Below are positions 1-37,776 of a stretch of DNA of 37,776 nt, piece by piece. A program made the translations under genes and the position numbers. Source of the stretch: Spirochaetales bacterium Spiro_03 (GTDB lineage: Bacteria > Spirochaetota > Spirochaetia > Sphaerochaetales > Sphaerochaetaceae); contig LVBE01000062.1 in assembly GCA_001603105.1 (NCBI GenBank), positions 1 to 37,776 of the forward strand, read 5' to 3'. The notes under the pieces are model-generated. The model saw only the letters and a list, made by a program, of their open reading frames with translations, ran no database searches and was not told where the DNA came from. The stretch's first letter is position 1. Each line of letters begins with the position of its first letter.

Positions 1-8
1 GCTTGACC
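1..8 (+). rRNA. 23S rRNA, extreme 3' end (partial)
   Basis: The first bases, GCTTGACC, match the usual 3' terminus of bacterial 23S rRNA, and a complete 5S rRNA follows at the normal distance. Only the last few bases lie inside the window, so this is read mainly from context. Confidence 0.65.
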
Positions 9-28
9 ATGTCACCCTTTTGATCCTT

Positions 29-59
29 CGGGCCAAGGCCCGGTGCATGCTCCGCATGC
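29..59 (+). other. 23S-5S spacer with two hairpins
   Basis: The rRNA spacer contains two adjacent inverted repeats: CGGGCC-AA-GGCCCG (29-42) and GCATGC-TCC-GCATGC (45-59). Such stems in the spacer are plausible processing structures for maturing the 23S and 5S ends. The two-base loop of the first means some outer pairs only would form. No tRNA lies in the spacer. Confidence 0.45.
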
Positions 60-74
60 CCCGAGGCGTTGGCC

Positions 75-188
75 GGCCCGGTGGCCACAGCAGGGTGGAC
101 ACACCCGTTCCCATCTCGAACACGGCAGTTAAGCACCCTCACGCCGATGGTACTGCAGCATTGCGGGAGAGTAGGTAGCCGCCGGGCC
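75..188 (+). rRNA. rrf: 5S ribosomal RNA
   Basis: Complete 5S rRNA of about 114 bases. Helix I is formed by GGCCCGG (75-81) pairing perfectly with CCGGGCC (182-188). The internal conserved blocks are present: CCCGTTCCCATCTCGAACACGG around 104-125, GTTAAG near 128-133, and the GCCGATGGTACTGC / GGGAGAGTAGGT loop E and helix IV region at about 143-175. It is the last gene of an rRNA operon read on the plus strand. Confidence 0.96.
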
Positions 189-207
189 CTTTCTTTTTCA
201 ACTCCAC

Positions 208-236
208 AGCGCCTTCCCTATAGGGAGGGCGCTTTT
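208..236 (+). terminator. rRNA operon intrinsic terminator
   Basis: A GC-rich inverted repeat, with arms AGCGCC at 208-213 and GGCGCT at 228-233 extended inward by TTCCCT/AGGGAG, is followed by TTTT. It lies 20 bases after the 5S 3' end and closes the rRNA transcription unit. Confidence 0.85.
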
Positions 237-276
237 GTTGGGTTGTATGCATCGATAGTCTGATGTATGGAAAGCC

Positions 277-305
277 TCGACTCAAATTCACAAGCGTGGT
301 ACGAT
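277..305 (+). promoter_or_regulatory. possible promoter for the degT-nadK-recN run
   Basis: TCGACT (277-282), a 17-base spacer, then TACGAT (300-305) preceded by TGG, giving an extended -10 (TGGTACGAT). The same nine bases recur in front of murG at 29942-29950. The -35 is weak. No other promoter-like pair was seen in the 190-369 gap. Confidence 0.35.
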
Positions 306-369
306 TGCACACGATTCACAGTGGGGCTCTCATTCAGCTGCCCACTTCAAGAATAAGGAGTGCTGGACG

Positions 370-1395
370 GTGATTCCATTCTACAAACCAACCTTGCGGC
401 GCAAGGATATGGATGCGGTGCTGCAGACGATGGTCGACGAGCGTATCGGGCCTGGAGAGCGGAAGAACGAGTTTCTGCGCCAGTTCTGTGAGCTCATTGG
501 CTCAAAGGGTGGTATCGCCTTGCGCTCCTACCCTGATGCGCTACGAGCGGCACTCACCGTCGCCGGCATCGAGGCAGGAGCCAAGGTAGGGGTCAGCGTG
601 CTCAGCCCCCAAATCTATCGGGTCATTGCAGAAGAAGCTAATGTCACCCTGGTCTATGGCGACATAGATTCAGAGCACGGTTGTTTGAGCCAGAGTGAGG
701 CGCTACGCTTGGTTAGCGAGGGGTGTTCGGCGTTGTTGATCCATGAGCCGATGTGCCAGATCCCCGCCGGTTGTGACTATCGTGAGCTTGGGGTGGTCGT
801 CATCGAGGATATCACCCAGAGCCTGGAGAGCAGCTATGAGGGAGCGAAGGCTGGCAGCTGGGGCGACCTCATCGTCTCTTCCTTTGAGGAGGATGGGATT
901 GTCTCCACCGCAGGTGGGGCCATCCTCGCCTATGCCAAGAGCGATTATGATCGGTTGTGCGCCTCCCTCTTTGCCAAGCAGCGTCAGTGGGTTGAACTAC
1001 CTGACATGAACGCTGCGCTTGGCAGCATCCAACTCGATGCCCTTTCCGATCACCTGAGGCGCCGAGGAGATCTGTATGCAACCTTCTCCAAGACCCTCTT
1101 GAAAACTCCGCATCGTGTGCTCGGCATCGGGTCCATCGACTTCAAACCCAATGGGTATGGCTTTTGTGTGGTGCTGGATAGCAAGGCCGAGGATGCAATC
1201 AAGTTTGCCACCAAGTATCAGGTGATGACCAAGCGTACGTTCAGTGACAGCCTGGCAGAAGAAGTGGAGGAGCTCTATGACCACTTTCCTCAGGCAACAG
1301 CGCCATTTTTACGGGCGATCAGCCTTCCGATATATCCCTTTCTCAAGCAGAGTGATGTAGAATTGCTCTTAAAGGTCATTGGGCACCTTCCCTAA
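370..1395 (+). CDS. DegT/DnrJ/EryC1/StrS-fold protein lacking the PLP lysine
   Basis: A 341-residue protein with the layout of fold-type I sugar aminotransferases (DegT/DnrJ/EryC1/StrS), the usual enzymes that add an amino group to a nucleotide-linked keto-sugar using PLP. The PLP-ring motif IED-x-x-Q is present (residues 145-150), and the stretch to the later GG pair aligns without gaps to family members. The position of the lysine that forms the PLP Schiff base is Asp175/Gly176, in SSFEEDG, where active members have a K. The protein is therefore probably not a normal aminotransferase; a dehydratase-like, binding or structural role is possible. Start is GTG 370, chosen for AAGGAG at 355-360, nine bases upstream. 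The downstream nadK ribosome site overlaps this gene's stop codon, so the two are probably co-translated. Confidence 0.75.
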   Translation: MIPFYKPTLRRKDMDAVLQTMVDERIGPGERKNEFLRQFCELIGSKGGIALRSYPDALRAALTVAGIEAGAKVGVSVLSPQIYRVIAEEANVTLVYGDIDSEHGCLSQSEALRLVSEGCSALLIHEPMCQIPAGCDYRELGVVVIEDITQSLESSYEGAKAGSWGDLIVSSFEEDGIVSTAGGAILAYAKSDYDRLCASLFAKQRQWVELPDMNAALGSIQLDALSDHLRRRGDLYATFSKTLLKTPHRVLGIGSIDFKPNGYGFCVVLDSKAEDAIKFATKYQVMTKRTFSDSLAEEVEELYDHFPQATAPFLRAISLPIYPFLKQSDVELLLKVIGHLP

Positions 1396-1406
1396 GGAGG
1401 CAGACA

Positions 1407-2267
1407 GTGGGTGAAGCGCGAATTGGCCATGTGCTGATCGTTGCCAATTGGAGAAAGATCGAAAGCCACCACCTCAGTGCCACGATCGCTGCCTATTTGG
1501 CCGATCGCGGGATCGAGAGCACAATCTTCAAGACCCGTACAGCCAGCGAGCAGATTACCATACCAGCCAATACCGCCCTGGTCATCTGCCTCGGAGGCGA
1601 TGGCACGGTACTCTATTGTGCCCGCTACCTCCACGCATACGGGATTCCAATCCTTGCCATAAATCTGGGAACCTTTGGCTTTGTCACCGAGATCTCAGTC
1701 GATGAGTGGCAAGAGGCGGTGGACCTCTTCCTCTCTGGGGCGCACACCATCAGCCGGCGTCTGATGGTTCGCGTCGCCGTCATTCGTGGGCAGAGCAAGG
1801 TCTACAGCGCCCATGCCCTCAATGAGATGGTCGTCTCCTCAAGCGGGATCAGCAAGGTCATCAGCATGGCGGTGAAGATCGGTGATACCGATGCGGGCTT
1901 CTTCCGCTCCGATGGGATGATCATCGCCACCCCAACCGGCTCTACCGGCTACAGTCTTGCAGCCGGCGGCCCGATCCTCGATGTCGATCTTTCGTCGCTG
2001 GTCATTACCCCGATCTGTCCGTTTACCCTCTCCAATCGCCCCCTGGTCATCAGCGGGGAGGCGAAGATCACCATCACGATCCCGCCTGGACAGCGTACCG
2101 GCCTGATGCTCTCACTCGACGGGCAGCAGAACTTTGCCCTCGCCGAAGGGGATCGGATCGAGGTTGAGAAGTCGCAGAGCAAAGCGTTGCTAGTCGTCAG
2201 CCAACGGCGCAACTTCATTGAAGTGCTGCGCGATAAGCTCAATTGGTCAGGGGGCATGCATGCTTGA
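1407..2267 (+). CDS. nadK: NAD kinase
   Basis: A 286-residue ATP (or polyphosphate)-dependent NAD kinase, which phosphorylates NAD to NADP in the cytoplasm. Family motifs are intact: GGDGT at residues 63-67, the NLGTFGFVTE loop (86-95), and the NAD-binding TPTGSTGYSLAAGGP at 175-189 preceded by SDG. Length matches the family. Start is GTG 1407, six bases after a TAAGGAGG ribosome site that contains the stop of the preceding gene. The gene overlaps recN by 8 bases. Confidence is high. Confidence 0.95.
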   Translation: MGEARIGHVLIVANWRKIESHHLSATIAAYLADRGIESTIFKTRTASEQITIPANTALVICLGGDGTVLYCARYLHAYGIPILAINLGTFGFVTEISVDEWQEAVDLFLSGAHTISRRLMVRVAVIRGQSKVYSAHALNEMVVSSSGISKVISMAVKIGDTDAGFFRSDGMIIATPTGSTGYSLAAGGPILDVDLSSLVITPICPFTLSNRPLVISGEAKITITIPPGQRTGLMLSLDGQQNFALAEGDRIEVEKSQSKALLVVSQRRNFIEVLRDKLNWSGGMHA

Positions 2268-3924
2268 GCGTCTTGAGATCCACAACTATGCCCTCATCGA
2301 GGATTCGGTCATTGAGTTTGACGATCGCTTTACGGTCATCAGCGGGGAGACCGGAGCCGGCAAGTCGATCATTCTCGGGGCCTTGTCACTGCTGCTCGGC
2401 TCAAAAGCCGATGTCCAGTCGATTCGTAGCGGCGCCGACAGCGCCACCGTGGCCGCCTCATTCTTCCTTAAGGACGGACCAGGAGAGGCGCTTGCCGCCT
2501 TCTTGGAGCGCGAGTCCTTGGCCTTGGAGGAGGGGACAGCGATCATCCGCCGCACCATCAAGCGCACCGGACGGTCGGTGACCACAGTCTGTGGGGCGCT
2601 GGCCACCCTCGGGGATCTGAGCTCCATCACCTGTGAACTTTTTGACATAAGCGCCCAGCGTGACCACCAGAGCCTGCTCTCCAGTGCCAACCAGTTGCAG
2701 GTGCTGGACAGCTATGGTAACTGTGAGGAACAGCGGTCTGTCTACCAGTGGTGGTACCAGGAGCATCAGCGCCTTGTAAGCCAATATCGGACGATGGAAC
2801 GAGAGTTGGCCAAGGCACGCCAGGAGGAGGAGTGGCTGCGCTTTGCCGTCGATGAGATCAGCGCGGTCAATCCACAGGAGGGTGAGGACGAAGAGCTTGC
2901 CCGACAGGTGAAGATCATCGCAAGCTCAGAGCAGCTCTATGAACAGCTGCACCTTGCCATTACCCACCTGCATGACAGTAGCGGTGCCATCTCGCATCTG
3001 CGGCAGGCACACGCGGAGGTGGCAGATGCTGCCCGCGTCGATCAGGATCTACAGTCCTTGGCCCAGCGCCTTGAGAGCTGCTACATCGAGGTCGAGGATG
3101 TCTATGAGAGTGTGCGCGACTACCTCGCTTCGATCGCTTTCAGCCCCGATGAGCTAGACCGCCTGCAGGGACGGTTGGCACTCTTGCAGCGTATGAAGAA
3201 GAAGTATGGACCGACGCTTGAGGCGGTCATCACCTTCGTCGCCGAAAGTCGTGCCCGCCTTGAGATGGGAGAGGAGGGTGAGGCAAACCTTCAGCAACTA
3301 GCTGATCAGATCGCCCAAAGCGAGCGGCGGATGATCGAGGAGGGAGAAGCGCTCAGGGCCGCAAGAAAACACGCGGCGCTTCGACTCAGTGAGTTGGTAG
3401 AATCAAAGTTGCGCCGCCTCGGGATGCAACAGGCGCGCTTTGCGATCGCCTTTAAGGAGATCGCAGCCTCCAGTGGCGGCCTTGATGCCATCAACTACAT
3501 GATCTGTGCCAACCCTGGCATGGATCTTTTGCCGATCCGGTCGGTGGCAAGCGGCGGAGAACTGAGCCGCATCATGCTCGCCGTCAAGACAAGCCTTGCA
3601 TCCAGCGATGCCATACCGACCTTGATCTTTGACGAGGTGGATGCGGGCATCGGTGGCTCGGTTGCCCGTGCAGTCGCTGATGAGCTTGCCCTGCTCAGCC
3701 AGAGTCATCAGGTCGTTGTGATCACCCACCTCGCCTCGATCGCCAGCAAAGCCGACCTGCACCTGGTCGTCCACAAGGAGGTTGCCGACTCGATGAGTTG
3801 GTCGCACATCACCAAAGTAGAGCACCAGGTGCGTCAACGGGAGATCGCACGGATGCTCAGTGGCGATGCAGAGAGCCAGGAGAGCCTCTTGCACGCCTCA
3901 AAGCTGCTGGATGGGAGGTTGTAA
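2260..3924 (+). CDS. recN: DNA repair protein RecN
   Basis: A 554-residue SMC-like ATPase that acts early in recombinational repair of double-strand breaks. The N-terminal head carries Walker A GETGAGKS at residues 29-36. A long Glu/Arg/Leu-rich coiled-coil middle section follows. The C-terminal head has the signature ASGGELSR and Walker B LIFDEVDAGIGG (near residue 455). Length is typical for RecN. ATG 2260 gives the canonical N-terminus MLERLEIHNYAL and overlaps the end of nadK by 8 bases, implying translational coupling. The nadK-recN order is common in Gram-positives and spirochaetes. Confidence 0.95.
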   Translation: MLERLEIHNYALIEDSVIEFDDRFTVISGETGAGKSIILGALSLLLGSKADVQSIRSGADSATVAASFFLKDGPGEALAAFLERESLALEEGTAIIRRTIKRTGRSVTTVCGALATLGDLSSITCELFDISAQRDHQSLLSSANQLQVLDSYGNCEEQRSVYQWWYQEHQRLVSQYRTMERELAKARQEEEWLRFAVDEISAVNPQEGEDEELARQVKIIASSEQLYEQLHLAITHLHDSSGAISHLRQAHAEVADAARVDQDLQSLAQRLESCYIEVEDVYESVRDYLASIAFSPDELDRLQGRLALLQRMKKKYGPTLEAVITFVAESRARLEMGEEGEANLQQLADQIAQSERRMIEEGEALRAARKHAALRLSELVESKLRRLGMQQARFAIAFKEIAASSGGLDAINYMICANPGMDLLPIRSVASGGELSRIMLAVKTSLASSDAIPTLIFDEVDAGIGGSVARAVADELALLSQSHQVVVITHLASIASKADLHLVVHKEVADSMSWSHITKVEHQVRQREIARMLSGDAESQESLLHASKLLDGRL

Positions 3925-4203
3925 GTGCACTACTACAAAAGCGCACATGGATGGGCCTATGGCGACGAGGTATCCAAGCCTTTGGCGGTGATCGTTGTCT
4001 CGGGCGACCGGTCAAAGAACCTGGTCATCGAGCACACCGAGGTCGATCCATCCCTCAGGGGAGAAGGGCGAGGTCGGGAGTTGGTGATGTTGGTAGTGGA
4101 GGAGGCACGACGCACCGGCGCTCAGATCGTGCCCCGCTGCCCCTATGCTGCGAAGGTCCTCGCCGGCGAGGCGAGCCTGCGAAGCCTCATCGCCCTGCCG
4201 TAG
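3925..4203 (+). CDS. small GNAT-fold N-acetyltransferase, YjdJ/NATD1 type
   Basis: A 92-residue protein matching the short single-domain acetyltransferase-like family that includes E. coli YjdJ and animal NATD1. Diagnostic pieces are HTEVDP followed by LRGEGRGREL (the acetyl-CoA pyrophosphate loop, about residues 37-55) and the late PRCPYAAKV block (about 70-78). The substrate is unknown for most members. Start is GTG 3925, directly after the recN stop, so it is part of the same transcript. Its last 17 bases overlap the end of the convergent GH57 gene. Confidence 0.8.
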   Translation: MHYYKSAHGWAYGDEVSKPLAVIVVSGDRSKNLVIEHTEVDPSLRGEGRGRELVMLVVEEARRTGAQIVPRCPYAAKVLAGEASLRSLIALP

Positions 4204-6517
4204 CGCCAAAGTTCAGCGCTTTGGCCAATGTCCGAAGCGCCTTTTCGTCTATTCTGCTCTGCTTCGATCCGGTGAGGTAGGGGTAGATCTCCTCCTGTAG
4301 GCCTCGCAATTCCGGTTCGATGTCGTGGGAGCGAACCAAAGCCAGGAAATCGATGATGAACTGCGCCATCTCATCGCCCAGTGGTTCGCCTGCCAACGTA
4401 TGGGCAGTCTCCTGGATGTGTCGATCGAAGATCGAGGTCAACAGCTCCCTGTCGCCCTGCTTGGCATAGGAGAGGAAGAAGGAGATCAGGCAGGCGTACT
4501 CCTCTTTCAGCTCGCCCCAGCAGGAAGCGGCAGAGTGCGAGAAGATGGTCGAGAATGTGGCAAGGGTTGCACCGACCAGCTCTTGGTGCAACGATCCCAT
4601 CGAGACGTAGGGCACGTTGCGTGTCAGACTGCTGTAGTGGCGAACGGTCTTGGCCAGGCTACGGACCTTCTCGGCATCCAAGGTGCAGTACCGCCGTTCG
4701 ATTGAGTCGATCAGTTTGTCTCGCATCCGTAGCGGGATATCATCGATGTCGATGATCACCTCCTCGCTAAGGCCGTTTGCCAGATTGGTCACCGACAGGT
4801 GGTAGGTGACCGCCAAAGCCTCTCCGCTCTCTTCGCCCACGACGGCTCGGTAGCTCACCAGCGCCTCAGTGTCTTCGATCAAGAGGGTGTCGATCCCATC
4901 GGTCGACTGGGCAGAGAGCAGAGAGAAGTGCCCATAGCGACGGTGGCGCCCGTTCGCATCGGTCATTCGTGTCGACAGGGCGAAGGAGAGGGCAGCCTCA
5001 GCCTCACCGGAGAGCTGTTGCAGCTCCTCGTTGGCGATCGTCTCGCCGGTTCCGTCCTGCTTGCGGTTCGCCTTCGCCTTGGCCAGGGTTGCCAAGAGGC
5101 GCATCATCAGCTCCTCGTCACCAAAGCTCAGGTAGTAGGCGACTGCCCGCAGCGCATAGGCGATGTTCTGTCGAGGTTCCAGGCCGGCGATGTCATTGAA
5201 GAACCATCCACAGCTGGTGAACGCGTAGTGCTTGTACTGCTGCCCGCGCAACAGGGCCGCCAATGTGCGCTTATGTTCATCGACCTGCGTGTATTCGCTT
5301 ACAAACGCATCTATGCTCATCAAGCCACTGGCCACTGGGGAGAAGCGATTGAGCATCGCATGCGCCGCCTCCACCGAGCCAAGCAGTTTTGCGGCCTCGC
5401 GCTCATAGATCTCATCGATGCTCTGGGCGAGTTGGTCGAAGGCCTTGCGTAGCGGCGTACGCCACTTCTGGTTCCAGCTCTCATCACCGCCGGTGTGGCA
5501 GCCACAATCCTTGTACCAGCGGCTGACACCATGGAAGCACGACCAGCTGGTTCCACGCCCATCCTCTCCATCGTGGAGGATGGCGCGGTCAACGGCAGGG
5601 TGGGACGCAAGGTAGGCCCCATAGTTGGTGAAGGTGAAATCCCCCCGTTCCTCTACCTTCTTGGCCAATGCTGCCAGGGCCATGTCCCCGTACGGTTCGT
5701 GGTGGCCATAGATCTCGCCGTCAGTGGCTGTGTGGATCAAGGCAGGGCGATCCTTCGCCTTGATGGCCATCAGCCGTCCGTACAACTGATCAGCGTCACG
5801 CAGGTAGTGGCCGAAGCTGATGCCTTCGGCAAGCTGCGGGTTGTAGAAGAACGCACTGATGGTCCCCCCCTCTGCTCCGCTGAGCAAGAAAGGCCGATCG
5901 TAGGGTGCGGGCTTTCCGTCGAGGCTGACCAGTTTCTTGGTCCCCCCTTCAACAGCCCTGCACTGCCAGGGCGAGAGGATGACAAATTCAACGCCTGCTT
6001 CTGCAAGCAGATCGATGACCATGGCGTTGATCGCCGTCTCGCTGAGCCAGATGCCCTGGGCAGGGCGGCCAAAGCGTCGGTTGAAGTCATCGAGGCCCCA
6101 GAGGATCTGGGTGCGTGCATCCTGGCGAGAGGCAAGCGGCAGGATCGAGTGGTTGTAGACCTGGGCGATGGCGTTGCCGTAGCCCAGGCGCCTGTAGGAG
6201 GCCTTGTCCGCTTCAATGATCAGATCATAGGTTTGCCGGTCCTTGGCCTGGAGCCAGTTGAGCAGGGTAGGGCCGAAGTTGAAGCTGAGAACCTCATAGT
6301 TGTTGGAGAGGCTGAGGATCGAGCCGTAGCCATCCAAGTATCGGGAGTGGCAGTTGGCGCGGTAGCAGTCGGCGGTGATCAGCTCGTTCCAGTCGGTCCA
6401 CGGACTGGCTGAGAGCTGCTTCTGTATGATCCCTGTGCGCGGATTCTCCCGTGGGGGTTGGTAAAAGTGGCCGTGGAGGATCAGCGGGGTCTTTTGCTTA
6501 TCGGTTGTTGTGTCCAT
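4187..6517 (-). CDS. GH57 glycoside hydrolase with DUF3536 region
   Basis: A 776-residue alpha-glucan-active protein of family GH57, of the amylase/mannosidase-like type that carries a C-terminal DUF3536 region. The N-terminal GH57 motif HGHFYQPPRENP is at residues 15-26. The presumed nucleophile motif GIWLSETA has Glu160, and the acid motif HTATDGEIYGHH has Asp266. No signal peptide is seen, so it probably acts on intracellular glucan. A GTG at 6580 would add 21 residues, but ATG 6517 starts just before the conserved block and is preferred. No Shine-Dalgarno lies before it, and a likely -10 (TATACT) is so close that the message may be nearly leaderless. Divergent from deoD. The exact substrate cannot be told from sequence. 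Confidence 0.88.
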   Translation of the reverse strand: MDTTTDKQKTPLILHGHFYQPPRENPRTGIIQKQLSASPWTDWNELITADCYRANCHSRYLDGYGSILSLSNNYEVLSFNFGPTLLNWLQAKDRQTYDLIIEADKASYRRLGYGNAIAQVYNHSILPLASRQDARTQILWGLDDFNRRFGRPAQGIWLSETAINAMVIDLLAEAGVEFVILSPWQCRAVEGGTKKLVSLDGKPAPYDRPFLLSGAEGGTISAFFYNPQLAEGISFGHYLRDADQLYGRLMAIKAKDRPALIHTATDGEIYGHHEPYGDMALAALAKKVEERGDFTFTNYGAYLASHPAVDRAILHDGEDGRGTSWSCFHGVSRWYKDCGCHTGGDESWNQKWRTPLRKAFDQLAQSIDEIYEREAAKLLGSVEAAHAMLNRFSPVASGLMSIDAFVSEYTQVDEHKRTLAALLRGQQYKHYAFTSCGWFFNDIAGLEPRQNIAYALRAVAYYLSFGDEELMMRLLATLAKAKANRKQDGTGETIANEELQQLSGEAEAALSFALSTRMTDANGRHRRYGHFSLLSAQSTDGIDTLLIEDTEALVSYRAVVGEESGEALAVTYHLSVTNLANGLSEEVIIDIDDIPLRMRDKLIDSIERRYCTLDAEKVRSLAKTVRHYSSLTRNVPYVSMGSLHQELVGATLATFSTIFSHSAASCWGELKEEYACLISFFLSYAKQGDRELLTSIFDRHIQETAHTLAGEPLGDEMAQFIIDFLALVRSHDIEPELRGLQEEIYPYLTGSKQSRIDEKALRTLAKALNFGATAGR

Positions 6518-6537
6518 ACTATGGACAGGAGTATACC
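6508..6537 (+). promoter_or_regulatory. likely promoter of deoD
   Basis: TTGTGT (6508-6513), an 18-base spacer filled by the palindrome, then TATACC (6532-6537), about 30 bases before the deoD start. The match to consensus is moderate. Confidence 0.4.
6511..6527. promoter_or_regulatory. perfect palindrome, likely operator between GH57 gene and deoD
   Basis: TGTCCATA-C-TATGGACA is a perfect inverted repeat with 8-base arms (6511-6518 and 6520-6527). It covers the start codon of the minus-strand GH57 gene and falls between the -35 and -10 of the likely deoD promoter, a classic repressor position. The cognate regulator is not encoded nearby. Confidence 0.55.
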
Positions 6538-6558
6538 ATCTGGCCAAGAATATGAGAA
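6530..6558 (-). promoter_or_regulatory. likely promoter of the GH57/DUF3536 gene
   Basis: On the minus strand, TTCTCA (6558-6553), a 17-base spacer, then TATACT (6535-6530). Transcription would begin near 6523, about six bases before ATG 6517, which would explain the missing ribosome site. Confidence 0.4.
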
Positions 6559-6568
6559 GGAGGCTTCT

Positions 6569-7276
6569 ATGAGTATCCACATTGTCGCAGACAAGGCACT
6601 GGTTGCACCGACGGTGCTGCTACCCGGAGACCCGCTTCGCGCCCAGCACATCGCCAACACCTACCTCACTGACGTGGTGCGCTACAATGAGATCAGGGGG
6701 ATGTGGGGCTTCACCGGCCTGTGGAAGGGCAACCGGGTATCGGTGCAGGGCACCGGCATGGGCATGCCCTCCTTCTCAATCTACGCCCATGAGCTGATCA
6801 AGGACTATGGGGCGACGCGCCTGGTGCGTGTAGGGACTTGCGGGACGATGAGCGAGACGCTCAAGCTCAGGGATGTGCTCTTGGTGCAGGCCACCGACAG
6901 CGACAGTGGTATCAATCCCAGCCGTTTCGGCTCCTATCAATTCGCTCCGGCGGCTTCCTTCGACCTGTTGCATCGCGCCTGGCAGAAGGCCAAGGAGCTC
7001 TCAATCGACGTGAAGGTGGGAAATGTGCTCACCAGCGACCAATTTTATGACGCGCGAGGACAGGAGAAGATGCGCCTCGCCCAAAGTGTCGGTACGATGG
7101 CCGTTGAGATGGAGAGCTGTGAGCTCTATACGCTCGCCCGCCTCTTCGGCATCGAGGCGTTGACGCTGTTGACGGTCAGCGACTCGCTTCTAAGCGGGGA
7201 ACAAGTACCATCGGAGCAGAGACAGACGACATTTGGAGCGATGGTGGAACTTGCTCTTGCCACGCTCTTTGCGTGA
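6569..7276 (+). CDS. deoD: purine nucleoside phosphorylase, DeoD type
   Basis: A 235-residue hexameric-type purine nucleoside phosphorylase, which splits purine (deoxy)nucleosides with phosphate to free base and (deoxy)ribose-1-phosphate for salvage. Visible motifs are the N-terminal LLPGDPLRA phosphate-binding segment, GTGMGMPS, the nucleoside/ribose site EMESCELY, and TVSDSL carrying the catalytic Asp. The C-terminal ERQTTF-like block (SEQRQTTF) is also typical. ATG 6569 is chosen because AAGGAGG at 6557-6563 lies five bases upstream. It is transcribed divergently from the GH57 gene and followed by a separate promoter for the next gene. Confidence 0.95.
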   Translation: MSIHIVADKALVAPTVLLPGDPLRAQHIANTYLTDVVRYNEIRGMWGFTGLWKGNRVSVQGTGMGMPSFSIYAHELIKDYGATRLVRVGTCGTMSETLKLRDVLLVQATDSDSGINPSRFGSYQFAPAASFDLLHRAWQKAKELSIDVKVGNVLTSDQFYDARGQEKMRLAQSVGTMAVEMESCELYTLARLFGIEALTLLTVSDSLLSGEQVPSEQRQTTFGAMVELALATLFA

Positions 7277-7293
7277 GCCGAACCTCGCTGTTG

Positions 7294-7322
7294 TTGACTA
7301 AGAAGGGTGATTCTTCTACGAT
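7294..7322 (+). promoter_or_regulatory. promoter of the DUF4912-branching enzyme operon
   Basis: TTGACT (7294-7299), 17 bases, TACGAT (7317-7322), 31 bases before the ATG at 7353. This is one of the best sigma-70-like promoters in the window. Confidence 0.55.
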
Positions 7323-7352
7323 TGCCTGTATGAAGATCATTCTGGAGTGCGC

Positions 7353-8084
7353 ATGATTCTCATCAATATTGATTCCTTGTCCACTGTCGAGCTTCAGCAC
7401 ATCGCTGAGCAGGAAGGAGTGGATGCATGGCAGGATATGGACCGTGAGGAGCTTATCGATGCCTTGGAGGATGCGTTCGGGGAGCAGGACGATGAACCTG
7501 CCCAGACGATCAAGGGCAAGATCAATCGCAACCGGTACTGCAATTCATTGACCAGTTACCGGGGAAAGGCCTACCAAGTCAATGGCCTGCCTGGTACCGA
7601 GAGCCTGCCTGAGTGCTACCACGATACCTCGATCCACCTGCTGTTACGCGACCCGCAGTGGGCGTTCGCCTACTGGTCGCTCTCACACCAAGTATTGGAG
7701 GAGTGCGTTGATGAGGACGGCAACGAGCTCGGTCGTTTCTTTCTTCGCGTCAGCCAGTGCTCTTCGGGCGCCAGTGAAGTCTCCAGCTACGACATCGACA
7801 TCGACATCAGCGACCGACAGTGGAACATCAACTTGCCAGAGATGGGGTACTGCTACCATGTCGACCTTTGCTGGCGTGACAGACGAGGAGAAGAGCAGTC
7901 GCTTGCCCAGTCCAACACCGTTGAGATCGCCGCCCCGTACTGGAAGCATGCCACCGAGCCGTTCGATGGGAGCCTAGATCAATTCTGCACACACTTCTCC
8001 TCACTGGTCACCCGTGAAGGGGAGATCGTAGACAACGCGATCTTGCGTGATGTAGCGCACACACTGAGCAAAGGGGTACTGTGA
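7353..8084 (+). CDS. DUF4912 protein with Rho-N/SAP-like N-terminus
   Basis: A 243-residue protein of unknown biochemical role. Residues 8-45 resemble the small helical Rho N-terminal/SAP-like motif (LSTVELQHIAEQEGVD...REELIDAL). Residues about 85-205 match DUF4912 (IHLLLRDPQWAFAYW..., then a beta-rich part ending in NTVEIAAPY). DUF4912 genes are often found beside GH57 branching enzymes, and here the stop (TGA 8082-8084) overlaps the next start, so the two proteins are made together. A carbohydrate- or polymer-associated helper role is an inference. ATG 7353 is chosen with GGAG just upstream; GTG 7347 would add two residues. Confidence 0.8.
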   Translation: MILINIDSLSTVELQHIAEQEGVDAWQDMDREELIDALEDAFGEQDDEPAQTIKGKINRNRYCNSLTSYRGKAYQVNGLPGTESLPECYHDTSIHLLLRDPQWAFAYWSLSHQVLEECVDEDGNELGRFFLRVSQCSSGASEVSSYDIDIDISDRQWNINLPEMGYCYHVDLCWRDRRGEEQSLAQSNTVEIAAPYWKHATEPFDGSLDQFCTHFSSLVTREGEIVDNAILRDVAHTLSKGVL

Positions 8085-9679
8085 TGAGCCGTGCACACCT
8101 CTCCTTCATACTCAATGCCCATCTGCCGTTTGTCCGCCACCCCGAATATCCACGCTTTCTAGAGGAAGATTGGCTTTTTGAGTCGATCAGTGAGAGCTAT
8201 CTGCCGCTTTTGAGGATGTGCAATCGCCTCGCCGATGACAAGGTTCCATACACCTTCACCGTCAGTCTGTCGCCAAGCCTCTGCACGATGCTCGCCGACC
8301 CGATCCTCGCCGAGCGCTATACCCAGTACCTTGAGCGCCATATCGAACTAGGTGAGAAGGAAGTGGCTCGCTGCAAGATAGAGCAGCCGGCCTTCAGCGA
8401 TATGGCCGCCTTCTACCTTGAAGCTGCGCGGACCAATTTCACCGACTTTGTCGAGCACTACAAGTCCAATATCCTCGAAGGCTTCAAGGACCTGGAGGAG
8501 CGTGGTTACCTTGAGCTGGTGACCACTGCCGCCACCCACGCCTTTTTGCCGCTCTACAAGGAGTACCCCTCGGCGATCAATGCCCAGGTGGAGATTGGCG
8601 TGCAATCCTTCCTTACCACCTTTGGCCACCTGCCCAAGGGGTTTTGGTTGCCTGAATGTGGCTACTATCCAGGCCTTGAGGAGGTGCTGCGCTCCCATGG
8701 CATCTCCTGGTTCCAGACTGCCAGCCAGGCGATGCTCCTCTCCCCTGACAAGGTTGCCAACGGAGTCTACCGGCCGGTTCACTGCCCCAATGGGGTGGCG
8801 GCCTTCCCCCGTGATTTTAACGGTACCAGCCTCGTCTGGTCGAACGAGAGCGGATACCCCACCGACAAGATCTATCGCGAGTTCTACCGCGACATCGGCT
8901 ACGACCTTCCACTGGGGTACATCGGACCCTACATTCATGAACCACAGGTTCGGGTCTTCACCGGTTTCAAATACTGGGCGATCACGGGCAAGACTGACCA
9001 GAAGGTCCCCTACGATCGGATCCGTGCCAAAAAGCGCACCGTCGAGCATGCGCGCAACTTCATCTACACCCTCCAAAAACGAGCGGATAGCTTGGGTCCA
9101 AAGCTCGAAGAGGAGCCGCTGTTCACCCTCGCCTTCGACGCCGAGCTCTTCGGCCACTGGTGGTTTGAGGGAGTACAGTGGCTTGAAGAGGTGATCCGCC
9201 TGATCGCCGCTGGGGACAAGGGCCTGGCGATGACCACTCCGTCGCGCTTCTTGGAGCGGGAGGGGGAGCGCTTGCAGCAGGTCCAGCCATCCTTCTCCTC
9301 GTGGGGGCATGGTGGATACAATGCCGTGTGGCTCGATGGGGCCAACAGCTGGTCCTACCGACATATCCACAAGGCGATCGAACGGATGGAGGAGCTGGCA
9401 AGCCGCTTTGGCGATCAGATGAGCCTGAAGCAACGCTTCCTCAACCAAGCTGCCCGTGAGGTGCTGTTGGCAATGGCCAGTGATTGGCCGTTCATGATGT
9501 ACAACAAGAGCTCGGCTGAGTACGCCACAAAGCGCGTGAACGATCATCTCTCCAACTTCAATGTCGTCTACTCCAACATGTGCAAGAACGCGGTCAACAC
9601 CGAGTGGTTGGTCAAGGCGGAGAAGCGTAACACCATCTTCGCTGACATAGATTACAATATCTTCAATCCTGAGCGCTGA
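8084..9679 (+). CDS. GH57 1,4-alpha-glucan branching enzyme
   Basis: A 531-residue GH57 enzyme of the branching-enzyme type with a C-terminal DUF1957-like helical domain. It transfers alpha-1,4 glucan segments to form alpha-1,6 branches in glycogen-like polymer. The first motif is FILNAHLPFVRHPE at the N-terminus. The nucleophile motif GFWLPECGYYPG has its Glu at residue 191, and the acid motif FDAELFGHWWFEG has its Asp at residue 352. These spacings agree with characterised archaeal and Thermotogales enzymes. GTG 8081 or ATG 8084 may be used; both overlap the preceding stop. A strong terminator follows. Confidence 0.9.
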   Translation: MSRAHLSFILNAHLPFVRHPEYPRFLEEDWLFESISESYLPLLRMCNRLADDKVPYTFTVSLSPSLCTMLADPILAERYTQYLERHIELGEKEVARCKIEQPAFSDMAAFYLEAARTNFTDFVEHYKSNILEGFKDLEERGYLELVTTAATHAFLPLYKEYPSAINAQVEIGVQSFLTTFGHLPKGFWLPECGYYPGLEEVLRSHGISWFQTASQAMLLSPDKVANGVYRPVHCPNGVAAFPRDFNGTSLVWSNESGYPTDKIYREFYRDIGYDLPLGYIGPYIHEPQVRVFTGFKYWAITGKTDQKVPYDRIRAKKRTVEHARNFIYTLQKRADSLGPKLEEEPLFTLAFDAELFGHWWFEGVQWLEEVIRLIAAGDKGLAMTTPSRFLEREGERLQQVQPSFSSWGHGGYNAVWLDGANSWSYRHIHKAIERMEELASRFGDQMSLKQRFLNQAAREVLLAMASDWPFMMYNKSSAEYATKRVNDHLSNFNVVYSNMCKNAVNTEWLVKAEKRNTIFADIDYNIFNPER

Positions 9680-9695
9680 CGCGTCTGATCAGGTG

Positions 9696-9732
9696 AAAAA
9701 AACCCCGACAGTGAGTGGTCGGGGCTTTTTTT
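9696..9732. terminator. intrinsic terminator after the branching enzyme
   Basis: CCCCGAC (9703-9709), an eight-base loop, GTCGGGG (9718-9724), then C and seven T. An A-run precedes the stem, so it could also work on the minus strand. It separates the glucan operon from the division cluster. Confidence 0.93.
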
Positions 9733-9809
9733 GGTCGATAACCTAGACGTTTGTTAAGTCCAGAGCATGAATTATTTTCAATCTAGTGCTGAACATAGCA
9801 AGTGTTTAG

Positions 9810-9838
9810 TTGTGCTTTGGTGGTAATCGGTGTACATT
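9810..9838 (+). promoter_or_regulatory. promoter of the mraZ (division/cell wall) cluster
   Basis: TTGTGC (9810-9815), a 17-base spacer, TACATT (9833-9838), 55 bases before the mraZ start and just ahead of the MraZ boxes. It is the only convincing promoter between the terminator at 9732 and mraZ. Confidence 0.6.
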
Positions 9839-9840
9839 AA

Positions 9841-9865
9841 TGGGTACCAGTGGGAAGTAATCCCA
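9841..9865 (+). promoter_or_regulatory. MraZ boxes (autoregulatory operator)
   Basis: TGGGT (9841-9845) and TGGGA (9851-9855) are two TGGGN repeats exactly 10 bases apart, as in the known MraZ operators. An inverted TCCCA (9861-9865) continues the 10-base phase. They start at about the predicted transcription start, so bound MraZ would block the cluster promoter. A weaker TGGTG follows at 9872. Confidence 0.75.
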
Positions 9866-9892
9866 AATTTATGGTGTCCGAGGAGCTCTGTG

Positions 9893-10348
9893 ATGGTGAC
9901 CGGTGAGTTTTACACCACCATTGATGACAAAGGTCGCATCCTCATTCCCGCCCGACTGCGTAGTGCACTCGCCACTGAGGCGCTCTATGTGACGCGGGGT
10001 TTGGAGACGTGCCTGTGGCTCATGGTCCCACACGACTTCGAGACGCTGAAAGACACGATCATCAGCACCACAAGCTCGATGTTCGATCGCAAGCTCAGGA
10101 TCTTGCAGCGGGGGATGATCGCCCCGGCCCAACTCTGTGACTTTGACAAGGTCGGGCGCGTCAACATCCCTATCAGCCTACGCGAGAGCGTGGGGCTATC
10201 GACGAAGGAGGAGTCGGTGCTCCTCGGTACCGGCCACTACCTTGAGCTGTGGAACAAGAGCACCTACGAGGCCTACCTCTCCGAGTCCATGGATGAGTTC
10301 CTCGACGCGGCTCAGTCACTGAGCCAGATGATGGAGAGGCAGCGGTAA
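9893..10348 (+). CDS. mraZ: transcriptional regulator MraZ
   Basis: A 151-residue protein with two AbrB-like beta-barrel DNA-binding halves. Each carries the family DxxGR motif: DDKGRILIPARLR in the first half and FDKVGRVNIPISLR in the second. MraZ forms rings that bind TGGGN repeats and usually repress its own division/cell-wall cluster; such repeats are found just upstream. ATG 9893 is chosen because AGGAG at 9881-9885 lies seven bases away and yields the typical start MVTGEFYTTIDDKG. Its stop shares one base with the rsmH start (TAATG). Confidence 0.95.
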   Translation: MVTGEFYTTIDDKGRILIPARLRSALATEALYVTRGLETCLWLMVPHDFETLKDTIISTTSSMFDRKLRILQRGMIAPAQLCDFDKVGRVNIPISLRESVGLSTKEESVLLGTGHYLELWNKSTYEAYLSESMDEFLDAAQSLSQMMERQR

Positions 10349-11229
10349 TGGAATACGTCCACTATTCAGTCATGGCAGAAGAAGTGCTTCACTACCTCGT
10401 CCCACCAGCGGATCAGCAGGCGATCCTCGTCGATTGCACCTGTGGCGAAGGGGGGCATACTCACCGCTTTCTCTCCACCTATCCCGATCTCTCGGTCATC
10501 GGCCTCGATCGTGACGCCTCGATCCTTGAGAAGGCGAAGCGGCGCATGGAGGCGTTTGACGGTCGGTTCACTCCCTTCAAGGTCACGTTCGATGCGTTCT
10601 TCAAAGACACTGGACAGCAGCTCTACGACCTGATCCTCTTTGATCTGGGCATCTCCTCATACCACTATGAAGAGAGCGGGCGGGGCTTCTCCTTTCGCAA
10701 GGAAGAGGTGTTGGATATGCGCCTGGATACCACCGATCCGATCAGCGCGATGGATGTGGTCAACGGCTATCAGGAGCAACGGCTCGCCGATTTAATCTAC
10801 ACCTATGGTGAGGAGCGCTATAGCCGCCGCATTGCACGGGCGATTGTCGAGGCGAGAAAGCTCACGAAAATCAAGGAGAGCGACCAGCTGGCACAGATCA
10901 TCTACAAGGCAGTGCCGCCGGCGTACCGCTACGGCCATCTCCATCCGGCCACCAAGACCTTCCAGGCGATCCGTATCGAAGTCAACGGAGAGCTTGACCG
11001 CATCGAGGTCGCTCTCGGCGGAGCGATCAAGGCACTGAAGCGGGGAGGACGGATCGGGGTCATCAGCTTCCACTCGCTCGAAGATCGGATCGTCAAATGG
11101 TTCTTCAAGGCCCAGGACCCGGCCTTGATCACCATCTTGACCAAGAAACCAATCATCCCCTCGGACGAGGAACGGGCTGAGAATCCAGCAAGCAGGAGCG
11201 CCAAGCTCAGAGTCATTGAGAAACTATAG
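10348..11229 (+). CDS. rsmH: 16S rRNA (cytosine-1402-N4) methyltransferase RsmH
   Basis: A 293-residue SAM-dependent methyltransferase that modifies C1402 in the 16S rRNA decoding site; formerly MraW. Motif I is DCTCGEGGHTHRFL (family DGTxGxGGHS, slightly divergent). It is followed by IGLDRDASIL, DLILFDLGISSYH, GFSFRKEEVLDMRLD and the late GRIGVISFHSLEDRIVK. Length is slightly under the family's usual 300-310. It overlaps mraZ by one base and sits in its conserved second position of the cluster. Confidence 0.95.
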   Translation: MEYVHYSVMAEEVLHYLVPPADQQAILVDCTCGEGGHTHRFLSTYPDLSVIGLDRDASILEKAKRRMEAFDGRFTPFKVTFDAFFKDTGQQLYDLILFDLGISSYHYEESGRGFSFRKEEVLDMRLDTTDPISAMDVVNGYQEQRLADLIYTYGEERYSRRIARAIVEARKLTKIKESDQLAQIIYKAVPPAYRYGHLHPATKTFQAIRIEVNGELDRIEVALGGAIKALKRGGRIGVISFHSLEDRIVKWFFKAQDPALITILTKKPIIPSDEERAENPASRSAKLRVIEKL

Positions 11230-11243
11230 AAGGAGGAATCGAT

Positions 11244-11576
11244 ATGGACCAACAATGGCATCACAGCGAGTATGGCAATACCCATCATCGTCAGGGCACA
11301 GCCAGGGGCCTGTTGACCCTCATCCTGATCGCAGCGCTCGTCGCTTCTCTGCTCTTGCCGCTGCATCAGAAGGCGATCAACCGCTCCTTGACCCTGCAAT
11401 ACCGCACACTGCATCAAACGTACATAACCCGCTCGGAGCAGCAACGCCTCTTGAAGGCGACCATCTCCTCGATGGGGATGCCCGAGTCATTGATCGATGG
11501 CGCGTGGCAGCAGGACATCCAGCTGATCCCCATCACTGCAAACACAGTCAATAGCGTGGCTCGGACAAGCCTATGA
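11244..11576 (+). CDS. ftsL: FtsL-like small membrane division protein
   Basis: A 110-residue protein with a basic cytoplasmic N-terminus, one membrane helix (about residues 23-40, rich in Leu/Ala/Ile) and a short extracytoplasmic part with heptad-like Leu/Gln/Arg spacing (about 45-75). Size, topology and position right after rsmH are those of FtsL, which with FtsB/FtsQ links FtsA/FtsZ to FtsW/FtsI at the septum. FtsL sequences are poorly conserved, so the call rests mainly on topology and context. AGGAGG at 11231-11236 decides the start. It ends in an ATGA overlap with murF. ftsI and murE, which often follow ftsL, are absent here. Confidence 0.7.
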   Translation: MDQQWHHSEYGNTHHRQGTARGLLTLILIAALVASLLLPLHQKAINRSLTLQYRTLHQTYITRSEQQRLLKATISSMGMPESLIDGAWQQDIQLIPITANTVNSVARTSL

Positions 11577-12958
11577 GTAGTGATCAGAGCCTTGGAAATC
11601 TGGGCCTCACACCCACCTCCCTTGCACCGGTTATGCAGGGTTTGTGCCTGCGCCCATCCAAGGTCCTGATCACAAATGCCCAGATCGATAGCCGCCTGTG
11701 CCAGGCGGGGTCGGTCTTTTTCGCCATACGCGGCAGCTCTGTCGACGGCGCTGCCTTCATCCAAGACGCCCAGAGTCGGGGAGCAGCGGCAGTGGTCGTC
11801 CCCCGCCACCAGGGGCCGATGGCACTGGCCACCGTCAATTGTGCGGTCATCGCCGTCGATGATGCGCTCTCTGCGCTGCACATGCTCGCCCGTTTCTACA
11901 TCAAGGAGCACCGGCATGTGACACTGATCGGCATCACCGGCAGCGTGGGCAAGACGACGACCAAGGAGGCGCTGGCGACGATTCTCTCATACAGTGGGCC
12001 GACAGCCAAGACACCGGGCAATTTGAACAGCGAGTATGGCTTGCCACTGTCGATCTTCACCCTCGCTCTCGGCGATCGGTATGGGGTCTTTGAACTTGGC
12101 ATCGACCACGTCGGTGAGATGGAGCGCCTGGTTTCGACGCTCACGCCTTCCTACGCGCTGTTGACGAACGTGGGAATCTCCCATCTGGAGAAGTTCGGCT
12201 CAACGGCTGTCACAGCCCATGAGAAGGCAAGGATCTTCCACCCCGCGATCGAGGCGGGGTTTGTCAGTGCGCACTGCTCCCACCTGTCGTTGATCCAAAA
12301 GCGGTCGCCCACTGTCTTGCAGCAATACTCGCTTGCCGACATCAAAGCGATCGATCTGGGCCTGGAGGGGTGGAGGCTGACATGGAAAGGACAGACGTTT
12401 ACTATCAGGGCAGTGGGACGCCACCTCTTGGAGGACGTAGTAGGGGCGATCACTGTCGCCGATCGACTGGGCTTGGATGCACCCTCGATCGCCCGTTCCT
12501 TGGAGGGCTTTGGCTCGATGCCCGGCCGCACCTCGGTGCAAAGCGGGGCCATCACGATTATCGATGATACCTACAACGCCAGCTGGGATTCTACCAGCAC
12601 CATCGTCTCCTACCTATCGAGGCTGATGTGGCAGGGGGGAAAGAAGGTGGTGCTCGGACCGATGAAGGAGTTGGGCTCGGCCAGTGAGAGCGCGCACCGC
12701 AAGGTCGCCGGCCTGCTTGCTCGCTCCTCGTTCACCGGAGCCCACCTCTATGGTCCTGAGATGGAGGTGGCCAAAGATGAGCTGAAGCGGCTGGGATTTG
12801 GGGGAGAGGTCACGTGGACCGAAGATTTCGACATCCTCGGACAGCAGGTAAAGCGAACGGTAGAAAAAGGGGACCTGGTGTTGTTGAAGGCCAGTCGCAG
12901 TGTCGCCATCGACCGCCTGATCCCGTCGCTGAGTCAGCAGTGGGGTGCCTATGCCTAG
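11573..12958 (+). CDS. murF: UDP-MurNAc-tripeptide--D-Ala-D-Ala ligase MurF
   Basis: A 461-residue cytoplasmic Mur ligase that adds D-Ala-D-Ala to the UDP-MurNAc tripeptide using ATP. The N-terminal substrate domain contains ITNAQIDSR, the region that binds the UDP part. The central ATP domain has the P-loop GITGSVGKTTTKE at residues 120-132 and the MurF-type TPGNLNSEYGLP at 147-158. The C-terminal domain has IIDDTYNA. The start overlaps ftsL by four bases (ATGA), and the stop lies 8 bases into mraY. D-Ala-D-Ala use fits with MraY, MurG, FtsW and the PBP being retained. Confidence 0.94.
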   Translation: MSSDQSLGNLGLTPTSLAPVMQGLCLRPSKVLITNAQIDSRLCQAGSVFFAIRGSSVDGAAFIQDAQSRGAAAVVVPRHQGPMALATVNCAVIAVDDALSALHMLARFYIKEHRHVTLIGITGSVGKTTTKEALATILSYSGPTAKTPGNLNSEYGLPLSIFTLALGDRYGVFELGIDHVGEMERLVSTLTPSYALLTNVGISHLEKFGSTAVTAHEKARIFHPAIEAGFVSAHCSHLSLIQKRSPTVLQQYSLADIKAIDLGLEGWRLTWKGQTFTIRAVGRHLLEDVVGAITVADRLGLDAPSIARSLEGFGSMPGRTSVQSGAITIIDDTYNASWDSTSTIVSYLSRLMWQGGKKVVLGPMKELGSASESAHRKVAGLLARSSFTGAHLYGPEMEVAKDELKRLGFGGEVTWTEDFDILGQQVKRTVEKGDLVLLKASRSVAIDRLIPSLSQQWGAYA

Positions 12959-13880
12959 CATCGCCCTCCGTGTCGTCTCATCAGCATTTGTGTGCTGGCT
13001 TCTTTCTCTTTGGCTGTTGAAGAGCCATCGGGGCGGGGCAGTCATCAAGGATGAGCTCTTGCAGACGCAGCGCCCCAAGCAAGGCACGCCCGTTGTCGGT
13101 GGCATCGCCTTCAGCCTTGCCACCATCACAGTCAGCCTCCTCGATCCGCATCTGTTCGAGCCGGCTTTCTATATCCCGCTGGTGACGCTCATCATCTTTG
13201 CCATCACTGGCTTGATCGATGACCGAGCCAAGGCACGTCTCATCTCTTCTGATGGACTGACGTCTTTGACCAAGCTCCTCCTACAGAGCCTGGGTGCCGT
13301 TGCAGTGCTCTCTTTGATGGCTCAGGCCGGTTTTGTCGATACATCGCTTGCTATCGGTCCCTATACCCTGGCCCTGGGGCCTTGGTATTGGATTCTTGCG
13401 TTCTGCTACCTGCTCTTCTTCGTCAATGCAGTGAATATCACCGACGGTCTTGACACCCTTGCAGCCGGTTCAAGCATTCCGCTATTGTTGTTGATCAGCG
13501 CCATCGCGATCCGCCGCGGCAGCCAGCCTCCGGCTTCACTGCTAGGCGCTCTGGCAGTCTTTTTGTTCTTCAACGCCCATCCTGCCCGCTACTTTATGGG
13601 CGATGTCGGCAGCCACGCCCTCGGCTCCTCCATCGCAGTATATGCGCTCTTGTTCAAGGTGGAGGTGATGCTCCTGGTGGCCGCAGGACTCTTCTTGGTC
13701 GAGCTGGCCACTAGCCTCATCCAGATCATCTCGATCCGTCGGTTCGGATACAAGGTCTTCACCATCGCCCCACTGCACCATGCCTATGAGCTGAAGGGAC
13801 TGGGTGAGCGGACGATCGTCCGCCGCTTTGTGATGGCATCCTGGGTGTGCGGGGCCCTCTCCTTGATCCTCCTCTGGTAG
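12951..13880 (+). CDS. mraY: phospho-MurNAc-pentapeptide translocase MraY
   Basis: A 309-residue polytopic membrane enzyme that transfers phospho-MurNAc-pentapeptide to undecaprenyl phosphate, making lipid I. Conserved loops are visible in order: KQGTPVVGG, GLIDDRAKA with the Asp-Asp pair, NAVNITDGLDTLAAG, FFNAHPARYFMGDVGSHALG, and PLHHAYELKG, where the usual HHH of the final loop reads HHA. About ten hydrophobic helices separate them. ATG 12951 overlaps the murF stop; GTG 12945 would add two residues. It is somewhat shorter than E. coli MraY. Confidence 0.92.
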   Translation: MPSIALRVVSSAFVCWLLSLWLLKSHRGGAVIKDELLQTQRPKQGTPVVGGIAFSLATITVSLLDPHLFEPAFYIPLVTLIIFAITGLIDDRAKARLISSDGLTSLTKLLLQSLGAVAVLSLMAQAGFVDTSLAIGPYTLALGPWYWILAFCYLLFFVNAVNITDGLDTLAAGSSIPLLLLISAIAIRRGSQPPASLLGALAVFLFFNAHPARYFMGDVGSHALGSSIAVYALLFKVEVMLLVAAGLFLVELATSLIQIISIRRFGYKVFTIAPLHHAYELKGLGERTIVRRFVMASWVCGALSLILLW

Positions 13881-13886
13881 AAAGCC

Positions 13887-15053
13887 ATGGACGGTTACGA
13901 CGACTACCACCTGAACACCCAGGCCAAATCAGGTGCCACGGGCCGGACAGTGAACACGATCCTTCTTTTTGCTGCAGTCACGACGCTGTTGACCGTCGGT
14001 GGCTTGGTGATGCTCTACAGCGCCTCCTACAATGAAGCCCTCTCCTTTGAGGTGGCTCCCGCCTACTTTGTCCGCCGCCAGCTGATCTTCGCCCTTGTGG
14101 CCCTGCTGCCCATGGCCTTGGCCCTCCTCTTGCCCAAGCAGCTGATCGGGCGCCTCAGTGGTCTGCTGCTGCTCGGGGTCGTCGCCCTGTTGGCCCTGAC
14201 GCTCTTCAGTTCGTTTGGCCAGCAGAAGTTCGGATCGCGCCGCTGGCTTGCCATAGCAGGGCTGCCGGCTATCCAGCCATCCGAGTTCGCCAAGATCGCC
14301 CTGGCTCTCTTTCTGGCAGCGTATGGTGAACGCCCCCCGTCTTCTAAACACCCGCTCACCCATGTTCTGGTCCCATCGCTAGCCGTGTTGCTCACCACCA
14401 TCCTGATCCTCGCCGGCCGTGACTACAGTTCAGCGTTACTGGTGTTGCTGCAAGGCCTCATCATGCTCGTAGGCCTTGGTCTATCGATGGGCTATCTGAT
14501 CGTGCTACTTTTGTTCATCACTCCACCGGCACTGGTGGCCCTCTTTGGCCAAGGCTACCGCATCAGGCGCCTGGTCTCCTTTCTCCTTCCCTCACTAGAC
14601 CCAAAGGGAATCAACTACCAGGTGTCGGTGAGCCTGAAGGCGATCAGGCGCGGCGGGCTCTTCGGGGTAGGCCTGGGCAACGGGATCTACAAGGAGGGGC
14701 TCTTGCCTGAAGTCCATAGCGACTTCATCTTCGCCTCGATCGCCGAGGAGATCGGCTTCATCGGAGTCGTACTCATCATCGCGCTCTTCATCATCTACAT
14801 TCATCTCGGCTTTACGGCAGCGCGCAGGTTGTGGGACAGTGACCGCTTTTTCTCCCTGCTCGCCTTCGGCCTGACGACGATGGTCGGCCTGCAAGCTCTG
14901 CTCAATCTTGCCGTCGTCACCGCCTTGTTGCCACCGACCGGCGTTCCGCTGCCCTTCTTCAGCCAGGGAGGGACCAATTTGTTGGTGATGCTCACCTCCT
15001 CAGCGTTCATAGCCCGCGCCTTGGTGCGTGCACAACGAGGAGGACAGCGTTGA
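13887..15053 (+). CDS. ftsW: SEDS peptidoglycan glycosyltransferase FtsW
   Basis: A 388-residue SEDS-family protein with about ten membrane helices that polymerises lipid II at the septum with a partner class B PBP. Typical pieces are FVRRQL, RRWLAIAGLPAIQPSEFAK, GRDYSSALL, INYQVSVSLKAIRRGGLFGVGLGNG, the HSDFIFASIAEEIGFIG segment with the essential Asp, and TGVPLPFFSQGGTN near the C-terminus. An unusually long hydrophilic N-terminus (about 25 residues) precedes the first helix. FtsW rather than RodA is chosen from the division-cluster context. The stop overlaps the ftsQ start (TGATG). Confidence 0.93.
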   Translation: MDGYDDYHLNTQAKSGATGRTVNTILLFAAVTTLLTVGGLVMLYSASYNEALSFEVAPAYFVRRQLIFALVALLPMALALLLPKQLIGRLSGLLLLGVVALLALTLFSSFGQQKFGSRRWLAIAGLPAIQPSEFAKIALALFLAAYGERPPSSKHPLTHVLVPSLAVLLTTILILAGRDYSSALLVLLQGLIMLVGLGLSMGYLIVLLLFITPPALVALFGQGYRIRRLVSFLLPSLDPKGINYQVSVSLKAIRRGGLFGVGLGNGIYKEGLLPEVHSDFIFASIAEEIGFIGVVLIIALFIIYIHLGFTAARRLWDSDRFFSLLAFGLTTMVGLQALLNLAVVTALLPPTGVPLPFFSQGGTNLLVMLTSSAFIARALVRAQRGGQR

Positions 15054-15799
15054 TGCGACTCTCCATCAAAGTCCGCCTTGTTGCACTCATGGTCGTTCTA
15101 GCAGCGCTTTTGTTTGTGCTCTGGCTCTATACCGCCCCTTCGCATACGGTCAGCCAGATCGTCATCTCCGTCGATGGGCACGAAGCGCCCACTGAGGTCA
15201 AGCAAGAGCTTGCCGCCTACATCGGCTCGCCGCTGATGCGCCTGCCTCTCGGGAAAATGGAGGCACAGCTCAAAAGACTGGGGACGGTCAAGACCGCTGC
15301 GATCAAACGCCGGCTGCCTGATACCGTACAGGTCGACCTCACCCTCACCGAGAGTGCGGTGGTGGTACACAGCGGCGATGATGGACGCTACTACCTGGTC
15401 AAGGATGGTGCGTTGGTCGCTATCCCTGCCGTCGATGCTGCACCCTACCGTCAGCGGGTGATGACCGTTGAAGTGCCCTCCTCCTACGCTGCCTTGATGG
15501 TGCGCTGGGGAGTGGACCAGCTCTTTGGCCAAGTCATTGCCCTGACGCAATCGCTGGCGGATGAAAGCGCCTTGATAACTCGGGTAAAATACGATAATAA
15601 TAGCAGTAATAGCTTTGGAAAGATGGTGTTGGAACTCTCGTCCCTGCACGCCCAGATTTGGGTCAGGGAGCCTGTGGGACCTGAGCGGGTACGGACGGCA
15701 ATCTCTTTGGTCCAAGCCGACCAAGAGCGCTCGCTCTACTTCCTCAGTTCAGAGACCAGACGCTACGATCTCTATCGCGAGGGTTTGGTGCGCAGGTAA
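15053..15799 (+). CDS. ftsQ: FtsQ/DivIB-type division protein
   Basis: A 248-residue single-pass membrane protein: a short basic N-terminus, a membrane helix at about residues 8-26, then a POTRA-like domain (about 33-100: IVISVDGHEAPTEVKQELAA...VKTAAIKRRLPDTVQVDL) and a C-terminal FtsQ domain. It is expected to hold FtsL/FtsB and recruit FtsW/FtsI. AGGAGG upstream (about 15038-15043) supports ATG 15053. An AT-rich stretch at 15572-15612 inside the gene, encoding Asn/Ser-rich sequence, may hold a promoter for ftsA-ftsZ. Confidence 0.88.
   Translation: MRLSIKVRLVALMVVLAALLFVLWLYTAPSHTVSQIVISVDGHEAPTEVKQELAAYIGSPLMRLPLGKMEAQLKRLGTVKTAAIKRRLPDTVQVDLTLTESAVVVHSGDDGRYYLVKDGALVAIPAVDAAPYRQRVMTVEVPSSYAALMVRWGVDQLFGQVIALTQSLADESALITRVKYDNNSSNSFGKMVLELSSLHAQIWVREPVGPERVRTAISLVQADQERSLYFLSSETRRYDLYREGLVRR
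15572..15600 (+). promoter_or_regulatory. possible internal promoter for ftsA-ftsZ
   Basis: TTGATA (15572-15577), 17 bases, TAATAA (15595-15600), in a sharply AT-rich island inside ftsQ, about 220 bases before ftsA. The -10 is imperfect, but base composition differs clearly from the surrounding coding DNA. Confidence 0.3.
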
Positions 15800-15821
15800 T
15801 CTGGAGCAAAGGGGTTGCACG

Positions 15822-17069
15822 ATGGCTGGTGAAAAAATGTTGATGGCGCTGGATATAGGGTCGAGCAAGACCCGTGCAGTGATAGGCTCGGTGGACCGAG
15901 AGGGCACCTTGATGGTCGAGGGGGTGTGCGAACACCCTAGCGAAGGTGTACGCCAAGGCTCCATCATCAACATTGAACAGACGTTGAAGACCATCAAGAC
16001 GGTCATCAACGAAGCAGAACTGCAGGCTGGGGCAGAGGTCAATGAAGTGATCATCGGCATCGGCGGGGAGAACATCATTGGCTTTCCATCCACCGGGGTG
16101 GTGGGGATCAACAGCAAGGACCAGGAGATCAAGCGCGAGGATATCTTTCGTAGCCTTGAAGTCGCCCGGGCCTTCGAGCTGCCCCAGGATCGGGAGATCT
16201 TGCACACCCTGGTCCAAGAGTTCCAGATCGACGGCCAAAGTGGAGTCAAAGATCCGATCGACATGCTGGCCCACCGCCTCGAAAGCAAGGTCCTGATCGT
16301 CACCGCAAGCTCCCAGCTCTCCCAGTTGCAGCGCAGGTGCATCCAGCGTGCAGGCCTCGGAGTGCAGCGCCTGGTGCTGCAGAGCCTTGCCGATAGCGAA
16401 GTGGTCCTCTCAAGCGAGGAGCGGGAGATGGGTACGATTCTGATCAATATCGGCAGTGGCGTCACCGACCTCATCGCCTATGGGCGGGGAGCGCCGCTGT
16501 ACACCGGGGGAGTCAATCTCGGCGGCGAGGCGGTCACTGCAGATATCGCATACATTCTCAACAAGACCCGATCCACGGCCGAACAGATCAAGGTCGATAG
16601 CGGACACAGCTACGTACCGTCGGTTGGGAGCGACGAGATGGTCATCATCCCACAAGTCGGTGGCTTGCCGCCGATCAAGATGCCCAAGCGCGAATTGAGC
16701 AAGGTCATCGAGCCGCGGATGGCTGAGATCTTCAGCAAGCTGAAGAGCGATCTGGAGAAGGCGCGCGTCGGCTCCTCCTACGGAGGGGGAGTTGTCCTCG
16801 TAGGTGGCGGAGCCCTGCTCAGTGGCGTCACCGAACTGGCAAGCGAGATCTTCCACATGCCTGCGCGCATGGGCTTTCCCGAGGCGATCGGGGGCTTGGA
16901 CCGCTCCTACATCAGCCCTGACTATACGACGGTGCTCGGCCTGCTCAAGAGTGAGGCGCGCAAGGTCAAGGAGAGTGCGCCGGTGAAGGGGACGCACGCC
17001 AAGCGACGGTCACGCAAGGAGGGGCGCTTCGCCCCCCTGTTGCGTGGATTCTTCAGAACACTCTTTTAG
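15822..17069 (+). CDS. ftsA: cell division protein FtsA
   Basis: A 415-residue actin-like ATPase that tethers FtsZ to the membrane. The phosphate 1 motif ALDIGSSKTRAVIG is at residues 9-22. The 1C domain follows (IINIEQTLKTIKTVINEAE...VIIGIGGENI). The phosphate 2 region INIGSGVTDLIAYGRG and the adenosine motif GGGVVLVGGGALLSG are clear. The C-terminus ends in FAPLLRGFFRTLF, an amphipathic membrane-targeting helix after a basic linker. ATG 15822 is the family-typical start. A longer upstream extension in frame lies wholly within ftsQ and is rejected. Confidence 0.95.
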   Translation: MAGEKMLMALDIGSSKTRAVIGSVDREGTLMVEGVCEHPSEGVRQGSIINIEQTLKTIKTVINEAELQAGAEVNEVIIGIGGENIIGFPSTGVVGINSKDQEIKREDIFRSLEVARAFELPQDREILHTLVQEFQIDGQSGVKDPIDMLAHRLESKVLIVTASSQLSQLQRRCIQRAGLGVQRLVLQSLADSEVVLSSEEREMGTILINIGSGVTDLIAYGRGAPLYTGGVNLGGEAVTADIAYILNKTRSTAEQIKVDSGHSYVPSVGSDEMVIIPQVGGLPPIKMPKRELSKVIEPRMAEIFSKLKSDLEKARVGSSYGGGVVLVGGGALLSGVTELASEIFHMPARMGFPEAIGGLDRSYISPDYTTVLGLLKSEARKVKESAPVKGTHAKRRSRKEGRFAPLLRGFFRTLF

Positions 17070-17094
17070 ATGGACATGAGATGAGGATGCATAT

Positions 17095-18321
17095 ATGGAT
17101 TTTGGAATGTTCGAAGTAGAGGATATGATCCAAGACGACCAAGCCAGCAGTACGGTGATCAAGGTGATCGGTGTCGGCGGCGCTGGGGGGAACGCGGTCA
17201 ATCGGATGATCGCCAGTGGCCTGAAGAAAGTACACTTTGTCACGATGAACACCGACATGCAGGCGTTGCAGCGCTCCAATGCCCAGACTCGGCTGCCCAT
17301 CGGCCGTCAGTTGACCGGCGGATTGGGAGCCGGAGGCGTGCCCGAGGTCGGAGAGAAGGCTGCCCAGGAGAGCAAGGAGGAGATCCGCCGTGAGGTGGAG
17401 AGTGCCGACATGGTCTTCATCACCGCAGGCATGGGCGGGGGAACCGGTACCGGGGCAGCGCCAATCGTCGCTGAGATCGCCAAAAGTTGCAACGCTCTGA
17501 CCGTTGCGGTGGTAACCACACCCTTTGCATTTGAAGGAAAGAAGAAGCTGGTATTGGCCCAGGCCGGCATCGAGAAGCTACGTAAGCAAGTCGATACCCT
17601 GATCATCATCCCCAACCAATATCTGCTGAAGGTCGTTGAGAACAATACTCCGATCAAGCAAGCGTTTCTGATGGCCGATGAGGTGCTCTACATGGGCGTG
17701 CAGGGCATCAGTGAGCTCATCACCGAGCCAGGGGAGATCAATATCGACTTCGCCGACGTGCGAACGGTGATGAAGGGCAAGGGTGACGCGCTGATGGGCA
17801 TCGGCTTTGGTGAGGGTGCCAACCGCGCCGTTGATGCGGCTCGCCAGGCGGTGAGCAACCCGCTGTTGGAGAGCGCCTCCATCGAGGGGGCAAAGAGTGT
17901 CCTCGTCAACCTTGCCGGCAGCGACAACCTGACGCTGCAGGAGTATCAGGATGTCGTTGAATTGGTCACTGCCCAGTGCGCCGAGGATGCCCTGATCATC
18001 GCCGGCCAAGCATTCAACCCTGAACTTGGCGACCGTATCAAGGTGACGGTCGTCGCCACCGGCTTTGAACGCCAGATGGGTGTCGTCGGCTCCGAGGTCG
18101 TCGAGCGTGAGACAGGGCACCGTCGCTTTGGCACAGCCGATACCCAACCAGCTGAGCGCAGCGCAGGCGATGAGCACACAGACGATGTGGCCACCATCCA
18201 GGTGAACCGTTGGCAGGATCTACAGAAGCAGCTAGGCAAAGCAACCAACCCTGCCTCGACCGACTATTCGATCCCGGCGGTGCTGCGCTATGCTCGATCC
18301 AAGGAGCAAGAGGGCCAGTGA
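17095..18321 (+). CDS. ftsZ: cell division GTPase FtsZ
   Basis: A 408-residue tubulin homologue that forms the cytokinetic ring. The N-terminal GTPase has IGVGGAGGNAVNRMI, NTD, and the tubulin signature GGGTGTGAAP. The T7 loop region INIDFADVRTVM with its catalytic Asp is intact. A variable linker (about residues 335-385, acidic and polar) leads to the C-terminal conserved peptide YSIPAVLRYAR, which would bind FtsA; a short charged tail follows. Start ATG 17095 lies 25 bases after ftsA. The stop overlaps the next gene by one base (TGATG). Confidence 0.97.
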   Translation: MDFGMFEVEDMIQDDQASSTVIKVIGVGGAGGNAVNRMIASGLKKVHFVTMNTDMQALQRSNAQTRLPIGRQLTGGLGAGGVPEVGEKAAQESKEEIRREVESADMVFITAGMGGGTGTGAAPIVAEIAKSCNALTVAVVTTPFAFEGKKKLVLAQAGIEKLRKQVDTLIIIPNQYLLKVVENNTPIKQAFLMADEVLYMGVQGISELITEPGEINIDFADVRTVMKGKGDALMGIGFGEGANRAVDAARQAVSNPLLESASIEGAKSVLVNLAGSDNLTLQEYQDVVELVTAQCAEDALIIAGQAFNPELGDRIKVTVVATGFERQMGVVGSEVVERETGHRRFGTADTQPAERSAGDEHTDDVATIQVNRWQDLQKQLGKATNPASTDYSIPAVLRYARSKEQEGQ

Positions 18322-19196
18322 TGCGCTCGCTCATCGTCGAGGAGTATGAGACCTACCTCAGCTTGGAGCGACGGTTGACGAGCGCCACGATTGGCATCTA
18401 CACCGCCGAACTCTCACTCTTCTTGGAGAGCGGCTGTGATGCCGACACCGTTGGGGCGATGGCCCTTGAGCAGTATGTCACCGACCAGACGATCGAGCGT
18501 GGCCTGTCAAGTCGAAGTGTGGCGAAGATGCTCAGCGCCTTGCGCTCCTTCTTCACCTACCTGCAGCTGAAAGGGTACCGCGCCGATAATCCGGTGAGCT
18601 TGGTAGGGCGCCCCAAGGAGGGGTTGATCTTGCCCGAGGTTGCCACCGTTGATGAGGTGGAGCGCCTCTTGGCTGCCATCGATGACCGTGATGCACTCGG
18701 GGTGCGTGACCGCGCTCTCTTTGAGCTGATCTACTCCTGCGGCCTGCGTGTCAGTGAAGCGTGCACGCTCAGTGTCTCCCACTACACGAAGGATGCGATC
18801 ACCGTCGTCGGCAAGCGTAGCAAGATCCGCCGCATACCGGTCGGTGATGTGGCCCGCCTCTGGGTCGATGCCTACCTCGAGGAGAGCCGTCCGGCTCTCG
18901 TCGGCCCCCGTCTCAGCGAGAAGGCCCTCTTCGTCGGCCGTCGCGGCGAGCCGCTGACACGGCAGGCCGTGCACAAGCGCTTTGTCGCCTATGCAAAAGA
19001 TGCTGGCCTTTCCATCACCATCCATACCCTGCGCCATAGCTTTGCGACCCACTTGTTGGCAGGTGGCGCTGATTTGAGGAGTGTGCAGCAACTGCTCGGT
19101 CACAGCGACATCAAGACCACCCAGATCTACACCCATGTCGATACCACAGCCCTGAAAGCAGCCTATGAGCGGTTCAATACCGGTGGGGAGGGGTGA
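18321..19196 (+). CDS. tyrosine recombinase, XerC/XerD family (first copy)
   Basis: A 291-residue site-specific recombinase of the Xer type, expected to resolve chromosome dimers at a dif site together with a partner. The N-terminal SAM-like core-binding domain spans about residues 1-90. The catalytic domain shows Arg143 (GLRVSEA), Lys165, His235 and Arg238 ([12 protein letters not shown]), His261 (LLGHSDIKTTQ) and the nucleophile Tyr270 (IYTH). It overlaps ftsZ by one base and so is transcribed with the division genes. The second copy at 20631 is its likely partner; this one may be XerD, but the assignment is not secure. Confidence 0.88.
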   Translation: MRSLIVEEYETYLSLERRLTSATIGIYTAELSLFLESGCDADTVGAMALEQYVTDQTIERGLSSRSVAKMLSALRSFFTYLQLKGYRADNPVSLVGRPKEGLILPEVATVDEVERLLAAIDDRDALGVRDRALFELIYSCGLRVSEACTLSVSHYTKDAITVVGKRSKIRRIPVGDVARLWVDAYLEESRPALVGPRLSEKALFVGRRGEPLTRQAVHKRFVAYAKDAGLSITIHTLRHSFATHLLAGGADLRSVQQLLGHSDIKTTQIYTHVDTTALKAAYERFNTGGEG

Positions 19197-19939
19197 TGAA
19201 CATCCTGTTGATCCTCATTCCCATCATCTTCTTCGGCGCCTTCGTCGATGCCATCGCAGGAGGCGGGGGCTTGATCACCCTCACCGCGTACATGGCGGTG
19301 GGTCTTCCTGCACAGACTTCGCTGGGAACCAATAAGTTCGCCTCATCCTTCGGGACCACCATCGCGTCGATCCAGTACATCCGGCGCAAGGCGGTCGCCC
19401 GCTATGTAGCCTTGGTGGCGATTCCCGCGAGCTTTGTCGGATCGGCGATCGGCAGTGCGCTCGCCGAGCGCTATGCCTCCGATTACCTGGCCTATCTCTT
19501 GATCGTGCTGGTTCCGGCCATCGCGATCTTCATGGTGGTCAATCCGCGCTTTGGAACGGCTGTGGAGCGATCGATGAGCTCGACGATGATCCTCGGTGCC
19601 CTCTTGAGCTTGATCATCGGTGGCTATGACGGATTCTTTGGCCCTGGCACCGGGATGTTGCTGGCCTTGGCATTTACCGCCTTGCTCGGCCTTGATCTGG
19701 TCACAGCCCATGGAACGGCGAGGCTGGTCAACCTCTCCAGCAACGTGGCGGCGATGGTCGTCTTCCTCTACCATGGGTCGGTGGACTTCTCTGTGGCCAT
19801 CCCCTGCGCCCTCGCCTCGATCGCCGGAGGCTTTGTCGGAAGCCGCCTGGCCCTTCGTGTCGGCCCCCGGCTGGTCAAGCCGATCATGCTCTTTGTCCTG
19901 GCCCTGTTGTTGGCCAAGGTAGCACTCGATCTCTTCTGA
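19196..19939 (+). CDS. TSUP family (TauE/SafE) membrane permease
   Basis: A 247-residue integral membrane protein with about seven to eight hydrophobic helices and the family's N-terminal signature: FVDAIAGGGGLITLTAY, then GTNKFASSFGT. A repeat of this logic occurs in the second half (GGYDGFFGPGTGMLL, HGTARLVNLSSN). TSUP proteins move small anions such as sulfite, sulfonates or organic acids, and the substrate cannot be told here. ATG 19196 overlaps the recombinase stop; a GGGGAGGGG ribosome site precedes it. It appears to be a passenger at the end of the division transcript. Confidence 0.85.
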   Translation: MNILLILIPIIFFGAFVDAIAGGGGLITLTAYMAVGLPAQTSLGTNKFASSFGTTIASIQYIRRKAVARYVALVAIPASFVGSAIGSALAERYASDYLAYLLIVLVPAIAIFMVVNPRFGTAVERSMSSTMILGALLSLIIGGYDGFFGPGTGMLLALAFTALLGLDLVTAHGTARLVNLSSNVAAMVVFLYHGSVDFSVAIPCALASIAGGFVGSRLALRVGPRLVKPIMLFVLALLLAKVALDLF

Positions 19940-19971
19940 AGCACAGCTCTCGCGCTCTCTCCTTAGAGGGT

Positions 19972-20622
19972 ATGATGTACAGCCCCGACGAAGAGCGATG
20001 GGTCGGACGCGACGATGGTGAGTATCCTGCCTCATGGCTAGAAGTACGCTGCCCACCATCGCTCTTGGCTGTTCGCGGCCCCTGCATCCCACAAAGCCGG
20101 AACTGGGTGAGTATTGTCGGTCCGACCAACCCCAGCATACGCGCTCGGCACAGTGCCTATGAGTTTGCCCGCTCAGCGGCAGCGGCGAATGTCCATCTGG
20201 CGGTGGCCAGCCGGTGCCGCATCGGCCAGTATGCGATGTGGGGGGCATGGGAAGAGAGGAGTGAGACGGTGGTGCTCTTCGATAGCGAACTACCGCGTCG
20301 TAGGCGACAGATTCCGTCGGCCATCTGGCTCTCTCCCTTCGGTCCGTCAGAGATCGATGCATATACGCGGCAGGTGAGCTGCGCATCGCTTCTTGGCACA
20401 TTGGGGTCGGCGACGATCGTCATAGAAGAGGCAGACGGGGTGATGAGCCGGGCGGCGGTGGAGGCAGCCCTTGATGAGGGGCGGGAGGTGTTGGTCCACA
20501 CCACCGCCTCATTGGGATCTGGGCGACGGTTGGAATGTTCGACACTGCTGGGAGCTGAGACAGTCACCGGCTGGGATGATGTTGCTCTTCTGCTTGGTTG
20601 GCAATCTGCCATTGTGCTATGA
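19972..20622 (+). CDS. eroded DprA/Smf-like protein
   Basis: A 216-residue protein that aligns along its length with DprA, the RecA loader for incoming single-stranded DNA, but has lost the hallmark motifs. YPASWLEVRCPPSLLAVRG matches the entry to the Rossmann-like domain. IVGPTNPS stands where DprA has VGxR, ASRCRIGQYA where it has SGLAxGID-x-x-AH, and YTRQVSCASLLGTLG where it has RNRII. A late block, IVIEEADGVMSRAAVEAALDEGREV, still fits. It is shorter than normal DprA (about 290-370). It lies just before xerC-hslVU, its usual neighbourhood, but topA is missing between. Either a decaying gene or a repurposed one; the frame is open throughout. Start taken as ATG 19972. Confidence 0.7.
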   Translation: MMYSPDEERWVGRDDGEYPASWLEVRCPPSLLAVRGPCIPQSRNWVSIVGPTNPSIRARHSAYEFARSAAAANVHLAVASRCRIGQYAMWGAWEERSETVVLFDSELPRRRRQIPSAIWLSPFGPSEIDAYTRQVSCASLLGTLGSATIVIEEADGVMSRAAVEAALDEGREVLVHTTASLGSGRRLECSTLLGAETVTGWDDVALLLGWQSAIVL

Positions 20623-20630
20623 TCCTAGCT

Positions 20631-21521
20631 ATGACAACGCATCAGTTGATCGCTTCATTTCTTGCCAGCGGAGAGCACATCCGCGCCCTCAGCGAGAACA
20701 CGCTGATTGCCTATGAGCATGATCTGGGCCAAATGGCCGACTTCTTCGATACCCTCGGCATCGACGCTATCCAGGCGCGCCTTGAGGATGGGCGCATGTA
20801 TGTGCGCCATCTACTGGACAGCGAGTACAGCCAGGGGACGATCAACCGCAAGATCAGCGCGGCGCGTTCATTTTACACATACCTTGAACGAAAGGCCTTG
20901 GTGACAGCCAATCCCTTTGCCCTGATCAAGCTCAGGACGGTCGCCGATCGGCTGCCGAACTTCCTCACCCTTGAGGAGGTGTCAGCGTTGTTGGACCTTC
21001 CCTACGATGACTTTCCCTCAACGCTTGCCATGCTCGTCTTCAGCCTCCTCTATGAGAGCGGCTGTCGCATCGGGGAGCTGGTGACTATCACGGTGGGGGA
21101 TGTGGACGAACGTGAACGTCAGATCCGTGTGCTGGGCAAGGGCAACAAGAGTCGCTACATCTTCTATGGAGCGCGCACCAAACGAGTCCTTTCGCACTAC
21201 AAGAGCCTACGTTCACAGTGGGGCTCTGACATGCCGCTCTTGGCCACACGGGATGGGAAGCAGTTGCCGTTCAGCAGTGTTGGTGCTATGTTTGCTCTGT
21301 ATAGAACGAGGCTCGGTTGGCAAAAGCCGTTCACGCCCCACGTGCTCAGGCACAGTTTTGCCACCCACCTCCTCGACCGTGGGGCGGATATCCGTCTGGT
21401 GCAGGCGCTGCTCGGCCATGAGAGCATCTCCACCACTCAGATTTATACCCACGTATCACAAGCGCGGTTGGCTGAGGTCTATCGATCGAGTCACCCCCAT
21501 GGAAGGATTAGCGATGAGTAG
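20631..21521 (+). CDS. xerC: tyrosine recombinase XerC/CodV
   Basis: A 296-residue tyrosine recombinase, the second Xer protein of the window. The core-binding domain ends near residue 105. Catalytic residues are Arg146 (GCRIGEL), Lys in the VLGKGNKSR turn (about 170-173), His237 and Arg240 ([12 protein letters not shown]), His263 ([11 protein letters not shown]) and Tyr272 (IYTH). Position directly before hslV-hslU is the conserved place of XerC/CodV in Bacillus and spirochaetes. ATG 20631 is used; ATG 20619 overlaps the dprA stop as ATGA and is an alternative, and neither has a good ribosome site. The end overlaps hslV by 8 bases. Confidence 0.9.
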
Positions 21522-22050
21522 TTTCAAAGGAACGACGATAGTGGCCGTACGCAAAGGCGGCAAAGTGGCGATCGCAGGAGATGGTCAGGTGACCTTCGGC
21601 GATACGATTCTCAAATCCAATGCCCACAAGGTACGCACCCTCTACGATGGGAAGGTCATCACCGGATTCGCCGGCACCACAGCCGATGCGTTTACTCTCT
21701 TCGAACTCTTTGAGGCAAAGCTCAAGCAGTACAACGGAGATCTGACGCGATCGGCGGTGGAGCTGGCCAAGCAGTGGCGCGGGGACAAGCATCTGCGCCA
21801 GCTTGAGGCGATGATGCTGGTCAGCGATGGCAAGGCGATCTACCTGATCAACGGGGCAGGGGATGTGGTCGACCCTGAGCGCGACGCCATCGGGATCGGC
21901 AGCGGTGGCAACTACGCCCTCGCGGCCGCTCTGGCCTACCTTGAGGCCGATCCGACGATGAGTGCCCAAGAGATCGCCACAAAGAGCGTGCAGATCGCAG
22001 CCAAGCTGTGCATCTACACCGATGACATCATCAAGGTTGAGGTATTGTAA
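21514..22050 (+). CDS. hslV: ATP-dependent protease proteolytic subunit HslV (ClpQ/CodW)
   Basis: A 178-residue N-terminal-nucleophile peptidase that forms the two-ring core of Hsl[27 protein letters not shown] and [11 protein letters not shown] are family-typical. The start is decided by GGAAGG at 21501-21506, seven bases before ATG 21514, giving [16 protein letters not shown]. Most HslV proteins begin with TTI after Met removal. Here, as in Bacillus CodW, Ser-Ser-Phe and two more residues precede the TTI, so the nucleophile may be Ser2 or a Thr exposed by processing. It is followed after 3 bases by hslU. Confidence 0.94.
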
Positions 22051-22053
22051 GCC

Positions 22054-23403
22054 ATGGAATATCCAAAGAGTCGCAAGCTTGACGAGCTCAAGCCCAGGGA
22101 GATCGTCAGAGAGCTGGATAATTATATCATCGGTCAGGATCAGGCGAAGCGGACCATCGCCGTCGCCATCCGCAACCGAACTCGCCGCAAACGCCTGCCT
22201 GAGGCGATTCGCGACGAGGTTTCGCCGAAGAACATCATCATGATCGGCCCGACCGGAGTCGGCAAGACCGAGATCGCCCGACGGATCGCCCGCCTCTCCA
22301 ATGCCCCGTTCATCAAGGTGGAGGCGACAAAGTACACCGAGGTCGGCTACGTCGGCCGTGATGTCGAGTCGATCATCCGCGACCTGATGGGGGTTGCGGT
22401 GCAGCAGGTGAAGGCCGAGCTTGCCGAGTACCAGAAGGAGAAGGTCCAGGCCCGGGTCGAGGAGCGTCTGCTTGACCTGATCCTCCCTCCCACCGCTGCC
22501 CCCGTTGGCCAGGACACCCATGCTACCACGCGCGAGAAGTTTCGAACGATGCTGCGCGACGGTGCTTTTGATGATCGGGAGGTTGAGATCAACGTCGCCT
22601 CGCGTAAACGCGTAGGCATCGAGGTCATGGGCCAGCCGAATATGGAAGAGCTGCAAGAGGCGATGCAGAGCCTCGGCTCAATCTTTGGCAACGGCAAGGG
22701 GCACAACCGCAAGGTGAGCATACGCCGGGCCCGCGAGATCTTCACCGAGGAGGAGACGGAGAAGGCTGTCGACACCGACCGTGCCATCGATGAGGCCAAA
22801 GACCGTGTCGAGCAGATGGGGATTGTCTTCATCGATGAGATCGACAAGGTCGCCAAAAGCGGTGGCGCTTCCAGCGGCATCGATGTCTCGCGCGAAGGGG
22901 TCCAGCGTGACCTGCTACCGATCATCGAGGGGACCAGTGTCTCCACCAAGTGGGGGATCATCGATACGACGCACATCCTCTTCATCGCCAGTGGTGCCTT
23001 CCATGTCTCCAAACCCAGTGACCTGATTCCTGAGTTGCAGGGGCGCTTTCCACTGCGCGTCGAGCTCAATGAGCTGAAGAGCGATGACTTCTATCGCATC
23101 CTCACCGAGCCGACCAATGCGATCACGATGCAGTACCGGGAGTTGTTGGCGACCGAAGGCGTGACGATTGAATTCGAGGATGGGGCGATCAGGCGCATCA
23201 GCGAAATCGCCTGGCAGGTGAACTCGACCAACGACAACATCGGCGCCCGACGCCTGTTCACCGTCATGGAGAAGCTGCTTGAGGAGTTGAGCTTCAGCGC
23301 TGATGAACTGAGCGGGCAGACCATCACCATCACGGCAAAGTACGTGGATGAACGCCTCTCTGAGATCATGAAGAACGAAGACCTCACCCGCTTCATCCTC
23401 TAA
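22054..23403 (+). CDS. hslU: HslU ATPase (ClpY)
   Basis: A 449-residue AAA+ unfoldase that feeds substrates to HslV. Walker A GPTGVGKTE is at residues 65-73, the pore loop GYVGRD at 98-103, and Walker B IVFIDEIDK precedes the sensor regions. The I-domain insertion is the variable stretch from about residue 110 to 240. The extreme C-terminus DLTRFIL fits the tail that docks between HslV subunits. Length is normal. In Bacillus and Treponema the next genes are codY and/or flagellar genes; here an FlhF relic follows immediately. Confidence 0.96.
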   Translation: MEYPKSRKLDELKPREIVRELDNYIIGQDQAKRTIAVAIRNRTRRKRLPEAIRDEVSPKNIIMIGPTGVGKTEIARRIARLSNAPFIKVEATKYTEVGYVGRDVESIIRDLMGVAVQQVKAELAEYQKEKVQARVEERLLDLILPPTAAPVGQDTHATTREKFRTMLRDGAFDDREVEINVASRKRVGIEVMGQPNMEELQEAMQSLGSIFGNGKGHNRKVSIRRAREIFTEEETEKAVDTDRAIDEAKDRVEQMGIVFIDEIDKVAKSGGASSGIDVSREGVQRDLLPIIEGTSVSTKWGIIDTTHILFIASGAFHVSKPSDLIPELQGRFPLRVELNELKSDDFYRILTEPTNAITMQYRELLATEGVTIEFEDGAIRRISEIAWQVNSTNDNIGARRLFTVMEKLLEELSFSADELSGQTITITAKYVDERLSEIMKNEDLTRFIL

Positions 23404-23413
23404 GGCAGTGGCT

Positions 23414-24256
23414 ATGGAGTTCTTGCACCTTGAAGCCGAAGATTATGAGAGCGCACTGCGCAAGGCCCGACAGACGTGGGGCAGCGCGGTGCGTGTCCAT
23501 ACCCGCCGCGACATTGTCACTAAGCGCGGGATCCGAGGCTGTGAGATCTCCTTCTACCTTGTGGACCTCGACGCCAAAAAGCGCTTTGATGGGCGCTCAC
23601 ACCTCAGCTTTCTCTTGGCAGCCAATGGCATCGACTCAGAGCTTTCCCCCATCAAAGCGCTGGTTTCCTCCATCGATGAGCTTGAGCACATGGAGCTCGA
23701 AGTACGGCTCATCGAAGCCCTTTTTGCCAACATCAATTACGCAGAGGCAGGGCGCAGGGGTTTGATCCACCTTGTCGGCTCCCAAGCCTTTGATGCGGCT
23801 CACGCTCTGGCCCGCCACTATCGTGATCGCGAGGCTATCACCTGCGCCCTTCTTTGTGAACGTGTAGTCAACAGCGACGGCGTCGTCGGCGACGACGATG
23901 TGCCCATATACGATGCTACAGGCGGTCTGCAGAGCGTAGACCTTGACGCCTATGAGACGGTGCTCTTGGTCGGCAGCGACAGCTGGGTTTTCGAGCACTG
24001 GGGTGGGCATCATGTCTATACGATCGCGGTGACGAGCATCGAGGCGATAGCTCAGGCCAAGGCCGATGGTCTGTTGGTCACCGACCTCGACACCGCATCC
24101 AAGGCAGGGCAGCTACTCTCCCACCTCGCTGACTGTCAGATCGCCTTCGCCTACACCCTCGACGGTGATGGAGTGGTCCACCCCGCCGATGCCTCGCTGC
24201 TCTTGAGTCTCCTGGAGGGCTTCAGCCTTGATGTACAGGCGCTCTCATTCTCGTGA
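23414..24256 (+). CDS. degenerate FlhF-like protein without GTPase motifs
   Basis: A 280-residue protein best explained as an eroded FlhF, the SRP-type GTPase of flagellar placement. The N-terminal 50 residues keep the FlhF leader pattern (EDYESALRKARQTWGSAVRVHTRRDI, then a beta strand). The end keeps the order LVTDLDTASKAGQLLSHL, then AFAYTLDGDGVVHPADA, then LLEGF, which matches FlhF's TKLDET..., TDGQRVPEDL and LxGF. But the P-loop region reads HLVGSQAFDAAH (residues 119-130) with no GKT, and TKxD is TDLD (223-226). The protein is also far shorter than FlhF (about 370-430). No frameshift is seen. GTG 23408 is an alternative start. It lies just after hslU, where flagellar genes normally begin, and overlaps the PBP gene end by 12 bases. 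Confidence 0.65.
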   Translation: MEFLHLEAEDYESALRKARQTWGSAVRVHTRRDIVTKRGIRGCEISFYLVDLDAKKRFDGRSHLSFLLAANGIDSELSPIKALVSSIDELEHMELEVRLIEALFANINYAEAGRRGLIHLVGSQAFDAAHALARHYRDREAITCALLCERVVNSDGVVGDDDVPIYDATGGLQSVDLDAYETVLLVGSDSWVFEHWGGHHVYTIAVTSIEAIAQAKADGLLVTDLDTASKAGQLLSHLADCQIAFAYTLDGDGVVHPADASLLLSLLEGFSLDVQALSFS

Positions 24257-25900
24257 TGGGACCAGTTTGCCCTGACTGACCAACGATCTGATGATCGCCC
24301 CGATCGCTGGTGCTGCTATATTGGCTCCCCAGATATCACTGCCTTTCGGGTCGTGTGACCCAACATAGATGATGTAGCGGGGCTCGTCGATCGGCACCAT
24401 TGCCAAGGCGCTGGCATAGAGCGCGCCATCGGTGTACGTGCCGCTTTCGACGTTCAAAGTCTGGGCTGTCCCGGTCTTGATACCGACTTTGACGCCATCG
24501 ACCTGTGCCCGTGTACCAGTCCCTTCTGTGGCGGCCTGGGCCATCCCCTCCCTGATCGTCTGTGTTATTGCGGGGTCGAAGACCTGGGCCACTGGGGTGG
24601 GGGTGCGTCGATACAGCAGTGTCCCATCGGCAGTGCTGCGGCGGCTGTAGATCAAGTGGGGGGCCAACAGGACTCCTTGTGGACCGAGGGCGGTCGCCGC
24701 AACGGCGATGTGCAGTGCAGTGGTCAGCAACTCCTGGCCGAAGGCGATGGTCGGTTTGCTGCGCGCTGACCACAGGCTCGGCTCGCTGATCATCGAGCGG
24801 GCTTTGCTGGGCAGATCGATATCCCAGGCGGACGTGAAGCCCAGGTCAACGAGGCCTTTGTAGAATGCATCGGTGTCGGTCTCTAGCGCCCAGTGGGCGA
24901 TCGCCCCGTTGCACGACTTGCTGATCATCGTCTGTGGGTCGACCTTGCCATGGGCCGATGAGCAGGTGATGGTCACCGCCCTACCGCCTGCATTGAACGT
25001 GTATGAGCCGTCACAGAAGAACGGTTCGTCAGTGTGTGCCTGTCCTGCCTTCAGGATCGAGGCGAGGCTGAAGAGCTTGAAGACCGAACCTGGCTCACTG
25101 AGGGCGTTGACTGCGTTGCTGCGCCGCTGATCGGCGCTTGATGCGGCATAGCGGTTTGCGTCATACCATGGCCAGCTGCCAAGGGCGAGGATATCGCCGG
25201 TTGTGGCATCGAGGACGATGGCGGCGCTCCACTGAGGTTCCCACGCATCGGCGATCGCCTGAAGCTGCACATCGACGGCGTACTGGATATCCAGATCGAG
25301 GGTGAGGGTGATCTCATCGCCATAGGTGACCAGTTGGTCGCCGACCTGGGGCCACGGATTGAGGTACTGCTCCTGGCTCAGCTCGATGCCCTCGATGCCC
25401 TCTCCGCTGCTGTTGGTGAAACCGATGACCTGTGAGCCGTGGAAGTGGGCAGGCCAGGAGCGGCCCTCCCGTTTTTCGATGCTCACTTGGTTTTGCAACC
25501 GGTTCTTGGCAAGCGCCTGTCCCAGTTCAGCGGCTGTCTGTTCATCGATCCGATCCTTGATGAGGGCATAGGTCGTATACAGGCTTGCACGCTCGATGAT
25601 CTGTTGGCTACTCATCTGCACAAAGGGGGCGACGACATCGCTGACGAAGGGGAGGTCCTCGATTGCATTGAGGTGGAAGTAGACGCCCCAGTGGGGGGTC
25701 TGGATCGCCAAGATCCTCCCGTTTCGGTCAAGGATCGTCCCCCGTTCCACCCGCTGTGCTACCGCAGGGTCGGTGTAGGTGCGCCCACGCAGCGGCGAGG
25801 CAAGCATCAGGATGGCCACTTTGATCAGCACAGTGATGAACAATAGGGTGATAAGGATCTGCAACAGACCGACATGCGAACGATTTGGACTGGTAGCCAT
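24245..25900 (-). CDS. class B penicillin-binding protein (FtsI/PBP2-type transpeptidase)
   Basis: A 551-residue bitopic class B PBP. It has a short N-terminus, one membrane helix (about residues 13-34), a dimerisation/pedestal region with RGTILDRNGRILA (53-65), and a complete transpeptidase domain. The three active-site motifs are SVFK (272-275, Ser272 nucleophile), SCN (329-331) and KTGT (475-478). It would cross-link peptides made from lipid II, most likely as the partner of FtsW since no other PBP is visible here. It is placed away from the division cluster and inverted, and it lacks C-terminal PASTA repeats. No clear ribosome site precedes ATG 25900. FtsI versus elongation PBP2 cannot be settled from sequence alone. 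Confidence 0.9.
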   Translation of the reverse strand: MATSPNRSHVGLLQILITLLFITVLIKVAILMLASPLRGRTYTDPAVAQRVERGTILDRNGRILAIQTPHWGVYFHLNAIEDLPFVSDVVAPFVQMSSQQIIERASLYTTYALIKDRIDEQTAAELGQALAKNRLQNQVSIEKREGRSWPAHFHGSQVIGFTNSSGEGIEGIELSQEQYLNPWPQVGDQLVTYGDEITLTLDLDIQYAVDVQLQAIADAWEPQWSAAIVLDATTGDILALGSWPWYDANRYAASSADQRRSNAVNALSEPGSVFKLFSLASILKAGQAHTDEPFFCDGSYTFNAGGRAVTITCSSAHGKVDPQTMISKSCNGAIAHWALETDTDAFYKGLVDLGFTSAWDIDLPSKARSMISEPSLWSARSKPTIAFGQELLTTALHIAVAATALGPQGVLLAPHLIYSRRSTADGTLLYRRTPTPVAQVFDPAITQTIREGMAQAATEGTGTRAQVDGVKVGIKTGTAQTLNVESGTYTDGALYASALAMVPIDEPRYIIYVGSHDPKGSDIWGANIAAPAIGAIIRSLVSQGKLVPSRE

Positions 25901-25914
25901 CTTGGATTTATACT
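25885..25914 (+). promoter_or_regulatory. possible promoter of the LysM-LytM gene
   Basis: TTGGAC (25885-25890), an 18-base spacer, TATACT (25909-25914) in the short divergent gap. The -10 is good and the -35 weak. Confidence 0.35.
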
Positions 25915-25941
25915 ACTATGGAGGAAAGGTAATGTCGAGCG

Positions 25942-27033
25942 ATGGCAAAAGATTATTATGATGACATGGAAAACCAGTACCCACGCCATGGGGGACGGGA
26001 TGGAGGCAGCCGACCGAGCAAGACCCTGATCGTGACCATTGTGTTCGGAATCGCGATCTGTGTCGCGGTGATCGTCGTCTGGTACCGCTTCTTCCCCCAG
26101 ACCCAGTCACAGCAGGGTCAGCAGGTGGTCATCGTCCAGCCGGCGACCGAGATTCCCACCGTCAGCGATGCACCGCAACTTACGCAGCCTCCCACTGCCG
26201 CCAAGGCCGATGACCAGCGCACCCCAGTCTTGGAGGAGCGCAGCCAAGCCGTCTCACTCAGCGATCGACCGATAACAAGAGAGGGCACTTCGGTTGGGGT
26301 GCAGTATGCGACCCACAAGGTAGCGGCAGGTGAGGACCTCTCCTCGATCGCCGCACTCTATGGACTTACCACCCAGACGTTGATCAGTGTCAACCAAATT
26401 CGCAATGTCCAGGCGATCGTGGAGGGGGTGAGCCTGAGGATTCCTGATCGCGACGGCCAGCTCTATACCGTACGTGAGGGGGATATGCTCTCCACAATCG
26501 CCCGCCGCTACAGTCCGACGCTGGGCTGGAAGAGCCTTCAGGAAGTCAATGGGCTGAAGAGTGAGATCATCACCGTCGGTCAGCAGCTCTTCATCCCCGA
26601 CACAACTCGCGCCGCCTCGGTCCCACTTGCTGACCGCTCGCCCATCCAATTTGAGAAGCCGACTATAGGCAAGGTGACCACCCTCTTTGGCCAGCCGTGG
26701 ATCAATCCGGCTACCGGATCGTCGGAGCAGTTGTCCGGAATCCTCATCCAGGGTAGCTGGGGCCAAGCGGTAGTCGCCGCCGGTAGCGGTCAGGTCGTCG
26801 ATGCTGGCTATGAGGTGCAAGGCAAGGGGCGCTTTGTGACCCTCAGCCATGAGGGCGGGTATCGGACCAGCTACCATCACCTGGAGAACGTCGAGGTGAA
26901 GATCGGCATGACGCTGCCAAAGGGTGGGGTCATTGGCTCGATTGGGACAAGCGGGACCGATTGGCAAAAGCCCACGCTCTTCTTCAGCATCGAGCAGTCT
27001 GGCATCTCGCTCGATCCCAGCCAGTTCTTCTAG
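25942..27033 (+). CDS. LysM protein with inactive LytM (M23-like) domain
   Basis: A 363-residue membrane-anchored envelope protein: a basic/acidic cytoplasmic head, one membrane helix (29-47), a Gln/Pro/Thr-rich linker, LysM 1 (122-168), LysM 2 (174-219) and a LytM/M23 domain (about 262-352). LysM binds peptidoglycan glycan chains. The M23 zinc ligands are lost: HxxxD is Leu264 and Leu268, and HxH is Thr345 and Phe347; only His313 of the YHHL strand remains. This is the NlpD/EnvC situation, where a dead LytM domain activates amidases, so an amidase-activator role during division is inferred. AGGAAAGG lies 12 bases before ATG 25942. Its stop shares the palindrome CTAG with the secA stop. Confidence 0.85.
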
Positions 27034-29792
27034 CGTCCGTGACAGTGTTTGTACTTCTTGCCACTGCCACAGGGGCAGGGGTCGTTGCGCCCCACCTTCG
27101 GCTCTGAGCGCCTAACGGTCACCGTCGACCCATCCTCGTTCACCCCTGACCGCCGCGCTGGGCCTTGGGAGCCCTGGGCAAAGGTGGCATGGCTGCTATG
27201 GCTTTCGACGATCCGTTGCTGGCCACGCTGACGCTGCCTGCCCTGATCATCGCTCTTGATCTGGACCCTGACCAGTGTCTGGGCGAGGATCAGGCGGATG
27301 GAGTCGAGCATCTCAGTGAAGATTTCAAAGCCCTCGACCTTGTACTCGACCAAGGGGTTTTTCTGCGCATAGGTGCGCAGTCCCACCGATTCGCGCAACT
27401 CCTCCAGGAGCGTGAGATGATCCTGCCAGCGTAGGTCGATCTGTCTGAGGTAGTTGAAGCGCAAGAAGTCGTTGAACGGCTGCTCTCCGGTTATGGCGAC
27501 TTTCGCATCGATCTCCCGATCGATGGCACCACTGACGAACGCCTTGTACTCATCCGCTGACGCACTCTCGGCAGGGAAGGTGAGGCTGAGGTGGAAGGTC
27601 GCTTCAACCGCCTCGGCGATCGCCTTAGCCGGGTGCTCACCCTTGGTTGCAGCTAGCGCTTCATCGACCAAGGAGGAGGCGATGTCGTGGCAACTCTGTC
27701 GGACCCGGCCGATCAGGTCGCTGTCGCTGAGGATGGCGTCGCGCTCCGCGTAGAGGTAGTTGCGCTGCTCATTGAGCACATCGTCATAGTCAAGCAGGTG
27801 CTTACGGATCTCGAAGTTGCGATCTTCGACGCGGCGCTGCGCCTTCTCGATGGCGTTTGTGAGCATCCGATGCTCGATCGGCTCACCATCCTGCATGCCG
27901 ATTCGGCCGAGCATCGTGCGTAGGTTGTCACTGGCGAAGAGACGCATCAGTGGATCTTCGAGGCTTACGAAGAAGCGGCTGGTACCCGGATCGCCCTGTC
28001 GTCCGCTTCGTCCGCGCAGCTGGTTGTCGATGCGCCTGGACTCGTGTCGTTCAGTGCCGAGGATATACAGGCCACCGAGGGCCTTGACCTCCTCGTAGTC
28101 GCGCTTCCAACTCTCCGCTAGACGTGCGACCGCTGCCTCAAGCTCCTCTGCACGTGCCTCGGTCCCCACCTGCGCACGGGCGCGGGCCTCAAGGCTGCCG
28201 CCGAGCTTGATGTCGGTTCCGCGACCAGCCATGTTGGTGGCGATGGTGACCGCTCCCTTCGATCCAGCCTGCTCGATGATCAACGCCTCACGGCCATGGT
28301 TCTTGGCGTTGAGCACCTCGTGCTTGATGCCCATGCGCCTGAGCATCGAGGAGATCAGCTCACTCTTCTCGATCGAGATGGTGCCGACGAGGATCGGCTG
28401 TCCTGTGGCATGGACGCGCTGGATCTCATCACAGATCGCCTGGTATTTGAATGTCTCGCTATAGTAGACCAGGTCGGGGTGGTCGGTGCGGGCGATCGGT
28501 TTGTTGGTGGGAATCACTACGACATCAAGGCCGTAGATCTTCAAAAACTCCGGCGCCTCGGTGTCAGCGGTACCGGTCATACCGCTGATCTTCTCATACA
28601 TGCGAAAGAAGTTCTGGAACGTGATCGTGGCAAGGGTTTTGTTCTGGCCCAAAATCTTGATGCGCTCCTTCGCCTCGATCGCCTGATGCAGGCCGTCGCT
28701 ATAGCGCCTGCCGTAGAGGATGCGCCCGGTAAACTCATCGACGATCTGCACCTGCCCGTCGACGACGACGTAGTCGACATCGACAAAGAAGAGCCGATGG
28801 GCCCTGACCGCTTGGGTCACATAGTGGACGAACTCAAAGTTTCCTTCCTCATAGATCGAGCCATGGATGACCTTGTGTTTATTCAACAGCTCCTCCATGT
28901 GAATCATCCCCTGGTTGGTGAAGGTGACCCGTTTTTGCTTTTCATCGATCTTGTAGTCACCCCTCTCATCGAACGGTTGGGCGTTACGGTCAAAGCGGGC
29001 GAGCGGGTCAGCTTCGTAGTAGTCATCCGTCTCTGGGTCTTTCTCACACTCGACGAGCAGCATGGCGATGCGTTCGGCGCCGGCGACCTGGGCCGAATCA
29101 TCCTCGCTCTGCCCGCTGATGATCAGCGGGGTGCGCGCTTCATCGATGAGAATCGAGTCAATCTCGTCGATGATGCAAAAGTGGTGCTCAGGCTGGATCT
29201 TCTCGGCCAGCGACCACTTCATGTTGTCACGCAGATAGTCAAAGCCGAACTCATTGTTGGTGCCGTAGGTGATATCCATCGCATAGGCGTGGCGCTTGGC
29301 CTCGTTGTCCATCTCCGACAAGATCGTGCCGACGCTGAGGCCGAGGTACTCATATACCGGGCCCATCCACGCCGCGTCACGGGCGGCAAGGTAGTCGTTG
29401 ACCGTGATGACATGGACCCCCCGACCAGTAAGAGCGTTCAGATAGGCAGCAGGCACACACGTCAACGTCTTGCCTTCACCGGTCTTCATCTCAAGGATCT
29501 TGCCCTGGTGCAGGACCGCAGCTCCCATGATCTGCACATCGTAGTGGCGCTCGCCGAGGGTCCGTCTGGCCGCCTCCCGTGCCAGGGCGAACGCCTTGGG
29601 CAGAAGCGCATCGAGGCTGGTCCCTTCCTTGATCAGGTGCTTGAAGTGCTCGGTCTGCTCCTTGAACGCTTCTGCGCTCAGGTCTCTGGCCCACGCCTCT
29701 TGGGCGTTGACTGCCTCGACGATGGGACGCAGTGCCTTGATGTCTTTCTGTTGTTTGGTGCCGAACAGTGCGCTTATCAGTGATTTGCCCAT
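27030..29792 (-). CDS. secA: protein translocase ATPase SecA
   Basis: A 920-residue preprotein translocase motor that drives secretion through SecYEG. Walker A MKTGEGKT is at residues 102-109, [19 protein letters not shown] is the Walker B/DEAD region, and [14 protein letters not shown] lies in the second helicase domain. The C-terminus ends in the zinc finger [17 protein letters not shown], which binds SecB or membranes. ATG 29792 is chosen: AAGGA lies nine bases upstream, and [15 protein letters not shown] is a typical start, while in-frame codons further upstream have no conserved sequence. Convergent with the LysM gene, sharing a four-base overlap. Confidence 0.97.
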
Positions 29793-29941
29793 GCTTTTGA
29801 TTCCTTGTTGGTGGGAAGCCCCAACGCCAAGTATACTCATTCTCAGAGGATGGGAAAAGGGAGAAAGGGAAAAACAGGCGGGACAATTATACCCAGCTGT
29901 ATCAATATGGGCCATATTCGCTGTTCAGATTCTTGCAAGTA

Positions 29942-29950
29942 TGGTACGAT
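29942..29950 (+). promoter_or_regulatory. extended -10 promoter element of the murG operon
   Basis: TGGTACGAT at 29942-29950 is identical to the element before the degT-like gene (297-305). A weak TGTTCA lies 17 bases upstream (29922-29927). Transcription would start around 29956-29957, at the murG ATG itself, suggesting a leaderless message. Confidence 0.35.
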
Positions 29951-29955
29951 GGGCC

Positions 29956-31035
29956 ATGGTCGTCTGCTATACCGGGGGAGGGACCCTTGGCCATGTCTAT
30001 CCAGCCCTTGCTGTGCATGAAGTCCTGGGCCATGATGCGAACTACGAGGCGTTCTTCATCGGTCGCCGTGACCGACAGGAGCGGGAACTCGTTGAACGGA
30101 CAGGTATGCCGTTCTACGGCATTGCAGCAGGGAAGGTCCGTCGCTATCGCTCGGCTCGTAACCTTGCCACCCCGTTTTTGAGTGCACTGGGGTTTTTGCA
30201 CGCCATGGCGATCCTCCTTAGGCGGCGAGCTGATGTGCTCTTCTCAAAGGGTGGGTTTGTCACCCCACCGGTGGTCTTGGCAGCATGGCTGTTGGGCATC
30301 CCCGTCATAAGCCACGAGAGCGACCTCACCGCTGGCCTTGCCACCAGGATCAACAGCCGCTTCTCCCGCCTTGTGTGCACCCCGACGGTGGAGGGATACT
30401 CCGCCCTGAAAGCCAAGGTGGTCGCCACCGGATCACCGATCCGCTCAAGTCTGTTGGACTACAAGCGCGCCTCGGCCGAATTGCCATTCCTCAAGGAGGG
30501 TGAGCCTCTGCTCTTGGTCCTCGGCGGCAGCAAAGGGGCTACAGAGATCAATGCGCTGGTGCACGAGAGCCTCGATGAGCTGGTCAAGTACGCCCATGTC
30601 TACCATCAGTGCGGACCAGGCAAGGTCATACCGGTGGTCAAAGAGCGCTACACCCAGGTCGAGTTCATAGACCACCTGATGCCAGCCTTGCTCGACCGTG
30701 CAGATTTGGTGGTCAGTCGGGCCGGGGCGAACACCATCGCCGAGCTCGCTCTCTTTGCCACACCGGCTCTGTTGATCCCGCTTTCGCCGTCGTTCAGCCG
30801 TGGCGATCAGGTGGAGAACGCCAAAGCCCTTGCAGAACACGGTGCAGCGCGGGTACTCTTGGATCAGATTGACGCACGGACGTTCGCATCGGAAGTACGT
30901 GCCTTGTTGGATGATGAAGCGGCCCGTCGGGCCTATGGCAACGCAATTGGCACGCTGGCACAGCCAGAGAGTGCAGCCCTGATCGCTGATTTGATCAGAG
31001 GCGAGAAGAGGAGGCGCTCATGCAGTGGGGAGTGA
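29956..31035 (+). CDS. murG: UDP-GlcNAc:lipid I GlcNAc transferase MurG
   Basis: A 359-residue GT28 glycosyltransferase that adds GlcNAc to lipid I to form lipid II on the cytoplasmic membrane face. The first glycine-rich loop YTGGGTLGHVYPAL is at the N-terminus. FSKGGFVTPPVVLAAW, then SHESDLTAGLATR, LVLGGSKGATEIN and SRAGANTIAELALF with DQVENA complete the two Rossmann domains. ATG 29956 puts the glycine loop in the normal place; ATG 29941 would add five residues and also lacks a ribosome site. It is outside the division cluster here and leads a run of overlapping genes. The last 16 bases overlap cvpA. Confidence 0.94.
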   Translation: MVVCYTGGGTLGHVYPALAVHEVLGHDANYEAFFIGRRDRQERELVERTGMPFYGIAAGKVRRYRSARNLATPFLSALGFLHAMAILLRRRADVLFSKGGFVTPPVVLAAWLLGIPVISHESDLTAGLATRINSRFSRLVCTPTVEGYSALKAKVVATGSPIRSSLLDYKRASAELPFLKEGEPLLLVLGGSKGATEINALVHESLDELVKYAHVYHQCGPGKVIPVVKERYTQVEFIDHLMPALLDRADLVVSRAGANTIAELALFATPALLIPLSPSFSRGDQVENAKALAEHGAARVLLDQIDARTFASEVRALLDDEAARRAYGNAIGTLAQPESAALIADLIRGEKRRRSCSGE

Positions 31036-31547
31036 CCATCGGATCGATCTACTTCAACTCGATCGACATCATTGTCTTCAGTCTTGCGATCATCGCCGGG
31101 ATCGTCGGCACCCTTACGGGCTTTGCCAAGGCATTCGCCCATCGATCAGGATACATCGTCGGCTTCTTCTCCGCTCTGATGTTCACCAAGATGGTAGCCG
31201 AGCTGCTCAGCCAGTCCTTCTACCTTTCGCCCTTCTTGGCAAGCCTGGTTGCCTGGATAGTCCTCTTCTTGGTCGGCTACCTCCTGATGCGAGTCGTCGG
31301 TACGCTTTTGGAGACTGCCCTCACCGCTACCGGCCTCAAGCCGGTCAATGCGCTATTGGGCTTCTTGTGGGGGGTGGTGGAGCTCACCATCAGCTGTGCG
31401 CTCATTCTCTATGTCCTTGAGCTGCAGCGTGCCATCGATCTCTCCTCTATCATGGATCAGAGCCAATTTGTCATCATCGTCGTGCGCCCGCTGGTCCCCG
31501 AATCTTTTGGCTGGCTCACCTCAACGGCAGGCCTTGCCCATGTTTGA
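31020..31547 (+). CDS. CvpA family membrane protein
   Basis: A 175-residue protein with four strongly hydrophobic helices and the CvpA pattern: an N-terminal NSIDIIVFSLAIIAGIVGTLTGF, then GYIVGFFSALMF, a central WIVLFLVGYLLMRVVGTLLE helix and a small loop before NALLGFLWGVVE. CvpA proteins are implicated in envelope homeostasis and colicin V export, and the molecular function is unsettled. AGAGGAGG at 31007-31014 decides ATG 31020. The gene overlaps murG by 16 bases and holB by 8, so it is translated as part of this run. Confidence 0.82.
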   Translation: MQWGVTIGSIYFNSIDIIVFSLAIIAGIVGTLTGFAKAFAHRSGYIVGFFSALMFTKMVAELLSQSFYLSPFLASLVAWIVLFLVGYLLMRVVGTLLETALTATGLKPVNALLGFLWGVVELTISCALILYVLELQRAIDLSSIMDQSQFVIIVVRPLVPESFGWLTSTAGLAHV

Positions 31548-32694
31548 GACCCTCTCAGCCCTGCAGCCTGAGAACGCTGAGCACATCGAAGCCCAATTGC
31601 AGCAGGGCCGCTTTGCCCAGGTAAACCTCTTCTCTGGCCCTGCCTACAGCCTCAGGATGAGCTTTGCACTGGAGTGCATCCGAGTCTTGGAGTGCCAAGG
31701 CAATGGTACGCTGTGGTGTCCCTGCCAATCGTGTACCAGTTGGCGTACCCTTTCGATGGAGAATCTTGTCATCGTCAGCCGCCGTGACCACCGCAGTATC
31801 ATCGAAAGCGCGATCGAAGCCTGGGAGCGGTTGGGCACCGATGAGCGTCGCTACCACCTCATCCGGGCAATCAGGATCTTGCTACTCGCATACCACCCCC
31901 AGCTGGCTACGCTCGCTGAAGCGGCAGCACTCAACGACCTGCTGACCCAGGTCGATGGACAAGACGGCCAAGAGCAGGGCCAGCGGTCAAAAATGGCCAA
32001 GGATCTGCGCCAGGGGCTTCGCCGTCTTTTGGCGGAAGCGAAGAAGAACCCGACGATCACCATCGCCCAAGTTCGCTCGATCGCCGAGTGGGTCAGCCGC
32101 TCGTCGGTCGGCAGCGATCGGCGCTACATCATCATCGAGGCGATGGAGGAGACGAACATGGCAGCGCGCAACGCCCTGCTCAAGCTCTTGGAGGAGCCGC
32201 CAGAGGGTGTGTACTTCTTCCTCATCAGCGAGCATCCGAACCGGATCATGCAGACGATCCTCTCGCGTAGCCGACACACTCGCTTTGGCTCGCTCACCAA
32301 AGAAGCGGTGGCTCGCTATCTCCAATCCTGGTACCCTGACAAGACCTACCCGTCTCTAGGCAGCTACTTTTTGGAACACGGAGGCCTTGACCTGCGAGCC
32401 CTCGCTCAGGCAGCCGATACTATCAAAGACTCGATCATACGCTCTGATGCGGTATCGTCTGTAGACCTTGCCACGATCCTCGCCTCCATCGATGCAATGG
32501 ATGGCTATGAGCACTTCTTGCACCTGTTGGTGGAAGGGCTTGCCTCTGCCCAGCGCCTAGGAGAGCTCGATACGCTTCGTGCCAGCGTTTTGATGCGCTC
32601 GATCGCCCAAAGCTACTTTGAGGGTGAACTCTACAACCAGGATGTTCGGATGATGGGCCAAGGGCTGTACTACACTCTTTTGGAGGTGCGATGA
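31540..32694 (+). CDS. holB: DNA polymerase III delta-prime-like clamp-loader subunit
   Basis: A 384-residue AAA+ protein of the clamp-loader type. The place of a P-loop near residues 32-40 (FSGPAYSLRM) has no GKT, as in delta-prime, which does not bind ATP. A cysteine cluster, Cys52, Cys60, Cys62 and Cys65, matches the delta-prime zinc module. EAMEETNMAARNALLKLLEEPPEGVYFFLIS followed by ILSRSRHTRF is the diagnostic sensor/SRC-like block. A long insertion (about residues 95-170) between the zinc module and the Walker B region is unusual. It overlaps cvpA by 8 bases and the kinase gene by 4. Confidence 0.85.
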   Translation: MFETLSALQPENAEHIEAQLQQGRFAQVNLFSGPAYSLRMSFALECIRVLECQGNGTLWCPCQSCTSWRTLSMENLVIVSRRDHRSIIESAIEAWERLGTDERRYHLIRAIRILLLAYHPQLATLAEAAALNDLLTQVDGQDGQEQGQRSKMAKDLRQGLRRLLAEAKKNPTITIAQVRSIAEWVSRSSVGSDRRYIIIEAMEETNMAARNALLKLLEEPPEGVYFFLISEHPNRIMQTILSRSRHTRFGSLTKEAVARYLQSWYPDKTYPSLGSYFLEHGGLDLRALAQAADTIKDSIIRSDAVSSVDLATILASIDAMDGYEHFLHLLVEGLASAQRLGELDTLRASVLMRSIAQSYFEGELYNQDVRMMGQGLYYTLLEVR

Positions 32695-33884
32695 GAAAGT
32701 TTGTCCAACGGGCAATCGCCAAGATCGACCAACTCGATTCACGCCAGATCGTCGCCGTACTGGAGAGCCTGTCCACTGAGCTGGAGATGCTGGAAAATGT
32801 GCTTGAGTCGATCGACGATGGGGTGATCCTCACCGATGCCAAGTTCATCATCCGCTACGCAACGGCCAACTGCCGTACCTTGGTGCCGATGATCCGTAGC
32901 CGCTCCTACGAGGGGATGGCCTTGGAGGAGGCCATCACCGATGAGCATGTGATGGCCTTCATCAAGGCCCAGGCACAGGTGCGTAGCGATGATGAGGAGA
33001 ATGAGTTCTCCTTTCAAAAGGGAGACAAGATCCAGACGGTGGCCATCTCTGTCACCTCCTATCAGATGCAGCGCCCAGCCGGTGCACACTTTTTTGTGAT
33101 CATGATCACCGACGTCACTGCCCACAATGCCGCTGAGCGCCGCCTGAGGCGCAGCGAGAACCTCGCCAGCATGACGACGATGGCCGCAGGGGTGGCCCAT
33201 GAGATCAAGAACCCCCTTGCTGCGATGGATATCCATCTGCAGCTTCTGCGCAAGGCATTCATCAGAAACGGTTGTCTTACCAGCGACGATGCCGATCGCT
33301 ACCTCAATGTGCTTGAGGAGGAGATAACCCGACTGAACACGATCGTCGTCGACTTCCTCTTCGCTGTCCGCCCGCTAGACAGCCGCCTGCGCCTTGGGCA
33401 GATCAGGGCGACGGTGCGAGAGGTATGCGACTTTGCAAAAGTCGAGCTCGCCGCCCACAAAATCACCCTAAGCGAAAAGATCGCGTCCTTTCTGCCGCGC
33501 ATCAACTACGATGACCATCTCGTCAAGCAAGCATTGCTCAACCTCATCAAGAACGCGATGGCGGCGATGGAAGGCGGTGGGACCTTGGTCGTAGAGGTGC
33601 GTCATGAGGGCAATGAGTTGCTCCTCGCCGTCAGCGACACCGGGGTGGGCATGGATGACGAGACGATCGCCAAGCTCTTTGAGCCGTACTTCACCACCAA
33701 GGCCAGCGGTACCGGCCTTGGGCTGACGATGGTCTATAAGATCATGAAGGAGCATGGAGGGGACGTGACCGTCCACTCCAAGAAGGGGGAGGGGACGGTC
33801 TTTACCCTCCACTTCCCAGTTCCTGAGAGTGAATATCTTGCCTTAAGTGAGGGCAGGCAGCTGGAGACAACCTATGAAACGTAG
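32691..33884 (+). CDS. cytoplasmic PAS sensor histidine kinase, NtrB/AtoS-like
   Basis: A 397-residue histidine kinase with no membrane helix. An N-terminal coiled segment leads to a PAS-like domain (about 32-145: VLESIDDGVILTDAKFIIRYAT...). The HisKA phosphoacceptor motif AAGVAHEIKNPLAAMDI has His170. The HATPase_c domain shows the N box (LLNLIKNAMAAM), DTGVGM and GTGLGLTM. It senses an intracellular cue through PAS; the signal is unknown. It overlaps holB by four bases (ATGA) and its cognate regulator gene by 11 bases, which argues for a dedicated pair. Similar AtoS/AtoC-type pairs are annotated in Treponema. Confidence 0.9.
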   Translation: MRKFVQRAIAKIDQLDSRQIVAVLESLSTELEMLENVLESIDDGVILTDAKFIIRYATANCRTLVPMIRSRSYEGMALEEAITDEHVMAFIKAQAQVRSDDEENEFSFQKGDKIQTVAISVTSYQMQRPAGAHFFVIMITDVTAHNAAERRLRRSENLASMTTMAAGVAHEIKNPLAAMDIHLQLLRKAFIRNGCLTSDDADRYLNVLEEEITRLNTIVVDFLFAVRPLDSRLRLGQIRATVREVCDFAKVELAAHKITLSEKIASFLPRINYDDHLVKQALLNLIKNAMAAMEGGGTLVVEVRHEGNELLLAVSDTGVGMDDETIAKLFEPYFTTKASGTGLGLTMVYKIMKEHGGDVTVHSKKGEGTVFTLHFPVPESEYLALSEGRQLETTYET

Positions 33885-35235
33885 CATCCTGATCTGTGAC
33901 GACGAGAAGAACATCCAAAGTGGCCTCGCCCTGGCCATGGAGCTTGAGGGATATGAAGCGCTGGTCGCCTCCAATGGACAGGAGGCGTGGAAGATGGTGA
34001 ACAGCACAACGGTCGACCTGGTCATCACCGACCTGCGCATGCCGAAGATGGGCGGTGATGAGCTGCTGAAGCGCATCAATGGGGCGTATCCGCGCCTGCC
34101 GGTGATCATTCTCACCGGCCACGGGTCGATCGAAAGCGCTGTCGATGCGATGCGTAGCGGTGCTATTGATTTCTTCACCAAGCCCGTCGACCTTGACCGC
34201 CTCAGTCTGGTGGTCAAGAAGGCCCTCTCCTCAAGCGACCTCTATGCCGAGCATGAGCGGCTGAAGGAGGAAGTCGCCCAGCTGAAGGCGCGCAACCGCT
34301 ACGACCGGATCATTGGCAAGAGCGCCAAGATGGTTGCCCTTCTCGATACCGTCGAGCAGGTCGCCCCAACGAAGGCGAGCATCCTGATCACCGGTGAGAG
34401 CGGAGTAGGCAAGGAGCTGGTCGCCGATGCGATCCATGAGCTCTCCACCCGTTCCAAGGGACCGCTGGTCAAGGTTCACTGCGCTGCCCTCAGTGCATCG
34501 CTCTTGGAGAGCGAGCTCTTCGGCCACGAAAAAGGCTCCTTCACCGGGGCAGTGGGACAGAAGCGTGGGCGCTTTGAACTCGCCGATGGAGGGACGATCT
34601 TCCTCGATGAGATCGGGGAGATCGACATGCAGACGCAGGTGAAGCTCCTGAGGGTCCTACAGGAGCGCAAGTTTGAACGCGTCGGAGGCGAGAAGACGAT
34701 CGACGTCGATGTGCGGATCGTGTCGGCGACCAACAAGGACCTACTTGCAGAGATTGAGAAGGGACGATTCAGAGAAGATCTCTACTACCGCCTCAATGTC
34801 GTCAGCCTCGTTGTACCGCCACTGAGGGAGCGTAAGGAGGATATCCCGCTATTGTTGACGAGCTTTCTCACCCAGTTCAGTGAAGAGAACGGGCGTACGA
34901 TCGAAGGGTTCTCCAATGCAGCGAAGCGAGCCTTGCTCGCCTACGACTGGCCTGGCAATATCCGAGAGCTGCGCAACTGCATCGAAAGCGCGGTAGTCCT
35001 CGCCCGCTCCTCGGTCATCGAGGTAGAGGACCTGCCGCAGCAGATCGGCAGGGCCGAGAGCGCAGGCTCTCTCTCCCTTGATGTCGGTATCACCCTTGCT
35101 CAGGCAGAGCAGAAATTGATCATCTCCACGCTCGCCCAGTGTGGTGGCAATAAGACACGGGCAGCGGAAGTGTTGGGCATCGGGCGCAAGACACTGCATC
35201 GCAAACTACAGGAATACAACATTGACCAAGGATGA
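33874..35235 (+). CDS. sigma-54-dependent response regulator, NtrC/AtoC family
   Basis: A 453-residue regulator with three domains. The receiver spans 1-120, with phospho-acceptor Asp53 in VITDLRMP and Lys103. The AAA+ domain has Walker A GESGVGKE at 174-181 and Walker B TIFLDEIGE at 241-249. A Fis-type helix-turn-helix at the C-terminus reads GGNKTRAAEVLGIGRKTLHRKL. The sigma-54 contact loop reads GSFTGA (221-226) rather than the commoner GAFTGA. Activity requires sigma-54, which is not in this window. GGAG at 33863-33866 decides ATG 33874. It overlaps the kinase gene by 11 bases and dinG by 14. Confidence 0.93.
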   Translation: MKRSILICDDEKNIQSGLALAMELEGYEALVASNGQEAWKMVNSTTVDLVITDLRMPKMGGDELLKRINGAYPRLPVIILTGHGSIESAVDAMRSGAIDFFTKPVDLDRLSLVVKKALSSSDLYAEHERLKEEVAQLKARNRYDRIIGKSAKMVALLDTVEQVAPTKASILITGESGVGKELVADAIHELSTRSKGPLVKVHCAALSASLLESELFGHEKGSFTGAVGQKRGRFELADGGTIFLDEIGEIDMQTQVKLLRVLQERKFERVGGEKTIDVDVRIVSATNKDLLAEIEKGRFREDLYYRLNVVSLVVPPLRERKEDIPLLLTSFLTQFSEENGRTIEGFSNAAKRALLAYDWPGNIRELRNCIESAVVLARSSVIEVEDLPQQIGRAESAGSLSLDVGITLAQAEQKLIISTLAQCGGNKTRAAEVLGIGRKTLHRKLQEYNIDQG

Positions 35236-37315
35236 CATCTACAAGATCTTCGATGTAGGGGGGGCCCTTGAGGCGCACTTCCCCTCCTATGAGTTTCGCG
35301 AAGGACAGCTGGCGATGGCTCTGTTGGTATGCGAAAGCTATGAGAGAGGTGCCATCTGCGCCGTCGAGGCTGGCACGGGCATCGGCAAGTCCTTCGCCTA
35401 CCTCGCTGCTGCGGCGCTCTATGCCCAGCAGCACCCCGATGAACGAACCATCGTAGCTACCAGCACCATCAACCTCCAACGCCAGCTCTTTGAAAAGGAT
35501 CTGCCGGCCCTGTTGGCCTCGCTCGGCATCGAGTGCAAGAGCGCCTTGGCGGTGGGGCGGTCAAACTACATCTGCATCCAACGCTTCTTGGAGGTCAAAG
35601 CTGAATCTCCACTGCTCAGCGTCGATCCGACGAGTGAACTTTATCGCGTGGATGCATGGATGCGGACCACCAAGAGCGGGCTCTTCAGCGATTTGGCCGT
35701 CCCCATCAGTGGAGAGCTCTACAGTGAGTGCTACTGCGACAGCGATCTCTGCCCAGCTCATAGCTGTCCGTACTACAAAGAGTGTTTTTTCTTCAAAGCC
35801 AAGGCACGTGCCCGCGAAGCGCAGATCGTCATCAGCAACCACCACCTCCTCTTCAGCGATACACACAGTCGCATCGTAGCCGAGACTGACTACGATGAGG
35901 AGGCGGTGCTGCCACCGTTCTCCCACCTGATCATCGATGAGGCACATAACATCGAGGCGAATGCCAGTGAGTACTTCAAGGATGAGTATGACAGCTCACG
36001 CTTGGTACGCCACATCCACAAGATCCAACGTTCCAGCCGCTACAGCAAAAAATCACTGCTCGATTACATCGGCTCCTACGTGACCGACATCGAACGCCTG
36101 GAGGCGATCAAGGACCAGATCCATCTGCTGGTGCAGCAGGTGGAGACCCTCGACCAGTACCTGGTATCGGTCTTTCAGAAGAATGACTACCAACCCACCT
36201 TGATCAAGGCCGAACATCAAGGAAGGCTAGCCGACTTCGTCGTCGCCTGCACAGCGATCGTTGAGACTGCCGCTCGCCTGAAGGCGCGTATCGATGCACT
36301 GTTGGAGAGCACCAAGGTTCCTGCTGAGGCAGAGAGTCGGGCCAATGAGCTGAAGGTACGCAGCGACCGCATCGATGCGATGGCTGCGGTGTTGAGCCGC
36401 TTCTGTGACTTTGAAGGGTGGGGTGATGAGATTCATTGGTTCAATGCTGAACGCACCCGGTCGCAGGTGCGCATTGGGGTATGCATCACCCCGCTGTCGA
36501 TCGCCCCGATCATCACCGAGTCGCTCTTCAGTCGCTTGTCTACCGTTGTCTGTACCTCAGCAACCCTCGACCTCGGAGATGATTTTGCATTCTGGTCGAG
36601 CAGGGTAGGGCTGCCGTATACCGACACCCGTCCCTTCTTGAAGGGCATCTACCCCTCGCCCTTTGACTATCAAAGGCGCTTGATGCTCCTTACCCCCACC
36701 GATGCTCCCCAGCCTCCACCGAAGGCCGATGAGGCGTACCTGGAGTACCTGGCAACGATGATCTGGGAGAGTGTGCACACCGCAGGCGGCGGTGCTCTGG
36801 TGCTCTTCACCTCCTATGCACACCTCAAGCACGTCAAGGGCGCACTCAGCGAGCGTTTCGCCGCCGAGGCGATGGTGTTGCTCAGCCAGGGGGACGGGGA
36901 CCGCTATACTCTGTTGAATACCTTCATCGCCGATGCGGACTCGACGCTCTTTGCGACCTCCTCCTTCTGGGAGGGAGTGGATGCTCCCGGAGATACCCTG
37001 CGCCTGGTCATCATCACTAAGCTGCCCTTCAGTGTTCCCAGTGACCCGGTCTTCAAGGCCCGTTGTGACGCCATCGACCAAGGCGGTGGCAGCGGGTTCT
37101 TCCAGCTCGCCCTGCAGTCGGCGACGATGAAGCTCAAACAGGGCTTTGGGCGCCTCTTGCGTTCAACTGCCGACCGTGGAGTCGTCCTGATCCTCGATAG
37201 CCGGGTGGTGACCAAGAGCTATGGCCCCTTCATGCTCAGAAGCTTGCCACAAAGCTACCACCCTGAGTGTGACAGCAGCACCATAGCGCCGAAGATCGAG
37301 AGTTTCCTCTACTGA
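35222..37315 (+). CDS. dinG: DinG/XPD-family iron-sulfur DNA helicase
   Basis: A 697-residue superfamily 2 helicase of the DinG/Rad3 type, which unwinds DNA with 5' overhangs and R-loops in repair. Walker A EAGTGIGKS is at residues 49-57, DEAH at 239-242, and later motifs are SATLDLGDDF, FWEGVDAPGD and QGFGRLLRS. Cys118, Cys177, Cys182 and Cys188 reproduce the 5- and 6-residue spacing of the 4Fe-4S ligands of E. coli DinG. The start is taken as TTG 35222, eight bases after AGGA, because it gives MTKDDIYKIF just before conserved sequence. This overlaps the regulator gene by 14 bases; longer in-frame starts lie deep within that gene. Confidence 0.9.
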   Translation: MTKDDIYKIFDVGGALEAHFPSYEFREGQLAMALLVCESYERGAICAVEAGTGIGKSFAYLAAAALYAQQHPDERTIVATSTINLQRQLFEKDLPALLASLGIECKSALAVGRSNYICIQRFLEVKAESPLLSVDPTSELYRVDAWMRTTKSGLFSDLAVPISGELYSECYCDSDLCPAHSCPYYKECFFFKAKARAREAQIVISNHHLLFSDTHSRIVAETDYDEEAVLPPFSHLIIDEAHNIEANASEYFKDEYDSSRLVRHIHKIQRSSRYSKKSLLDYIGSYVTDIERLEAIKDQIHLLVQQVETLDQYLVSVFQKNDYQPTLIKAEHQGRLADFVVACTAIVETAARLKARIDALLESTKVPAEAESRANELKVRSDRIDAMAAVLSRFCDFEGWGDEIHWFNAERTRSQVRIGVCITPLSIAPIITESLFSRLSTVVCTSATLDLGDDFAFWSSRVGLPYTDTRPFLKGIYPSPFDYQRRLMLLTPTDAPQPPPKADEAYLEYLATMIWESVHTAGGGALVLFTSYAHLKHVKGALSERFAAEAMVLLSQGDGDRYTLLNTFIADADSTLFATSSFWEGVDAPGDTLRLVIITKLPFSVPSDPVFKARCDAIDQGGGSGFFQLALQSATMKLKQGFGRLLRSTADRGVVLILDSRVVTKSYGPFMLRSLPQSYHPECDSSTIAPKIESFLY

Positions 37316-37322
37316 GGACATG

Positions 37323-37347
37323 AAAAAAGAGGTGGTCTCCCACCTCT
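37323..37347 (-). terminator. intrinsic terminator of groES
   Basis: AGAGGTGG (37328-37335), loop TCTC, CCACCTCT (37340-37347). On the minus strand the stem is followed by six T. It lies 26 bases after the groES stop and shows that groEL is not co-transcribed. Confidence 0.88.
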
Positions 37348-37372
37348 GTGTCCATGTTTGATGGATTGGCTG

Positions 37373-37645
37373 CTATTCGATGATGGCAAGGATATCCTTC
37401 ATGCTCAAAATCAGATACTCGACGCCGTCAGCCTTGACTGAGGTGCCGCTGTACTTGTCATGCATGACGCGGTCGCCGACCTTTACGGTCATCTTCACCT
37501 CTTCTGTTCCCTCTCCAACAGCGACGACGCTGCCGATCTGGGTCTTCTCCTGAGCAGTCTGCGGAATGAAGATACCGCTTGCGGTCTTCTCCTGCAACTC
37601 CTCGATCTTTACCAACACTCTGTCTGCCAAAGGCTTGATGGTCAT
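37373..37645 (-). CDS. groES: co-chaperonin GroES
   Basis: A 90-residue co-chaperonin that caps the GroEL folding chamber. [14 protein letters not shown] is the N-terminal strand, the mobile loop is [16 protein letters not shown] (about residues 17-32), and [34 protein letters not shown] is the C-terminal part. ATG 37645 is chosen by GGAGG nine bases upstream; a longer in-frame extension is not conserved. The gene has its own promoter and terminator, and no groEL follows. Separate groES and groEL are also known in Treponema. Confidence 0.96.
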
Positions 37646-37712
37646 GTGTATCGTCCTCCAACCATAGATTTTTTTTGGTAGTGCGTCCCTTGTATGGGTC
37701 GCTTGCAATAAT

Positions 37713-37741
37713 ATAGTAAAAACTTGAGTTCCGCAGTTCAA
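37713..37741 (-). promoter_or_regulatory. promoter of groES
   Basis: On the minus strand, TTGAAC (37741-37736), a 17-base spacer, TACTAT (37718-37713). An imperfect inverted repeat, CTTGA...TCAAG, spans the -35 and spacer. No canonical CIRCE (TTAGCACTC-N9-GAGTGCTAA) is seen. Confidence 0.6.
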
Positions 37742-37776
37742 GAGCCAATAAAGAGGGCCTAATTAGTTATCATAAA

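Follow-up and report, generated by a model that had tools for sequence, protein, structure and literature searches.

An FlhF-derived pseudo-GTPase retained behind hslU in flagellum-less Sphaerochaetaceae

The gene behind hslU

The window analysed here is the whole stretch of 37,776 nucleotides from contig LVBE01000062.1 of Spirochaetales bacterium Spiro_03, whose genome (2.34 Mb, 92.8% complete, 238 contigs) belongs to the same genus as Sphaerochaeta halotolerans. Between hslU and a gene for a class B penicillin-binding protein (PBP) lies an open reading frame (ORF) that ends with a stop codon at 24256 and starts with an ATG at 23414 or a GTG at 23408, the frame being unbroken. The ATG aligns with the start of the orthologous genes (MEFLxLEA...) and is separated from the hslU stop codon by 10 bp. 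An earlier note, made from sequence alone, had described an uninterrupted ORF right after hslU, and this description held. The features of the locus are as follows.

22054..23403, plus strand: hslU, encoding an AAA protease ATPase, on the left border of what was the flagellar operon (ORF call, Pfam AAA_2, HslU orthologues).
23404..23413, plus strand: hslU/flhF junction of 10 bp; in flagellated spirochaetes 20-22 kb, including the flagellar operon, lie here.
23414..24256, plus strand: FlhF-derived pseudo-GTPase of 280 amino acids (ORF, alignment, profile match, structure model, motif table).
23414..23560, plus strand: N-terminal B domain (residues 1-49) with a beta-alpha-beta-beta arrangement, corresponding to the FliG interaction domain (FID) of FlhF (model, identity, FID description in PMC11236974).
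23771..23803, plus strand: remnant of the G1 motif or P-loop, LVGSQAFDAAH (LVGPAGVGKTT in intact relatives; alignment, motif table).
24080..24091, plus strand: remnant of the G4 motif, TDLD (TKLD in intact relatives; alignment, motif table).
24155..24223, plus strand: remnant of the C-terminal FlhF block, TLDGDGVVHPADASLLLSLLEGF (alignments, profile match).
24245..25900, minus strand: class B PBP, conserved as the neighbour on the right and transcribed towards the flhF remnant (Pfam Transpeptidase, synteny).

The PBP gene adjoins flhF across the family, and its product has apparently intact SxxK (SVFK), SCN and KTG motifs, although Sphaerochaeta reportedly lacks penicillin-binding proteins. 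Upstream of xerC-hslVU, positions 9830-18321 carry what looks like a complete cluster of division and cell-wall genes (mraZ, rsmH, murF, mraY, ftsW, ftsQ, ftsA, ftsZ). Most of these names rest on gene order; ftsZ alone entered the synteny search.

Descent from FlhF and loss of the GTPase motifs

In an alignment with intact relatives, LVGSQAFDAAH occupies the FlhF column of LVGPAGVGKTT, TDLDTASKAGQLL stands opposite TKLDETQGIGNIL, LDGDGVVHPAD opposite ADGQGIPEDFHRAD, and LLEGF opposite RLRGF. A search of 100 related genomes revealed orthologues at the same site, most of them with an intact P-loop. The two closest to the window protein, from genomes G004 (52%) and G014 (46%), also lack the GTPase motifs, and a motif table shows that G1, G2, G3, G4 and G5 are all replaced or deleted in these two proteins and in that of the window genome (G000). 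The earlier note had claimed that the FlhF N-terminal pattern and C-terminal order are kept while the P-loop and the TKxD lysine are gone. Both claims held, since every landmark it quoted falls in an FlhF column, and the loss is wider than it had stated; the intact GTPase of most relatives was not visible to it.

On its own, the window protein matches nothing in Pfam or NCBIfam (none in NCBIfam even at E 10), which places it below the cut-off of the curated FlhF model, and a first contig search with this protein as query likewise gave no match. A profile of the three motif-less proteins (window protein and two closest orthologues), when compared with six flagellate FlhF proteins, instead aligns over residues 1-279 with an hhalign E-value of 3.1e-9 and a probability of 96%. 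The intact orthologues scanned from the same site match PF00448 (SRP54) and TIGR03499 (FlhF) at about 1e-31 to 1e-59. Searching PDB sequences with the three motif-less orthologues yielded insignificant matches only, to FlhF and SRP54 but also to ribosomal protein L4. The ORF at 23414-24256 is a vertically inherited descendant of flhF in which all GTPase motifs have been destroyed. We classify the product as an FlhF-derived pseudo-GTPase rather than as FlhF in the functional sense because it fails on GTPase motifs, curated score, gene context and flagellum. That it no longer binds GTP is an inference.

An AlphaFold2 model of the window protein, which rests on eight sequences with intact homologues among them, has a mean pLDDT of 57.7, with values of 70-85 for the first 50 residues. 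Residues 103-257 of the model superpose on SRP GTPases (top rows: VIA-align Z about 9-10, 127-151 residues, rmsd 2.9-4.2), and all ten Foldseek matches at E<=0.001 are SRP GTPases. A model without this fold, which according to the earlier note would have refuted its proposal, therefore did not materialize. An SRP-type NG fold is thus predicted, although the model is weak in this region, and because intact homologues were present in the alignment the fold call is supportive rather than independent proof. From the same eight sequences the intact S. halotolerans protein reached a pLDDT of 85, with the same N-terminal elements and with 8r9r, 2px3 and 2px0 as best matches, which indicates that the weakness of the window model does not reflect a failed alignment alone and that the NG part has strongly diverged.

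In Shewanella FlhF, FliG is bound by a small domain made up of the first 44 residues, with three strands and one helix (PMC11236974). The modelled B domain of the window protein (strand 3-8, helix 11-25, strands 26-36 and 39-49) has the make-up of the FID crystal structure described in that paper and aligns with flagellate FlhF from residue 1. A PDB search with a sequence profile of the B domain missed the FID crystal entry, so this match rests on position, secondary structure and the alignment to FlhF.

Compared with FlhF (Shewanella 8R9R and the FID 9EN1, Bacillus 2PX0/2PX3, spirochaete proteins, TIGR03499, PRK12723), the window protein has the same B-N-G order and N-terminal make-up, a profile match from end to end and descent from the flhF of an hslU-linked flagellar operon, but it has lost G1-G5 and has no curated FlhF model match, and its genome is devoid of FlhA, flagellin and FliG and of an adjacent FlhG. 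The intact FlhF-like proteins that other Sphaerochaetaceae without flagella encode, such as that of S. halotolerans 4-11 (L135), are orthologous to it, occupy the same site between hslU and the PBP gene and are 36% identical over the full length in this example. Unlike the window protein, they keep GPAGVGKTT, DTxG and TKLDE and are modelled with a confident FlhF NG fold (pLDDT 85, best match 8r9r). Ffh and FtsY (SRP54 and SRP receptor) share the NG fold but are without the B domain, which is included in the alignment of the window protein to FlhF. The open-access literature searched contained no report of FlhF in flagellum-less spirochaetes or of a pseudo-GTPase FlhF, and assigns FlhF only a role in controlling where and how many flagella form.

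Flagellum loss and repeated erosion of the GTPase

In 16 tabulated flagellated spirochaetes hslU and flhF are 20-22 kb apart, versus 10 bp in the window. For example, in G083, a flagellated member of the same class, hslU ends at 1,675,341 and flhF starts at 1,696,482, fliG lying about 4 kb behind hslU. In flagellated spirochaetes of this class flhA precedes flhF, and flhG usually follows it. The earlier note had suggested checking conservation in non-motile relatives, and 57 of the 60 family genomes carry flhF or its remnant directly behind hslU (full-length in 53, partial at contig ends in two, reduced to the B domain in two). In the other three (G007, G013, G029) hslU either abuts a contig end or escaped detection, so that absence of the gene is not shown. 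One of these, G029 (3.9 Mb), is odd in that neither HslU nor any SRP-type GTPase was found, which may reflect an incomplete assembly or unusual coding.

This adjacency in 57 of 60 genomes, set against 20-22 kb in flagellates, indicates that flhF survived beside the scar of a deleted operon, and supports the earlier proposal that the gene marks the former operon site. Apart from local gaps, this family and three others (f3, f4 and f17) share the order ftsZ-xerC-(tauE)-dprA-xerD-hslV-hslU-flhF-PBP(reverse)-M23-secA(reverse). In G083, the only flagellate checked downstream, no PBP gene was seen within 7 kb of flhF.

None of the 60 family genomes, including the window genome, has a match for FlhA, flagellin or FliG_C. 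Among six genomes of f3, f4 and f17, FlhA and flagellin were not found; FliG_C was not found in f4 and f17, and gave only a sub-threshold match in f3. Both f4 genomes and one f3 genome still have FlhG next to flhF, at the following positions.

L119, 4794-5657, minus strand; L120, 5045-5890, minus strand; L117, 4418-5305, plus strand: FlhG (MinD-like), beside flhF.

The FlhF-FlhG pair has thus outlived the flagellum in these two families, which have neither FlhA nor flagellin, while FlhG is not detectable as such in the window's own family or in f17. The window genome has no adjacent flhG, only weak MinD-like matches (best E 1.7e-8), and the gene context is hslU-gene-PBP without flhA. No second FlhF was found there. 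SRP-GTPase matches number three in most family genomes; in the window genome there are two in addition to the flhF remnant, and we take these two to be Ffh and FtsY. A full flagellar gene set with a normal FlhF elsewhere, the other finding that the earlier note would have accepted as refutation, is not seen, given the lack of FlhA, flagellin, FliG and a second FlhF.

A tree of HslU groups the non-flagellates together with a support of 0.985, the one exception being the flagellate G078 (L151), which sits on a very long branch inside their clade and could be a long-branch artefact or a true exception to a single flagellum loss. A 2025 preprint finds non-spiral spirochaetes to be monophyletic and to have almost no motility genes (PMC12236494); its main text does not mention flhF. 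We conclude that the non-flagellates lost the stretch from hslU to flhA, and most of them also the genes after flhF, leaving flhF behind. The site of the gene and the absence of the three marker flagellar proteins are shown, and we place the operon deletion in an ancestor of the Sphaerochaetaceae.

The GTPase motifs are kept in 34 of the 53 full-length family orthologues and lost in 19, which fall into at least five separate groups on the HslU tree. Because most flagellum-less relatives keep an intact GTPase, its loss postdates that of the flagellum. In the sister group of the window clade (G010, G022, G023), G2, G3 and G4 are gone while the P-loop still reads GPAGSGKTT or GPSGSGKTT, a hint at the order in which decay proceeded. 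The B domain fares differently. Identity between the window and S. halotolerans proteins is 67% in the B domain versus 28% in the G domain, and family-wide, from intact-intact to eroded-intact comparisons, identity falls from 44% to 27% in the G domain and from 47% to 41% in the B domain. Two genomes, G028 and G047, have nothing but the B domain of the gene left: an ORF of 60 codons follows hslU directly, and the end of the PBP gene lies right after it. Even this short ORF appears constrained (omega 0.135, likelihood ratio test statistic [LRT] 8.3), and its frame is conserved between G028 and G100, a third genome of the same genus (LRT 22.7). The GTPase motifs have been lost repeatedly, and the B domain has been retained preferentially.

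An apparent 5-bp tandem duplication (CGGATCGGAT) near the start of the G100 gene (L162, about 1475-1683) seems to put its start codon out of frame; decay, an assembly error or phase variation are all possible.

For the three motif-less orthologues, pairwise codon models give omega values of 0.14, 0.08 and 0.11, with LRT values of 72, 95 and 116 against omega 1. Since dS is saturated, only the direction of omega is firm for the window pairs and the values are approximate. Eroded pairs elsewhere in the family give LRT values of 128-240, omega is well below 1 in every pair tested, and the ORF is open in all 53 full-length orthologues. In simulations a neutral frame of this length stayed open in 11% of cases at 0.1 and in 1.4% at 0.2 substitutions per site. 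The observed divergence is far above this range. The neighbouring PBP and HslU are more constrained (omega 0.03-0.06). Strong purifying selection thus acts on the motif-less ORF, and of the alternatives "fossil or repurposed" in the earlier note, the second is favoured. Since the NG remnant is under such selection as well, usefulness may extend beyond the B domain.

Proposed role and rival explanations

A flagellum-less family of spherical spirochaetes keeps flhF under selection, and the window copy has lost the GTP machinery while keeping the docking domain, which makes a task unrelated to swimming probable. Our preferred reading, to which we assign a probability of roughly 0.72, is that the flhF remnant acts as a docking scaffold independent of the flagellum, with a B domain that binds a partner other than FliG. 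Partner binding, positional role and position in the cell are all inferred. According to this proposal, the ancestral flhF survived deletion of the flagellar operon and took on a flagellum-independent job, in which the B domain would be the working part that docks a cytoplasmic or membrane partner. The NG domain would be a formerly nucleotide-controlled anchor, its GTPase motifs still intact in most relatives. In Shewanella HubP, a polar landmark, is bound by this domain in a manner that apparently does not depend on nucleotide (PMC11236974). In the window lineage the NG domain, as a pseudo-GTPase, would be usable solely as a nucleotide-independent scaffold or anchor, and at least five lineages may be able to dispense with the motifs or even with the entire domain.

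Which process the scaffold would serve is less certain. A role in envelope growth or division is a guess, without data on partner or position; the conserved envelope-gene neighbours are suggestive only. The marking of poles or division sites by a non-GTPase, as put forward in the earlier note, likewise remains a suggestion without localization data. MgtE, whose N-terminal domain resembles FliG, was considered as a replacement for FliG in binding the B domain. About half of the family genomes lack MgtE_N, among them complete ones with an intact flhF, and MgtE is therefore not a general partner.

Three other explanations deserve consideration. The protein could still serve the SRP/Sec pathway (Ffh, FtsY, SecYEG) by placing or inserting membrane proteins, the pseudo-GTPase acting as a regulator. 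The NG fold of the SRP family fits this idea, as do the three SRP-GTPase matches in most family genomes, which are consistent with Ffh, FtsY and FlhF. However, conservation is highest in the B domain, a part missing from Ffh and FtsY, and G028 and G047 keep this domain while dropping NG; we therefore regard a role in this pathway as doubtful. Somewhat less credible still is a non-functional relic in decay, its motifs lost first and truncation following. Repeated motif loss, the truncation in G028 and G047, the apparent frameshift in G100 and a rate of evolution above that of the neighbouring PBP and HslU would all be expected of a relic. But 53 of 53 open full-length ORFs, omega well below 1 and LRT values of 72-240 for full-length pairs speak against it, as does the rapid closure of simulated neutral frames, and the dN/dS results largely refute it.

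The stretch might instead be kept for an effect in cis, such as translational coupling to hslVU or transcript stability, rather than for its protein. The gene begins a few bases past hslU, and many relatives have a Shine-Dalgarno-like purine run at or after the hslU stop codon. Selection at the amino-acid level and the preservation of a length of 280-500 amino acids in nearly all genomes leave almost no room for this explanation.

A whole flagellum-less family has kept FlhF while evolution dissected it, which provides a natural experiment on roles of the N-terminal domain beyond FliG binding. The suggested order of loss in non-spiral spirochaetes is structural flagellar genes, then FlhG, and GTPase motifs last and several times. 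A bolder reading is also possible, though we hold it to be rather unlikely, in which the N-terminal domain has an older, flagellum-independent role in cell organization that flagellate spirochaetes use too, FliG binding being a later addition. If true, this flagellum-less family would expose the older role of FlhF, down to a free-standing version of 60 amino acids.

Beyond the PBP gene, at 25942-27033 on the plus strand, the window encodes a LysM/M23 membrane protein with a short conserved N-terminal motif, YDDM or YDDI, before its transmembrane segment. Proteins of this kind are also encoded in L031, L118, L119 and L121, and the motif is present in every non-flagellate family looked at. It may conceivably be a docking motif.
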